Assembly: GCA_000733915.1 (NCBI GenBank)
Contig: JPOM01000001.1
Coordinates: forward strand, 2,482,001-2,546,000
Reading direction: 5' to 3'
From: Caulobacteraceae bacterium PMMR1
GTDB taxonomy: Bacteria; Pseudomonadota; Alphaproteobacteria; Caulobacterales; Caulobacteraceae
Length of the DNA stretch: 64,000 bases
How positions within the stretch are numbered: the first letter of the stretch is position 1; each line of letters starts with the position of its first letter. The notes beneath the pieces are model-generated. The model was not told the DNA's origin. It saw nothing but the letters and a program-made list of their open reading frames with translations, and searched no databases. The position numbers and the translations under genes were made by a program. Of this stretch, positions 1 to 64,000 are shown in pieces.

Positions 1-165
1 CAGGCCTCCGCCGGTGACCACGAGGTAGGCGATTCGCCCGGACGCCAGGTCCATCACCACGGTCGCGACCTTGCCCAGGCTCTTGCCGTCGCGGTCGCAG
101 ACCGTCTGGCCCTCCACGCCGCTTGGGGTGGCCAGGAGCTGGCCATGGGAATCGAGCATCAGCAT
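1..165 (-). CDS. PRC-barrel domain protein, partial
   Basis: This is the first 55 codons of a leftward gene that runs off the window. The start is the ATG ending at 165, with a GAGGAGA ribosome binding site just upstream (about 171-178). The visible peptide begins MLMLDSHGQLL and contains a 'GQTVCDRDGKSLGKV' stretch followed by 'DLASGRIAYLVV', the beta-strand pattern of PRC-barrel domains, which are small barrels in ribosome maturation, photosynthetic and sporulation-like proteins. The gene is divergent from the DUF805 gene. The specific role cannot be told from this fragment. Confidence 0.7.
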   Translation of the reverse strand, partial: MLMLDSHGQLLATPSGVEGQTVCDRDGKSLGKVATVVMDLASGRIAYLVVTGGGL

Positions 166-258
166 AGGGCGGTCTCCTCGTCTGGGCGTGCGCCCTCTCA
201 AACCGCTGCGGCGCCCGAAGCGTTGCGCCCGCGCCCGCGCCGGCTCTATGCAAGGCGG

Positions 259-678
259 ATGAACGGCCAGACCGACCTGACCCAGCTTTTCTTCTCCTCC
301 AGCGGGCGGCTTGCGCGCGCGCCGTTCGTGGTGGCCGTGGCGGTGCTGTTCGGGCTCTTCGTCGTCTACGACGCGGTGGTGGGCGGCTGGTGGTTTCGCT
401 GGATCATCGATCTGGTGGTAGACACGGTGCTGCTGTTCTGCGCCGCCTGCGTCGTCTCCAAGCGGCTGCACGACCGGGGCAAGTCCGGCTGGTGGGCGGC
501 GCTGGTGCTGGTCGCCTTCGCGCGCGTCTATCCCTTCCCGCATCGGTTTTGGGACTTCCTTTTCGTGCTGGTGCTGGCCTGGGCGGCGGTGGAGCTCGCG
601 CTCCTGCCTGGGGAGCAGGGCTTCAACCGTTTCGGGCCCAATCCGTCGCGGGGCTCCGACGCCTTGCCCGCCGTCTGA
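259..678 (+). CDS. DUF805 family inner-membrane protein
   Basis: A 139-residue membrane protein with about three hydrophobic segments (roughly residues 18-40, 50-65 and 75-105). The 'SKRLHDRGKSGWW' motif between them is the signature of the DUF805 family (YhaH-like), whose function is unknown. The N-terminal 'LTQLFFSSSGRLARAPF' also fits the family, which usually opens with a short amphipathic stretch and a Gly-Arg motif. I chose the ATG at 259 because the reading frame upstream of it is not family-like. The gene is followed by paired hairpins and then gapR. Confidence 0.8.
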   Translation: MNGQTDLTQLFFSSSGRLARAPFVVAVAVLFGLFVVYDAVVGGWWFRWIIDLVVDTVLLFCAACVVSKRLHDRGKSGWWAALVLVAFARVYPFPHRFWDFLFVLVLAWAAVELALLPGEQGFNRFGPNPSRGSDALPAV

Positions 679-726
679 TCCACAGGCCCGCGCCCCGCCT
701 GTGGACGCCTCGCCGGCTGCGGCGAG
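676..726 (+). terminator. Tandem hairpins after the DUF805 gene, with an embedded TGATCCACA
   Basis: Two hairpins follow the stop codon directly. The first pairs TCCACAGGC (679-687) with GCCTGTGGA (697-705) around a 9-base loop; the second pairs CTCGCCG (709-715) with CGGCGAG (720-726). There is no U-tract, so termination is only a possibility. The 9-mer TGATCCACA at 676-684 overlaps the stop codon and matches the G-box class of weak DnaA sites described at the Caulobacter origin. A single copy here may be coincidence. Confidence 0.4.
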
Positions 727-824
727 CCGCCGCCTGACTTGCGCGCCCGCCCCCGCTAGGGTCGCCCGCTCTTTCCGGCGCCCGAGCGTGCGCGCGCCTT
801 GCTGACCTTTCGGAGCTTCTCCCC

Positions 825-1100
825 ATGGCCGACGACGCCGCCTTCGACGCGACCCCCGATGTCCTGACCGCCGCCGCGCAGGGCCGTCTGAAGAGCTTCA
901 TCGAGCGCATCGAGCGCCTGGAGGAGGACAAGGCCGGCGTCGCGAACGACCTGAAGGAGGTCTATGCGGAGGCCAAGGGCGAGGGCTTCGACACCAAGAT
1001 CCTCCGCAAGGTCGTCCGCCTGCGCAAGCAGGACAAGGTCAAGCGGCAGGAGGAAGAGGCGCTGATCGACCTCTACCTTTCCGCCATCGGCGCCCTCTGA
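825..1100 (+). CDS. gapR: GapR nucleoid-associated protein (DUF2312)
   Basis: A 91-residue, highly charged helical protein of the DUF2312 family. The core '[16 protein letters not shown]' followed by '[15 protein letters not shown]' and '[11 protein letters not shown]' matches the family closely, and the length fits the Caulobacter protein (about 89 residues). Known GapR forms a clamp on overtwisted DNA ahead of replication forks and transcription and is needed for normal growth and division in Caulobacter. The gene starts at the ATG at 825 after a short intergenic region holding two hairpins. A small basic protein follows immediately. Confidence 0.92.
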
Positions 1101-1156
1101 AGCGCAAGCCGCCCAAGCCCAGGACCCAGAAGCCGCGCGAGGCGGCCGCCAAGGCC

Positions 1157-1432
1157 GTGCTGCGGGCGCTCGCCCGGGCGAAGCGGACGGCCGCGAGGGC
1201 GGGCGTGGACCTGTCGGAGTGGGAGGGCGAGTTCATCGGCTCGGTGGAGGCGCGGCTCAAGACCTATGGGCGGGCTTTCGCGGACCCGGAGAAGGGCGAC
1301 CCGGCGGGCGTGGTGTCGGCCCGCCAAGCGATGAAGCTGAAGGAGATCGCCGCCAAGGCGAAGGGCGAGGCGCGAAAGCCCCGCTTCGGCCGCCGGCGCA
1401 CCGCTGCGGCGGACGGCGGCGAGGAGGCGTGA
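1157..1432 (+). CDS. Small basic conserved protein, possibly DUF6321-like
   Basis: A Lys/Arg/Ala-rich protein of at least 91 residues, with the core 'GEFIGSVEARLKTYGRAFAD' then 'SARQAMKLKEIAAKAKG' and a basic tail. I recall a similar motif in DUF6321 proteins but cannot confirm the assignment. The start is uncertain: GTG at 1157 is the nearest conventional codon, but the frame stays open and protein-like ([14 protein letters not shown]) back to a CTG at 1097 that overlaps the gapR stop, so a coupled non-canonical start is possible. The tight link to gapR suggests cotranscription. The basic composition suggests nucleic-acid binding, which is an inference only. Confidence 0.55.
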   Translation: MLRALARAKRTAARAGVDLSEWEGEFIGSVEARLKTYGRAFADPEKGDPAGVVSARQAMKLKEIAAKAKGEARKPRFGRRRTAAADGGEEA

Positions 1433-1480
1433 GGGCGCAGCCGTTGCGGCCCCCTCGTGTCGGTGTTTCAGGCCTGCTAC

Positions 1481-2077
1481 ATGGTCGTGCTCGCGTTCGG
1501 GACCCCATCCTTGCTCCGTAAATCCTACGACGCCTTGCTACGGCTCGCCGGCAGCCGCCACGCGCCGATGTGGCTCGCCCTGCACGCCTTCTGCGAGGGC
1601 GTGTTCTTCCCGATCCCGCCCGACGTGATGCTGATGCCCATGGTGCTGGCGGATCGGTCCAAGGCGTGGCGCTACGCCCTGGTCACCGTCCTGGCCTCGG
1701 TGATGGGCGGCTCGGTCGGCTACGCCATCGGCTTCTTCCTGGAGCCGGTCGGCAAGGCGATCCTGGCGCTGACGGGGGCGTCGAACGGCATCGAGACCTT
1801 CCAGGCCTTCTTCAAGCAGTGGGGCATTCTGATTCTGGCCCTGCCGATCCCCTACAAGATCACGGCCATAGCGTCGGGGGTCGCGCACTTCGACTTCACG
1901 ACCTTCTTCTTGGCCTCTGTCGGCATCCGGGGCCTCAGGTTCTTCGCCTTGGCGGCCTTGCTGCGCGCCTACGGTCCGCCGGTGCAGGCGGTCGTGGAGA
2001 AGCGGCTCGCGCTCGTGACCTCCGGCGTCGCGGTGGCGATCGTGGCGGTGATCGCCGCCCTGCACTTCCTCACCTGA
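1481..2077 (+). CDS. YqaA/DedA-like VTT-domain membrane protein
   Basis: A 198-residue polytopic membrane protein of the DedA/VTT superfamily (YqaA-like branch). The hallmark is 'CEGVFFPIPPDVMLMPMVLA' near residues 36-55, a re-entrant helix with the PIPPD motif, followed by a glycine-rich helix 'GGSVGYAIG' and the 'GILILALPIPYKITAIASG' segment. DedA relatives are linked to lipid-carrier recycling and membrane homeostasis; the role of this branch is not settled. I chose the ATG at 1481 over a GTG at 1457; neither has a clear ribosome binding site. Confidence 0.75.
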   Translation: MVVLAFGTPSLLRKSYDALLRLAGSRHAPMWLALHAFCEGVFFPIPPDVMLMPMVLADRSKAWRYALVTVLASVMGGSVGYAIGFFLEPVGKAILALTGASNGIETFQAFFKQWGILILALPIPYKITAIASGVAHFDFTTFFLASVGIRGLRFFALAALLRAYGPPVQAVVEKRLALVTSGVAVAIVAVIAALHFLT

Positions 2078-2100
2078 GCCTCATCGCCTAAGTCACGGTC

Positions 2101-2613
2101 ATGCCGTCGAGCTTCGCCCGTCTCTGGCCCGCCTACGCGCTGATCGCCTCGGCGCTGATGCTGGCCGCGGCCCATGCGTTTGAGACCTTCGGCCATCTGC
2201 CGCCGTGCGAGCTCTGCTTGAAGCAGCGCGACGTCTACTGGGCGGCGATGCTGATCGGCCTGGCGGGGCTGGTGCTGAGGCGTCGCGGCGGCGGGCCGAC
2301 CTGGCGCGACGCGGCCTTCGATGCCCTGCTCGCCCTGACCTTCCTGATGGGGGCGGGCCTGGCGTCCTACCACGTCGGCGTGGAGTGGAAGTGGTGGCCG
2401 GGACCGGCGGCCTGCACCGGCGAGCACCGCAGCCTCAGCGCCTCCGACATGACCGCCCTGCTCAGGGGCGCGAAGGTCGCCATTGTCCGCTGCGATCAGG
2501 CCGCCTGGCGCCTGTTCGGCCTCTCCATGGCGGGGTGGAACGCCCTGGTCTCGCTGGGACTTGCCGGCCTGAGCGCGCTGGCCGCGCTGTCCATAAGGCG
2601 ACGCACCCCATGA
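2101..2613 (+). CDS. dsbB: Disulfide bond formation protein DsbB-like
   Basis: A 170-residue four-helix inner-membrane protein. The first periplasmic loop carries a Cys-X-X-Cys pair (C36 and C39, in 'PPCELCLKQRD') and the second loop has the other redox pair (C105 and C131), which is the DsbB arrangement. DsbB reoxidises DsbA and passes electrons to ubiquinone. The stop overlaps the start of the next gene (ATGA at 2610-2613), so it is translationally coupled to a Coq7-type ubiquinone hydroxylase. That is a fitting neighbour, although shared function is only inferred. Confidence 0.88.
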   Translation: MPSSFARLWPAYALIASALMLAAAHAFETFGHLPPCELCLKQRDVYWAAMLIGLAGLVLRRRGGGPTWRDAAFDALLALTFLMGAGLASYHVGVEWKWWPGPAACTGEHRSLSASDMTALLRGAKVAIVRCDQAAWRLFGLSMAGWNALVSLGLAGLSALAALSIRRRTP

Positions 2614-3200
2614 GCGAGTTCCCCCCCGCTGCGACGTCCCCTCGCCGGTCGCGCCCGGCCGCGCCCGGCAAGGACGCGTTCAAGCGCCGGCTGGCGGAGA
2701 TGCTGCGCGTCGATCACGCCGGCGAGCTCGGCGCGGTGCACATCTACCGCGGACAGCGCGCGGTCTTCGGCGCGGCGCGCGGCGGGGCGCACATGGACGC
2801 CCGGCTCGCCGACATGGAGGCGCACGAGGCGGCGCACCTGGCCGCCTTCGACCGCCTGCTGACCGAGCGCCAGGTGCGCCCGACCCTGCTGGCGCCCTTG
2901 TGGCGTGTGGCGGGCTTCGCGCTCGGGGCTGGGACGGCGCTGCTGGGCGAAAAGGCCGCCCACGCCTGCACCGAGGCGGTGGAGACGGTGATCGAGGCCC
3001 ACTACGCCAGCCAGGTCGAGGAGCTGAAGGACCGGGAGCCGGAGCTGGCCCGGGCGGTGTCGGGCTACCGCGACGACGAACTCGCCCATCGGGACGAGGC
3101 CGCCGCCGCCGGCGCGCGCGAGGCGCCCGGCTACGCCCTGCTGTCCGCGGCGATCAAGGCGGGCTGCCGCGCGGCGATCGCGCTGTCGGAGAAGGTCTGA
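2610..3200 (+). CDS. coq7: Demethoxyubiquinone hydroxylase family protein (Coq7)
   Basis: A 196-residue diiron protein. The metal-ligand motifs of the Coq7 family are visible in order: 'DHAGELGAVHIY' (Glu ligand), 'MEAHEAAHL' (E..H), 'ETVIEAHYASQ' and 'DDELAHRDEA' (E..H). Coq7 hydroxylates demethoxyubiquinone in the penultimate ring-modification step of ubiquinone synthesis, at the inner membrane. A basic Pro/Arg-rich leader of about 20 residues precedes the catalytic domain. The start codon overlaps the dsbB stop and the next gene begins one base after the stop, so dsbB, coq7 and the GNAT gene probably form one operon. Confidence 0.92.
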   Translation: MSEFPPAATSPRRSRPAAPGKDAFKRRLAEMLRVDHAGELGAVHIYRGQRAVFGAARGGAHMDARLADMEAHEAAHLAAFDRLLTERQVRPTLLAPLWRVAGFALGAGTALLGEKAAHACTEAVETVIEAHYASQVEELKDREPELARAVSGYRDDELAHRDEAAAAGAREAPGYALLSAAIKAGCRAAIALSEKV

Positions 3201-3201
3201 C

Positions 3202-3888
3202 ATGGCCGGGGCCGCCCTGGACGTGGAGGCGGTCCGGCGCGGGGCGGAGACGCCGGAGACCGCCGATCGCGCCGCGCTGGAGCTCGCGGCCCAGGACCTC
3301 GCCGCGGCTTTCGTGCACGATCCCCTGTTCGACTGGTTCATGCGCGACGACGCCCGGCGCGACGCCGCGCGCCTGGCCATGTTCCGCCTCATCCTGACCG
3401 CGCGGGTGACGCCCCCCGGCGAGGTGCAGCGGCCTGCCGCCGGCGGCGCCGCGGCGGTCTGGATCCCGTCGGAGGCGCTCGCCCCGCCGCCGCTCTGGCA
3501 GGAGCTGCGCGCCCTGCCGGTCCTGCTGGGCGCCTCGGGGCTGCGGCGGTTCGACCGCCTGGCCAAGCTGCGCGACGCCATGGACCGGCATCATCCGACC
3601 GACGCGCCGCACGACTACCTCTGGTTCTTGGGCGTGCATCCCAAGCTGCAGGGTCACGGGGTGGGCTCGCGCCTCATCGCGGCGCGCACCGCCCGGCTGG
3701 ATGCGGCGGGCCGGCCGGCGTTCCTGGAGACCGCGACGCCTCGCAACGTGACGCTCTATGCCCGCCACGGCTTCGAGGTGCGCGCCCAGTACCGCCCCGC
3801 GCCCGATGCGCCGCTGATCTGGGCCATGTGGCGCGACCCCCGGGTCGTTGAGCGAGGCCGGCCCTCGGCGAAGCGCATTCTCGGCTAA
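3202..3888 (+). CDS. GNAT family N-acetyltransferase
   Basis: A 228-residue protein with an acetyl-CoA-binding motif A, 'FLGVHPKLQGHGVGSRLI', at about residues 138-155, then 'FLETATPRNVTLYARHGFEV', the beta5/motif B region of GNAT enzymes. The N-terminal half ('AAAFVHDPLFDWFMRDD') is the usual lead-in of GNATs of this subtype. The acceptor substrate cannot be inferred. It starts one base after the coq7 stop and its 3' end overlaps the convergent exporter gene by 4 bases. Confidence 0.85.
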   Translation: MAGAALDVEAVRRGAETPETADRAALELAAQDLAAAFVHDPLFDWFMRDDARRDAARLAMFRLILTARVTPPGEVQRPAAGGAAAVWIPSEALAPPPLWQELRALPVLLGASGLRRFDRLAKLRDAMDRHHPTDAPHDYLWFLGVHPKLQGHGVGSRLIAARTARLDAAGRPAFLETATPRNVTLYARHGFEVRAQYRPAPDAPLIWAMWRDPRVVERGRPSAKRILG

Positions 3889-4784
3889 GCCGGCTCCGGA
3901 GCCGTCCGCGCATCCGCCCGCTCGCCGGGCCGCAGCTGGGCCAGGGCCACGCCTGCGAGCGCCAGCACCGCGCCCGCCCCCTGCCACGGCGCGATCGCCT
4001 CGCCGAAGAGGACAAAGCCCAGCCCCGCGGCGACCACCGGCTGGACCAGCACCACCACGGCGGCGAGCGCGGTCGGCAGGCGGCCCAGCGACCAGGCGAT
4101 CAGGCCCTGGCCGACCACGTGCATCAGCGCCAGGCCGGCGAGCGCCGCCCAGCCTGCGCCCGACGCCGGCAGCAGCGGCTCGTGCAGCAGCATCGCCAGG
4201 GCCAGCATGACCGGCGCGCTCGCCACCCCCGACCACAGCATGACCCTCAGCGCCCCGTGCCGCCGCCGGGCCTGGCGCACCGCCAGGAAGTAGCCTCCGT
4301 AGAACACCGCGGTCAGGGCTGAGAGCAGGTCGCCGAGCGGCGGGTTGGACCCCTGGCCGCCGGAGCCCTTGGCGACGCCCATCAGCACCGCTCCGCCCAC
4401 CGCCAGCGCCATGCCGGCCAGGAACAGCGCCTGGGGCCGCTCGCGCCAGACGAGCCACGCAAAGCCGGTCACCAGGATGGGCGTCAGGTTGCTCAGCACC
4501 GTGGCGTTGGCGACGGAGGTGAAGCGGATGCCGTAGTGCCAGCAGGCGAGGTCGAAGCCGAACATCAGGCCCGCCAGCGCCGTGCCGCGATCGATCCGGC
4601 CTGCGCCGCCCGCACTGCGTGCGGCCAGCAGCGCCATCAGCGGCAGCGCCAGGGTCACGCGCCAGAAGGCGGTCGCGGCCGAGCCCGCGCCCTCGCCTTG
4701 CGCGTAGCGGACGAGGATGGGCGCAAAGCCGATGGCGCACGCCCCGGCGAACAGCGCGAGGAGCGCGCGGCGATCGGCGGACAT
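3885..4784 (-). CDS. DMT superfamily EamA-type transporter
   Basis: A 299-residue protein with ten predicted hydrophobic helices in two repeats of five, the EamA (DMT) layout. Conserved pieces include 'GFAPILVRYAQ' in helix 1, 'ANATVLSNLTPILVTGFAWLV' in helix 4, and the second-repeat 'AVVVLVQPVVAAGLGFVLFGE'. Family members export metabolites or amino acids; the substrate here is unknown. It is transcribed convergently to the GNAT gene with a 4-base overlap of coding ends. Confidence 0.88.
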   Translation of the reverse strand: MSADRRALLALFAGACAIGFAPILVRYAQGEGAGSAATAFWRVTLALPLMALLAARSAGGAGRIDRGTALAGLMFGFDLACWHYGIRFTSVANATVLSNLTPILVTGFAWLVWRERPQALFLAGMALAVGGAVLMGVAKGSGGQGSNPPLGDLLSALTAVFYGGYFLAVRQARRRHGALRVMLWSGVASAPVMLALAMLLHEPLLPASGAGWAALAGLALMHVVGQGLIAWSLGRLPTALAAVVVLVQPVVAAGLGFVLFGEAIAPWQGAGAVLALAGVALAQLRPGERADARTAPEPA

Positions 4785-4847
4785 GGCGGGCGTCTTAGGG
4801 GATCCCCGCGCCGATTCCAGCCGGCATTTCCGGCCCTAAACCGGGGC

Positions 4848-5684
4848 CTACAGCCCCAGCCGGGCGCGGAGCGCCTGTGGCGACACGCCCGCGGCGCGCA
4901 GGTCGGCGAGGGCGGGGCTGCCGGCGCGCTTGGCTAGGCGCTTGCCGTCCGGACCGAGCCGCAGGGGATGGTGGCGATAGGCGGGCGTGGGCAGGCCCAG
5001 CAACGCCTGCAGCAGGCGCTGGACGTCCACGGCCCCGGCCAGGTCCTCGCCGCGGATCACGTGGGTGATCCCCTGCAGGGCGTCGTCGACCACGCAGGCG
5101 AGGTGATAGGCGACCCCGACGTCCTTGCGCGCCAGCACCACGTCGCCGGCGCGCTCGGGCCTGGCGCGCTGCTCGCCGCGGTCGAGGTCGAGGTAGGTCA
5201 AGCCGTGGTACGCCGGCCCGAGCGCGTCGCGCGCGCGCTCCAGCGACAGCCGCCAGGCGAAGGGCTGACCCGCGTCCAGACGCTCGGCCTCCTCTTGGGG
5301 CGGCAGGGGACCGCCCTGGAATGGCGTCTCAGGGCCGTGCGGCGCGGATTGGGCGGCCTGCGCCAGCTCCTTGCGAGTGCGGAAGCAGCGATAGAGCAGG
5401 CCCTGCGCTCGAAGGCGCTCCAAGGCGTTCGCATAGTCGTCCAGGTGCTCGCTCTGGCGGCGGACCGGCGTCTCCCAGGACAGGCCCAACCAGGCCAGGT
5501 CTTCGTAGACCGCCGCCTCGAACTCCGGGCGGCAGCGGGTGCGGTCGATGTCCTCGATCCGGAGCAGGAAGCGCCCGCCCGCCGCGCGCGCCGCCTCAAA
5601 GGCGGTCAGGGCCGAGAACGCATGCCCCTCGTGCAGCCGCCCCGTGGGCGAGGGGGCGAAGCGGGTGACGACTCCGCCGCTCAC
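4848..5684 (-). CDS. gluQ: Glutamyl-Q tRNA(Asp) synthetase (GluQRS)
   Basis: A 278-residue truncated class I glutamyl-tRNA synthetase-like enzyme without an anticodon-binding domain, the size expected for GluQRS. The Rossmann start 'TRFAPSPTGRLHEGHA' carries the HIGH-type motif, and 'LGPDGKRLAKR' is the KMSKS-equivalent. GluQRS glutamylates queuosine at position 34 of tRNA(Asp). The window also encodes queC, a queuosine-precursor enzyme, at 14837. The gene overlaps the upstream TetR regulator by 4 bases (5681-5684), so the two are coupled. Confidence 0.92.
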   Translation of the reverse strand: MSGGVVTRFAPSPTGRLHEGHAFSALTAFEAARAAGGRFLLRIEDIDRTRCRPEFEAAVYEDLAWLGLSWETPVRRQSEHLDDYANALERLRAQGLLYRCFRTRKELAQAAQSAPHGPETPFQGGPLPPQEEAERLDAGQPFAWRLSLERARDALGPAYHGLTYLDLDRGEQRARPERAGDVVLARKDVGVAYHLACVVDDALQGITHVIRGEDLAGAVDVQRLLQALLGLPTPAYRHHPLRLGPDGKRLAKRAGSPALADLRAAGVSPQALRARLGL

Positions 5685-6373
5685 TCAGCCGCGGCGAGCG
5701 GGGCGGCCTCGGCCGGCGCCGCGGCCTGATCTGGGCGACCCGGGACGCTGGCGAAGATCGACACGCGTGCAAGCAGGCCGCGCACAAACGCCTCTTCGCC
5801 GCCGACCGCCGCGATCACGGGCTTGAACTGGGCAAAGCCGGCCATCTCGGCCACGCCGTGGGCGGTGCACCAGGCGGCGATGCAGCTCAGGCTCAGGCCC
5901 ACGATGTCGTTGGGGTCGGCGCCGGCGCGGATCAGCGCCTGCTTCACGAGGTTCAGGGCCGCGTCCTCTTCCTCATGCGCCTTCTCGGGCATGGACTCCT
6001 CGTCCCGGGCGCAATCGTACATGACGCGGTAAAGGGCGGGGTTGGCGCGGGCGAAGATCACGTAGGCGACGCCGAGCTCGGCGGCGTGGTGCCCGGGGTC
6101 GGCCTCAAACGCCTTGCGCATCGCCTCGCTCAGATCGCGGAAGCCCTCGTCGGCCACGGCGTTCAGGAGCTCGTTCTTGTCCTTGAAGTGATGATAGGGG
6201 GCCGCCGGGCTCACCCCCGCCTCTCGGGCCACCGCACGCAGGGACAGCGCCTGCGGTCCGTCGCGCTCCAGGATCGCCCGCGCCGCCTCGATCAGCCCGC
6301 GCCGCAGGTCGCCGTGGTGATACGGCTTGGCTGCGGCGGGCGAGGGGCTCTGGCTTTCGCCGGTTTTGGTCAT
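5681..6373 (-). CDS. TetR/AcrR family transcriptional regulator
   Basis: A 230-residue regulator. The N-terminal helix-turn-helix is clear: 'YHHGDLRRGLIEAARAIL' then 'SLRAVAREAGVSPAAPYHHF' and 'KDKNELLNAVADEGF'. The C-terminal ligand domain ('LGVAYVIFARANPALYRVMY') resembles the WHG-type TetR C-terminal domain. I chose the ATG at 6373; a GTG at 6382 is also possible. Overlapping palindromes lie directly upstream (6399-6455), between it and a divergent small membrane protein, so autoregulation and control of that gene are likely but inferred. gluQ is cotranscribed downstream. Confidence 0.9.
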   Translation of the reverse strand: MTKTGESQSPSPAAAKPYHHGDLRRGLIEAARAILERDGPQALSLRAVAREAGVSPAAPYHHFKDKNELLNAVADEGFRDLSEAMRKAFEADPGHHAAELGVAYVIFARANPALYRVMYDCARDEESMPEKAHEEEDAALNLVKQALIRAGADPNDIVGLSLSCIAAWCTAHGVAEMAGFAQFKPVIAAVGGEEAFVRGLLARVSIFASVPGRPDQAAAPAEAAPLAAAE

Positions 6374-6398
6374 CGCCGCCACTCTATGAAATTATTTT

Positions 6399-6455
6399 AA
6401 CGTCGTAAAGATGCATCTTGACGCCGTTCAGATGCCTGTGTATCTGAACACCGTC
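6399..6455. promoter_or_regulatory. Two overlapping palindromes, probable TetR operator
   Basis: An AT-richer spot between the divergent tetR and small membrane protein genes. Palindrome 1 spans 6399-6428 with 15-base arms matching at 13 of 15 positions around the centre GATG|CATC. Palindrome 2 has perfect 7-base arms, TTCAGAT (6427-6433) and ATCTGAA (6442-6448), extendable outward imperfectly to 6420-6455. The GACGCCGTT segment is shared by both. The layout suggests two regulator dimers on one site, which is an inference. Confidence 0.65.
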
Positions 6456-6506
6456 AAATTCGAGGCGGCAATCGGGCCGATCTCGATAAAGCCGGGAACG
6501 ATCATC

Positions 6507-6611
6507 ATGGCCACCTTCGCTCAAAGCCTGCAACGCGCCGCCGACAAGATCGGCCTTGCCGCCCTCCTGTTCATGGGCCTCGCCGTCGCGGGCGCCGTGG
6601 CCGGCGTCTAA
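6507..6611 (+). CDS. 34-residue single-pass membrane peptide
   Basis: A short frame starting at the ATG at 6507 encodes MATFAQSLQRAADKIG followed by a hydrophobic helix of about 17 residues (LAALLFMGLAVAGAVAG) and stops. Its amphipathic head and single membrane helix look like a genuine small membrane protein rather than noise. It sits directly downstream of the divergent palindromic operator, so the TetR regulator may control it. I do not recognise a family. The frame is open further upstream, but that part runs through the operator and is unlikely to be translated. Confidence 0.5.
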   Translation: MATFAQSLQRAADKIGLAALLFMGLAVAGAVAGV

Positions 6612-6700
6612 CGGAGGGCGCCAGCCTAACCATTCAGTCTCTGACACCTTGCGGCGGGTGCGGCTTGCGGCCGGCCCGCCGGGCGGGCGACACATCGCCG

Positions 6701-7366
6701 GTGTCCCAGCCCCGCATCCCCGATGCCGACCTGATCGACCGAGCCCGTCAAGAGCTCGCCGCGCAAGACCCAGCCCTCGCGCTCGCCCACGCGCGCCTGC
6801 CGCCGCTGGGCTGGCGCGTCCGGTCGCCGGGGTTCCACGGCCTGCTCCGCATGATCGTCGAGCAGCAGGTCTCGGTGCAGGCCGCCGCCGCCATCTGGGC
6901 GCGGGTGCAGGCAGGCCTGGGCGAGGTCACCCCCGCCGCCGTGCTTGCGCTTGACGACGCCGAGCTTCGCGCGTTGGGCCTGTCGGCGCCCAAGGCTCGC
7001 TATAGCCGGGCGCTCGCGCAGGCGCACGCGAGCGGCGCCCTCGACTTCGACACCCTGCGTACCCTGGGCGACGCCGAGGCGGTCGCAGCGCTGACGGCCG
7101 TCAAGGGCGTGGGCCGCTGGACGGCGGAAACCTACCTCATGTTCGCCGAGGGGCGGCTGGACCTCTTCCCGGCCGGGGACGTCGCCCTGCAGGAGAGCCT
7201 TCGGGTCGTCGAGGGGGCGCAACTGCGCCTGTCGGAGAAGGCGCTCTATGCCCGCGCGGAGGGCTGGCGGCCCTGGCGAAGCGTGGCGGCGCACCTGCTC
7301 TGGGACCATTGGCGGCTGCTGCGCGGCCTTCCCCTGGGCGCCCCGGTGCTGAACGGCCCCGGCTGA
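6701..7366 (+). CDS. DNA-3-methyladenine glycosylase 2 (AlkA-like)
   Basis: A 221-residue base-excision glycosylase of the HhH-GPD superfamily. The pattern 'MIVEQQVSVQAA' is the AlkA start-of-fold helix, 'LTAVKGVGRWTAETYL' is the helix-hairpin-helix, and 'DLFPAGDVALQ' carries the catalytic aspartate. Lacking the AlkA N-terminal beta domain, it matches the short bacterial MAG-type enzymes that remove alkylated purines. I chose the GTG at 6701; the upstream frame is Arg-rich and unlike the family. Confidence 0.88.
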   Translation: MSQPRIPDADLIDRARQELAAQDPALALAHARLPPLGWRVRSPGFHGLLRMIVEQQVSVQAAAAIWARVQAGLGEVTPAAVLALDDAELRALGLSAPKARYSRALAQAHASGALDFDTLRTLGDAEAVAALTAVKGVGRWTAETYLMFAEGRLDLFPAGDVALQESLRVVEGAQLRLSEKALYARAEGWRPWRSVAAHLLWDHWRLLRGLPLGAPVLNGPG

Positions 7367-7372
7367 ACCCGG

Positions 7373-7999
7373 TCAGGGCGCGGACGTCAGCACCCGGTCG
7401 ATGACATGGATCACGCCGTTGGTGGCCAGGATGTCGGCCTGGAGCAGATTGGCGTCGCCGACCGTCACCGGGTTGGCCGTGCCGTTGATGGTCAGGGGCT
7501 TGTTCGCGACCGTCGTGACCTGACCCGCGGCCTTGCCCTGGAACTCCGCCGAGGTCACCCGGGCGTGCAGCAGGTGATAGGCCAATAGCGGCTGCAGCTG
7601 GGACGGCGTCTTCAGGAGGGTGTCGAGCTGGCCCGCCGGCAGGGCCGCAAACGCCGCGTCCGTCGGCGCGAACAGCGTCAAGTTGGAGGTCTTCTGCACC
7701 ACCGAGGTCAGGTTGGCGGCGTCCAGCGCCTTCAGCAGGGTGGTGAACCGGCCGGACGCGCGCAGGGTCGCCACCATGTCGCTCTGGGGCGTCGGCTGGA
7801 CGATGGGCGTCCAGGCCTGTGCCGCAGGCGCCGCGGCGGGGGTCGCAGGCGCGGCCTGGGCGGGGGCGGAAGTCACAGGCGCGGGCTGGGCGGGCGGGCT
7901 CGCCGGCGAGGTCGGGGTCTGGGCCGCGACCGTCCCGGACAGCAGGGCGGCGGACAGCGCAGCGAGCATTACGGGGGCGATCAGGCGGGCGGCGGTCAT
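7373..7999 (-). CDS. Secreted fasciclin (FAS1) domain protein
   Basis: A 208-residue exported protein: signal peptide (about residues 1-27, ending in TVAAQ), a Pro/Ala/Thr-rich linker (about 28-65), then one FAS1 domain. The domain shows both hallmark blocks, 'NLTLFAPTDAAFAALP' (H1 motif) and 'NGVIHVIDRVL' (H2 motif). FAS1 domains act in adhesion or cell-surface interactions. The ATG at 7999 has a GGAGAG ribosome binding site 6-7 bases upstream, which favours it over an ATG at 8014. It ends next to the convergent glycosylase gene. Confidence 0.9.
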   Translation of the reverse strand: MTAARLIAPVMLAALSAALLSGTVAAQTPTSPASPPAQPAPVTSAPAQAAPATPAAAPAAQAWTPIVQPTPQSDMVATLRASGRFTTLLKALDAANLTSVVQKTSNLTLFAPTDAAFAALPAGQLDTLLKTPSQLQPLLAYHLLHARVTSAEFQGKAAGQVTTVANKPLTINGTANPVTVGDANLLQADILATNGVIHVIDRVLTSAP

Positions 8000-8344
8000 C
8001 GGGAGGCTCTCCATCGGCGAGGGTCGAGGCGGGACGCGCAAGCGCGGCGCAAGGGCGCGGCTGCGCCCCGGGCAAAGCCTCAAGCCAAGCTGGAGGTTCC
8101 CGGGCGCGCGCAGCGACTGCCGATACCTAGAGCGGGTGCGCGAGGCAACTTCCGCGCCGCCTGGCCGGCTGCCTTGGCGACCCACCGCCAGCCGCGAGCC
8201 GTCGCCATGAGCCTCATCGCGTCCGAAGACCCGTTCCGCCTCCAGAGCGGCGCTAAGGGCCCAGCCCGCCCCGATCACGACGATGCGCCCCCTGACCACG
8301 CGCGGCGGAGCGAGCCCGCCGGCGCGCCCCCGCCGATCTCGGCG
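8000..8344. other. Gene-free stretch, possible decayed sequence
   Basis: About 345 bases between the fasciclin gene start and the fused pseudogene. I see no confident gene. On the minus strand a short frame reads 'GRIVVIGAGWALSAALEAERVF' across about 8220-8290, which resembles the start of a dinucleotide-binding fold but has no supporting continuation. It may be the remnant of another gene deleted here. Confidence 0.3.
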
Positions 8345-8762
8345 ATGGAGAATTTCCTGGGCGCGCTGCACATGGTGATCCGCATCCCCGGCCGCCCGCC
8401 GCTGCGCCTGGAGACGGATCGGGTCCGCGCCAAGCCGGCGGTCTCGCCCAACCTGTCCTTCATGATCGGCCAGACGGCCATCGGCCTGGGGCTCTGGGGC
8501 CTGTTCTTCCCGCGCGCCGTGAAGCGGACCTTAGGCGTGAGGGCGTCCGCGCCTGTCGTCGCGGCCCTGTTCGGCCAGCGCGAACTCTGGAGCGGCGCGC
8601 GGCTGTTCGTCGATCCGACCCGCACCGACGTGCTCTGGGCGCGCGTGGCGGCCGACGTCGCCGACCTCGGCGTGCTCTGCGCCCTCGCACGGCCGGACAA
8701 CCCCAAGCGCGGGAACGCCCGCCTGGCGCTGGGCCTGGTCGCTGCGATCACCGCGCTCGACG
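8345..8762 (+). pseudogene. 5' part of a DUF4267-like membrane protein, fused to adh
   Basis: The reading frame from the ATG at 8345 encodes a small membrane protein with helices such as 'MIGQTAIGLGLWGLFFP' and 'ALFGQRELWSGARLFVD' and 'NARLALGLVAAITALD'. This resembles the four-helix DUF4267-like proteins in which an aspartate-rich loop follows a 'RE' motif. It never reaches its own stop: at about 8759-8767 it continues in frame into the middle of a zinc alcohol dehydrogenase. The family name is a tentative match. Confidence 0.5.
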
Positions 8763-9858
8763 CCATCGTGCGCGTCACCTCGACCTGCATCTGCGGGTCG
8801 GACCTGCACCTCTTCGACGGCCTGGTGCCCACCATGTGCGCCGGCGACGTCATGGGCCATGGGCCCATGGGCGAGGTCGTGGAGGTCGGCCCGGAAGCCA
8901 AGGCCAAGGGGCTGAAGGTCGGCGACCGCGTGGTCGTGCCCTTTCAGACAACCTGCGGCGAGTGCGAGCAGTGCCTGAAGCAGAACTCCTCGCTCTGCCA
9001 GACCAGCAACCGCAACGCCAACCTCGCGCAGACCTTCTGGGGCGACACCTGCGCGGGCCTGTTCGGCTATTCGCACATCACCGGGGGCTATGCGGGCGGG
9101 CAGGCGGAGTACCTGCGCGTGCCCTTCGCGGCCACCACCCTGGTGAAGGTCCCCACGACCGGTCCGGACGAGCGCTGGCTCTTCCTGTCCGACATCGTGC
9201 CCACGGGCTGGCAGGCGGCCAAGCAGGCGGACATCCAGCCCACCGACACCGTCGGGGTCTGGGGCTGCGGCCCGGTCGGGCTCTTCACCATCAAGTCGGC
9301 CCTGGTCCAGGGCGCGCGGCGCGTCATCGCCATCGACGAAGTGGACGAGCGGCTGGCGAAGGCGCGGTCCATCGGGGCGGAGACGCTGGACCGGCGCGAG
9401 GCGCACAACGTGCTGGACGCCGCTCGCGAGATGACCGGCGGCCATGGCCCGGACAAGACCATCGACGCAGTCGGGATGGAGGCGCACGGCCCGACCAAGC
9501 TCCTGTCCCTGGTAGACAAGATCCAAACGGCGCTGAAGCTGGAGACTGAGCGGCCGATCGCGCTGCGCGAAGCCATCCAGGCCTGCAAGGGCGGGGCGTG
9601 GTGTCGGTGTCCGGCGTCTATGGCGGGCTGTCCAACATGATCCCGATGGGCGCGATCGTGAACAAGGGCCTGACGCTGCGCAGCGGCCAGACGCACGTGC
9701 GGCGATGGACCGACGACCTGATCCGCCGCATCGACGAGGGCGAGATCGACCCGACCTTCGTGGTGACGCACACCTCGCCGCTGGGCCGCGCGCCGGAGAT
9801 CTACACGACCTCCCGAGACAAGAAGGACGGCTGCATCAAGGTGGTGCTGAAGCCCTAG
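8763..9858 (+). pseudogene. Zinc-dependent alcohol dehydrogenase, truncated and frameshifted
   Basis: From 'AIVRVTSTCICGSDLHLF' onward this is a typical medium-chain zinc ADH: catalytic-zinc Cys, 'GDRVVVPFQTTCGECEQC' structural-zinc cysteines, and the Rossmann 'VWGCGPVGLFTIKSA'. About 30 N-terminal residues are missing, replaced by a membrane-protein fragment. The usually invariant GHE motif reads GHG ('MGHGPMGEV'), so a key glutamate is lost. Near 9585-9597 the frame breaks: 'AIQACKGG' must jump frames to continue as 'VVSVSGVYGG' and then to the C-terminus at 9858. The break equals one missing base beside a G-run. Almost certainly non-functional. Confidence 0.8.
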
Positions 9859-9898
9859 CCGCGCGCCCCGCCAAGGCCAGGCCTGCAGCGCGGCGCCT

Positions 9899-11470
9899 TC
9901 AGGGCAGGGGAACCGTCGCCTGCAGGGTCGGCGGGCGGCGCGCGTGGGTCGCCTGCTCGAAGGCGTAGGCCAGGCCGATCAGCCGCGCCTCCGACCAGGC
10001 GGGTCCTACGAAGATGAGCCCGAGCGGCAGCCCCGCCACATCGCCCATCGGAACCGTCAGCGATGGGTCGCCCGACACCGCCGCCAGGCTCACCGCCGTG
10101 CCGCCGCCGGTGTGGTCGCCCGTCACCCAGTCCGTCATCCAGGCCGCGCCATAGGTGGGCGCGATGAGGGCGTCGACGCGATTGTCGCGCAGCAGGCGAT
10201 CCACCCCGTCCGGCCCCGCCAGCCGTCGCGCCGTTTCCCGCGCCTTCACCGCCTCGGGCGCGTCGCCCCCCGCGGTCTTCTCCGCCGCCTCGAACTTGTC
10301 CTGGCCGAACAGCGCCAGCTCCGCCCTGGCGTGCGCCCGGTTAAAGGCGATGACGTCGGCCAGAGTGCGCGTCTTCACCGCGGGCGGCGTCTTGGCGAGG
10401 TAAGCATTGAGGTCGCTCTTCAGCTCGGCGGTGAGCGCCGTGTCCTCCGCCTTGCCGAGCGCGCCGAGGTCCACGCCCGGCTCCTTGATCTCCACCAGCT
10501 CGGCGCCGGCGGCGCGGAGCGCGGCGAGGGCGCGGTCGAACACCGCGTCCACCTTGGGATCGAAGCCGGCGGCGAAGCGCAGCACGCCGAGCCGCTTGCC
10601 GCGGAGCGCGCCGGGGTCCAGCGCCTTGGTGTAGTCCCCCCTGTGACGGTCCGCCTCGGCGCTCTGGGCGTCCGCAGCATCGGAACCGGCCAGCACGGTC
10701 AGGAGCGCGGCGGCGTCGGCCACCGTGGTCGCCATCGGGCCGGCGGTGTCCTGCCAGTGGCTGATCGGAACGACTCCGGTACGCGGCACCAGCCCCAGCG
10801 TCGGCTTGATCCCGACGAGCCCCTGCACGGCGGAGGGGCAGTTGATCGAGCCGTCCGTCTCCGACCCGATCGCCGCCGGCGCCAGGCCCGCCGCCACCGC
10901 CGAGCCGCTGCCCGAGCTGGAGCCGCAGCTGTTTCGGTCCAGCGCATAGGGGTTGCGCGTGAGGCCGCCGACCGCGCTCCATCCGCTGACGGAGTAGCTG
11001 GAGCGGATGTTGGCCCACTCCGACAGATTGGTCTTGCCGAGCACGATCGCCCCCGCCGCCTTCAGCCGCGCGACCAGCGGCGCATCGCGCCCCGCCCGAT
11101 TGTCCTTCAGCGCCAGGGAGCCGGCGGTGGTCGGCAGGGGATCGGCGGTCTCGACGTTGTCCTTCACCAGGATCGGCACGCCGTGCAGCGGCCCGCGCAC
11201 GCGACCGGCCCGACGCTCGGCGTCGAGCTTCGCGGCCGCGTTCAGCGCATCGGGGTTCACCGCGATGACGGCGTGCAGGCGCGGGTTCAGCGCCGCGATC
11301 CGCGCCTCGTACGCCTTGACGAGCGCCACGGAGGTCGTGCGCCCCGACGCCAGGGCCGCCTGCGCCTCTGCGATCGAGGTGGGCGGCGGCGCTGGCGGAG
11401 CCGCCAGCGAGGGCGACGCGGCCATTGCGCCTGCTGCGACCGCCAGGGCCTCCCTCAACGTCCGCCCCAT
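9899..11470 (-). CDS. Amidase signature family protein, exported
   Basis: A 523-residue amidase. The Ser-cisSer-Lys triad is visible: 'PILVKDNVE' (Lys), the Gly/Ser loop 'GSSSGSGSAVAAG', and 'IGSETDGSINCPS' with the nucleophile. An N-terminal signal-like sequence ('ALAVAAGAMAASPSLAA') suggests export. I chose the ATG at 11470 because GGAGG lies 5 bases upstream; ATGs at 11482 and 11485 and a TTG at 11503 are alternatives. Homologues hydrolyse diverse amides, and exported ones in Caulobacterales have no assigned substrate. An IS5-type element sits about 40 bases upstream of the start, so its original promoter may have been displaced. Confidence 0.9.
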   Translation of the reverse strand: MGRTLREALAVAAGAMAASPSLAAPPAPPPTSIAEAQAALASGRTTSVALVKAYEARIAALNPRLHAVIAVNPDALNAAAKLDAERRAGRVRGPLHGVPILVKDNVETADPLPTTAGSLALKDNRAGRDAPLVARLKAAGAIVLGKTNLSEWANIRSSYSVSGWSAVGGLTRNPYALDRNSCGSSSGSGSAVAAGLAPAAIGSETDGSINCPSAVQGLVGIKPTLGLVPRTGVVPISHWQDTAGPMATTVADAAALLTVLAGSDAADAQSAEADRHRGDYTKALDPGALRGKRLGVLRFAAGFDPKVDAVFDRALAALRAAGAELVEIKEPGVDLGALGKAEDTALTAELKSDLNAYLAKTPPAVKTRTLADVIAFNRAHARAELALFGQDKFEAAEKTAGGDAPEAVKARETARRLAGPDGVDRLLRDNRVDALIAPTYGAAWMTDWVTGDHTGGGTAVSLAAVSGDPSLTVPMGDVAGLPLGLIFVGPAWSEARLIGLAYAFEQATHARRPPTLQATVPLP

Positions 11471-11509
11471 CCCCGCCTCCATCATCCGCGCTTCGAATCT
11501 CAAGAGCCA

Positions 11510-11527
11510 GGCTCAAGACTCATTCAC
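11510..11527 (+). repeat. Left terminal inverted repeat of the IS5-type element
   Basis: An 18-base end sequence, paired with 12336-12353 at 14 of 18 positions. It overlaps the transposase stop codon at 11524-11526, which is common in compact IS elements. The exact outer boundary could be one base different. Confidence 0.6.
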
Positions 11528-12287
11528 AGCCAGAAGGACAGTAGCGCTGCAAGGGCGACGGCGGAGAGGAAGTTGGCCGCGAGCTTGTCGTAGCGGGTGG
11601 CGACGCGGCGGAAGTCCTTGAGCCTGCAGAAGGCGTTCTCGATCCGGTGGCGCTCTCGGTAGCGGTCTTGATCGTAGGCGATGCGGCGTTTGCGGGTGCT
11701 TCGGCCTGGGATGACCGGCACGGCTCCGGACTGCCGCAGCATCCGGCGGAGCGCGTCGGCGTCGTATCCCTTGTCGGCCAGCACGTAGCGGGCGCCTTGG
11801 GCGCGGGCGAGCAGGGCCGGCGCGACAGTAATGTCGGAGACGTTGCCCGGGGTCAGCGTCAGCGCGAAGGGGCGCCCGACGGTGTCGGTGAGGACATGAA
11901 CTTTGGTGGTCTGACCGCCGCGCGAGGGGCCGATCGCCTGCGCCCGCGCCCCCCTTTTCCGCCGAAGGCCGAGCGCTGCGCCTTGACGTAAGTGCTGTCC
12001 ACCGCGGTGCTTTTCGTCACCGCGCCGGAGGCGGCGAGCGCTTCCAGCAGCTGGATCCAGAACCGTCGGCGAGACCATCGGTTGAACCGGTTGTAGACCG
12101 TCGTGTGCGGGCCGTAGTCGCCGGGGCAGTCCTGCCAGCGGCAACCCACCTTCAGCACGTGGAGGATGCCCGAGATCACCCGCCGGTCGTCCACCCGCCT
12201 GGCGCCGGGCTGGTTCTGCGGCAGGTGCGGCTCGATCGCCGCCCACTGCTCGTCCGACAACCAGAACAGGCCCATGCCCCCCTCCAA
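11524..12287 (-). CDS. IS5 family transposase in two frames
   Basis: The first frame (12287 to 11859) has the N-terminal DUF4096-like domain 'LSDEQWAAIEPHLPQ' and 'GCRWQDCPGDYGPHTTVYNRF' and reaches the first catalytic Asp in 'STAVDSTYVKAQRSA'. The second frame carries 'AIGPSRGGQTTKVHVL', the second Asp in 'VLADKGYDADALR' and the Glu in 'RYRERHRIENAFCRLKD'. The frames join at an AAAAGGGGGG run near 11952-11961 by a -1 shift. IS427-group elements normally make transposase by such frameshifting, so this may be natural, though it has the same sign as other frame breaks in the window. Confidence 0.85.
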
Positions 12288-12335
12288 CGCCGCTCAGGGC
12301 GCCGGAATCATGATTTGCCCACCGGCCTCAAGCGC

Positions 12336-12353
12336 GTGATTGGGTTTGGAGCC
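12336..12353 (-). repeat. Right terminal inverted repeat of the IS5-type element
   Basis: The partner of the 11510-11527 end, read on the minus strand as GGCTCCAAACCCAATCAC. It lies about 50 bases upstream of the transposase start at 12287, leaving room for a promoter inside the element. Confidence 0.6.
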
Positions 12354-12616
12354 TAAGCCGCTGGGCGGCGACTGCAACGTCGGCATCGTCTTCCGACATG
12401 AAAAACTCAAAATGAGCGTGGGAAAGCGCGCTAAGCAGCTGAGTCCGCAACGTCAACTGTGGCCGCATCGCCACAATGACACGCGAGAGTCGCTTTTACG
12501 ACAAGATCGCAACGTGCGGACACGATCTTCGCAATTACGTCCCCTAGGGCCTGGGCGCGACGGCGGTTGCGGCCGCCGGCGGGTTCAGGCCCAGCATCAA
12601 GGGACGCTCAACGCTG

Positions 12617-14722
12617 ATGAAGACCGCCCTCTTCGGCGCCACCGTTCTCGCGGGCCTGTCGCTCGCCTCCTAAGCCGCCGCGCAGACGGCGCCGACGCCC
12701 GCCTCCGCCCCGACCGCGGTTCAGGAGGTCGTCGTCACGGGCTCGCGCATCCAGCGCCCGAACCTGGAACAGCCGACGCCGGTGACGACGGTGTCGCCGC
12801 TGCTGATCCAGAATGCAGGCACGCCGAACCTCGGCGATATCTTGAGCCAGTCGCCGGCGCTGGCCTTCACCGGCACGATCCGGGCGAACTCCAACAACTT
12901 CGGCAACGGCGCGGGCATTTCGTCCATCGACCTCAGGGGTCTGGGCGCCTCGCGGACTCTGGTGCTGGTGGATGGCCTGCGCCACGTGGCCGGCGACCTC
13001 ACCTCCAACGCGGTGGACGTGAACTCCATCCCCACCGCGCTTGTGGATCACGTCGAGATCGCCGGCTTGGACGGCGACTTCGACGTGCCCTACTTCCACA
13101 TCAAGTGGGACGGCGCGCTGAACTACGGTCGGACCGAGTCGCGATTCGTCAACAACAGCCTGATGATCACCAGCAACTTCGCCGCGGCGCTCGACTCGGT
13201 GAAGGACCCGGTCTCCGGCAAGCCCGTCTGCCGCACCCCGACCCCGTCTGCGCTGGACGGCTCGCCCTGCGTGCCGTTCAACCCGTTCGGCATCCAGAAC
13301 ACGCCGGCGGCGCTCGCCTATTCCTTCGGCAGCTTCCCGACGCGGGACTATCTGAGCCAAGAAGACGCCGTCCTGAACTTCCGTACCGACACCGGCAAGT
13401 TCTTCAATCTGCAGGGCGGCCCGGTGCAGCTCGCCTTTGGCGCCGAATATCGGATGGAGCGCACCTACGAGCGCAACGACCCGTTCCTGCTCTCAGGCAA
13501 GACCGAAAACCTCGCCAACAATTCGAGTGGTGGATACAACGTCGGCGAGGTCTATATCGAAGGCGACGCGCCGATCTTCCGCCACCAAGGCTTCTTGCTG
13601 GATGAGCTGAGCTTGAACGCGGCCTATCGTGGCGCGCAGTACAGCTTCGATAAGGTCGACTATGTGGACTCCTACAAGTTCGGCGGTGTCTATGGACCGT
13701 TCGCCGACCTCAAATTCCGTGGGACCTACTCCCGCGCGATCCGGGCGCCGAACATCACCGAGGCGTTCCTGCCGGCGAGCTCGAGCTACTTCAATATCAC
13801 CGACCCCTGCGACGTCACGAACATCGGGTCCAACGTCAACTACGCCAAGAACTGCGCCGCCGCGGGCATCCCGCCAAACTTTGCGGCGAACACCAACGCC
13901 TCCATCGTGGGCCAGACGTCCGGCAACCCCAATCTCGACACAGAGAAGTCTATCATCTACACGGGCGGGGTGGTGCTGCAGCCGCATTGGATCCCACGCC
14001 TGGCGATCACGCTTGATTACTATTCCATCAAGATCAAGAACGCGATCACCAACGTTGCAGCGCAGGACATCATCAACAATTGCTATGGCAGCTCCTCTGG
14101 CTTGAACCAGCAGTACTGCAGCCTGTTCACACGTGGCCCGAACCAACAGATTAACTTCGTCTCGACGACCTATGTCAATGCGGCGAAGTTATTCACCGAT
14201 GGCGTCGATCTGCAGGTCAACTATAACACGCCGGTTTCGGGCCTGACCTCGCGCTACGCCTACACGCGCTGGCTGAACGGACGTCTTGGCTTCGACATGA
14301 CGGTCAACTTCACCCATCACCTCGACTACTTCCCGTTCCAGGAAAACCCCAGCCAGCGCCACATCACTGCGGGCACGACCAACTTCCCGCATGTGAAGGG
14401 CCTGGCGGAGCTGAGCTACGTGCAGGGTCCGGTGCAGCTCGTCTGGACTACCCGCTACATCGGCCGCAGCGCCAATTACAATCTGGACTCCACCAGCGCG
14501 GATCGCTCGGAGGCCAACAACGCCCCGTTCGCGCCGCAGCGGTTCTACCACTCCATTGCCGTCCACTATCAGCTTGACCGCTTCTACAAGGGGGCGGAGG
14601 TGTTTGGCGGCGTCAACGACATCTTCGACGAGGATCCGCCCTTCCAGCTGATCGGGGCTGGCGCCGACCTCGCCTACGATCTCGGCCGCTACGCCTTCAT
14701 CGGGGTGCGGTTCCGCCAGTAG
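12617..14722 (+). pseudogene. TonB-dependent receptor, nonsense mutation plus internal deletion
   Basis: The ATG at 12617 opens a signal peptide (MKTALFGATVLAGLSLAS) that is cut by TAA at 12671-12673. The frame resumes as 'AAAQTAPTP' and 'VQEVVVTGSRIQRPN', the TonB box and plug start. The plug runs to 'TALVDHVEI' and then joins abruptly (about 13060-13070) to barrel sequence 'GLDGDFDVPYFHIKWD', so several hundred residues of plug and barrel are missing relative to the usual 900-1000 residues. The barrel C-terminus 'RYAFIGVRFRQ' with its aromatic strand is intact. Without signal peptide and full plug it cannot work as a receptor. Confidence 0.85.
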
Positions 14723-14740
14723 CCGACACGGTCTCGGGGT

Positions 14741-14780
14741 CAGGGGCCGTCCCGCGCGAGCAGGGCGGCCCTGCCTTTTT
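14741..14780 (+). terminator. Rho-independent terminator after the TonB receptor
   Basis: A GC-rich hairpin pairs CAGGGGCCG (14741-14749) with CGGCCCTG (14766-14773), with one bulged G and extra pairing inside, followed after GCC by TTTTT (14776-14780). It lies 19 bases past the pseudogene stop, which suggests the gene was once a normal transcription unit. Confidence 0.75.
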
Positions 14781-14836
14781 CAGGGCCCGGCTTAGGCGCC
14801 CTTGCCGGTTGCGCCGTTGCGGGCCAAGAGGGCCCT

Positions 14837-15562
14837 ATGTCGGCGACCGACGGCGCGCTCGTGCTTTTCTCAGGCGGGCAGGACTCCGCCACCTGCCTGG
14901 CGTGGGCGCTCGACCGCTTCGCGAAAGTGGAGACCCTCGGCTTCGACTACGGCCAGCGGCACCGGGCGGAGCTTAGCGTGCGTGCGCGCTTTCGCGCCGA
15001 CCTCGCCGCCGCCTTCCCCGGCTGGGGCGAGAAGCTGAGCGAGGATCATCTCCTCGACCTGACGGTGCTGGGCCAGGTCAGCGACACCGCGCTCACCCGC
15101 GAGACGGCCATTGCGCTGGGCGAGGGCGGCCTGCCCAACACCTTCGTGCCCGGGCGCAATCTCCTGTTCCTGACCTTCGCCGCCACCATAGCCTTCCGGC
15201 GCGGGCTGAAGCGGCTGGTGACCGGCGTCTGCGAGACCGACTACTCAGGCTACCCCGACTGCCGCGACGACACGATCAAGGCGCTGCAGGTCGCCCTGAA
15301 CCTCGGGACGGAGCGGCGGTTCGTGATCGACACGCCCCTGATGTGGCTGGACAAGGCTGAGACCTGGGCGCTGGCTCGCGATCTCGGCGGGCCCCAGCTT
15401 GTCGAGCTGGTCCGGACGGGCACGCTCACCTGCTACAACGGCGACGTCGAGCACATGCACCCCTGGGGCCTCGGCTGCGGCGCCTGCCCGGCCTGCGAGT
15501 TGCGCGCGCGGGGCTGGGCGCGCTATGCGGCCGCACCCGGCCCGCCGCCCCAAGAGCGTTGA
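14837..15562 (+). CDS. queC: 7-cyano-7-deazaguanine synthase QueC
   Basis: A 241-residue PP-loop ATPase: '[18 protein letters not shown]' is the ATP-pyrophosphatase loop, and the C-terminal zinc site is visible as a Cys in 'LTCYNGD' plus '[16 protein letters not shown]'. '[16 protein letters not shown]' is the conserved central motif. QueC converts 7-carboxy-7-deazaguanine to preQ0 on the way to queuosine. No queD or queE neighbours are present. The enzyme links logically to gluQ at 4848, which modifies queuosine in tRNA(Asp). Confidence 0.95.
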
Positions 15563-15624
15563 CCGGCAGCGTCGACCGGTTCAGGCCCGGGCGCGCGTGA
15601 TCACCCCTGCCGGAGCGCCGCCCC

Positions 15625-16230
15625 ATGATTGTCCGTCGCCGCCTGCTGGCCGCCGCCGCCCTCCTGGCTCTTGCCGGGCCGCCGGGCCTGGGCCGCGCAG
15701 AGGCGCCCAAGCCGCGGGTGGAGATCAGGACCCGCTATGGCGCGATCGTGGTGGCGCTGGAGACCGGGCGCGCGCCCCTGACCTCGGCCAACTTCCTGCG
15801 CTACGTGGACGCCCACGCCTATGACGGCGGGCTCTTCTTCCGTGCGGCGCGCACGCCGAGCGTCCCGACCGAGGGCACGATCGTCGGCGGCCCCAACCCG
15901 AAGACGCACCCCTTCCCGCCCATCGCGCACGAGCCCACGACCAAGACCGGGCTGAAGCACGTGAGCGGCACGATCTTGCTCGGCCGCTTCGAGCCCGGCA
16001 CGGCGACGAACAACTTCTTCATCTGCGTAGGAGCCCAGCCCTATCTCGACGCCCATCCGGGCGCCAAGGGCGACAACCTGGGCTATGCCGCGTTCGGCGA
16101 GGTCGTCTCCGGCATGACCGTGGTGCGCAAAATCCTGGCGGCGCACACGGACGCCAAGGCGCCCTTCAAGGACCAGCGCGGGCAGTGGCTGAAGCCGCCG
16201 GTGACCATCGTCAGCATGCGCCGCCTCTGA
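15625..16230 (+). CDS. Exported cyclophilin-type peptidylprolyl isomerase, divergent
   Basis: A 201-residue protein with a signal peptide (RRRLLAAAALLALAG...GRAEA) and a cyclophilin fold: 'VEIRTRYGAIVVALE', 'TSANFLRYVDAHAYDGGLFFRAAR', 'NNFFICVGAQPYLD' and 'NLGYAAFGEVVSGMTVV'. The block that in active enzymes carries the FHR..F.IQGGD residues reads 'RAARTPSVPTEGTIVGG', so the catalytic Arg is present-like but the Gln is not obvious. Isomerase activity is therefore uncertain, and a chaperone-like periplasmic role is possible. Confidence 0.82.
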   Translation: MIVRRRLLAAAALLALAGPPGLGRAEAPKPRVEIRTRYGAIVVALETGRAPLTSANFLRYVDAHAYDGGLFFRAARTPSVPTEGTIVGGPNPKTHPFPPIAHEPTTKTGLKHVSGTILLGRFEPGTATNNFFICVGAQPYLDAHPGAKGDNLGYAAFGEVVSGMTVVRKILAAHTDAKAPFKDQRGQWLKPPVTIVSMRRL

Positions 16231-16301
16231 GCGGCCTCGGGTTGACCGCCGCAGGGGCAGGCGTCTCTACTCGCCCCCGACCGCTCAAGGAGAGCCCCGC
16301 C

Positions 16302-17162
16302 ATGACCGCCGAGACGCCGATCGCGACCTATGACTGCTTCGATGTCGAGATCTCAGGCGGCGTGGCGCACATCCGGCTGAAGCGCGGCGAGCAGCTGAAC
16401 ACCATGACCCGGGCGTTCTGGAACGAGCTGCCCCGCATCGTGCGCGACATCGACGACAACGCGCGCGCCCGCTGCATCGTGATCTCCTCCACCGGCAAGC
16501 ACTTCAGCGCTGGCATGGACCTGTCGGTGTTCGCCGCCGGCGACGGCGTGAGCCCCGGGCGGGGCGACCGCGCCACCGCCGCTGAGAGCTTCCGCCGCCA
16601 CGTGCACCACCTGCAGGACACCTTCAGCTGCCTGGACGAGGCGCGCATGCCGGTGCTGGTCGCGGTGCAGGGCGGCTGTATCGGGGGCGCGGTGGACTTC
16701 ACCTCCGCCTGCGACATCCGCTACGCCAGCGCCGACGCCTTCTTCGTGATCCAGGAGATCAACATCGGCATGACCGCCGACGTCGGGACCTTCCCTCGGC
16801 TGTGCAAGCTGATCCCGGAGGGCTGGGTGCGCGAGCTGGCCTACACCGGGCGCCGGCTGAGCGCGCAAGAGGCGGAGCGCATCGGCCTGGTCAATGCGGT
16901 GCTGCCCACCCACGAGGCGCTGGTCGAGCACGTGCTGGGCGTGGCGCACGAGATCGCCTCCAAGGCGCCCCTGGCCGTGGCCGGGTCGAAGGTGATGATC
17001 AACTACGCCCGCGACCACTCCATCCGCGACAGCCTTGACTATATCGCGACCTGGCAGGCGGGCATGTTCTCGCCCGAGCACATGGCGGAGGCCTTCGCCG
17101 CCAAGCAGGGCAAGCGCGAGGCGACGTTCCCCGACCTGCTGCCGCTCCGCAAATCGATGTGA
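16302..17162 (+). CDS. Crotonase family, delta3,5-delta2,4-dienoyl-CoA isomerase-like
   Basis: A 286-residue enoyl-CoA hydratase/isomerase family protein. It resembles ECH1 more than classic hydratases: 'KHFSAGMDLSVF' is the oxyanion-hole segment, and the three acidic residues important in rat ECH1 have counterparts in 'GGCIGGAVDFTSACD' (Asp), 'VIQEINIG' (Glu) and 'MTADVGTFPRL' (Asp). ECH1 isomerises 3,5-dienoyl-CoA to 2,4-dienoyl-CoA in unsaturated fatty-acid oxidation. The start ATG has AAGGAGAG about 8 bases upstream. It is followed after 28 bases by a transporter gene. Confidence 0.85.
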   Translation: MTAETPIATYDCFDVEISGGVAHIRLKRGEQLNTMTRAFWNELPRIVRDIDDNARARCIVISSTGKHFSAGMDLSVFAAGDGVSPGRGDRATAAESFRRHVHHLQDTFSCLDEARMPVLVAVQGGCIGGAVDFTSACDIRYASADAFFVIQEINIGMTADVGTFPRLCKLIPEGWVRELAYTGRRLSAQEAERIGLVNAVLPTHEALVEHVLGVAHEIASKAPLAVAGSKVMINYARDHSIRDSLDYIATWQAGMFSPEHMAEAFAAKQGKREATFPDLLPLRKSM

Positions 17163-17190
17163 TCCGACCAGCACGAGGGCTCAAGGCCGG

Positions 17191-18849
17191 ATGATCATCG
17201 TCGACGAGCTGCGCTCGCTCAACACCGAGCAGCGCTCGGCCTTCATCGCGTCCCTGCTCGGCTGGACGCTCGACGCCTTCGACTTCTTCCTGCTGACCTT
17301 CGTGGTCAAGAACATCGCGACCGACTTCCACGTGCAGGTCAGCCTGGTGGCGCTCGCGATCACGCTCACCCTGATGATGCGGCCTCTGGGCGCCTTCGTC
17401 TTCGGCTGGCTGGCCGACCGCTTCGGGCGCAGGCCGGTGCTGATGGCCGACGTCCTGCTCTATTCGGCCGTGGAGCTCGCAACCGCGTTCGCCCCCGACC
17501 TGACCTGGTTTCTGGGGCTGCGCCTCCTCTTCGGTTTCGCCATGGGCGGGGAGTGGGGCATCGGCGCGTCCCTGGCCATGGAGCACGTGCCGCCCAAGGC
17601 GCGGGGCGTGGTCTCGGGGATCCTGCAGGAGGGCTACGCCTTTGGCTACCTACTGGCGGCGCTGGTCAACTTCTTCGTGGGCCAGATCGGCTGGCGGGGC
17701 ATGTTCGTGGTCGGCGTGCTCCCGGCCCTGCTGGTGCTCTACATCCGCCGGCACGTGCGGGAGAGCCCGGCGTTCGAGGCGGTGCGGGCGCGCGCCCGCG
17801 CTGCGCGGGCCGCGCCGCCGCCGCCGCCTGAGCTTCCCGCCCAGGATCGGGGCGGGCTCGTGGTGATGCATCTCCTGGTCATGGCGGGCGCCCTGCCGGG
17901 CCTGCTCTTCGTGCTGATGCGCCCGCCCCTGGCGGTCCTTCTGGCCTCCGGGCTGCCCGTGCTGGCTGGCGTGGGGCTGGCCTATCGCGCGCGCCGCCGG
18001 TCCGGGCTCGCCCGCAGCAGCCACGCGGTCCAGGCGCTCTGGACCTTCTGGCTGGCGATCGCGGCCGCCGTGATCTTCGCCCTGGTGCTCTTCTCCATCT
18101 CCAAGGCGCTGGGCCAGCTCGGCGTCCCGCTGTGCGCCGTCATCGACGCCGGGCTCGCCTTGGCGGCGGTCTGGTTCATCGTGCGCGGCGCCGTCGGCCT
18201 GTGGCAGGTCGGCCGCGGCCAGGGCTTCCCGCCGGCGGACCCCGACAGCTTCTTCGGGTCGCTGGGCGCCCGCTGGGGGCTCCTGCTCTACGTCGTCGTC
18301 CTGATGACCGCCTTCAACGCCTTCAGCCACGGCACCCAGGACCTCTATCCGACCTTCCTGAAGGTGCAGCACAGGTTCGATCCCGCCATGGTTTCGACGC
18401 TGACCATCGTGCTGAACCTCGGGGCGATCGCGGGGGGCCTGATCTTCGGCGCCCTGTCGGAGCGGATCGGGCGGCGGCGCGCCATCGCCCTGGCGGCCCT
18501 GCTGGCCCTGCCGGCGATCCCGCTCTGGGCCGGCTCGTCCACCCCGCTGATGTTGGGCCTGGGAGCCTTCCTGATCCAGATCGCCGTCCAGGGCGCCTGG
18601 GGGGTGGTGCCGGTGCACCTGAACGAGCTGTCGCCGGACGCGGCAAGGGGCGGGTTCCCGGGCGTCGCCTATCAGCTCGGCAACCTGATCGCGGCCGGCA
18701 ATGCGGTGATCCAGGCCAACCTGGCCGAAGCGCGGCACGACGACTACGGCTTCGCCCTGGGCGTGGTCGCCGCCGTGGTCGCGGTGGTGCTGGCGGCCCT
18801 GGCCCTCTTCGGGCCGGAGCGGCGCGGGGCGGCCTTCGGCGGCGGCTGA
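17191..18849 (+). CDS. MFS transporter with extended central region (SHS-like)
   Basis: A 552-residue major facilitator. Conserved motifs include 'GWTLDAFDFFLLTFVVKNIA' in helix 1, 'GWLADRFGRRPVLM' in loop 2-3 (motif A), 'GGEWGIGASLAMEHVPPKARG' and 'GALSERIGRRRAIAL' in the second half. Between the two six-helix halves lies an insert of about 150 residues with extra hydrophobic helices (roughly residues 220-330), as in the 14-helix sialate:H+ symporter (SHS) family that includes NanT and JEN1-type carboxylate carriers. The neighbouring crotonase suggests an organic acid substrate, which is an inference. Confidence 0.85.
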   Translation: MIIVDELRSLNTEQRSAFIASLLGWTLDAFDFFLLTFVVKNIATDFHVQVSLVALAITLTLMMRPLGAFVFGWLADRFGRRPVLMADVLLYSAVELATAFAPDLTWFLGLRLLFGFAMGGEWGIGASLAMEHVPPKARGVVSGILQEGYAFGYLLAALVNFFVGQIGWRGMFVVGVLPALLVLYIRRHVRESPAFEAVRARARAARAAPPPPPELPAQDRGGLVVMHLLVMAGALPGLLFVLMRPPLAVLLASGLPVLAGVGLAYRARRRSGLARSSHAVQALWTFWLAIAAAVIFALVLFSISKALGQLGVPLCAVIDAGLALAAVWFIVRGAVGLWQVGRGQGFPPADPDSFFGSLGARWGLLLYVVVLMTAFNAFSHGTQDLYPTFLKVQHRFDPAMVSTLTIVLNLGAIAGGLIFGALSERIGRRRAIALAALLALPAIPLWAGSSTPLMLGLGAFLIQIAVQGAWGVVPVHLNELSPDAARGGFPGVAYQLGNLIAAGNAVIQANLAEARHDDYGFALGVVAAVVAVVLAALALFGPERRGAAFGGG

Positions 18850-18877
18850 GCCCGAGCCCGCTCAGCCGAGGGCCCGC

Positions 18878-19798
18878 TCAGCCCTTCGCCCAGGCCGCGA
18901 TCAGGTGGTGCGCGATGGCGAGGCGCGGCGGGGCGAAGGCGCCCTCCACCTCGCCCGCCAGCAGGGCCCGGGCCTCCTCGCGCGTGAACCAGCGCACCGA
19001 CTCCAGCTCGGTCTGGTCCGGCGTCGCCTCATCGTGGGCGACCTCGGCGTGGAGGCCGATCATCAGCGAGGACGGATAGGGCCAGGGCTGGGTCGAGTGA
19101 TAGCGCACTTCCACCGCTTCCAGCCCCGCCTCCTCCCTCAGCTCCCGCGCGCAGGCTTCCTCCAGGCTTTCACCGGGCTCCACGAAGCCGGCCAGGGCGG
19201 ACATCATGCCCTTGGGCCAGATCGCCTGTCGCCCGAGCAGGCAGCGGTCGCCGAAGGTCGGCAGCATGATCACGACGGGGTCCGTCCGCGGGAAGTGCTC
19301 GGCGCGGCAGGCGGTGCAGACGCGCTTCCAGCCCGCGTCGGCGACCTCGCTCGGCTGGCCGCACACGGCGCAGTAGCGGTGTCGGCGTCGCCACTCGAAC
19401 ATCGCCTTGGCGGCCGCAGCGATGGCGGCCTCGCCCTCGGGCAGGCGCAGCGCCGACGCGCGCAGGTCCTCGAAGCGGCCCAGCCCCTGCAGGACGCCCT
19501 GCGAGGGGTCGCCGCCGTCGAGGTCGACCGCGAACAGCGCCGTGTCCTTCCAGAGCCCCAGGAACAGCAGCCGCTCGGGCGTGCCGGCGAGCTCCTGCGC
19601 CAGGGCGGCGCGCACATAGGCGAGCTGCAGCCCGCCCGCCTTGGCGTCCTCCACCAAGGGCTGGCCGTTCCAAACCGGCAGGGCCAGGCTGTCGGCGTGC
19701 GCCAGCCGCCGTGCGATGAACTCCGCCTCGCCCCGGCGCTCGCTCGCGCGGTCCAGCGGGTTGCCGGCGAAGGTGTTGCGATGGGCGCGAAGTCTCAT
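18878..19798 (-). CDS. nudC: NAD(+) diphosphatase / NADH pyrophosphatase NudC
   Basis: A 306-residue enzyme with NudC architecture: an N-terminal domain, a four-Cys zinc ribbon ('YCAVCGQ' and 'VCTACRAEHFPR'), and a C-terminal Nudix domain with the box 'GFVEPGESLEEACARELREEAG' split as usual, followed by the NADH-specific 'STQPWPYPSSLM' motif. NudC cleaves NAD(H) and removes NAD caps from RNA. Its start overlaps the end of the upstream hydrolase gene by 4 bases, so they are cotranscribed. Confidence 0.94.
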   Translation of the reverse strand: MRLRAHRNTFAGNPLDRASERRGEAEFIARRLAHADSLALPVWNGQPLVEDAKAGGLQLAYVRAALAQELAGTPERLLFLGLWKDTALFAVDLDGGDPSQGVLQGLGRFEDLRASALRLPEGEAAIAAAAKAMFEWRRRHRYCAVCGQPSEVADAGWKRVCTACRAEHFPRTDPVVIMLPTFGDRCLLGRQAIWPKGMMSALAGFVEPGESLEEACARELREEAGLEAVEVRYHSTQPWPYPSSLMIGLHAEVAHDEATPDQTELESVRWFTREEARALLAGEVEGAFAPPRLAIAHHLIAAWAKG

Positions 19799-20712
19799 GG
19801 CGAGGCGGCCTCGAGCAGGGCGTCGCGCACCAGGTCGGGGCGCTCCATGGGCAGGAAGTGACTGGTCCCAGGGACGGTTTCGACGCGCGCCTGCGGCAGC
19901 CGGCGGAGCAGGGCGGCCTCCGTCCCGATGCGGCAGGTGGAGCCTCGCTCGGCTCTGAGGATACGCACGGGCGCGCGCACCCGGCGCATGGCGGCCCAGG
20001 GATCGCAGCCCTGGGCGGCGAAGTTCGACGCCTCCCAGGCCGGGGCGCAGGCGAGCTCGACCTTGCCGTCCGTCCGGGGCCTGAACCCGCCGGCGACATA
20101 GTCGGCCAGCACGGCGTCGGGCCAGGTCTTGAAGGCGCCCCGGCCCTTGTAAGCGGCGAAGGCGGCCGCCATGCTTTCGAACACCGGCCGGCGGTGGGCG
20201 GCGGCGCGGGCGATGGGCAGGCGGGTCCAGAGCACGCCGGAGGTCCAGGGCGCTTTGGCGTAGAGGGCGACCAGCCGAGGCATGATCACCGGGTCGAACA
20301 GCACCAGTCCTCGAACCTTGTCCGGGGCCTTGGCCGCGGCGAGCAGCGAGACCGTGCCGCCCATGGAGTGCCCGCAGAGCACCACCGGCCCCGCCGCCGC
20401 GAGCTCGCCGAGCGCTCCGACCAGGTCGTCGCGGAAGTCGCGCCAGGACCTGCGCCCTCGCGGGTCGGCGGGCAGGCGGCTGGCGCCGTGGCCGCGCATA
20501 TCGACCGCCACGATCCGCATCCCGAGCGACAGGGGCGCCAACAGGATGCGATAGGTCTGGGCGTTGAAGCCGTTGGCGTGACTGAACACCAGGTCGACGG
20601 GCCGGGCGCTGTCGCCGAAGTCCAGCGCGGCCATCTCGCCGTCGGGCAGCGGGATCATCCGCCGCCGGGGCTCATGCATCAGCGCCGCGTCCATGGCCTC
20701 GGCCGCCTCCAT
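19795..20712 (-). CDS. Alpha/beta hydrolase
   Basis: A 305-residue alpha/beta-hydrolase fold protein. 'DLVFSHANGFNAQTY' is the oxyanion HG-type loop, 'VVLCGHSMGGTVSLL' holds the Ser nucleophile, and 'VPGTSHFLPMERP' holds the catalytic His; the strand-3 motif 'VAVDMRGHGAS' is also typical. The substrate is unknown. It overlaps nudC by 4 bases and is divergent from dapE across about 140 bases. Internal ATGs at 20694 and 20676 are possible starts. Confidence 0.88.
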   Translation of the reverse strand: MEAAEAMDAALMHEPRRRMIPLPDGEMAALDFGDSARPVDLVFSHANGFNAQTYRILLAPLSLGMRIVAVDMRGHGASRLPADPRGRRSWRDFRDDLVGALGELAAAGPVVLCGHSMGGTVSLLAAAKAPDKVRGLVLFDPVIMPRLVALYAKAPWTSGVLWTRLPIARAAAHRRPVFESMAAAFAAYKGRGAFKTWPDAVLADYVAGGFRPRTDGKVELACAPAWEASNFAAQGCDPWAAMRRVRAPVRILRAERGSTCRIGTEAALLRRLPQARVETVPGTSHFLPMERPDLVRDALLEAASP

Positions 20713-20855
20713 CCCGTCTCACGCCCCGCCCTCGCGGCCAACCTAGGGGGCCGGGCGTCCGCGCGGAAGGCGCCCCGGGCCGTTGCGCGCCGGCGATTTG
20801 TCGATATCCAGGCGGACTTGCCGGCCGGCCTCGCCGTCCGCCAGCGGAGCGCGCC

Positions 20856-21992
20856 GTGAGCGACCTGATTGCCCTCGCCCAGGCCCTGATCCGGCGGCCC
20901 TCCGTCACCCCGGCCGACGCAGGCGCGATGGACGTGCTGCAGGCCGCGCTCGTCCAGCGCGGCTTCCGGTGCCGCCGCCTGCGCTTCGGCGAGGTCGAGA
21001 ACCTCTACGCCCGGCGGGGGAGCCAGGGCCCGAACCTCTGCTTCGCCGGCCACACCGACGTCGTGCCGCCCGGCGACGCCGCCTGGAGCAGCGACCCGTT
21101 CTCGGGCGATGTCAGGAACGGCGAGCTCCTCGGCCGGGGGGCGGTCGACATGAAGGGCGCCATCGCCGCCTTTGTCGGCGCGATCGACCTTGCAGGTCCC
21201 CAGCCCGGCTCCCTCTCCCTGCTGATCACCGGCGACGAGGAAGGCCCGGCGCGGGACGGCACCCGGCGGGTGGTGGAGCAGCTGAAGGCCGAGGGCGAGC
21301 GCCTCGACCACTGCCTCGTGGGCGAGCCGACCAGCGCCGCGGTGCTCGGCGACATGATCAAGACCGGCCGCCGAGGCTCCCTGAACGCCTGGATCAGCGT
21401 CGAGGGCGTGCAGGGGCACGTCGCCTATCCCGACCGCGCCGCCAACCCGATCCCGCGCCTCGTGGCCCTGTTGCATCGCCTGACGACGCACCGGCTGGAC
21501 GAGGGCTATCCGGGGTTCCAGCCCTCGAACCTTGAGGTGACCGAGATCGAGGTCGGCAACCCGGCGTCCAACGTCATCCCGGCGCGCGCGCGGGCGCGGC
21601 TCAACATCCGCTTCAACCCCGCCCACACGGGCGCGGCGCTTTCACAGTGGTTGCAGGCGGAGGCGCAAGCGGCGGGCGACGGCTTTCCGGGCCGTGTCGC
21701 GGTGGACGCCATCGTTTCCGGCGAGGCCTTCCTGACGCCCCCCGGGCCGTTCACCGACCTCATCCAGGCCGCCGTGCGCGAGGTGCTGGGCGTGCAGGCC
21801 GAGCTCTCCACCACGGGGGGCACCTCCGACGCCCGCTTCCTCCGCGCGCTTTGTCCGGTGGTGGAGTTCGGACTGGTGGGAGCGACCATGCACAAGGTCG
21901 ACGAGCGCGCCCCGGTGCGGGACATCGAGCGCCTGGCCGAGGTCTACGCCGCGGTGATCCGGGGCTACTTCGCCCGGTTCGCCGGGGCGTGA
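20856..21992 (+). CDS. dapE: Succinyl-diaminopimelate desuccinylase DapE
   Basis: A 378-residue M20 metalloenzyme starting at GTG. Dinuclear-zinc ligands are visible in 'FAGHTDVVPPGD' (His), 'RGAVDMKGAIAAF' (Asp) and 'ITGDEEGPARDGT' (Glu-Glu), and the C-terminal 'STTGGTSDARFL' is diagnostic for DapE. It cleaves N-succinyl-L,L-diaminopimelate in lysine and peptidoglycan precursor synthesis. The dimerisation domain insert ('GRRGSLNAWISVEGVQGHVAYP') is in the expected place. Confidence 0.95.
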   Translation: MSDLIALAQALIRRPSVTPADAGAMDVLQAALVQRGFRCRRLRFGEVENLYARRGSQGPNLCFAGHTDVVPPGDAAWSSDPFSGDVRNGELLGRGAVDMKGAIAAFVGAIDLAGPQPGSLSLLITGDEEGPARDGTRRVVEQLKAEGERLDHCLVGEPTSAAVLGDMIKTGRRGSLNAWISVEGVQGHVAYPDRAANPIPRLVALLHRLTTHRLDEGYPGFQPSNLEVTEIEVGNPASNVIPARARARLNIRFNPAHTGAALSQWLQAEAQAAGDGFPGRVAVDAIVSGEAFLTPPGPFTDLIQAAVREVLGVQAELSTTGGTSDARFLRALCPVVEFGLVGATMHKVDERAPVRDIERLAEVYAAVIRGYFARFAGA

Positions 21993-21996
21993 GCGG

Positions 21997-22431
21997 CTAT
22001 TCGCCGAAGCCCTCCCCGGGCGTGAGCGGGGCCAGGCGGATCAGGCGACTGTCCTCGACCGCCGCCTGCCGATGCTTGACGTGCTCACGGTAGTCGGGGT
22101 CCGTCACCATGGCCAGGAAGGCGCGCGCATCGGGATAGGCCGCGATGAAGGCCAGGTCCCAGCGCTCGGTCTGCGGCCCCGTGACCATCGCCTCGGGCCG
22201 CCCGGCCCAGACCTGCCGCCCGCCGACCCGGGCGAAGATCGGCGCTGTCGTGCGGCCGTAGAGGCGATAGGCGTCCAGGCCTGAAAGCTCTTTCCCGTGC
22301 TCGGCATGGCCCTCCGGATAGTCCGCGCGGTCCTTCAGCCGGATCAGGTTCAGCATCTGGATCGGCGTGTCCCGCGGCAGGGCCTTGAAGGCGTCCAACT
22401 GCGCGCGGGTGGGGTCGATCGAGCCCGTCAT
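21997..22431 (-). CDS. DUF1330 family protein
   Basis: A 144-residue soluble protein with a dimeric ferredoxin-like (DUF1330/EthD-like) pattern: 'DTPIQMLNLIRLKDRADYP', 'GLDAYRLYGRTTAPIFARVGGR' and 'FIAAYPDARAFLAMVTDPDYREHVKHRQAAVEDSRLI' (shown here only in part of each domain). The function of DUF1330 proteins is unknown. It lies 7 bases downstream of a secreted DUF6491-type gene on the same strand and is convergent with dapE. Confidence 0.8.
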   Translation of the reverse strand: MTGSIDPTRAQLDAFKALPRDTPIQMLNLIRLKDRADYPEGHAEHGKELSGLDAYRLYGRTTAPIFARVGGRQVWAGRPEAMVTGPQTERWDLAFIAAYPDARAFLAMVTDPDYREHVKHRQAAVEDSRLIRLAPLTPGEGFGE

Positions 22432-22438
22432 GCCGGCC

Positions 22439-22897
22439 TCAGGGCTGCCACTTCTTCGGGATGGCGGCGGCCTGCTCCCGGGTCAGGGGGATGACCTGGT
22501 CCACGAGACAGGTCTCGGGCAACCCGCTTGAGCTCGCCACCTGCAGGTCGAGGTCGATGCCGTGGCAGACTTCGCCCGCGCCGTGGGAGCGGGTCACCAG
22601 GCGGCTGTCGCTGTAGCGCAGGTTCGAGCAGGTGTTGGAGAGCGTGAGCTTATAGACGTCGCCCTGCAGCACCCGGATGTAGAGGGTGTGATCGTCGGGC
22701 GCGCGCCAGCTCAGGATGTCGTGCTCGGCGAAGCACGGGTGCGGGCCGCGGGCCGGGCCGAACGACTGGGCTGAAGACTGACCCGCCGGCTGGGCGAGGG
22801 CGGCGGGCGCAGCGGCGAGGGCGAGGGCCGCGGCCAGGGCGGCCGTCAGAGCCGCGGTCCGGGCCGCGGTCGGGGCGGGCGGGATCGGCTTGGGCAT
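22439..22897 (-). CDS. Secreted DUF6491-like protein
   Basis: A 152-residue exported protein. An Ala-rich signal peptide (ending ...PAALAQ) is followed by 'PCFAEHDILSWRAPDDHTLYI', 'YKLTLSNTCSNLRYSD', 'EVCHGIDLDLQV' and 'VIPLTREQAAAIPKKW', a pattern with paired cysteines that I associate with DUF6491, common in Caulobacterales. Two disulfides are plausible in the periplasm. Function unknown. Confidence 0.7.
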   Translation of the reverse strand: MPKPIPPAPTAARTAALTAALAAALALAAAPAALAQPAGQSSAQSFGPARGPHPCFAEHDILSWRAPDDHTLYIRVLQGDVYKLTLSNTCSNLRYSDSRLVTRSHGAGEVCHGIDLDLQVASSSGLPETCLVDQVIPLTREQAAAIPKKWQP

Positions 22898-22987
22898 GGG
22901 GCGTCTCCGGGAGAGAACCCCTCAACTCTAGCGCCGCCGCTCCGGGTCCGCCAGCACGCTGAGGCGGCCGGCCGGCGCGGGCGTGGA

Positions 22988-23860
22988 TCAGGCGGCCTCG
23001 GCCGGAGCGGAGGTCAGCACCTCCTCCAGCTTGGCGAAGCTCGGCTGGCTGTCGGTCGGCACCTGGCCGCGGCCGATCTCGACGGAGATCTGGGCGGCGT
23101 TGCCATGCAGGTGCGCCACCAGCACCGAACGGATGATGCGATAGAAGGCGGCCTCCTCGTCCACCACCTCCTTCAGGCGCGCGGCCATCGGGCCGACCAG
23201 GCCATAGGCGAAGAAGACGCCGAGGAAGGTGCCGACGAGCGCGCCGCCGATCATCTGTCCCAGCACCTCGGGCGGCTCGGTGATCGCGCCCATGGTTTTG
23301 ATGACGCCCAGCACCGCCGCGACGATGCCCAGCGCCGGCAGGGCGTCGGCCAGGCTCTGCAAGGCGTGAGCCGGGGCCAGCCCCTCGTGATGGTGCTTCT
23401 CCAGCTGCTGCTCCATCGCGTCCTCGACCTGGTGCGGGTCTTCCAGGTTCATGGTCATCATGCGCAGCGTGTCGCAGATGAAGTCCACCGCGAAGTGATC
23501 TTTCATCATCTTGGGATATTTGGAGAAGATCGTGCTGGACTGGGGATTCTCGATGTGGCTCTCCAGCGCGATCACGCCCTTGGACTTCATCGTCTTGGTC
23601 AGGGTGAACAGCAGCGAAAGCAGGTCGGTGTAGTCCTGGCTTTTCCATTTGGCCCCGCCGAAGATCTTGCCGAAGCCGCCGGCGGTGGCCTTGATCACGG
23701 TCATCTTGTTCGAGATCAGGTAGGAGGCGATGCCGGCGCCGAAGATCGCCATCAACTCGTGCGGGGCGGCCTCGAGGATCACGCCCATGTTGCCGCCCGA
23801 CATGATGAAGCTGCCGAACACGAGGCCGAACAGCAGGACGACGCCGATGATCTGGAACAT
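22988..23860 (-). CDS. motA: Flagellar motor stator protein MotA
   Basis: A 290-residue inner-membrane protein with four helices: two near the N-terminus ('IGVVLLFGLVFGSFIM' and 'ELMAIFGAGIASYLI') and two after the cytoplasmic domain ('LPALGIVAAVLGVIKTMG' and 'ALVGTFLGVFFAYGLVG'), with conserved prolines flanking helix 3. The large cytoplasmic loop contacts FliG, encoded in this window at 43620. MotA with MotB forms the proton channel; motB is not here. Several TTAA half-sites lie 35-75 bases upstream (on the plus strand around 23910-23942), possibly relevant to CtrA control but not matching the full consensus. Confidence 0.94.
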   Translation of the reverse strand: MFQIIGVVLLFGLVFGSFIMSGGNMGVILEAAPHELMAIFGAGIASYLISNKMTVIKATAGGFGKIFGGAKWKSQDYTDLLSLLFTLTKTMKSKGVIALESHIENPQSSTIFSKYPKMMKDHFAVDFICDTLRMMTMNLEDPHQVEDAMEQQLEKHHHEGLAPAHALQSLADALPALGIVAAVLGVIKTMGAITEPPEVLGQMIGGALVGTFLGVFFAYGLVGPMAARLKEVVDEEAAFYRIIRSVLVAHLHGNAAQISVEIGRGQVPTDSQPSFAKLEEVLTSAPAEAA

Positions 23861-24037
23861 GGGCTTGGGTGACCTTACGCCTTTTGCGCTTGCGCGTGAT
23901 CATGGCGGTTAATGCTTAAGGGGCGGTGTGCTCGACCTTAACGGCAGGTTTCCGCAGCGCCGACCCTGGGCGGAGGGGGTCTGGCCCGCTCCGCCGCGCT
24001 GCGTGCACTTTGGCCGCTGTGGCGTTAGACCCGGCGC

Positions 24038-26364
24038 ATGGCTCCTCCTCGCCGCCCGGGCTCACGCAAGCCGGTCCGCTCTCACGACGCCCCCGCCCGG
24101 GCCCGGCCCGACGAGCGTCCTCCGCCCGGCTTGCCCGATCGCGAGGCCCTCGCCGCCTTCATCCGTGAGGCCGGCGAAACGGACGTCAGCAAGATCGCCC
24201 GCCACTTCGGCCTGAAGGGCGAGGCGCGGCGGGCGCTGCGGACTCTGCTCAAGTCCATGCAGGCGGGCGGCGATCTGGGCCGACGCGGTCGCAAGGGCGT
24301 GGCCGAGCGGGGGGCCGTGCCCGAGGTCGGCGTCGCCGACGTGGTCGAGCGCGACATCGACGGCGAGCTCTATGTGCGGCTGGTCCGCGGCGAGGATGCG
24401 CCCCTGGTCCGTCTGGCGCCAGGCCGGGACGAGGCCCGCGCCGGCGCCCCCGGCATGGGAGACCGGCTGCTGGTGCGCTTTGCCACCCGCGAGGGCGGCG
24501 TGCTGGAGGCGCAGCTGATCAAGCGCCTCTCCGGCGGCCAGCCCCGGATGCTGGGCGTCGTCCGCCAGGCGCGCGGCGAGGTCCGCATCGAGCCCGTGGA
24601 TCGCCGCGCCAAGGACGTGCTGGTGCTGGCGCCTGGCGAAGGGGAGGACCTGCGCGATGGCGATCTCGTCCTGGCCCAGGCGGGGGCGCGGCGGGGGACC
24701 GTCGCTTCGGGCCCAAGCGCGGCAAGGTGCTGGAGGTCCTGGGCCGCGAGGACCAGCCCCGCGCCGCCTCGCTGATCGCGCTTCACGCCCACGCCATCCC
24801 GAGCGGCTTCTCCCCCGCCGCGGAGGCCGAGGCGGAGGCTGCGCCCGCGCCGACGCTGAAGGGCCGGGAGGACCTGCGGCGGCTGCCCCTCGTCACCATC
24901 GACCCGGTGGACGCCCGCGACCACGACGACGCCGTCTATGCGCACCCGGACGAGGACCCGGCCAACCCTGGCGGGCACGTGGTCTGGGTCGCCATCGCCG
25001 ACGTCGCGGCCTACGTCCGGGCGGGCTCCGCGCTGGATCGCGACGCCTGGACCAAGGGCAACAGCGTCTACTTTCCCGACCGGGTCGAGCCCATGCTGCC
25101 CGAGCGGCTGTCCGCGGGGCTGTGTTCCCTGGTCGAGGCCCAGGACCGCGCCTGCCTGGCGGTGCGGATGACCTTCAACGCGGCGGGACACAAGACCGGC
25201 CACCGCTTCGTGCGCGGCCTGATGCGATCGGCCGCCAAGCTGTCCTACGAGCAGGCGCAGGCCGCCATCGACGGCGCCCCCGACGACAAGGCGGGGCCGC
25301 TGCTCGACCCCGTCCTGCGGCCGCTCTGGACCGCCTACGCCTGCCTGCTGAAGGGCCGCCTCGCGCGCCAGCCGCTGGAGATCTCCTCGCTGGAGCGTCG
25401 CATCCGCCTGAACCCTGAGGGCCAGGTGGTCTCCATCGAGCCCCGGGCGAGCCTGGAGGCCCACCGGCTGATCGAGGAGTTCATGATCCAGGCCAATGTC
25501 GCGGCCGCCGAGGAGCTGGAGACGCGCAAGGTCCCGCTGATCTACCGCGTCCACGATGCGCCGAGCCGCGAGAAGATGGATCAGCTCGGAGACTTCCTGC
25601 AGACCCTGGGGATCAGCTGGGCCAAGGGCGAGCCGCCCCGCACCGAGCGCTTCAACCGCCTGCTCGCCGCCGTGCGCGAGGGGCCGCACAGCGAGATCGT
25701 CAACGAGATCGTGCTGCGGACCCAGATGCAGGCCCACTACAATGCCGAGAACATCGGGCACTTCGGTCTGAACCTCGACCGCTACGCCCACTTCACATCG
25801 CCCATCCGGCGCTATGCCGACCTGGTGGTGCACCGGGCCCTGATCCGGGCCCTGAAGCTCGGGAGCGACGGCCTGAGCGATGCGGAGATCCCGCGCCTGA
25901 CCGAGACGGCGGAGCACATCACCGCCACCGAGCGGCGGGCGATGGCGGCGGAGCGCGACGCTGCCGACCGCTATGTCGCCGCCTTCCTGGCCGACCGGGT
26001 GGGGGCGAGCTTCACAGGCAGGATCACCGGGGTGACCCGCTTTGGCCTGTTCGTGCGGCTGAGCGAGACGGGCGCGGACGGCCTCGTGCCGGTGTCGAGC
26101 CTGGGAAGCCAGTATTTCGTCCACGACGACCGCGCCCACGCCCTGGTCGGCGAGCGGACGGGCGAGCGCTGGCGTCTGGGCGCGACCGTGGAGGTCAAGC
26201 TGCTGGAGGCGACCCCGATCACGGGCGGCCTGCTGTTCGAGATGCTGAGCGAGCCGGAGCCCGCCGACCCCGATGCGCCGCGGCCCCGCCTGGGCGTCCG
26301 TGCGCGCCAGGGCGGGCGTGCGCCGCCCAAGGGCCGCCCGCCGCCTCGCCGCGGGAGGCGCTAG
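24038..26364 (+). CDS. rnr: Ribonuclease R, interrupted by one frameshift
   Basis: The 5' frame (24038 to about 24696) has the winged-helix start 'REALAAFIREAGETDVSKIARHF' and cold-shock domains; the 3' frame holds the RNB catalytic core with 'TIDPVDARDHDDAVYA' (metal-binding aspartates), 'LIEEFMIQANVAAAEEL' and a C-terminal S1 domain ('GRITGVTRFGLFVRLSE') with a basic tail. The frames join at a five-G run (24693-24697): adding one G gives continuous 'QAGARRGDRRFGPKRG'. RNase R degrades structured RNA 3' to 5'. Because all domains are otherwise perfect, a missing base in the assembly is more likely than a real mutation. Confidence 0.9.
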
Positions 26365-27621
26365 CTGGCCGCCCTCTGCCGCGACTGCCTGGGCCGCTTC
26401 GAGGCCGCCTCCGCACGCTGTCCCGCGTGCCGGAGCCCCCGCCTGCTCGCCCATCCGGAGCTGGAGCGCCTCGCGGTGGCGCATTTGGACTGCGACGCCT
26501 TCTACGCCAGCGTGGAGAAGCGCGATCGGCCCGAGCTCCGCGACGTTCCGGTCATCGTGGGCGGCGGGGTGCGGGGCGTGGTCACCACGGCCTGCTACAT
26601 CGCGCGTCTTTATGGCGTGCGCTCGGCCATGCCGATGTTCAAGGCGCTGCGCGCCTGCCCCGACGCGGTGGTGATCAAGCCCGACTTCGCCAAATACCGC
26701 GCCGAGAGCGGCCGGATCATGGCGGCGCTGCGCCGGCTCACGCCCTTGGTCCAGCCCCTGTCGCTGGACGAGGCCTGGCTCGACCTTTCGGGCACAGAGC
26801 GGCTGAACGGCGGTCCGCCCGCCTGGCAGCTGGCGCGGGTGCAGAAGGAGATCGAGCGCGAAACGGGCCTGAGCGTCTCCATCGGGCTCGCGCCCAACAA
26901 GTTTCTCGCCAAGATCGCGTCGGACCTCGACAAGCCGCGCGGCTTCGCGTTGATCGGCGCGGCGGAGGCCAAGGCGTTCCTCGAGCCCCGGCCCGTGGGC
27001 GTCCTGCCCGGCGTCGGGCCCGCCTTTGTGAAGAGCCTTGAGCGCGCCGGCCTCAGCACGGTGGGCGACCTGGCCCGGGCGGACCCGCGCGACCTTGCCG
27101 CCCGCTTCGGCGACCACGGCCTGCGGCTGCACCGCCTCGCCCTGGGCGAGGACGCGCGCCCGGTCGATCCGGCCCAGGAACGGCGGGGGCTCTCGGCCGA
27201 GACGACCTTTGAGACCGACGTGGCGAGCCTCGTTGAGCTGGAGAACCGGCTCTGGCCTCTCTGCGAGAAGGCGGCGGCGCGGGCGCGGGCTGCAGGCGTG
27301 GCCGGGCGCGCGGTCGTGCTCAAGCTGAAGACCGCCGACTTCCGCCTGATCACCCGCCGGCGCACGCTGGAGGCGTCGACGCGCACCGCGCGGGTGCTGT
27401 TCTCGACCGGTCGGGCGCTGCTGCGCGGCGAGGCGGACGGACGGCGCTTCCGCCTGATCGGGATCGGGCTGGCCGAGCTGGTCGAGGCCGGGCACGCCGA
27501 CGAGGGCCAGCTCTTCGCCTCCGAGGAGACCCGGGCGCTGAAGGCGGAGGAGGCGCTGGATCGCCTGCGCGCCCGCTTCGGCGCCGCCGCGGTGGTCAGC
27601 GGTCGTACGCTTCGCCGCTGA
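26365..27621 (+). CDS. dinB: DNA polymerase IV (DinB) with N-terminal zinc ribbon
   Basis: A Y-family polymerase: 'AHLDCDAFYASVEKRD' and 'LSLDEAWLDLS' hold the catalytic acids, 'VTTACYIARLYGVRSAMPM' is the fingers motif, with helix-hairpin-helix and little-finger domains after. The frame is protein-like upstream of the GTG at 26476, encoding a four-Cys zinc ribbon (CRDC...CPAC) typical of alphaproteobacterial DinB, back to the rnr stop at 26362-26364. The only start that keeps the ribbon is CTG at 26365, preceded by GGGAGG at 26353-26358, so I propose a CTG start and a 418-residue protein. Confidence 0.88.
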   Translation: MAALCRDCLGRFEAASARCPACRSPRLLAHPELERLAVAHLDCDAFYASVEKRDRPELRDVPVIVGGGVRGVVTTACYIARLYGVRSAMPMFKALRACPDAVVIKPDFAKYRAESGRIMAALRRLTPLVQPLSLDEAWLDLSGTERLNGGPPAWQLARVQKEIERETGLSVSIGLAPNKFLAKIASDLDKPRGFALIGAAEAKAFLEPRPVGVLPGVGPAFVKSLERAGLSTVGDLARADPRDLAARFGDHGLRLHRLALGEDARPVDPAQERRGLSAETTFETDVASLVELENRLWPLCEKAAARARAAGVAGRAVVLKLKTADFRLITRRRTLEASTRTARVLFSTGRALLRGEADGRRFRLIGIGLAELVEAGHADEGQLFASEETRALKAEEALDRLRARFGAAAVVSGRTLRR

Positions 27622-27631
27622 GCGCGCGCGA

Positions 27632-29131
27632 TCACTCCGCGTCGGCGTAGAGCTTCATTAGGCGGTAGAGGTAGTCCCGCCCCTCATAGAGCGTCTTCAC
27701 GCGGATGCGCTCGTTCAGGCCGTGGATGCCGTTGCCGTCCGGATCGGTGAACATCCCCGATATGCCATAGGTCGGGATGCCGACGGGCGTGAGGAACGCG
27801 CCATCCGTGGCGCCGGCCGACATGAGGCGCACCTGGGGCACGCCTGGCCACATCTGCGCGGCAAGCGTTTCCGCCGGGCCCAGCACCTTGGGGTCGAGCG
27901 GCGGCGGCGGCGCCGGCGCGTTGCGGACCTCGCGGATCGAGACGCTGACCTTGGGGTCGGCGATCGTCTCGATCAGGGTCTGGCGCACCGCCTCCGCGCT
28001 CGTGCCGGGGAAGATGCGGCAGTTGATGTTGGCGCGCGCCCGCTGGGGCAGGGCGTTGGTGGCGTGGCCGGCGTCCAGCAGGGTCGCCACGCAATTGGTG
28101 TGCAGGATGCTGTTGGCGTCGGGGTCGCGTTCCACCAGCGCCCGCGCCGTCTCGTTCGTCGGGTCCGCCAGCAGCGCCAGGATGGCGTCCCGCTGCTCCG
28201 GCGGGCGGATTTGGGCCACGCGGGTGAAGAAGTCCCGCGTCGTGTCGTTGAACTGGACCGGGAAGCGATAGGCCTGGATCTTCAGCAGCGCTCCGGCGAG
28301 GTGGTAGATGGCGTTGTCCGGCAGCGGCCGTGAGCTGTGCCCTCCCGGATTGGTCACCTCCAGCGTGTAGTTCTGCGACAGCTTCTCGCCGACCTGGATG
28401 CCCAGGAATTGCGGCTTGCCCGCCGCATCGAGCCGGCCGCCGCCGCCCTCGTTGATGGCGAAGGCCGCATCGATCAGGTCGCGATGGGTCTTGGCCAGGT
28501 ATTCCGCGCCGTTGAAGGCGCCGTTGGTCTCCTCGCCGCAGGTGAGCGCGAGCTTGATGGTGCGCCGGGGCCGGAAGCCCTCTTGCTTGTAGCGCACCAG
28601 CGTGTCGACCCAGGTCGCCGCCATCGCCTTGTCGTCGAAGGTCCCCCGGCCATAGAAATAGCCGCCTTCCTCGACCAGCTTGAACGGATCGCGCGTCCAG
28701 TCTTCGCGCTTGGCCTCGACCACGTCGAGGTGGGCCAGCATCAGGATCGGCTTCGCCTTGGGGTCCGCGCCGCGATAGATCGCGACCAGCCCGCCCTCCT
28801 TGGGGTGGTCCGGCGTGCTGAACAGATGCAAGTCCGCCGCGGGGATGCCCGCCGCCTTCAGGTGCGCCGCCATGCGCTCGGCGGCCAGGGTGCAGCTGCC
28901 GGAGGACAGGGTGGTGTTGGTCTCCACCAGCTCCTGGTAGAGGGCGCGGAACCTCGCCTGGTCCGGGCGGAGCGCGGGCGACCCCGCCTCCTGCGCCAGG
29001 GCCGCGCCTGCGGTCCCGGCCAGCCACAGCCCCGCCAGGGCGCTCGCCAGGGCCCCCGTCAGAGTTCCGGTCCTGGTCCCGGTCCTCCTGGTCCCGGTCC
29101 TCCTGGTCTCGGCCGTGGTCCTGGTCCGCAT
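27632..29131 (-). CDS. Exported M20 family metallopeptidase
   Basis: A 499-residue M20/M28-type peptidase with an Arg/Thr-rich N-region and signal peptide (ending GAALAQ). Zinc-ligand motifs: 'LMLAHLDVVEAKREDW' (His/Asp), 'YGRGTFDDKAMAA' (Asp), 'LTCGEETNGAFN' (Glu-Glu), then a dimerisation domain 'NYTLEVTNPGGHSSRP' and 'MSAGATDGAFL'. Such enzymes cleave small peptides or acylated amino acids. I chose the ATG at 29131 because GGGAGG lies 8 bases upstream; ATG at 29137 is too close. The signal N-region is built on a 15-base tandem repeat. Confidence 0.88.
   Translation of the reverse strand: MRTRTTAETRRTGTRRTGTRTGTLTGALASALAGLWLAGTAGAALAQEAGSPALRPDQARFRALYQELVETNTTLSSGSCTLAAERMAAHLKAAGIPAADLHLFSTPDHPKEGGLVAIYRGADPKAKPILMLAHLDVVEAKREDWTRDPFKLVEEGGYFYGRGTFDDKAMAATWVDTLVRYKQEGFRPRRTIKLALTCGEETNGAFNGAEYLAKTHRDLIDAAFAINEGGGGRLDAAGKPQFLGIQVGEKLSQNYTLEVTNPGGHSSRPLPDNAIYHLAGALLKIQAYRFPVQFNDTTRDFFTRVAQIRPPEQRDAILALLADPTNETARALVERDPDANSILHTNCVATLLDAGHATNALPQRARANINCRIFPGTSAEAVRQTLIETIADPKVSVSIREVRNAPAPPPPLDPKVLGPAETLAAQMWPGVPQVRLMSAGATDGAFLTPVGIPTYGISGMFTDPDGNGIHGLNERIRVKTLYEGRDYLYRLMKLYADAE
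29071..29115. repeat. 15-base tandem repeat inside a signal peptide
   Basis: Two identical units TCCTGGTCCCGGTCC at 29071-29085 and 29086-29100 are followed by a diverged third copy (29101-29115). The repeat is in frame and encodes the repeating Arg-Thr-Gly-Thr stretch ahead of the hydrophobic core of the M20 peptidase signal peptide. Copy-number change would alter the positively charged N-region. Confidence 0.75.
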
Positions 29132-29333
29132 GAGCATCGCCTCCCGATCCCCGTCCCGAGCGCCGAGCTTATCGGGCGTTGCGACCGGTGCAAGCCGGCG
29201 CAGGGCGGCGCGGCGTTGACGGGTCGGGACGGCTCGCCTATAGACGCGCGCTCGCTCCCGCGCGTCCCCCGCGCGGGATTGTCGTTTCTCGGCGCGGCGG
29301 TCCTCCGGTGGGGCAGGTCGCAGGATCAGGGCC

Positions 29334-29459
29334 ATGAAGGTCAGAAGCTCGCTGAAGTCGCTCAAGACCCGCCATCGCGACTGCAAGGTCGTGCGTCGCA
29401 AGGGCCGCGTCTATGTGATCAACAAGACCGACCCGCGCTTCAAGGCGAAGCAGGGCTGA
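29334..29459 (+). CDS. rpmJ: 50S ribosomal protein L36
   Basis: A 41-residue basic ribosomal protein: [20 protein letters not shown] followed by [21 protein letters not shown]. It has only one of the four zinc cysteines, so it is the zinc-independent (C-) form of L36, as usual in alphaproteobacteria. L36 binds 23S rRNA late in large-subunit assembly. It stands alone and divergent from the M20 peptidase, typical for this gene in the class. Confidence 0.95.
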
Positions 29460-29800
29460 GGTCCGGCGGGGCCTGGGCGGCCTCGCGAACCTGGAACGAC
29501 CGACCGGCGTGGGGCTCGCTCCGCGCCGTTTTTCGCATGTGCGCGACGGCCTCGCGTCCAGGGCAAAAAAAACGCCGCGCCCGAGGGCGCGGCGAGTTCA
29601 TAGGGAGGAAACGCCCAGGAAGGGCAAGCGACGCCGAAGCGCCGCGCCTCAGATATACGATGCAGCGCACAACGAGGCAAGCGCTGCGCCCTCAGAATTT
29701 TCCACCGCTCAGGGATAGCCCGTGCGAGATGGCTTGTCCCGCCTAGGTCCCTTCATTCCATTCACCGCCTGGCTGACATGCTGCGGCGCAATAACGTCGG
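29460..29800. other. Gene-free region with a minus-strand terminator
   Basis: About 340 bases between rpmJ and the SDR gene. I see no convincing coding frame on either strand. It holds a strong minus-strand terminator at 29565-29594. The roughly 200 bases between the SDR stop and the terminator have lower GC than the surroundings and could be a 3' untranslated region or a separate small RNA. Confidence 0.5.
29565..29594 (-). terminator. Strong rho-independent terminator
   Basis: On the minus strand a 9-base-pair GC stem (29586-29594 with 29573-29581) closes a four-base loop and is followed by eight Us (29572-29565). It is the best-formed terminator in the window. It is more than 200 bases past the SDR stop, so it may end the dnaX-SDR transcript or an independent small RNA. 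Confidence 0.85.
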
Positions 29801-30591
29801 TCAGAACAGGCCCCCGCCCGCGATCATCTCGTCCCGCCGGCCCTCGGGGTCTTGGGTCTGGGCGATGTCAAGCGCGTGCAGTTCCTCGGGCACGTACCAG
29901 TGCAGTTTGGACGCGTGATAGGCGCGCCAGATGGCGTCCGCCACCGCGTCGGGCGGGATCAGGCGCCACGGGCCCTGCTTGGGGACGGTGGCGGCCAGGT
30001 CGCGGGGATCAGCGGGGTGTCGATGACGCCCGGCAGGGTGTCGGCGGCGCGCACCCCGTGGGCGGCGAACTCCACCGCCAGCGCCTCGGTCAGGCCCTTC
30101 ACCGCGTGCTTGGTGGCGGAATAGACCGCGATATTGGCCATGCCGTAGATGGCCGAGGACGAGGAGGTCGAGACGCAGAGCGAGCCGGGCGTCGCCTTCA
30201 GCAGCGGCCAGGCGAGGTGGATGCCCGACAGGACCGCGACCAGGTTGATCTCGACCAGGGCGCGAACCTCCTCCCACGCCATGTCGACGAAGGGCCCGCC
30301 GCCCCCGATCCCGGCGTTGTTGAACAGCACGTCGAGCCGCCCGCCCGAAGCGGCGGCGAAACGGTCCAGCGCCGCGCGGAAGGCCTCCCGGTCGGTGACG
30401 TCGAGCACCGCGGCGAGCCCGTCGTCGGCGAGCTCGGCGCTCAGCGCCGCCACCGCGGTCGGGTTGCGGTCCACGCCGCCGACGAACCAGCCCTCGCGGC
30501 GGAACCGGCGTGCGGTCGCAAGCCCGATGCCGGAGCCCGCGCCGGTGATGAAGATGGCGCGGCGGGGTGAGGGCTCGGCGGCGTTGGGCAT
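29801..30591 (-). CDS. Short-chain dehydrogenase/reductase, frameshifted near the 3' end
   Basis: The Rossmann start 'AIFITGAGSGIGLATARRF' has the TGxxxGxG cofactor motif, 'LFNNAGIGG' is the NNAG block, and 'VYSATKHAVKGLTEALA' carries the catalytic Tyr and Lys. The frame is lost at a four-C run near 30010: 'PGVIDTPLIP' must shift to continue as 'RDLAATVPKQGPW' and run to the natural C-terminus at 29801. The shift equals one missing base, so the real protein is probably about 260 residues. Substrate unknown. It follows dnaX by 3 bases. Confidence 0.82.
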
Positions 30592-30594
30592 GGC

Positions 30595-32429
30595 TCAGTC
30601 CTCGTCGGGTTCATCCGGGGCGGGGGGAACCTCCGTCGCCGGCGGCGGCGTCAGCTTGCGCACGCCCACGATCTCCGCCCCCGGGAAGGCCGACTTCAGC
30701 GCCAGCACGAAGGGGTCGCGCTCCAGCGCCGCCTGGGCCTCAGCGGCCTCGCGCCGCTCCCGCTCGTGGACGGTCTCCTCGCCCGCGACGTCGGTGCGCA
30801 CGTCCATCATCCAGGGCCGGCCGGTCCACTCCTTCAGCTTGGCGGAGAGGCGGTGCGGCAGGTTCGCGGGCGCGCCCTGCACGAGGGTGAAGGAAAAGAC
30901 GCCGGGCTTGACCTCCACGGGCCGGACGAAGCGCTGCACGTCGAGCGTCAGCACCGGGTCGCGCTTGGCGGCGATCAGGGACAGGATCTGGTCGAAGGAT
31001 TGCAGCGCCGCCTGGGCCTCCCCGGCCGGCACGGTGCGCAGGTTCGGCGCCGCGGCGGTCAAGGCGGCGCCCGCGCCCCCGCCGCTTGCGCCCGAGGGAC
31101 GCCGCTCGGGGCCGCAGAGGGCGCAGGTCCGACAGCGGCGGGCGCCTCGCCGTTCTGCAGCCGCCGCAGCGCCTCCTCCGGCCCCGGCAGGTCGGCGGCG
31201 TAGGCGATCCGGATCAGGGCCATGTCGACGGCCGAGGCCGGCTCGGGCGCCCGGCGCACCTCCTCATAGGCCTTCAGCAGCATCTGCCAGACGCGCGAGA
31301 GGCTGCCCGCCGAAGCTGTCGCCCCCAACGCGGCCAGCCGGGCGGCCTGGTCGCCGGGCAGGGCGAGCGCCCCCGGCCCCAGCGCCTTGGCCACAGAGGC
31401 GCCGTGCGCGTGCTCCAGGAGGTCGAGCATGACCACGGCCGGGTCCGCCCCGAAGCCATAGAGGCTGCGGAAGGCCTGCAGCGCCTCGCCCGCCCGGCCC
31501 TGCATCAGGTGCTCGAACAGGCCGATGGTCGCGGAGCGGTCCGCCAGCCCCAGCATGTCGCGCACCAAGGCGGCGGTGACGATCTGGCCGCGGTCGACCT
31601 GCACGATCGCCTGGTCGAGAAGGGACAGGGCGTCGCGCACCGAGCCTTCCGCTGCGCGGGCGATCATCGCCAGGCCCTCGCCCTCCACATGGGCGCCCTC
31701 GCGCGCGCAGATCTCCTCCAGGCGCTTGACCAGCACCTCCGGCTCGACCCGCCTCAAGTCGAACCGCTGGCAGCGGGACAGGATGGTTACCGGCACCTTG
31801 CGGATTTCGGTGGTGGCGAAGATGAACTTGGCGTGGGGCGGCGGCTCTTCCAGCGTTTTCAGCAGCGCGTTGAACGCCGCCGTCGACAGCATGTGAACCT
31901 CGTCGATGACGTAGACCTTGTAGCGCGCCTCCACCGGCGAGTAGCGCACGCTGTCCAGGAGTTCGCGCATCTCGTCCACCTTCGTGCGCGAGGCGGCGTC
32001 GAGCTCCAGCACGTCCATGTGCCGCCCCTCGATGATGGCGCGGCAGTGCACGCCCTCGACAGCGAGGTCGAGGGTCGGCTGATGGACGGCGTCGGACTCG
32101 TAGTTCAGCGCCCGGGCGAGCAGGCGGGCGGTGGTCGTCTTGCCCACGCCGCGCACCCCGGTCAGCATGAAAGCGTGCGCGATGCGTCCCGTGGCGAAGG
32201 CGTTGCCCAGGGTGCGGACCATGGCCTCCTGGCCGATCAGGTCTTCAAAGGTGCGCGGGCGGTACTTGCGCGCCAGCACCTGGTAGGCGGTCTCCGACGC
32301 GGCGGAGGCCGCCGGCGAGGCGGCGGGGGAGCCAGCGGGGGCGGCGGTCGGCGCGCCGAACATATCCTCGGTGTCGGGGTCGCGGACCTCTTCGAGGTCG
32401 CCGTCCAGCTCGGGGGAGAGGTCGTCCAT
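30595..32429 (-). CDS. dnaX: DNA polymerase III subunit gamma/tau, with a frame break
   Basis: The AAA+ clamp-loader part is clear: 'VLARKYRPRTFEDLIGQE', Walker A 'GVRGVGKTTTARLLAR', Walker B 'VYVIDEVHML', sensor 'FIFATTEIRKVP' and 'ILSRCQRFDLRR'. The usual zinc-knuckle cysteines are mostly absent ('VEGVHCRAIIEGRH'), as in related bacteria. The first frame stops at 31059; the tau C-terminal domain continues in another frame (31062 to 30595) with 'SFDQILSLIAAKRDPVL' and 'LSAKLKEWTGRPWMM'. The join is at a five-G run (minus strand, about 31078-31082) and equals one missing base. Programmed frameshifting is known in dnaX elsewhere, so both explanations stand. The ffs RNA gene lies just upstream. 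Confidence 0.92.
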
Positions 32430-32536
32430 CGGCGCGCTCGTCTTGAGGTCTTGACCATCGCCGCGCGGGCCCGCCGCGGCAAGGGGGCGGGCGGGTCGCG
32501 CCCGGGGCGAGAGCGCGCAGCGGTGAAGGTGAGAGG

Positions 32537-32637
32537 GTGGAAGCTGGACGACGACCCGCAGCGGAACTCGTTACGGCTGCTTCCTTCCGGACCTGACCGG
32601 GTTGGCGAGGGCCACGCCCGCCGCCAGCTTCCGCCCG
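32537..32637 (-). ncRNA. ffs: Signal recognition particle RNA (4.5S)
   Basis: On the minus strand the universally conserved SRP domain IV sequence is present (GTCAGGTCCGGAAGGAAGCA, around 32580-32600), and the ends pair: GGCGGAAGCTGG at the 5' side with CCAGCTTCC near 32538-32549. Length about 100 bases fits bacterial 4.5S RNA. It lies between groEL and dnaX on the same strand as dnaX, a frequent bacterial arrangement. Exact ends are estimated from the closing stem. Confidence 0.93.
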
Positions 32638-32812
32638 CTATATCGCGCTCCGCGTCGGTCGCTGCAAGCGCGGCGAGGCCTCAGGGCGTCGCGCCCGGGG
32701 GCCGGGTAGAGCCAGCGGAACGCCTGCATCGCCGCGGGGTGATAGATGCGGGCGTGAGTCTCGCCCGGGCGGATCACCCGAGAAGGTCGCTCGACGCACC
32801 CTTCAAGCCAAC

Positions 32813-32841
32813 GAAAACCCCCGGCCGTCGCCGACCGGGGG
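32813..32841 (-). terminator. Terminator of the groESL operon
   Basis: On the minus strand CCCCCGG (32841-32835) pairs with CCGGGGG (32824-32818) and is followed by TTTTCG. It lies about 30 bases beyond the groEL stop and separates the operon from ffs. Confidence 0.8.
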
Positions 32842-32872
32842 CTCCGCTGTGTTAAGGCCCTGAGCGAGGGGA

Positions 32873-34591
<1,719 letters not shown>

Positions 34592-34641
34592 TCAGCTCAG
34601 CGCTCGTCCGGTCCCTGACGCTGGCGCTGTCGCGGGGCGGC

Positions 34642-34956
34642 TTAGGCGGCGGCCTTCAGGGCGGCGGCGCCCTCGACGATGCCGAGGATGTCGCTTTCCT
34701 TCATGATGATCAGGTCTTCGCCGTCGATCTTCACTTCGGTGCCGGACCACTTGCCGAAAAGGACCCGGTCGCCGACCTTCACGTCGAGCTCGACGCGCTT
34801 GCCGTCCTCGTCGCGGGCGCCGGGACCCACGGCCAGGACTTCGCCTTCCTGCGGCTTTTCCTTCGCGGTGTCGGGAATGATGATCCCGCCCTTGGTCTTG
34901 GACTCCTCATCAACGCGCTTCACGAGAACGCGGTCGCCAAGCGGACGAAACGCCAT
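34642..34956 (-). CDS. groES: Co-chaperonin GroES
   Basis: A 104-residue co-chaperonin: '[38 protein letters not shown]' (shown in part as start and mobile-loop region GGIIIPDTA) and '[27 protein letters not shown]'. It caps the GroEL cavity. It is the promoter-proximal gene, with a CIRCE operator and a sigma70-like promoter upstream. Confidence 0.97.
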
Positions 34957-35013
34957 GGTCGATCTCCTGACTTTGAACAGAGGGTTAGCCGATAAGCCCT
35001 CGGGGTGCGGCCG

Positions 35014-35040
35014 TTAGCAGCCGACACACGCGAGTGCTAA
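35014..35040 (-). promoter_or_regulatory. CIRCE element, HrcA operator
   Basis: Read on the minus strand it is TTAGCACTC, nine spacer bases, then GGCTGCTAA. The first arm matches the CIRCE consensus (TTAGCACTC-N9-GAGTGCTAA) perfectly and the second at 7 of 9. It lies about 58 bases upstream of groES, between promoter and gene, as expected for repression by HrcA. No hrcA gene is in the window. Confidence 0.92.
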
Positions 35041-35049
35041 CAGGCACCG

Positions 35050-35077
35050 TGATACGGCCGACCCGTCTCGAAGTCAA
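35050..35077 (-). promoter_or_regulatory. Probable groESL promoter
   Basis: On the minus strand TTGACT (35077-35072) and GTATCA (35055-35050) are spaced 16 bases apart, a fair sigma70-type promoter placed just before CIRCE. The preceding CTTGAC also resembles a heat-shock sigma32 -35 element, so dual control is possible as in Caulobacter. Confidence 0.55.
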
Positions 35078-35109
35078 GACGAACGCTGGTTATCCGAAGG
35101 TGGGCCGGC

Positions 35110-37743
<2,634 letters not shown>

Positions 37744-37929
37744 GGCCGCTCCGGCGGTGGCGTGGTTGCGGGCCCGGGGGGCCGATCGACCGCCCGGCGC
37801 GAAAAGCCCCGCATATAGAAGGACGCCGCCCCGCGCACCACCCGCCCGGCGCCTGCCCCGTTCAGGGCGGCTTGCGCCTTGGAATGGTTAAGCTAAGGTT
37901 GCACTCGGAAAAAGGTGGGGGCTTGCTCG

Positions 37930-38445
37930 ATGACGACGAAATCAATTTGGGGCGTCGCCGCCCTGTGCGCCGGAGCGGCGCTGGTCCTGGCCGGCTGCGA
38001 CCGGGGAGCGACGGGCAGCGCCCAGGCCTCGCCCACGCCGTCGCACGCCGGGCGCGCCCGCGGTCCCGTGCCGATGTTCCACGGCGAGCCGATGTGGAGC
38101 GACAACCGCCAGCACACCGCCCAGGAGAACGCGCAGTACCACTTCGAGCGGTCCGGGGGCGAGATCGGGGCCAAGGACCTGAACGACTTCCTGACCAAGA
38201 CGCACGCGTTCATCGACCATCCGCCGGCGGGCGTGCTGAAGCTGACCCGGCCGCGCAACGGCGACCGCCTTTATTACGACCCCAAGACCAACCTCTTCGC
38301 CGTCGCGCGCCGCGACGGGGCGCCGCGCACCATCTTCAAGCCCCGCGACGGCATGGCCTACTGGAAGGAACAGCAGGACCGCATCAAGGACGAGGGCTCC
38401 GGCGGCGAGCGCAGGCGGCGATACGCCAGCCGCGACGGCGGCTGA
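37930..38445 (+). CDS. Lipoprotein with BECR-toxin-like C-terminal domain
   Basis: A 171-residue protein. Residues 1-20 form a lipoprotein signal with lipobox LAGC, followed by a Ser/Pro-rich linker. The C-terminal 90 residues read as 'AQYHFERSGGEIGAKDLNDF', 'LYYDPKTNLFAVARRDG' and 'TIFKPRDGMAYW', a pattern (HF..HG..., YDP.TN.F, FKP..G..YW) that I associate with RNase-type domains at the C-termini of polymorphic and contact-dependent toxins. No obvious immunity gene lies next to it. The domain match is from memory. The ATG at 37930 is preceded by GGTGGGG. Confidence 0.6.
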   Translation: MTTKSIWGVAALCAGAALVLAGCDRGATGSAQASPTPSHAGRARGPVPMFHGEPMWSDNRQHTAQENAQYHFERSGGEIGAKDLNDFLTKTHAFIDHPPAGVLKLTRPRNGDRLYYDPKTNLFAVARRDGAPRTIFKPRDGMAYWKEQQDRIKDEGSGGERRRRYASRDGG

Positions 38446-38552
38446 TCGGGGGCGCGCGCCTTCAGCCCATGACGCGGGGGCGGGCGAAAAGCCCGCCTTA
38501 ACCTTGACCGGCTAAGGTCGGCGGACATCCCGATCCCTCCCAGGAGGCCCGC

Positions 38553-39098
38553 GTGTTCGCCGCCGACCCCAAGATCCTGCGCCAGATCGCGCCCCACATC
38601 CAGCGCGTGCTCATCGTGGAGCCGCAGCCCGCCTCTGCGCGCCTGCTCGCCGACCTGATGAAGGACATGGGCGCGCGCTCGGTCGTGGCCGCGCCCAAGA
38701 CGCTGCGCGCCATGGACCTGGTGGGCGAGGTGGAGCCTCAGATCGTCTTCACCGAATATGCGGGCCAGGACCTCGACGGCTGCGAGTTCGCCCAGCGCCT
38801 GCGCCGCTCGACATCGCCCTTCCGCAAGGCGCCGATCATCATGGTGACGGCGGAGGCGACGGCGACCTCGATCAAGTCGGCGCGGGACTCCGGCGTGCAC
38901 GAGTTCCTCCGCAAGCCCTACACGGCCAAGGACCTGTTCCGCCGCGTGGAGAACGTGGTGCTGAAGCCGCGCGACTGGATCGAGGCCAAGATGTACGTCG
39001 GCCCGGACCGGCGCCGGTTCAACGACGGCGACTATCAGGGCCCGGCCAAGCGGGAGGCGGACCAGTCCGCCCAGCCTTCGGCCGAGCGCGCCGCCTGA
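38553..39098 (+). CDS. Response regulator receiver with Glu at the phosphosite
   Basis: A 181-residue single-domain receiver starting at GTG with an AGGAGG site just upstream. The fold is clear ('VLIVEPQPASARLLADLM', 'PIIMVTAEAT' with the switch Thr, 'FLRKPYTAKDLF' with the conserved Lys 121). The phosphoacceptor Asp is replaced by Glu 68 ('IVFTEYAGQDLDG') and the acidic pocket is reduced to one Glu, so phosphorylation is unlikely and a constitutively on-like state is plausible. A short tail with 'YVGPDRRRFND' follows. It ends 17 bases from the convergent flhA, suggesting a motility or cell-cycle link, which is an inference. Confidence 0.85.
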   Translation: MFAADPKILRQIAPHIQRVLIVEPQPASARLLADLMKDMGARSVVAAPKTLRAMDLVGEVEPQIVFTEYAGQDLDGCEFAQRLRRSTSPFRKAPIIMVTAEATATSIKSARDSGVHEFLRKPYTAKDLFRRVENVVLKPRDWIEAKMYVGPDRRRFNDGDYQGPAKREADQSAQPSAERAA

Positions 39099-39115
39099 GC
39101 CCTGCTCCTTAGGGC

Positions 39116-41215
39116 TTAGACCACGCCCACCGTGCGCAGGCGCACGCGGGGGTGCACCTCGTTTTGGCTCATGACCTGGGTCTGGCCGCGCACCCGCTCG
39201 ATGATGGAGCGGACGTAGGGGCGGATCTGGCCGGAGGTGAGCAGGACCGGCGTCTCGCCCAGCTGGGCGGCGCGATCAAACGCGTCGCGCACGCCCGCGA
39301 TGAAGCTCTGCAGCCGCGAGGGGGCGAGCGCCAGCTGGCGGTCCTCGCCCTGGCCGATCAGGGCGTCGGCGAAGGCGGCTTCCCATTCCGGCGACAGGGT
39401 CACGATGGGCAGGGCCCCGTCCTCGGCGCGGTTGGCCCAGCAGAGCTGGCGCGCCAGGCGGCTGCGGACGTGCTCCACCAGCGCGGTCACGCCCGAGGTG
39501 TGCGGCGCCGCTTCGCCCAGCGCCTCCAGGATGGAGGGCAGATCGCGGATCGAGACCCGCTCCTTCAGGAGCGCCTGCAGCACGCGCTGCAGCGTCGCCG
39601 CCGTGATCACGTTCGGGATCAGGTCGTCGACCAGCTTCTTCTGTTCGGGGCCGAGCTCGCGCAGCAGCTTTTGCACCTCCGCATAGGAGAGCAGGTCGGC
39701 CATGTTGTCCTTCAAGATCTCGGTCAGGTGCGTGGTCAGCACGGTCGCGGGATCCACGATGGTGTAGCCCCGGAAGGTCGCCTCCTCACGCAGGCTCTCG
39801 TCGATCCAGGTCGCGGGCAGGCCGAAGGCGGGCTCACGCCCGTGCTCCCCGGGGAGCTCGACCTGGCCCCCGCGCGGGTCCATGGCCATCAGCGAGCCCG
39901 GCCGCACCTCGCCCCGCCCCGCCTCCATCTCCTTGATGCGGATGGCGTAGCCGTGAGTGGGCAGCCGCATGTTGTCCAGAATTCGCACGGCCGGCATCAC
40001 GAAGCCGTATTCCGCCGCCAGCGACCGGCGAAGGGCGCGGATCTGGTCGGTCAGGCGGCGGCCCTCCAGGTCGTTGATCAGGGTCAGCAGGCCGTAGCCG
40101 AGCTCGATCTTGACGTCGTCGATGGCCAGGGTCGCGGCGATGGGCTCCTCCGCCGCCTCGGCCGGCCCCTCCGCGGCGGCGGGATCGACCTTGGGCTTGC
40201 GCGAGCGGCGCCAGGCCAGGACGCCGGCCCCCAGCGCAATGACCGCGAAGGGCGCGAGCGGCATGCCGGGGATGATGCCGATCACGCCTGCGGCGGTGGA
40301 CACCATGCCGAGGCTGATCGGGTTGGTGGCGAGCTGGGCCACCAGCGCCTTGTCGGCGGAGCCCTCGACCCCGGCCTTGGACACCAGAAAGCCCGCCGCG
40401 ATCGAGATGATCAGGGCCGGCACCTGGCTGACCAGGCCCTCGCCGATGGTGAGCACCGTATAGGTCGAGGCAGCCTGGGCCAGGCTGACGTGATGCTGCA
40501 GCACCCCGATCAGGATGCCGCCGACGATGTTGATGCCGGTGATGATCAGGCCCGCCACCGCGTCGCCGCGCACGAACTTGGACGCGCCGTCCATGGCGCC
40601 GAAGAAGGCCGATTCCTGCTCCAGCTCCTTGCGCCGCCGCTTGGCCTCCGCCTGGTCGATCAGGCCGGAGGACAGGTCCGCGTCCACGGCCATCTGCTTG
40701 CCGGGCATGGAGTCCAGGCTGAAGCGCGCGGCCACCTCGGCGATGCGGGTCGAGCCCTTGGTGATCACCACGAAGTTCACGATCACCAGGATCGCGAACA
40801 GGATGACGCCGATGACGAAGTTGCCTTGCATCATCAGCTTGCCGAACGCCTGGATGATGGCGCCGGCGGGCTCGCCGCCCTCGTGTCCGTGGCCCAGGAT
40901 CAGGCGCGTGGAGGCGACGTTCAGCCCGAGCCGGTAAAGCGTGGCGACGAGCAGGACCGTCGGGAAGGCGCTGAAGTCGAGCGGCTTTTTCATCAGCAGC
41001 GTCGTCATCAGGATCAGCACCGCCGAGGTCATCGAGACCGCAAGCAGGCCGTCCAGCACCAGCCCGGGCAGGGGCAGGATCAGCAGCACGACGATGCCGA
41101 TCACGCCGACGGCGAGGCCCACCTCGCCCCGCGCGATCCAGCCCCAGGCCTCGCGCGGCGTCAGCCGCTGCCCCCACGCCGTGCTCAGCCCCGCGGCGAT
41201 GCCGGTCTCAGCCAT
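39116..41215 (-). CDS. flhA: Flagellar export apparatus protein FlhA
   Basis: A 699-residue protein with eight N-terminal membrane helices ('VIGIVVLLILPLPGLVLDGLL' onward), the FHIPEP signature region 'LLVATLYRLGLNVASTRLIL' and the charged loop 'MDGASKFVRGDAVAGLI', then a cytoplasmic nonamer-forming domain. It is the main gate protein of the flagellar type III secretion system. It is the last gene of the flagellar run, 50 bases after flbD. Confidence 0.96.
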   Translation of the reverse strand: MAETGIAAGLSTAWGQRLTPREAWGWIARGEVGLAVGVIGIVVLLILPLPGLVLDGLLAVSMTSAVLILMTTLLMKKPLDFSAFPTVLLVATLYRLGLNVASTRLILGHGHEGGEPAGAIIQAFGKLMMQGNFVIGVILFAILVIVNFVVITKGSTRIAEVAARFSLDSMPGKQMAVDADLSSGLIDQAEAKRRRKELEQESAFFGAMDGASKFVRGDAVAGLIITGINIVGGILIGVLQHHVSLAQAASTYTVLTIGEGLVSQVPALIISIAAGFLVSKAGVEGSADKALVAQLATNPISLGMVSTAAGVIGIIPGMPLAPFAVIALGAGVLAWRRSRKPKVDPAAAEGPAEAAEEPIAATLAIDDVKIELGYGLLTLINDLEGRRLTDQIRALRRSLAAEYGFVMPAVRILDNMRLPTHGYAIRIKEMEAGRGEVRPGSLMAMDPRGGQVELPGEHGREPAFGLPATWIDESLREEATFRGYTIVDPATVLTTHLTEILKDNMADLLSYAEVQKLLRELGPEQKKLVDDLIPNVITAATLQRVLQALLKERVSIRDLPSILEALGEAAPHTSGVTALVEHVRSRLARQLCWANRAEDGALPIVTLSPEWEAAFADALIGQGEDRQLALAPSRLQSFIAGVRDAFDRAAQLGETPVLLTSGQIRPYVRSIIERVRGQTQVMSQNEVHPRVRLRTVGVV

Positions 41216-41265
41216 GGGCCGCCGCCCTCGCCGCCAGGCTCAGCCGCTCGCCGCTGCTTGAGCGC

Positions 41266-42647
<1,382 letters not shown>

Positions 42648-42651
<4 letters not shown>

Positions 42652-42977
42652 GACGACGCGTCCCCGTCCTTGATGATTTCCGTCATGGTCACGCCCAGGC
42701 GCTCGTCCACGACGACGACCTCGCCGCGGGCGATCAGGCGGTTGTTGACATAGATGTCGATGGCCTCGCCGACCTTGCGGTCGAGCTCCAGCACGCTGCC
42801 GGCGCCGAGCTTCAGCAGCTGGGCCACCGGCAGGCTCGCCTTGCCCAGCACTGCGGAGATGCGGACAGGTACGTCGAAGACGGGAGCGAGGTCGGTGGCG
42901 GACTTCTCGCCCTCGTCGTCCAGCGACACGAGGGCGTTGTCCGTCTCCGGAAACTCCTCCAGGGGAATGTCGCTCAT
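42648..42977 (-). CDS. fliN: Flagellar motor switch protein FliN
   Basis: A 109-residue SpoA-domain protein: '[20 protein letters not shown]', '[20 protein letters not shown]' and '[22 protein letters not shown]'. FliN forms the bottom of the switch C-ring. It overlaps flbD and fliH by 4 bases on each side, indicating one tightly coupled operon. Confidence 0.95.
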
Positions 42978-43618
42978 GGCGCGGGCTCCAGGCGGATCGG
43001 GGGTTCGGCGTGAAGGCCCTCCGCCGCCAGCGCCTCGGCGAGGGCGGCGGCGACGCGGGCGGCGGCGGCGGCGGGGTCGAAGGCGGCGCGCCCCTCGCCC
43101 CAGTCGAAGGCGAAGGCGGCGGGGTGGGGCAGGGCGTCGGGCTTGACCACCACCTGGCCGGCGAAGCCGATGTCCTCCGCCATGCGGGTCAGCACCGCGC
43201 CCAGGCGCTCGGCCAGGGCCGCATCGACCCGCAGCGCCAGGCGCGGCCGGCCCTCGACCTCCCGCGCCAGGGCGTCCAGCGCCGCCGCCAGCGGCGCTTC
43301 GGGGAAGCGCGCCAGCGCCGCGTCCGCGATCGCCCGTCCGCAGGCCAGGGCCAGCTCGGCGGAGCCCGTGCGGTGCTCATGGGCCAGGGCGGTCAGGGCC
43401 GACAGCGCCGCCCGCGTGTCCGCCGCCAGCCGGTTCAGGGCGTCGGCGGCCTCGGCCTCCGCCTGCGCCGCCGCGCTGGCCTGGCCGGCGGCGAAGCCCT
43501 CGGCGCGCGCCTGCTCCAGGTCCGCCTCGGTGAAGACGCGCCTGGGTCGCGCCGGCGCGATGACCCGGTCGCCGTCGAAGATCGTGTCGAAGGTGAAGGG
43601 GCGGGGCTGGCTGGTCAT
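42974..43618 (-). CDS. fliH: FliH/FlbE flagellar assembly protein
   Basis: A 214-residue Ala-rich, largely helical protein between fliG and fliN, the slot of FlbE/FliH in Caulobacter. It starts '[15 protein letters not shown]', has '[19 protein letters not shown]' (the FliH-type GxxxA-rich helix) and a C-terminal globular part with '[15 protein letters not shown]'. FliH regulates the FliI ATPase of the flagellar exporter. Identification rests on order plus weak motifs, as FliH proteins diverge strongly. Confidence 0.85.
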
Positions 43619-43619
43619 G

Positions 43620-44654
43620 TCAGTAGATCAGCTCGTCTTCGGAGCCCGAGCTCGCCAGCATGATCTCGCCCTTCGCGGCGAGGTCCTTGGCGACCTGCAC
43701 CATCGCCATCTGCGCCTGGTCCACATCCTTCAGGCGCACGGGGCCCATGCTCTCCATGTCCTCGCGCATGATCTTGGCGGCGCGTTCGCTCATGTTGGAG
43801 AAGAACATCTCGCGCAGGCTGTCGGACGCGCCCTTCAGCGCCAGCGCCAGCTGGCCCTTCTCCACCGTGCGCAGCAGGGTCTGCACCCCGCCGGGATCGA
43901 GCTTGTTCAGGTCCTCGAAGACGAACATCAGGGCGCGGATGCGCTCGGCGGACTCGCGGTTGCGCTCTTCCAGGGCGGCGATGAAGCGGCTTTCGGTCTG
44001 GCGGTCGAAGTTGTTGAAGATTTCCGCCATCATCTCGTGGCTGTCGCGCTTGGAGGTGCGCGCAAGGTTGGACATGAACTCGGTGCGCAGCGTCTGCTCG
44101 ATCTTGTCCAGGATTTCGCGCTGCACCGGCTCCATGCGCAGCATGCGCTGGACGCATTCCAGGGCGAAGTCCTCCGGCAGGGCGGCTAGGACGCGGGCGG
44201 CGTGCTCGCCCTTCACCTTGGACAGCACCACGGCGACGGTCTGGGGGTATTCGTTCTTCAGATAGTTCGCGAGCACGGCCTCGTTCACGTTGCCGAGCTT
44301 GTCCCACATGGTCCGCCCCGCCGGCCCGCGGAGCTCCTCCATCAGGGTCTCGACCTTGTCTCCGGGCAGGAAGGACGAGAGCAGGCGTTGGGTCTGCTCG
44401 AAGGAGCCCATGATCGAGCCCGTGCCGCTCATGCCGGAGACGAACTCCAGCAGAAGCGCCTCCACCACCGTGGCGGAGACCGTGCCAAGGCTCGACATGG
44501 CCGCGGAGATCTCCTTGATCTCCTCCTCGTCGAGCTGGGACCAGATCTGCGTATGCTCTTCGCCCAGCGCCAGCAGCACGACGGCGGCCTTCTCGGGCCC
44601 GCTCAGCCGCTTGGCGTCCTCGATGGAGGGGCGTTTGCGCGCGAGGGTGGCCAT
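43620..44654 (-). CDS. fliG: Flagellar motor switch protein FliG
   Basis: A 344-residue protein with three domains: N-terminal '[18 protein letters not shown]' (binds FliF), middle '[20 protein letters not shown]' and the EHPQ-like region, and C-terminal '[30 protein letters not shown]' (shown in part) with the charged helix contacting MotA. It transmits torque in the rotor. Its start overlaps the fliF stop by one base. Confidence 0.96.
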
Positions 44655-46318
44655 CAGCGCTCATGCAGCCAGCTGCGGAGGATGGAGACGCTCTCCTCCG
44701 GGTGCTTTTCGACGAACTCGGCGACCTGCTTGACGGAGGACGCCTTCACCTGCCCCTCGATGCGCGCGATGTCGATGCGCTGCTCGATCAGGTTGGACGG
44801 GTTGGACGCCAGCGCCAGCTGCTGGGCCGCCTCGGGGCTGTAGCCCTGGGCGGTGAGGGCCGCCACGCTCGCCCCCTGGCCGGCCGCCGCCAAGGCCGGG
44901 CCTGCGAGCAGCCCGCCCCCCGGCCCGGCCATGCCGGCCGTCGCGCGGAAGAGGGGGCGCACGACGAAGAGGATGAGAAGCGCCGCGACGACCAGCAGCA
45001 CGGCCAGCTCCACACCGCGCATGATGTCGTTTTTGTCGAAGTTCAGCGCCGAGGCGGCGCTCACCCCCTCCGGCGTCAGGTCACCATGGTCGAAGCGGAC
45101 GTTGACGACCTGCACCTGGTCGCCGCGCTTGTCGTCCGCGCCCACGGCGGAGCGGACCAGCTGCTCGATGCGCTGCATCTCCTGGGCGGAGCGAGGGGTG
45201 TAGGGGCCCGGCTTGCCGCCCTTGCCCGGGGCGGTGATCCCGTCCACCGCGACAGCGACCGACAGGCGCTTGATGCGGCCCGGCTCCTGGATCTCGGTGC
45301 GCGTGGTGCGGCTGATCTCGTAGTTGGTGGTCTCCTCATTCTGGCCGCTGGTGGAGGCGGACTGGTCCGAGGCGGTCCCGCTCGCCTGGGTGGAGGGCAC
45401 GTTCTGGGAGGCGGAAACCTGGCCGGCGGTGGCGGGCTTCAGCTCCTTGGCGTTCTGGGTGGAGGTCTGGGTGGAGCGGACCACCTGGCCTTCGGGGTCG
45501 AACTTCTCCTCCTGCAGGGTCACGCGGGAGAGGTCGAGGTCCGCGGTCACCTGCACCCGCGCCTTGCCCGGCCCGACCACGCCCTCCACGATGTCCTTGA
45601 CCGTGCGGCGCAGGCGCTCCTCGACCTCGTTGCGCTGCCCGGCCCCGCCCGCCGAGGGCGAGGCGTCGCCCTCCCCGGCTAGGAGCTCGCCCTGGCCGTC
45701 CATGACCGCCACGCGCTCGGCCTTCATGTCGGGCACCGCGCCTGAGACCAGGTTGCGGATCGCGCGCACCTGTTCGGCGCTGAGGCCCCGCGCGCCGGTG
45801 GTCACGAACACCGAAGCGGAGGGCGCCTCGCTGTCCTGCTGGAAGAGCTCACGCCTGGGCATAGCCAGGTGCACGCGCACGAACTGCACGCCCTGGATGG
45901 CGCGGATGGTGCGGGCGAGCTCGCCTTCCAGCGCCCGCTGCCGGTTCAGCTGCTGGACAAAGTCGGTCTGGCCGAGCGCCGGCGCGCTGTCGAAGATCTC
46001 GTAGCCGACGGAGCCCGAGGTCGGCAGGCCCTTGCCCGACAGCATCAGGCGCGCCGAGGCCACCTGGTTGCGGTCCACGAAGATGGTGGAGCCGTCGCCC
46101 TTCAGCTCGTACTTGATCCCCGCCCCGTCGAGAGCGCCGGTGATCTGGCCGGCCTCCTTCAGGTCGAGGTTGGCGTAGAGCAGGGCCTTGGGTTCGCCGC
46201 CCACGCGCAGCATCATGGCGATCAGGATCGCCGCGACGCCCGCGGACGCGCCCAGGATCGCGACCACCCGGCCGATCCCAAACGCCCGAACCTGCTGCAG
46301 CAGAGACTCCACGCCCAC
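44654..46318 (-). CDS. fliF: Flagellar MS-ring protein FliF
   Basis: A 554-residue protein with an N-terminal membrane helix ('[20 protein letters not shown]'), ring-building motifs ('[20 protein letters not shown]', '[14 protein letters not shown]'), a long Gln/Ser/Thr-rich linker around residues 290-340, and a second membrane helix near 430-455. FliF forms the MS-ring on which the basal body is built, and its cytoplasmic tail binds FliG. It is the first gene of the operon. The promoter region upstream abuts pseudogenes; I see no clear full CtrA site. Confidence 0.95.
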
Positions 46319-46348
46319 CCTCGTCGCGCCCCGCCCGGATGGGGGCCG

Positions 46349-47255
46349 CTAGGCAGGAATTACCGGGCGCTTGGTAAACGAGGCGTTAGGGAAGCGGGGC
46401 GCGCGGAACGCGGGTCGCTCCGCCGCGGCGAGGGGCGCGGGGTTGGCGCGCCGCGCCCGCGCCTCCCCGAAGTAGCGCTCCAGCGCCTCGGCGCGATGGG
46501 CCGCCGTGTGGGCCTCCAGCACGCGCGTGCGCGCGGCCTCGCCCTGTCGGCGGGCGCGGTCGGGGTCCGGGTCGCGCAGCCGCGCCAGCACGCCCTCGGG
46601 GCGGTCGGCCAGGACGATCTCACGCTCGGGCGCGAACAGCTGGTCCAGCCCTCCCACCGGTCCGACACGATAGGGCAGGCGCAGACGGCCGCCTCGAACA
46701 GGCTTACGCTCGGACTCCAGCCTGCCGCGATCATGTCGGCGCGGGTCACGTTCAGGGTGTAGCGGCTCGCCGAATAGAAGGCCTGGTGCTCCGCCGGGGG
46801 TACGTGGTGCAGACGCTCGACATTGGCGGGCCAGGCGATGTCGTCCGGATACTGCGGACCGGCGACGCAGAACCTGAGCTCGGGCGCGCGCCGGGCGACC
46901 TCGACCAGCAGGCGGTCCAGCATCGGCTGGCGATCGGGGCTGTAGGTGCCGAGGTAGCTCAGGTCCCAGCGGGTCGCCTCGGGCTGGGGCCGATAGGCGT
47001 GCGGGTCCACGCTGCAATAGAGCGGCCGCGCCGCGGGGGAGCCGTAGCGCCGCTCGATGAAGTCCAGCGTCGGCCCGCCCGTGAACGAGAGGTAGAGGAC
47101 AGCAGGGTGAACCGTGCGCCGCCTCGCCGCAGCGCCCCCAGGCGCGCGACCAGCTCAGGCGCGTTCCATTCGTGCACGATCACCGCGTCCGCGCCCGCGG
47201 TCAGGGCCGCAAGGTCCTCCTCGGGGCCGAAGGGCGTGGAGCTCAGCTCCGGATA
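46349..47255 (-). pseudogene. CgeB-like glycosyltransferase remnant
   Basis: Readable in several frames on the minus strand: 'STPFGPEEDLAALTAGADAV' and 'IVHEWNAPELVARLGALRR' (about 47245-47110), then after a deletion 'SFTGGPTLDFIERRYGSP', 'LYCSVDPHAYRPQ', 'LSYLGTYSPDRQPMLDRLL' and 'AGWSPSVSLFEAAVCACPIVSDRWEG', then another frame change near 46640-46650 to 'LDQLFAPEREIVLADRPEGV' and the stop at 46349. The pattern fits CgeB/Glyco_trans_1_2 proteins. A block of roughly 80-100 residues is missing at about 47100. Non-functional as it stands. Confidence 0.7.
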
Positions 47256-47645
47256 GGGCCAGGGTCGCGATATCCTTGCCCTCGTCCCAGAGGCGCCCGG
47301 CGGTGAACACGACCGGGGCGGGGGCGCTGGCGCTCTTGCTCCGTGAACGGCGAGACGCGGCCGTTCAGGACGGCGAGCGGCGGGCGCGGCAGGTCGTGAG
47401 CCTCGCGGGTGGTCGCGGCGAACGCCTGGCTCGGGGCGACCAGGGCGTCGCAGGCGAGGTAACCGGCGCGGGTCGTCTCCGCCCGCCAGGCGAAGTCCTC
47501 CGGCCACGGCGTATCGCCCCTCACCGCTCGCCACCAGTCGCCAGGCAGGAGTGACAGACGCCGACCGTCGGCGCGGGAAAGCGCGCATGGGCCGCCACCG
47601 CCGGGCCGTTCAGCTGGATCACGTGTCGCCCGGCGTGCTCGCCGT
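47256..47645 (-). pseudogene. Glycosyltransferase (GT4-type) remnant
   Basis: On the minus strand: 'FPAPTVGVCHSCLAT', 'GDTPWPEDFAWRAETTRAGYL', 'ALVAPSQAFAATTREAH', 'PPLAVLNGR' and 'VVFTAGRLWDEGKDIATLA', which together are the acceptor-side and hinge motifs of family-4 glycosyltransferases. The pieces lie in different frames, and the donor-binding half is gone: sequence jumps at about 47255 into a CgeB-like gene. At its 5' end it is fused to an oxidoreductase fragment. Confidence 0.65.
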
Positions 47646-47858
47646 CCAGTCCGCCATGCTCGCCGTAGAGCTCGGCCGCGATCACCGCGTCCTGCCCCGC
47701 GTGCAGCCGCCATGAGCAGGCCAGGCGCACCACGGCGCCGCCTGCCAGCCTCAGGAATGCGACCGCATAGTCTTCGACCCGACGCCCAGGAAGGCCACGC
47801 GGGGCCGGGCGGTCGCGCACTGCGGCGCCGGGGCGGCCAGGGTCGCGGCGGCGCTCAC
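47646..47858 (-). pseudogene. Gfo/Idh/MocA oxidoreductase remnant
   Basis: From a GTG at 47858 the minus strand reads 'MSAAATLAAPAPQ' and 'RPRVAFLGVG', the nucleotide-binding start of Gfo/Idh/MocA enzymes. After the third strand residue the sequence jumps to 'VEDYAVAFLRLAGGAVVRLAC' and 'DAVIAAELYG', which belong to the C-terminal sheet, so about 200 residues are deleted. The start codon overlaps the stop (47855-47857) of a further upstream remnant whose last residues are RPDGFLKALVTL (to about 47895). Confidence 0.65.
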
Positions 47859-47966
47859 AGGGTCACCAGCGCCTTCAGGAAGCCGTCGGGGCGGTTCCGC
47901 TTCGGGGAGGCCGGCGCGCGGCGGTGCGCGTGGCGGAAACGGCGGAAGCGGCCTAGATAGGCGCGC

Positions 47967-49139
47967 ATGGCCCTGGACCTCGCGCCCGACCTGACCGTCC
48001 TGGACGCCGCACGCGCCGCGACCGCTCTGCCGCAGGGCGCGCGCGTGGTCGCGGCCATGTCCGGCGGCGTCGATTCCACCGTCACGGCGGCCCTGCTCAG
48101 CCGCGCCGGCTACGAGGTCGTGGGCGTGACGCTGCAGCTCTACGACCACGGGGCGGCGGTGAAGAAGGCGGGCGCCTGCTGCGCGGGCCAGGACATCCGC
48201 GACGCCCGGCTGGCCGCCGAGCGCATCGGCATCCCGCACTATGTGCTGGACTACGAAAGCCGGTTCCGCGAGAGCGTGATCGACGACTTCGCCGACGCCT
48301 ATCTGCGGGGCGAGACGCCGATCCCCTGCGTCCGCTGCAACCAGACGGTCAAGTTCCGCGACCTGCTGGACGTGGCGCGCGACCTCGGGGCGGAGGCGCT
48401 GGCGACCGGGCACTACGTCCGCCGCCTGGACGGGCCGAACGGGCCGGAGCTGCATCGGGCGCGCGATCCCGCGCGGGACCAGAGCTATTTCCTGTTCGCC
48501 ACCACCCGCGAGCAGCTGGCCTATCTGCGCTTTCCCCTCGGGGACCTGCCCAAGCCCGCCGTGCGCGAGGCGGCCGCTCAGCTCGGCCTGTCGGTGGCGA
48601 CCAAGCCGGACAGCCAGGACATCTGCTTCGTGCCGGAGGGCAACTACGCCACCCTGATCGACAAGCTGCGGCCGAACGCGGCGGGGCGGGGGGAGATCGT
48701 GCACCTCGACGGCCGGGTGCTGGGCGAGCACGCGGGCGTGACGCGCTTCACCGTCGGCCAGCGGCGGGGGCTGAACATCGCCGTCGGCGAGCCCCTGTTC
48801 GTGGTTGCCCTCGACCCTGAGCGCCGGCGCGTGGTGGTCGGCCCCCGCGAGGCGCTGCTCACCGCCGAGCTGACCTTGAAGGAGACCAACTGGCTGGGAG
48901 ACGCGCCGGCGATTAAGGATGCGGCCAGCGCGGGCCTGCCCGTGCTGGCGCGGGTGCGCTCCACCCGGGAGCCCGCCCCTGCCCGCCTGGCGCTGCGCGA
49001 CGAGGCGGTGGCGGTGGTCTTCGACGCCCCGGAAGACAGCGTCTCGCCGGGACAGGCCTGCGTGCTCTATGCCCCCGACCGGCCCACGCGCGTGCTGGGC
49101 GGCGGCTTCATCGCGGGCGCGACCCGGGCGGTGGCCTAG
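47967..49139 (+). CDS. mnmA: tRNA 2-thiouridine(34) synthase MnmA
   Basis: A 390-residue PP-loop thiouridylase: '[18 protein letters not shown]' (ATP loop), '[17 protein letters not shown]' with a catalytic Cys, '[10 protein letters not shown]', '[15 protein letters not shown]' with the second catalytic Cys, and C-terminal beta domains. MnmA thiolates wobble uridine of Lys, Glu and Gln tRNAs using sulfur relayed from IscS. The 3' end overlaps the convergent DUF3617 gene by 4 bases. Confidence 0.96.
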
Positions 49140-49585
49140 GGCTTGGCGGACGGCGCGGGGCAGGCCTCGGCGAGGCGATGGGCGCGGATCGAGGCCGGCA
49201 CCGGCACGCCGAAGGGCCGCGCCGTTCCGCTGAGCTTGAAGCTCGTCGGCGTATAGGCGCCCGACGCCGTCACCGGCACTTCGCGCCCGTGCTTGCTGAT
49301 GCAGACGCCCTCGAGCCGAATGCGCCCGCCGCCCACCTCGCGCACGGGATAGGTGCAGCGGTAGTGCCGGTTGCTCGGGCCCGCGACGATGCGGTCCACC
49401 TCCTCGGGCTTCACGCACCAGCGGTCGGTCTTGGACTGCAGCCCCCCCAGGACATTGCTGGTGTACTCCCACCAGCCGGGCAGGATCGCGCCGGACTCGC
49501 CTTCGGCCCGCGCCGTCCCGGACGCCGCCGCCGCCCCGGCCAGAAGCGCAACCGCCGCCAGCCCCAAGCTACGCCACCGGGTCAT
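49136..49585 (-). CDS. Secreted DUF3617-like protein
   Basis: A 149-residue exported protein: signal peptide ([22 protein letters not shown]), then '[14 protein letters not shown]' and '[15 protein letters not shown]' and '[20 protein letters not shown]', matching the 'PGLWE' plus Cys pattern of DUF3617 proteins, which are periplasmic and of unknown function. The ATG at 49585 has AAGGAGG about 6 bases upstream, which settles the start. Confidence 0.8.
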
Positions 49586-49663
49586 GAAGCCTCCTTCGCC
49601 GCGCCGCGCCTCGCCGGTCTTCAGCCTTAGCCCCAGTTCCCGACGGAACAAAGGCGGGGCCCC

Positions 49664-51028
49664 TCAGGTCGGGTTCTCCAGGCTGAAGCCCTGGGTGTCC
49701 TCGTCATAGGCGAAGAGCTCGGCGTAGCGGCCCCAGTTGATCACCGCGTCCAGGGTCTCTTCGGCGAAGGCCTCGCTCATGAAGTCCTCCAGCTCTTCCG
49801 AAAAGCGGCGATAGGGCGCGCGGTGGGCCGGCCGCTCGTCCAGCACCCGGCGGATCAGGGCGGCGATCGGCACGTACTGCAAGAGGTGGTCGCGGAAGAT
49901 GCGCTTGCGCTGGTCCACGTCGCTGTCGACGAAGCGGCGGCCGGCGTCGGTCAGGCGGATGTCGCCATGCGCCACCTCGGCGAAGCGGAACAGCTGCAGC
50001 GTCTCCACGATGGGGAAGAGCTCGTCGACTTCCATGTTCAGGTAGTCGCCGAGCTCGGGCAGGTCCGCCCGGCCGCTGAAGGGCTCCCCCGTCAGGGTCT
50101 CCATGAGGCCGGCGAGGTCGGTGGTAGCGACGTTGGACAGCACCAGGCTCATGCCGGGCTTGGACTGCTCGGGCTGGGCCGAAGCGCCCGCGGCGGGCTT
50201 GGCCAGGTTGGCCGGATTGGTCATCAGGCCGTAGATCTGGTCCACGATGCGGTTGAAGGCCTCGTCGTGGCGGCTGCGCGGATGGGCGAGGTCGATCTTG
50301 ATCTCGGCGGCGATCCGCCCCGGGTTGGACGCGAAGATCACCACCCGGTCGCACATCAGCACGCTCTCCTCGATGCTGTGGGTGACCAGCAGCATGGAGG
50401 AGATGGGCAGCCGCTTCTCCTGCCAGAGCTCCACGAGGTCGGTGCGCAGCGTCTCCGCCGTCAGCACGTCCAGGGCGGAGAACGGCTCGTCGAGCAGAAG
50501 CAGCTCCGGCGCCAGGACCAGGGCGCGGGCGAAGCCGACCCGCTGGCGCATGCCCCCCGACAGTTCCTTCGGATAGGCGCTCTCGAACCCGTCGAGGCCG
50601 ATCAGGTCGATGCCCTGCAAGGCGCGCCGGCGGCGCTCCTCGGGCCCGACGCCGAGCGCCTCCAGGCCGATCTCCACGTTCTCCAGCACCGTCAGCCAGG
50701 GAAAGAGCGCAAAGCTCTGGAACACCATGGCGATGCCCTCGGTCGGGCCGTCCAGGGGCTTGCCGCGCCAGATCACCTCGCCGCCGGCGGGGCGGTTCAG
50801 CCCGGCGATGATGCGCAGCAGGGACGACTTGCCCGACCCCGAGCGGCCCAGCAGGCCCACGATCTCGCCGGGCCTGAGCGTGAGATCCACGCCGTCCAGC
50901 ACCACCAGGTCGCCCAGGCCCGCGCCCTTCTTGTAGACCTGGCGCAAGTTTCGGATCTCGAGCAGGGGCTGGCCGGTCCGGGGCTCGGGCGCGACTTGGG
51001 GGCGGAGCTTCAGGGCCGTGTCGGTCAT
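49664..51028 (-). CDS. Nitrate/sulfonate-type ABC transporter ATPase with AAA-associated domain
   Basis: A 454-residue protein. Residues about 20-260 are an ABC ATPase of the NrtD/SsuB/TauB type: Walker A 'GLLGRSGSGKSSLLR', Q-loop 'MVFQSFALFPWL', signature 'ELSGGMRQRVGFARAL', Walker B 'ELLLLDEPFSALD', H-loop 'LVTHSIEES'. The C-terminal part (about 300-450) is the AAA-associated domain ('LPELGDYLNMEVDELFPIVE' and 'HLLQYVPIAALIRRVLDE') found in these importers. It follows the permease gene by 65 bases. No binding protein is encoded nearby, so the substrate is unknown. Confidence 0.9.
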   Translation of the reverse strand: MTDTALKLRPQVAPEPRTGQPLLEIRNLRQVYKKGAGLGDLVVLDGVDLTLRPGEIVGLLGRSGSGKSSLLRIIAGLNRPAGGEVIWRGKPLDGPTEGIAMVFQSFALFPWLTVLENVEIGLEALGVGPEERRRRALQGIDLIGLDGFESAYPKELSGGMRQRVGFARALVLAPELLLLDEPFSALDVLTAETLRTDLVELWQEKRLPISSMLLVTHSIEESVLMCDRVVIFASNPGRIAAEIKIDLAHPRSRHDEAFNRIVDQIYGLMTNPANLAKPAAGASAQPEQSKPGMSLVLSNVATTDLAGLMETLTGEPFSGRADLPELGDYLNMEVDELFPIVETLQLFRFAEVAHGDIRLTDAGRRFVDSDVDQRKRIFRDHLLQYVPIAALIRRVLDERPAHRAPYRRFSEELEDFMSEAFAEETLDAVINWGRYAELFAYDEDTQGFSLENPT

Positions 51029-51093
51029 GGCGGGATCCTCCTCCTCAGTCGCGGTCAGGCGCGCGGCGCCGATAGAGCTGCAGCCGGTCCATC

Positions 51094-52833
51094 TCAGGCC
51101 AGTCCGAGCTTGCGCGAGCCATAGGCGAAGACGGGCCGCCAGAAATACCGGTTCAGCAGCACCACGAAGAGCGCCATGACCGCGACCCCCAGGGTGATGC
51201 GCGGGAAGTCGCCCTTGGCGGTGGCGTCGGCGATGTAGGCCCCGATGCCGTGGGCTTCCAGACGCGTGTCGCGCCAGCTCGCCACCTCCGCCACGATGGC
51301 CGCGTTCCACGCCCCGCCCGAGGCGGTCAGCGCGCCGGTCACATAGCTCGGGAAGATCGCCGGCAGCATCACCTTGCGCCACCAGGGCCAGCCCTTGATG
51401 CCGAGGCTCGCGGTCGCCTCGCGCATGTCGGCGGGGAAGCTCGAGGCGCCGGCGATGACGTTGAACAGGATGTACCACTGCGCGCCCAGGATCATCAGGG
51501 GCGAGAGCCAGATGTCCGCGTTGGCGTGCGTCGCCACGATCGCCAGGACGAACACGGGGAAGAGCAGGTTGGACGGGAAGGCCGCCGCGAACTGGGTCAG
51601 CGGCTGGACCACCTCCGCCAGCTTGGGGCGAAGGCCGACCCAAACGCCGATCGGCACCCAGATCAGGCTCGCGACCACAAGCAGCACGATCACCCGGATC
51701 AGGGTCAGGCCGGTCAGGCCCACCACCCGCGGCAGCTCGCCCCAGCCGACGCCCGTCCCGACATAGGCGACCACCTTAAAGGCGGCGTAGAGCGCCAACA
51801 GCCCCATCACGCTCGCCAGGGCATAATCGGCTTTGCGGCTGGCCCACACGTCGGCCACGGCGGGCGGCATCCGGAACTCGGCGAAACGGATGCGCTGGAG
51901 CCGGTGCACGACCCGCCCCACCGGCGTCCAGACCCGCTTGGCGAGCTGGGCGCGCTGGATGAAGTCGAGGAACCAGGACTGCGGCGGCGGCCCCTGGGAC
52001 ACGGCGGACATGTCCACCCGGAACTTCTCCGACCAGGCCACCAGGGGGCGGAACAGCAGCTGGTCGTAGATCAGGATCACGATCAGCATGGTCAGCACCG
52101 CCCAGCCGACCGCCTTCATGTCTCCATGGTCGATGGCGAGCTGCACATAGGAGCCCACGCCCGGCAAGGCGATGGTGGTGCGCCCCACGCTGATCGCCTC
52201 GGACGCCACCACGAAGAACCAGGCCCCCGACATGGACATCATGGCGTTCCAGATCAGGCCGGGCGCGGCATAGGGCGCCTCCAGGATCCAGAACCGCCAC
52301 CAGGCCCCGAGCCTCAGCGAGTCCGAGGCGTCCTTCAGGTCCTTGGGCACCGTCTTCAGCGAATAGTAGAAGCTGAACGCCATGTTCCAGGCCTGGCTGG
52401 TGAAGATCACGAAGATCGCCGCCAGCTCCACGCCCAGCACATTGCCGGGGAACAGGCTCATGAAGCCGGTCACCGTGAAGGACAAGAACCCCAGGATCGG
52501 CACCGATTGCAGCACGTCGAGCAGCGGGATCAGGATCATCTCGCCCCGCCGGCTCTTCGCCGCCGCCGCGCCATAGACGAAGGTGAAGAGTAGGCTCAGC
52601 CCCATCGCGGCCAGCATGCGCAGGGTGGTGCGAAGCGCGTAGTTGGGCAGGTTGACCGGGTCGAGCGACAGGGGCGCGCGCGTCACCGTGTCCAGCGGCT
52701 GCACCGTCTGGCGCCCGCCGAACGCGACCAGGGCCAGCGCCCCGATCACCAGCGCGAAAACCAGGAAATCCCAAACGTTGATGCGAAAGCGGCGCTCGGG
52801 CGCGGCCGCCAGCGACGGATGGTGCGCGGTCAT
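51094..52833 (-). CDS. ABC transporter permease with two fused BPD domains
   Basis: A 579-residue membrane protein in which two binding-protein-dependent permease domains are fused. The first has the EAA-type loop 'DASDSLRLGAWWRFWILEAP', the second 'REATASLGIKGWPWWRKVMLP', both followed by glycine. About 12 hydrophobic helices are visible, separated by a hydrophilic linker around residues 275-330. Fusion of both halves of the channel in one chain is known for importers associated with AAA-domain ATPases like the one downstream. Confidence 0.9.
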   Translation of the reverse strand: MTAHHPSLAAAPERRFRINVWDFLVFALVIGALALVAFGGRQTVQPLDTVTRAPLSLDPVNLPNYALRTTLRMLAAMGLSLLFTFVYGAAAAKSRRGEMILIPLLDVLQSVPILGFLSFTVTGFMSLFPGNVLGVELAAIFVIFTSQAWNMAFSFYYSLKTVPKDLKDASDSLRLGAWWRFWILEAPYAAPGLIWNAMMSMSGAWFFVVASEAISVGRTTIALPGVGSYVQLAIDHGDMKAVGWAVLTMLIVILIYDQLLFRPLVAWSEKFRVDMSAVSQGPPPQSWFLDFIQRAQLAKRVWTPVGRVVHRLQRIRFAEFRMPPAVADVWASRKADYALASVMGLLALYAAFKVVAYVGTGVGWGELPRVVGLTGLTLIRVIVLLVVASLIWVPIGVWVGLRPKLAEVVQPLTQFAAAFPSNLLFPVFVLAIVATHANADIWLSPLMILGAQWYILFNVIAGASSFPADMREATASLGIKGWPWWRKVMLPAIFPSYVTGALTASGGAWNAAIVAEVASWRDTRLEAHGIGAYIADATAKGDFPRITLGVAVMALFVVLLNRYFWRPVFAYGSRKLGLA

Positions 52834-52874
52834 GGCGGTCCCCCTCCGTCGGCGTGAGGCTATGAGGTGCTGGT

Positions 52875-53195
52875 TTGCCCGTTGCGGCGCGCTTAGCCGC
52901 CCTGGCCGCCGGCTGCAACCGTCCAGGCGCGATCGTCCGCGAGGGCGAGGGCCTGGACGCCGAAGCGCTGCTCTTGGACCGCGACATCGGGTTCGGCGCG
53001 GTTGAACAGGTTTCCTGCGAAGCGCCGTTGACCAGACCGTGGCTTGGTGTTCCCCTTGCGGTTGAAGCTGGCGGGGCGATCAAGGTGAACGGCGAGGTCG
53101 TCAGACTGACCCCCGGACTGCAGGTCACGGCCGAAGTCGTGACCGGCCGCCGCCGTGTGATCGATGAGCTGTGGTCTCCCGTCGCGAAAGCGTAG
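52875..53195 (+). pseudogene. HlyD-type secretion adaptor remnant
   Basis: The frame from about 52890 to the stop at 53195 ends with 'VNGEVVRLTPGLQVTAEV' and 'TGRRRVIDELWSPVAKA', the C-terminal signature of type I secretion membrane fusion proteins, preceded by 'DAEALLLDRDIGF', the barrel-hybrid part. The usual 350 N-terminal residues (helices, lipoyl domain) are missing and there is an internal gap after 'EQVSCEAPLTR'. No start codon is convincing. Only the 3' remnant of an hlyD gene is left. Confidence 0.65.
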
Positions 53196-53215
53196 GCCGA
53201 GGCGGGGAGGCAGCG

Positions 53216-53680
53216 GTGAAGCTGGTCGTTGGTGCAGCTCTCGCTCTTTGCTGCTCAGCAGCGCGCGCTGAGCCTTGGCCGAAATCGATTGTTGTTCGGC
53301 ATGCCACATGGCTTCCCGGTCAAGAGTTAGCACCAAAAACATGCCCCGTTCGCACCCCTGGCCAGTCTCCCGACGAGTATGAGTTTTCATCCTTTTTGCA
53401 AAGGTTACGGCGAGCAGATGGCGTCGTTGTTGAACCTATTCAGGTGGCATGCGTCTTGCACTACTTCTCCCAAAACCAGTTGGAGGTTTTTTGGACAAAA
53501 AAGTCCGACGCCGTCGCTCTCTACGCATGGACGGTGAGGAGGTTCGACCGAGGCAGTCATGTATGTGACGACCCAGCAGTCTATGAGTATCTTGAGCGGG
53601 CCTATGCCTTAGGCGGCAGCCGGAAGACTGAGGCCATCAATCGCATACCAGAGGCCTACATTCTTAAGAAGAGGTCTTAA
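53216..53680 (+). CDS. Secreted orphan protein in low-GC DNA
   Basis: A 154-residue protein with a signal peptide (MKLVVGAALALCCSAARAEP) starting at GTG 53216, with GGGGAGG 5 bases upstream. The mature part contains 'SIVVRHATWLPGQELAPKTC', 'VEPIQVACVLHYFSQNQLEVF' and 'RRFDRGSHVCDDPAVYEYL', with cysteines that could form disulfides. I do not recognise the family. Base composition from about 53290 to 53760 is visibly lower in GC than the rest of the window, suggesting horizontal origin. It follows the HlyD remnant by 20 bases and is closed by its own terminator. Confidence 0.7.
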   Translation: MKLVVGAALALCCSAARAEPWPKSIVVRHATWLPGQELAPKTCPVRTPGQSPDEYEFSSFLQRLRRADGVVVEPIQVACVLHYFSQNQLEVFWTKKSDAVALYAWTVRRFDRGSHVCDDPAVYEYLERAYALGGSRKTEAINRIPEAYILKKRS

Positions 53681-53693
53681 GCTGCTTTGCAAT

Positions 53694-53742
53694 GGAGACG
53701 AGTCCTATTTTGACAGGGATGACTCCGTCTCCAAAGGTTTTT
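53694..53742 (+). terminator. Terminator after the low-GC secreted gene
   Basis: A long hairpin pairs GGAGACGAGTC (53694-53704) with GACTCCGTCTCC (53721-53732), with one unpaired base, followed by AAAGG and TTTTT (53738-53742). It lies 13 bases past the stop codon of the secreted protein, supporting that gene as a real transcription unit. Confidence 0.75.
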
Positions 53743-53930
53743 ACTCTACCTTCAGCAATCCAACGCCTTTAACAACAGACTAGGCGGGCAGTATGACGAC
53801 CTGCGCGATCGCACAGCAAAAAGCCCGTGCAGCTCGAAGCGTGCGGATCGTGCTACGCGATTTCGGGACTATTCTCGCCGCCCTTCCCGCGCCGCAAGGT
53901 CGCGGCCGCAGCCGCCGGGCCCGCCCGCGC

Positions 53931-54980
53931 CTAGAAGCCGTAGGCGGCGGCGAGGTCGGGGTCCTTGGCCGCGATCTGGCGGGCGCAGTCGACCAGCACC
54001 TTGGCCTGCTTCCAGGTGGCGTCGTCCTGCATCTTGCCGTCCAGCATGGCGACGCCTGAGCCGTCCGGCATGGCCTCCAGGATGCGCTTGGCGAAGGCGA
54101 CCTCGGTCGGGTCGGGGCTGAACACGCGCTTGGCCACCGCGATCTGGCTGGGGTGCAGGGTCCAGGCGCCGGCGCAGCCGAGCAGGAAGGCGTTGCGGAA
54201 CTGCTGCTCGCAGGCCTCCAGGTCCGCGATGTCGCCGAAGGGGCCGTAGAAGGCCTTGATGCCGTGGGCGGCGCAGGCGTCGACCATCTTGGCGAAGGTG
54301 TAGTGCCAGATGTCCTGCTGGGCGCCCGCGCGGGGGCCGCCGTCGGGGCGGGGATCCTCGATGACCTTGTAGAAGGGATGGCCGCCGCCCACGCGGGTCG
54401 TCTTCATCTGGCGGCTGGCGGCGAGGTCGGCGGGGCCCAGGCTGATGCCCTGCATGCGGGGCGAGGCGCCGGCGATCGCCTCCACGCGGTTCACGCCCTC
54501 GGCCGTTTCCAAAAGGGCGTGCAGGCCGATGGGCTTGGTCAGGCCGTGCCGCGCCTCCAGCAGCGCCAGCAGCTGGTCCATGTAGTGGATGTCCCACGGG
54601 CCCTCGACCTTGGGGACCATGATCACGTCCAGCCGGTCGCCGACCCCGGCCACGATCTCCAGCACATCGTCCAGGTGCCAGGGGGAGTTCAACGCATTGA
54701 TGCGGGTCCAAAGGCCCACGCCGGCGGCTGCGAAGTCGAAGGCGTTGGCCATCTCCACGAAGCCGCGCCGCGCCGCCGCCTTGGCCTCGGCCGGGATGGC
54801 GTCCTCCAGATTGCCCAGCACCACGTCCACCTCTCGGGCGAGTTCGGGCGCCTTGGCGCGGACCTTCTCCAGGTGCGGCGGCACGAAGTGGATCATCCGC
54901 TCCACCCGCACCGGCGGCTCGCGCCGCGGCTCCGGCGCGCCGATGGCGAGGGGCTTGAAGAAGGCGCGCGGGCTTTTCAC
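53931..54980 (-). CDS. HpcH/HpaI aldolase, malyl-CoA lyase-like
   Basis: A 349-residue CoA-ester lyase of the CitE/Mcl group: '[21 protein letters not shown]' opening, '[16 protein letters not shown]' with the conserved 'LED' and Lys, 'VIMVPKVEG' and '[19 protein letters not shown]' with the metal-binding Glu, '[17 protein letters not shown]' with Asp, and 'AWTLHPSQI'. Such enzymes cleave malyl-CoA or methylmalyl-CoA to glyoxylate and acyl-CoA. Length and the 'GPADLAASR' motif favour L-malyl-CoA/beta-methylmalyl-CoA lyase over citrate lyase. No other cycle gene is adjacent. Confidence 0.88.
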
Positions 54981-55032
54981 GGCGGATCTCCGAGAGGGGG
55001 CAGGAGGCGTGCGGCGGGAGAGGCGGAAACGG

Positions 55033-55059
55033 AAAGAGCCCGGCGCGGACGCCGGGCTC
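55033..55059 (-). terminator. Terminator of the OmpA-family gene
   Basis: On the minus strand a perfect 10-base-pair stem GAGCCCGGCG/CGCCGGGCTC (55059-55050 and 55045-55036) with a 4-base loop is followed by TTTCCGTTTC. It lies about 30 bases beyond the OmpA stop and ahead of the lyase gene, so the two genes are separate units. Confidence 0.78.
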
Positions 55060-55089
55060 TCCCTTGTTCGGACCGACTGAGAGGTCGGC

Positions 55090-56324
55090 TTACTGGAAGT
55101 TGATGTCGATGGTCGCGCGACGGTTCAGGGGCTCCTTCACCCCGTCGCCCGTCTGCACGGCCAGATCGGTCTTGCCCTTCCAGTCGACCTGCAGGGTGTT
55201 CTGCGCCACGCCCTGGCTGACCAGCGCGTCAGCGACCGTCTTCGCCCGGCGCTCGGAGAGCCGCAGGTTGTACGCCGCGGAGCCCGAAGTGTCGGTGTGG
55301 CCGACCACCACGATGCGGGTCGCATGGCCCTGGTTGGCGTACTGGGCCGCCTGCTGCACCACCGCCTGCGCATCGGTCGTGAGGAACGACTTGTCGAAGG
55401 GGAAGTACACGACGAACTCACGCGCTTCCGGAGCCGCCGGCGGCGGCGGCGGCGGCGGGGAGGCTCGGCCGGCGGCGGCGGCGGGGAGGCGGCGGGGCGG
55501 CGGCGGCGGGGGGGCGGCGGCGGCGGCGAGAAGGCGTAGCGCACGCCCACCGTCAGCGCCACGTCGCGGTACTGGCCCGTGAACTGGCCCGGCGCGAACG
55601 TCCCGCCCGTCGTGGTGTTGCGGCTGACGAACTTGAAGTCCGTCGTCCCCAGCCAACGCGCGGTCAGGTCGATCGCCAGCTGGTCGTTGGCGTACCAGGC
55701 CAGGCCCGCCAGCCCCTGGTAGGCGAAGGCGTTGTCGTCGTCGTCCACGGCGAGCGTCTGCGGCGCGGGCTGACCAGGGTAGGTGCTGGAGAAGTTGCCG
55801 CGCACGGTCGTGTCCACGTGCGCCACGCCGATGCCCACGCCGACGAACGGCTGGATCTTGGCCCGGGGCAGGAAGTCGTAGATCAGGTTGCCCATCGCGG
55901 TCCACACGTCGAGGTGGCCCGAGGGCGTGCCGCAGGTCGGGGTCGCGGGCGAGAAGCCGGTGCCGCACAGGCCGATGGGCACGCCGGCCGCAACGCGGCT
56001 CGCGTCAGAGCCGATGTAGCTCCGCACCGAGTTCAGGTCGCCCTTGCGATATCCGCCCTCGAGCTCGACCCGCCAGTTCGGCGTGAAGCGGTAGCCCAGG
56101 CGCGCGAAGCCCGCCCAGTCGGAGTCGGTAGCGAACTTCCACTTGTAGGGGAGGCCGTCGGCGGCGGGACCGTCCGAGGTCGCCTTCACCCCGCTGTCCT
56201 GGACCGAATGCCAGCCGAGATCGACGGCGCCGTACCAGCCGTTCGGGTTCGCAACTTGGGCGTTGGCGCCGGTCGCAGCGAGCGCTGCGGCCAGGGCGGC
56301 CCCCGCAAGCAGATGGAGTTTCAT
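55090..56324 (-). CDS. OmpA-family outer membrane porin, frame break in the linker
   Basis: The first frame encodes a signal peptide (ending GANAQ) and an eight-strand barrel with '[12 protein letters not shown]', '[21 protein letters not shown]' and '[17 protein letters not shown]'. A Pro-rich linker follows, and in the next frame the periplasmic OmpA domain: '[20 protein letters not shown]' and '[20 protein letters not shown]' with the peptidoglycan-binding Asp and Arg. The linker's CCG repeats and C-runs (55440-55535) hide a one-base shift equal to a missing base. OmpA proteins anchor the outer membrane to peptidoglycan. The linker may also be truly variable in length. Confidence 0.88.
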
Positions 56325-56673
56325 GTTCAAAGAGCCCTCTTTTGCCCACACCAACGGCCGCGCTCGGCCAGGTCTCGATATAGCAAGCGCCGCATGACGA
56401 CACAGTGTCGCATGGGACACACAGCCAAGGTTTTTACACGCGGCCGCCGAAGTGAAAAGGGGTCGCACCCCTGTTTCGCCCCGAACTCGCCTGAAATCGC
56501 GGCCGGCCGCCTCGCGGAGGCCTGGCGATGCGACGTCGGGCGAGGATCGGCCCCGTCCTTGGCTATGATCTCGCAGGGCGAAAAGCGGCTCAGCCTTCGC
56601 CGGGTTCCCGCCCGACTTTCGCCGTGAACCGAGTGTGTCCCCCAGGCAACAGTTCTGCCGGCCGGATCCGCGC
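56325..56673. other. Divergent-end intergenic region with a 13-base palindrome
   Basis: About 350 bases upstream of the ompA-type gene and downstream of the GT2 gene, with no convincing coding frame. A perfect 13-base palindrome CGACACAGTGTCG lies at 56398-56410, about 75 bases upstream of the OmpA start, where an operator or promoter would be expected. Nothing else is recognisable. Confidence 0.5.
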
Positions 56674-57390
56674 TCAGAGCTCGGCCACGTCTCCGGGCAG
56701 GCGGGCGCGGGTGTTCAGCCACATCACGCCGAGCAGGTCCGAGAGCGACGCCCAGAGCCGGCCGAGGTTGGTGTACTTCGAAGCCCCGGTGGTGCGCGGG
56801 CGGTGGTTCACGGGCTCGAACGCGACCTCGTAGCCCTCGCGCAGCATCAGGGCGGGCAGGAAACGATGGATGTGGTCGAAGTAGGGGAGGCGCAGGAAGG
56901 CGTCGCGCCGAAACGCCTTCAGACCGCAGCCGGTATCGTCCGCCGCGTCCTTGAGCAGGCGCTTGCGCACGCCGTTGGCGAAGCGGGAGCCGAAGCGCTT
57001 GGCGGCGCTATCCTGCCGCGTCCGGCGCTGGCCGGCGACCATGGCGAGGGCCGGGGGACCGGCGGCGAGGCGGTCCACCAAGCGCGGCGCGTCCGCCGGG
57101 TCGTTCTGGCCGTCGCCGTCCAGGGTCACGATGAGGGGGCTCCGCGCGTGCAGGACGCCGGTGCGCACCGCCCGACTCTGCCCCGAGTTGCGGGCGTGGC
57201 GGAGCACGCGCAGCTGCGGCAGCTCCGCCTTGAGCGCCTTCAGGCGGGCGACGGTGTCGTCGCGGCTGGCGTCGTCGACGAACAGGATCTCGAAGTCGCG
57301 CCCCTGGAAGGCGGCGGCGATCTCGCGCGCCAGGTCGGGGGCGGCGCCGGCCTCGTCGAAGACGGGCGCCACGATGGTCACGTCGGGCAT
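56674..57390 (-). CDS. Glycosyltransferase family 2, polyprenyl-phosphate type
   Basis: A 238-residue GT2 enzyme without membrane helices: 'VTIVAPVFDEAG' start, 'FVDDASRDDTVARL' and 'VTLDGDGQNDP' with the DXD-type aspartates, then 'DTGCGLKAFRRDAF' and 'NHRPRTTGASKYTNLGRLW', the pattern of dolichol-phosphate-mannose synthase-like and ArnC-like enzymes. It probably makes a lipid-linked sugar used by the divergent family-39 transferase at 57492, a common pairing; this is inferred from position. Confidence 0.9.
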   Translation of the reverse strand: MPDVTIVAPVFDEAGAAPDLAREIAAAFQGRDFEILFVDDASRDDTVARLKALKAELPQLRVLRHARNSGQSRAVRTGVLHARSPLIVTLDGDGQNDPADAPRLVDRLAAGPPALAMVAGQRRTRQDSAAKRFGSRFANGVRKRLLKDAADDTGCGLKAFRRDAFLRLPYFDHIHRFLPALMLREGYEVAFEPVNHRPRTTGASKYTNLGRLWASLSDLLGVMWLNTRARLPGDVAEL

Positions 57391-57491
57391 GCGCGGCCCT
57401 TAGCGGGTTTCGCCGGTCCATGGGAGGGTGCGATCGCGATCCCGGCCCGAGGCGGGGGCGGCGCGCCGACGACCTGTGCTAGAGCGCGCCC

Positions 57492-59270
57492 ATGACCGAC
57501 GGAGCCCCGCCCGCCGCCCCTCAGGACGCCGGCCCTCAGGACGCAGCCCCTGGGCCCGCAGCCCCTGGGCCCGCAGCGACGCGCGCGCTCGCCGGGGCGG
57601 AGCGGCTTGCGCCCCTGGTCGCGGCCCTGCTGGTGCTGGTCGCCGCGCTTCCGGGACTGATGCGCCTGCCGCCGCTGGACCGCGACGAGAGCCGCTTCGC
57701 CCAGGCGACCGCCCAGATGCTGGAGACGCGGGACTTCGTCGACATCCGCTTCCAGGACGAGCCGCGCGACAAAAAGCCGGTCGGCATCCACTGGCTGCAG
57801 GCGGCGGCGGTGTCGCTGGTGTCGAGCCCTCAGGCGCGTCAGATCTGGGCCTATCGCCTGCCCTCCCTGATCGGGGCCATGCTGGCCGCCGCCGCCTGCG
57901 CGTGGGGGCGCGGGCGTGGCTGGGGCGCCGGGGCGCCCTGGTGGCCGGGAGCGTGCTGGGCGCCGGCCTGATCCTGACCACCGAGGCCTTCATCGCCAAG
58001 ACCGATGCGGTCCTGTGCGGCGCGGTCACCCTGTCGATGGCCGCGCTGGGGCGGCTCTACGCCGAGGCGGAGGGCGTCGAGGCGCCCGGCGACCCCCCGG
58101 CCGCCGCCGGCGCCTGCTGTTCTGGCTGGGCCAGGCTCTGGCCATCCTCGTCAAGGGGCCGATCGGGCCGATGGTCGCCGGCCTGGCGCTGCTGGCGCTC
58201 GGGCTGCGGGACCGGCGCTGGCGCTGGATGGGCCGGCTGGGCTGGGGCTGGGGCCTGCTTTTAGTGGCGCTGGTCGTGGGGCCGTGGGCGATCGCCATCA
58301 CCGTGTCCACCGACGGCGGCTTTTGGGGCAAGGCGGTGGGGGGCGACCTGGCGCCCAAGCTCGCCGGCGGCCACGAGGGCCACGGCGCCCCGCCGGGAAC
58401 GCACCTGCTGCTCAGCCCCGTGCTGCTGTTTCCGGCGACCGCGCTCCTGCCTGCGGCTCTGGCCTGGGGCTGGCGGCGGCGCCACACGCCGGCGGCGCGC
58501 TTCGCCCTGGCCTGGCTGGTCCTGCCCTGGCTGGTGTTCGAGCTGATGCCGACCAAGCTCGTGCACTACACCCTCCCGCTCTACGGCGCCCTGGCTTGGC
58601 TGGCGGCGGCGGCGTGGCAGGCGCCGGCGGGGCGCCTCGTGCGCGGGATCGGCGCGGCGGTGTCGCTGCTGGTCGGGGCGGCCCTGGCCGGGGTGGCCCT
58701 GACCGCGGCGGGACGGTACGGCGCGGGCCTTAGCCCCGGGAGCGTGACGGGCGCGGCGCTCGAGCTCGCGGCGGGGATCGCGGGCGCCGTCGCCGCCTGG
58801 CGCTGGGGCGATCTCACGGCGCTCGCCGCGGCCCTGATCCTCGGCGTGCTCGGCCACGCGGCCCTGGCCGGCGGCGAGGCGCCCGGCCTGGCCAGGCTCT
58901 GGACCTCCGAGCGCGCCGCCGCCCTCATCAAGGCGCGCGGCCTCGACCCGCGCGACGGCGCCGTGCAGGGGCCGGTGGCGGCCGTAGGCTATGCCGAGCC
59001 CAGCCTCGTGTTCCGCCTGGGCACCGACACCGACCTGACCGAGCCGGAGCCCGCCGCCGATGACCTGGCGAACGGCGAGCCGGTGCTGGTCGAGGCCCGC
59101 AAGGAGCCCGCCTTCCAGGCCGCCGCCCGCGCCCGGGGGCTCAGCCCTGTCAAGGTCGACAGCCTGCAGGGCTATGACTATTCCACCGGCAAGGCCGTCA
59201 CCCTGTCGCTCTATCGCGACGGCGCGGCCCAGAGCCGCCCCGCCGCCCCAGCCGCCCCCCGTCGCCATGA
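57492..59270 (+). CDS. Family 39 (ArnT/PMT-type) glycosyltransferase with three frame breaks
   Basis: A polytopic lipid-linked sugar transferase. The start has 'LPPLDRDESRFAQATAQMLE' and 'DKKPVGIHWLQAAAVSL', the diagnostic first periplasmic loop. Frames then change at a five-G run (57904-57908), at a six-C run (about 58093-58098) and near C-runs around 59235-59260, after which the natural stop TGA at 59268 overlaps the next gene's ATG. Each change equals one missing base; restoring them gives one continuous protein of about 590 residues with about ten helices ('LFWLGQALAILVKGPIGPMVA' and onward). It is divergent from a GT2 gene likely to supply its donor. Confidence 0.85.
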
Positions 59271-60202
59271 CCGAGCGCTCCATCACCATCGTCGAGGTCG
59301 GGCCGCGCGACGGCCTGCAGAACGAAAGCCGTCCGCTCACGGTGGCGGAGCGCGTCGAGTTCATCTCCCGCCTGGAGGGCCTGGGCGCGCGGCGGATCGA
59401 GACGGTCAGCTTCGTCAATCCGCGCCGGGTGCCCCAGATGGCGGACTCCGACCAGGTCATGGCCGCCTTGCCGCCCAAGCCCCCGGGCGGCGCGCGGATC
59501 GGCCTGGTCCTGAACGGCCGCGGCTGGGACCAGGCGGTCGCCACCGGCTGCGACGAGGCCAATGTGGTGGTCTGCGCGACCGACGGCTTCGGCGTGCGCA
59601 ATCAGGGCGCGACCGTCGTCGAGCAACTCGGCGCTCTGGACGCCATTTCCGCCCGGGCGCGCGTCGAAGGCGGGCCGCCGATCACCTGCACCATCTCCGT
59701 CGCCTTCGGCTGCCCCTTCGACGGCGAGGTGCCCGAGGCCCGCGTGGCCGAGATCGCCGCCCGCGCCGCCGCCGCGGGCGTGGCCGAGATCGCGCTCGGG
59801 GACACGATCGGCGTGGCGGACCCCTGGACGGTCAGGGCGCGGGTGGCCGCGGTGCGGGCCGCAGCGCCCGGCGTGCGTCTGCGGCTGCACTTCCACGACA
59901 CGCGCAGGGCGGCCCTGGCCAACGCCTTCGCCGGGATCGAGGCGGGGGTGGAGGTGCTGGACGCCAGCTGCGGCGGCATCGGCGGCTGTCCCTTCGCCCC
60001 GAACGCGACGGGCAACCTCGCCACCGAGGACCTCGTCTACATGCTGGACCGGGCGGGCGTGCGGCATGGCTACGACCTCCACGCCCTGATCGCGACGGCG
60101 CACTGGATCGGCGAGCGCCTGGGCAAGAGCCCGCCCTCCGCCCTCTCCCGCGCGGGCGGCTTCCCGCAGCCCCTTCCCAGGCCTGCGGCCTTGCCGCTAT
60201 AG
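59267..60202 (+). CDS. Hydroxymethylglutaryl-CoA lyase family protein
   Basis: A 311-residue TIM-barrel lyase: 'VEVGPRDGLQNESRPL' start with the catalytic Arg-Asp, 'IALGDTIGVADPWTV', 'RLHFHDTRRAALANAFAG' with the His-X-His metal site, and 'DASCGGIGGCPFAPNATGN' with the catalytic Cys. HMG-CoA lyase ends leucine degradation by cleaving HMG-CoA to acetyl-CoA and acetoacetate. The start overlaps the preceding gene's expected stop (ATGA). Other leucine-catabolic genes are not in the window, so a related substrate is possible. Confidence 0.92.
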   Translation: MTERSITIVEVGPRDGLQNESRPLTVAERVEFISRLEGLGARRIETVSFVNPRRVPQMADSDQVMAALPPKPPGGARIGLVLNGRGWDQAVATGCDEANVVVCATDGFGVRNQGATVVEQLGALDAISARARVEGGPPITCTISVAFGCPFDGEVPEARVAEIAARAAAAGVAEIALGDTIGVADPWTVRARVAAVRAAAPGVRLRLHFHDTRRAALANAFAGIEAGVEVLDASCGGIGGCPFAPNATGNLATEDLVYMLDRAGVRHGYDLHALIATAHWIGERLGKSPPSALSRAGGFPQPLPRPAALPL

Positions 60203-60268
60203 GGGCCGCCAAGCAGTCCAGACTCACGCGTCCGCCGGGCGACCCCGCGGCCGCGCCCAAGGATCGAC

Positions 60269-61147
60269 ATGGCCGACCACGCCGTCCCGACTCACGATTA
60301 TCACCTGGTGAAGCCGAGCCCTTGGCCCTTCGTGGGGTCCATCGCGGCGGCGATCATGGCCACCGGCCTGATCATGTGGATCAAGGGCGCCTTCGGGGTG
60401 CCCAAGGGCACCTACTGGGTGTTCGCCCTCGGCGCGCTGGGCGTCGTCTACACCATGCTCGGCTGGTGGTCGGACGTCATCAAGGAGGCCAACGAGGGCG
60501 ACCACACGCCGGTCGTCTCCATCGGCCTGCGCTACGGCATGATCCTGTTCATCGCGTCGGAGGTCATGTTCTTCGTCGCCTGGTTCTGGATGTTCTTCGA
60601 GATGGCCCTGTTCCATGGCCACCGCGCCGCCTCGTCCATCGAAGAGGTTCGCGGCGCCTGGGGGGCCTGGCCGCCCAAGGGGGTGGAGACGCTGGATCCC
60701 TGGCACTTCCCGCTCATCAACACCCTGACGCTGCTCACCTCGGGCACGACCATCACCTGGTCGCACCACGCCCTGATGCATGGCGACCGCAAGGGCGCCC
60801 GCAACGGCCTGATCCTGACCATCCTGCTCGGCCTGACGTTCACCTGCATCCAGGCCTACGAGTACCGGGAGATCATCAGCGAGAAGCTGTTCTTCAACGA
60901 GAGCGCCGCCAATAGCGGTCTCTACGGCTCGTCCTTTTTCATGGCGACGGGGTTCCATGGCTTCCACGTGATGGTCGGGACGATCTTCCTGACCGTCTGC
61001 CTGATCCGGCTCCTCGGCGGCGGGTTCAAGCCGAACCAGCACTTCGGGTTTGAGGCTGCGGCCTGGTACTGGCACTTCGTGGACGTGGTCTGGCTGTTCC
61101 TGTTCGCCTTCATCTACGTGATCTTCGGCGGCCACGCCCACGCCTGA
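60269..61147 (+). CDS. ctaE: Cytochrome c oxidase subunit III
   Basis: A 292-residue seven-helix protein: '[18 protein letters not shown]', '[18 protein letters not shown]', '[21 protein letters not shown]', '[13 protein letters not shown]' and '[20 protein letters not shown]'. This is the heme-copper oxidase subunit III (aa3-type). SURF1 follows 12 bases later, the usual alphaproteobacterial arrangement. Subunits I and II lie outside the window, presumably upstream elsewhere. Confidence 0.96.
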
Positions 61148-61159
61148 GGTCGCGCCCCG

Positions 61160-61906
61160 ATGACCGGCGAGCCCCGTCCGGGCGGCGGTCGCGCCAAGGG
61201 CGTCGCCGCCCTGCTGCTGGTCGTCGTCGGCGTCTTTGTCTGTTGCGGCCTCGGCGTCTGGCAGGTCCAGCGCCTGCACTGGAAAGAGGGCGTGCTGGCG
61301 CGAATCGCGCAGCTTCAGGTCTCCCCGCCCGAGCCCCTGGCCGTGGTGCTTCGCCGACGGGCGGAAGGGCGCGACGTCGACTTCGTCCGCGTCGCCGGCG
61401 CGTGCCAGGCGTTCAGCGACCGCACCGTCTATCTTTACGGCTCGCGTTCGGCTGGGCCGGGCTGGCGCCACATCACCGCCTGCGCCCTGGGCCCGGGCAG
61501 CCCCTATGGAAGCCTACTGGTGGACCTCGGTTTCCAGACGGACAGCCCGACGGGGCGGCCGACGCCCGAACCGGTCACGCTCCAGCCGGGCGAGATCCTC
61601 ACCGGCGTGCTGCGGAGCCCCGGCGCGAAGCCCTGGTTCACGCCCGAGACCGGCGGGGGCGGGGAGGGGACCTACCTCTGGCGCAACCTTCCGGCCATGG
61701 CCGCCCAGCTCAAGGCCCTGCGCCCCGCGCCCCTGTTCTTGATGCTGGAGAGCCCCAAGCCGGGGCCCGACCTGATCCCGACGGCGCTGCCGACCGACCT
61801 GCCCAACAACCATCTCGGCTACGCCATCACCTGGTTCGGGCTGGGCGCGGCCATGGCGGCCACCTATGCGGCGTCCCTGATCGCGCAACGCCGGAAGCGG
61901 CGCTGA
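61160..61906 (+). CDS. SURF1 family cytochrome oxidase assembly protein
   Basis: A 248-residue protein with one membrane helix at each end (about residues 14-34 and 218-238), 'LGVWQVQRLHWKEGVLARI' after the first helix, a periplasmic domain with 'YLYGSRSAGPGWRHI', and 'NNHLGYAITWFGLGAAMAATY' at the end. SURF1 helps insert heme a into subunit I. Its stop overlaps the thrC start (TGATG), so translation is coupled. Confidence 0.92.
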   Translation: MTGEPRPGGGRAKGVAALLLVVVGVFVCCGLGVWQVQRLHWKEGVLARIAQLQVSPPEPLAVVLRRRAEGRDVDFVRVAGACQAFSDRTVYLYGSRSAGPGWRHITACALGPGSPYGSLLVDLGFQTDSPTGRPTPEPVTLQPGEILTGVLRSPGAKPWFTPETGGGGEGTYLWRNLPAMAAQLKALRPAPLFLMLESPKPGPDLIPTALPTDLPNNHLGYAITWFGLGAAMAATYAASLIAQRRKRR

Positions 61907-63288
61907 TGCGCTTTGTCTCCACCCGCGGGAGCGCGGACCCGGTCGGCTTCACCGACGCCCTGCTGGCGGGCCTCGCCCCGGACGGCGGCCTCTATGTGCC
62001 CGAGGCGTGGCCCCAGCTCAGCCATCAGCGCCTCGCCGCCTTTGCGCACGCGCCCTATGCCGAGGTCGCCGCCGAGGTGCTGTCGATCTTCGCCGGCGAC
62101 GACCTTTCCCCCGAGGCCGCCCGCGCCGACGCGGCGGCCGCCTATGCGCGCTTCGCCCACGCCGCCGTCACGCCCCTTCGCCAGCTCGCGCCCGACCGCT
62201 GGCTGCTGGAGCTGTTCCATGGCCCGACGCTCGCCTTCAAGGACGTCGCCATGCAGCTGCTCGCACGGCTCTACGACCGGGTGCTGAGCGCGCGGAACGA
62301 GCGCCTGACGCTGGTGGCGGCGACCTCCGGCGATACCGGCGGGGCGGCGGTGGACGCCTTTGCGGGGTCAGATCGCGTGCGCCTGATCGTGCTCTATCCC
62401 GAAGGGCGGATCAGCCCGGTCCAGCGCCGCTTCATGACCGCGAGCGGGGCCGACAACGTCGCCTGCCTGGCGGTAGAGGGGACCTTCGACGACTGCCAGG
62501 CCCTGGTGAAGCGTCTCTTCGCTGACCGCGAGCTTCGGCGCGAGGCGCCGCTCTCGGGGGTCAATTCGATCAACTGGGCGCGGATCTTGGCCCAGAGCGT
62601 CTACTATCTGACCAGCGCCGCCCAGCTCGGAGCGCCCGCCCGCCCGATCGGCTTCGTTGTGCCCACCGGCAACTTCGGCGACGCTTTCGCCGGCTATGTG
62701 GCCATGCGCATGGGCCTGCCGGTGTCGAAGCTCACGGTGGCGACCAACGCCAACGACATCCTGGCGCGCGCCTTTGCGACGGGGACCTATGCCCGGGGCG
62801 CGGTGAGGGCGACGCAGTCGCCGGCCATGGACATCCAGGTCGCCTCCAACTTCGAGCGGCTCTACTTCGAGGCGGTGGGCCGGGACGCAGCGGAGACAAA
62901 GCGGGCCTTCGAGGGGTTCCAGGCCAGCGGCTCGCTGGTGATCCCAAGCCAGGCCCGGGCCATGCTGGCCCCGCTGTTCGAGGGCCGCGCCGTCTCGGAA
63001 GATCAGACGACAGCGGCCATGGCCGCGGCGCTGCGGGCGTGCGGCGAGCTGGTCGATCCCCACACGGCCGTGGCGCTGGCGGCGGCGCCCGAAGCCGACG
63101 GCCCGACGGTGGTGCTGGCCACCGCCCATCCCGCCAAGTTCCCCGAGGCGGTCAAGGCCGCGACCGGTCGCGTCCCGGCGCTTCCGCCGCACCTGGGCGA
63201 CCTCTTCGCCCGGCCCGAGCGCATCCTCCCCATGGCCGCAGACTACGCCGCCCTCAGCGCCTTCGTCCGCGCGTTCGCCGCCGCATGA
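61906..63288 (+). CDS. thrC: Threonine synthase
   Basis: A 460-residue PLP enzyme of the longer bacterial/fungal class: 'MRFVSTRGSADPVGFTDALL' start, 'LELFHGPTLAFKDVAMQLL' with the PLP Lys, 'LVAATSGDTGGAAVDAF', 'PVQRRFMTASGADNV' and 'FVVPTGNFGDAFAGYVA' with the phosphate-binding loop. It converts phosphohomoserine to threonine. It overlaps surf1 upstream and the M16 peptidase start downstream by 4 bases (ATGA). Confidence 0.96.
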   Translation: MRFVSTRGSADPVGFTDALLAGLAPDGGLYVPEAWPQLSHQRLAAFAHAPYAEVAAEVLSIFAGDDLSPEAARADAAAAYARFAHAAVTPLRQLAPDRWLLELFHGPTLAFKDVAMQLLARLYDRVLSARNERLTLVAATSGDTGGAAVDAFAGSDRVRLIVLYPEGRISPVQRRFMTASGADNVACLAVEGTFDDCQALVKRLFADRELRREAPLSGVNSINWARILAQSVYYLTSAAQLGAPARPIGFVVPTGNFGDAFAGYVAMRMGLPVSKLTVATNANDILARAFATGTYARGAVRATQSPAMDIQVASNFERLYFEAVGRDAAETKRAFEGFQASGSLVIPSQARAMLAPLFEGRAVSEDQTTAAMAAALRACGELVDPHTAVALAAAPEADGPTVVLATAHPAKFPEAVKAATGRVPALPPHLGDLFARPERILPMAADYAALSAFVRAFAAA

Positions 63289-64000
63289 GCCCCCTGATCC
63301 ACGCGCTCCCGAACGGCGTTCGCGTCGTGGTCGACCCCATGGCCGGGCTGCAGAGCTGCGCCCTGTGCGTGGTCGTGCGGGGCGGGGCGCGCTGGGAGGC
63401 GCCGGAGCGCTCCGGCTGGTCGCACCTTCTGGAGCACATGGTGTTCAAGGGCGCCGGCGGCCGTTCGGCGCGCGAGATCGCCGAGGCCATCGAGGCGGAG
63501 GGCGGCCACATCAACGCCGCCACGGGTTATGAGCGCACCAGCTTTCAGGTGCGCTGCCTGCCAGAGGCCCTGCCGCTGGCCATGTCGCTGCTGGCCGACC
63601 TGGTGCGCGACCCCACCCTCGATCCGCAGGAGCTGGAGCGCGAGAAGGACGTCATCGCCCAGGAGCTGGCCGAGGCGACCGACACGCCTGACGACCGCGT
63701 CTTCGACCTCGCACAGGGCCAGGCCTTCGCGGGCCAGGCGCTCGGGCGGCCGATCCTGGGCTCCGACGCCAGCCTGAAGCCCGCCACGCGCGAGACGCTG
63801 GCCCGCTTCCACCGCGGCCTCTACGCCGCCGACCGGCTGGTGGTCAGCGCGGCGGGCGCGGTCGATCCTGAGGCGATCCTGAGGCTCGCGGACGCCGCCT
63901 TCGGGGACATGACCCGCGAGGCCGACCCTCTGCCCGAACCGGCTCCGGCCGTGTTCGTCGGCGGCGGGGTCGCGGAGACCCGCAAGCTCGAACAGGCGCA
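63285..64000 (+). CDS. M16 family zinc peptidase, partial
   Basis: The first 238 residues of an insulinase/processing-peptidase protein that runs off the window. The inverted zinc motif HLLEH (residues 47-51) and the third ligand Glu 127 ('IAQELAEATDTPDDRVFD') are 76 residues apart, as in the family. 'FKGAGGRSAREIAEAIEAEGGHINAATGYERTSF' (a region of the active domain) is typical of mitochondrial processing peptidase-beta-like bacterial proteins. It is coupled to thrC, an arrangement common in alphaproteobacteria. Confidence 0.93.
   Translation, partial: MSPLIHALPNGVRVVVDPMAGLQSCALCVVVRGGARWEAPERSGWSHLLEHMVFKGAGGRSAREIAEAIEAEGGHINAATGYERTSFQVRCLPEALPLAMSLLADLVRDPTLDPQELEREKDVIAQELAEATDTPDDRVFDLAQGQAFAGQALGRPILGSDASLKPATRETLARFHRGLYAADRLVVSAAGAVDPEAILRLADAAFGDMTREADPLPEPAPAVFVGGGVAETRKLEQA

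Follow-up and report, generated by a model that had tools for sequence, protein, structure and literature searches.

The window analysed here is a 64,000-nucleotide stretch of the genome of Caulobacteraceae bacterium PMMR1 (one contig, G000:C1, of 2.67 Mb, 99.91% complete), in which a spacer of 1648 bases (46319-47966) separates fliF (44654-46318, minus strand) from mnmA (47967-49139, plus strand). This spacer is confirmed as the compressed relic of a sugar gene cluster lying on the minus strand, which we refer to as relic 1, and the sequence-only reading, which had described a compressed graveyard of a glycosylation gene cluster, was right in this central point. The parts of the relic were defined by aligning its minus strand to profiles of intact homologues with a spliced method that tolerates frameshifts; the score was 1248, while three shuffles reached 259-292 and the opposite strand 247. 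Read along the minus strand, the parts are the tail of a zinc-binding (MDR) dehydrogenase, two pieces of a Gfo/Idh/MocA oxidoreductase (Gfo), the interior of a GT4 glycosyltransferase, and pieces of two different CgeB-like glycosyltransferases, CgeB1 and CgeB3 (Table 1). The same pieces were recovered by tblastn, with frame changes within GT4 (near 47537 and near 47353) and CgeB3 (near 46652). Pfam searches of single open frames gave matches for the Gfo piece (PF22725, E 6.8e-7) and the CgeB3 piece (PF13524, E 8.5e-20), a weak match for GT4 (E 0.078), and none for CgeB1. The C-terminus of the MDR tail matches that of intact homologues (e.g., at locus L180), and the spliced alignment of both Gfo pieces together extends over 47849-47650. 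At its other end, the relic stops before a conserved fliF upstream block, recognized by alignment of this region from 12 genomes; position 46349, from which the earlier interval had been drawn, sits at the edge of that block.

Table 1. Parts of the relic between fliF and mnmA (positions in the window) and the two further relics of the same pathway (positions on the genome's contig, G000:C1).
Feature	Position	Strand	Basis
Zinc-binding (MDR) dehydrogenase, C-terminal tail, ...RPDGFLKALVTL, ending in TGA	47858..47908	-	spliced alignment
GTGA, overlap of MDR stop and Gfo start	47855..47858	-	sequence
Gfo/Idh/MocA, N-terminal piece, aa 12-32 aligned	47785..47857	-	spliced alignment
Gfo/Idh/MocA, aa 193-237, preceded by loss of ~160 codons	47650..47784	-	spliced alignment, PF22725, DNA match to L179
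GT4 glycosyltransferase interior, aa 90-212	47260..47643	-	spliced alignment, tblastn frames, DNA match
CgeB-like glycosyltransferase 1, aa 65-116	47100..47255	-	spliced alignment, tblastn, DNA match
CgeB-like glycosyltransferase 3, aa 142-358	46445..47097	-	spliced alignment, PF13524, DNA match
Conserved block upstream of fliF, at the relic's intact border	46349..46379	-	alignment of 12 fliF upstream regions, short DNA matches
Relic 2: ino1, histidine phosphatase, glycosidase-like and PRT fragments in order	G000:C1 190663-192041 (L177 9664-11042)	+	
Relic 3: broken UDP-glucuronate decarboxylase (UXS) lacking aa 173-290	G000:C1 91240-91767 (L199 9241-9768)	-	DNA search with L023

Alignments of relic 1 to the DNA of intact relatives and protein alignments break at the same sites. 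Against the intact locus L021, for example, blastn places relic bases 346-693, 710-868 and 872-1489 on separate stretches, between which L021 carries ~665 bp (at query 693/710) and ~2283 bp (at 868/872). Four internal deletions account for the structure: one within Gfo (aa 33-192), one removing the end of Gfo and the start of GT4, one removing the end of GT4 and the start of CgeB1, and one removing the end of CgeB1, the entire CgeB2, and the start of CgeB3. The fragments are colinear with intact clusters and on one strand, as in a deletion-eroded pseudogene cluster. The junctions noted from the letters alone (47800, 47645, 47255 and 47105) differ by no more than about 20 bp from those mapped by blastn and spliced protein alignment, and original order and strand were also correctly recognized. 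The supposition that each gene had its middle cut out holds for Gfo only, as the other deletions cross gene borders; likewise, the Gfo, GT4 and CgeB-like pieces and an additional tail were rightly seen, but the count of at least three genes plus one tail falls short, since five genes partly survive (two of them different CgeB-like genes) and a sixth is gone. The GTGA overlap was located exactly, and the same one-base offset between start and stop occurs in 20 of 23 adjacent intact MDR/Gfo pairs, identifying it as ancestral coupling.

To characterize the intact source of these fragments, we scanned the contigs of genomes with the CgeB3 fragment (252 candidates, 200 confirmed) and surveyed gene order in the best 80 of the 200 confirmed loci together with 11 further loci, many of the 91 being limited by contig ends or 10-kb flanks. 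Typically, one side of the intact cluster comprises genes for a glycosidase-like protein, a TIGR04290-type methyltransferase, a histidine phosphatase, and inositol-3-phosphate synthase (ino1), and the other side the series SDR1-SDR2-GT4-CgeB1-CgeB2-CgeB3, often with UDP-glucuronate decarboxylase and in some loci with MDR-Gfo nearby. Annotated examples come from Azospirillum, Roseomonas, Paracoccus and Xanthomonas, and the cluster is also present in Sphingomonas. The contiguous one-strand order MDR-Gfo-GT4-CgeB1-CgeB2-CgeB3 occurs, among the 91 loci, only on a Xanthomonas sacchari plasmid (L036), from which the query proteins for five genes of the relic 1 order were taken. Within the family, the Gfo fragment matches 20 of 390 genomes (PMMR1 included). 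A conserved protein of ~600 aa with no Pfam match, which we call PRT (L022 15018-16868), lies beside the cluster in some relatives. A sequence-based structure search with intact CgeB3 returned nothing but short matches to designed TIM barrels, which we took as chance. Our literature searches found no paper on the cluster, and no title or abstract among the results described it; as far as those searches went, this common alphaproteobacterial inositol/xylose glycoside cluster is undescribed.

The other arm of the cluster survives in the PMMR1 genome as relic 2, in which parts of ino1 (aa 1-149), histidine phosphatase (aa 36-71), the glycosidase-like gene (GH; aa 56-174) and PRT (aa 98-171 and 269-341) follow one another colinearly with relatives (score 1224, compared with 229-238 for two shuffles). 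The gaps between them, measured in L021, correspond to ~819, 1348, 882 and 333 bp, and the ino1 piece carries an in-frame TAG and a frameshift. Relic 3, a UXS gene without its middle, scored 392, while three shuffles reached 124-146 and the other strand 139; it is flanked on one side by a presumed peptidyl-tRNA hydrolase-like gene and on the other by a presumed UDP-glucose dehydrogenase-like gene that is open, and this UXS, beside UDP-glucose dehydrogenase, may have stood outside the original cluster. The combination that marks the inositol/CgeB glycoside cluster (ino1, GT4 and CgeB-like genes together) is found in this genome as relics at two loci. No intact copy is present elsewhere: the sole inositol-3-phosphate synthase match is the broken ino1 of relic 2, and a DNA search of the genome with the 10.6-kb intact cluster L023 gave long matches at relics 1-3 only, plus three of ~45-50 bp, with no long match to SDR1, SDR2 or CgeB2. 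A search for TIGR04290 gave weak matches only, far under the cut-off. Of seven PF13524 matches in the genome, the two best are the relic, and the third, above the cut-off, lies in a separate open frame of 453 aa. The neighboring DNA is gene-dense (coding fractions of 0.90, 0.87 and 0.87 in three stretches).

Taken over relics 1-3, the damage amounts to nine internal deletions of ~0.3-2.3 kb each, at least five frameshifts, evident from changes of frame in tblastn, and two in-frame TAGs. Frames are broken in GT4, CgeB3, ino1 (which also contains a TAG) and GH, as in pseudogenes, and about three-quarters of each arm is lost by summed homologue lengths. Point substitutions, in contrast, are few. 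In nine fragments of relics 1 and 2 (1956 bp, leaving aside the MDR tail, the Gfo N-terminus, the ends of the GT4 piece, the histidine phosphatase and the later PRT pieces), a single invariant column out of 161 is violated, where the leave-one-out mean of intact homologues, summed over the fragments, is ~1.1; simulated neutral substitution gave one violation or fewer in 3.7% of runs at 1.3% substitution and in 13% at 1.0%. Relic 3 violates 3 of 51 invariant columns (baseline ~0.2), and the pooled 4 of 212 columns for relics 1-3 scale to ~1% substitution. Codon-position G+C remains gene-like. A complete lack of decay is disfavored by the GH fragments, which are low in mean identity (out of 66 intact homologues, 3 and 4 rank lower). 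With nine internal deletions and several frameshifts amid ~1% substitution, deletion has outrun point mutation in these relics.

Based on these observations, we consider it very likely (probability about 0.9) that what survives in the interval is the defunct remainder of the glycosyltransferase arm of a conserved inositol/xylose glycoside cluster, part of an unused pathway lost piecemeal by deletion in at least three places. We infer that disuse of the pathway came first and that the deletions were neutral or mildly favored chromosomal deletions. The pathway as a whole would have fallen out of use in this lineage, the genes at three or more places would then have been cut away by successive deletions of the sizes given above, and fragments in their original order would have been left between intact neighbors.

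The scarcity of substitutions (a single violated column out of 161 invariant ones across relics 1 and 2) is odd for old pseudogenes, and might instead reflect an artefact of assembly or polishing in which an intact cluster was falsely compressed in this single-contig genome. However, three separate loci of one pathway are affected while the surrounding predicted genes are long and open, the deleted pieces are unique coding DNA and not repeats, the missing parts have no long match elsewhere in the genome, and the genome, on its single contig, is 99.91% complete. Local collapse is improbable because the pathway left two more relics elsewhere in the genome. A more substantial alternative is that removal was itself selected or enzymatically favored, with unusually fast deletion through, for example, end-joining repair or selection against the expression of junk. 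The number of deletions (each of at least ~0.3 kb) and frameshifts accumulated at ~1% substitution speaks for this, as does the contrast with Salmonella, where, in the available text of Kuo and Ochman (2010; PMC2916853), 346 of 378 pseudogenes carry a single inactivating mutation and few are shortened by more than 20%. Plain deletional bias and relaxed selection may nevertheless suffice, and relic 3 does have substitutions; we regard favored removal as possible but unlikely. On such a reading, a dispersed pathway would have been erased at three loci nearly by deletions alone, before point substitutions had accumulated, which would betray an active or selected deletion process in this lineage in place of slow neutral decay; this, too, is unlikely.

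Two further readings concern the role of the locus itself. Fragments might still encode short functional proteins, given open frames of 216 aa (46360-47010) and 222 aa and the conservation of fragment residues; but the frame change near 46652 falls inside the sugar-binding domain, the 216-aa frame overruns the conserved fliF upstream block, and such a split is seen in no intact relative compared, making this scarcely credible. The position beside fliF had also raised the question of whether the cluster once glycosylated flagellin, and is the one point in favor of a flagellum-linked glycosylation island. A search had been proposed for an intact operon beside fliF or mnmA; intact clusters do exist, but a tblastn search of 98 cluster-related loci (1.83 Mb) found no fliF, fliG, flhA, mnmA, flgE, flgK or flgL, so that the linkage to structural flagellar genes expected of such an island was found in 0 of 98. 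The sole flagellar-type match was an flbD-like sigma-54 regulator at the X. sacchari locus. We consider the flagellar reading highly improbable and set a role in flagellin glycosylation aside on this gene context. Among 60 genomes, 14 carry fliF and mnmA on the same contig at a distance of 7.2-9.7 kb, and hook genes (flgE, flgD, flgK, flgL) adjoin fliF in 9 of the 13 relatives' stretches examined; at L041, L042 and L056, fliF, hook genes and mnmA form one block. In PMMR1, the hook genes are open and lie to the right of the window (~2547-2554 kb; L178 2006-9214), not between fliF and mnmA, and the position of the cluster next to fliF is therefore a local rearrangement. We note in passing that the window also contains an open frame coding for a DDE transposase domain (PF01609; 11524-12246, minus strand), and that ~200 bases at 53023-53220 have an 86% identical copy at G000:C1 1976176-1976375, while the comparison with relatives reported no other match there.

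Phylogenies of four fragments disagree (support 0.42-0.82): CgeB3 falls with Methylobacteriaceae-like sequences and those of relative g17, ino1 with Roseomonas, Gfo near Paracoccus, and GH with relatives g17 and g4. Given this disagreement, vertical descent from the cluster of the family is no more than a possibility. The fragment branch is longer than the median tip in all four trees (0.235/0.074, 0.326/0.127, 0.266/0.171 and 0.071/0.024), a second result at odds with a complete lack of decay. Both the disagreement and the long branches may be a matter of sampling, the trees being drawn from other genera, and the branches could hide some decay.

The gene content suggests that the product of the lost pathway was a methylated oligosaccharide or glycolipid that contained inositol and a pentose; the annotated gene tables of intact examples show no polymerase or flippase within the cluster. 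Upstream of SDR1 (within 300 bp), a strict EcfG-like motif, GGAAC-N16/17-CGTT, is present in 15 of 86 loci, compared with 5 of 86 on the other strand and a shuffle mean of 0.2 (maximum 2 in 100), and a looser form within ~730 bp on either strand in 37 of 86 loci, compared with 0 of 85 coding stretches. The region upstream of relic 2 has no match to the motif. These occurrences hint at stress control of the intact cluster, which we treat as a lead only; the available text of an EcfG regulon study (PMC6599016) gave no link, and of its glycosyltransferase operon motifs, #3506 and #3508 match 0 of 80 loci at up to 5 mismatches, and #3507 and #3509 match only at 5 mismatches.

The loss of a pathway by deletion is of an ordinary kind; what distinguishes this case is an unusually clear, deletion-rich and substitution-poor pattern over three loci. 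The relics capture a pathway partway through its removal, in which the ancestral gene order and even a translational overlap can still be read, and they point to a common alphaproteobacterial cluster. Their high ratio of deletion to substitution offers a handle on whether dead pathways are lost through neutral drift or favored deletion. Compared with the intact inositol/CgeB cluster, relics in PMMR1 agree in gene content, fragment order, strand and the MDR/Gfo stop-start overlap, and differ in that each arm has lost about three-quarters of its length and the arms are split between at least two places, whereas the intact cluster is usually one block. Erosion of bacterial pseudogenes by deletional bias was reportedly described by Mira, Ochman and Moran in 2001. 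The present case resembles such erosion as it appears in the available text of PMC2916853, with unneeded genes lost through deletion and frameshift, and departs from the Salmonella pseudogenes covered there, which mostly carry one lesion, in combining the loss of a whole pathway at three loci with nine internal deletions and few substitutions.
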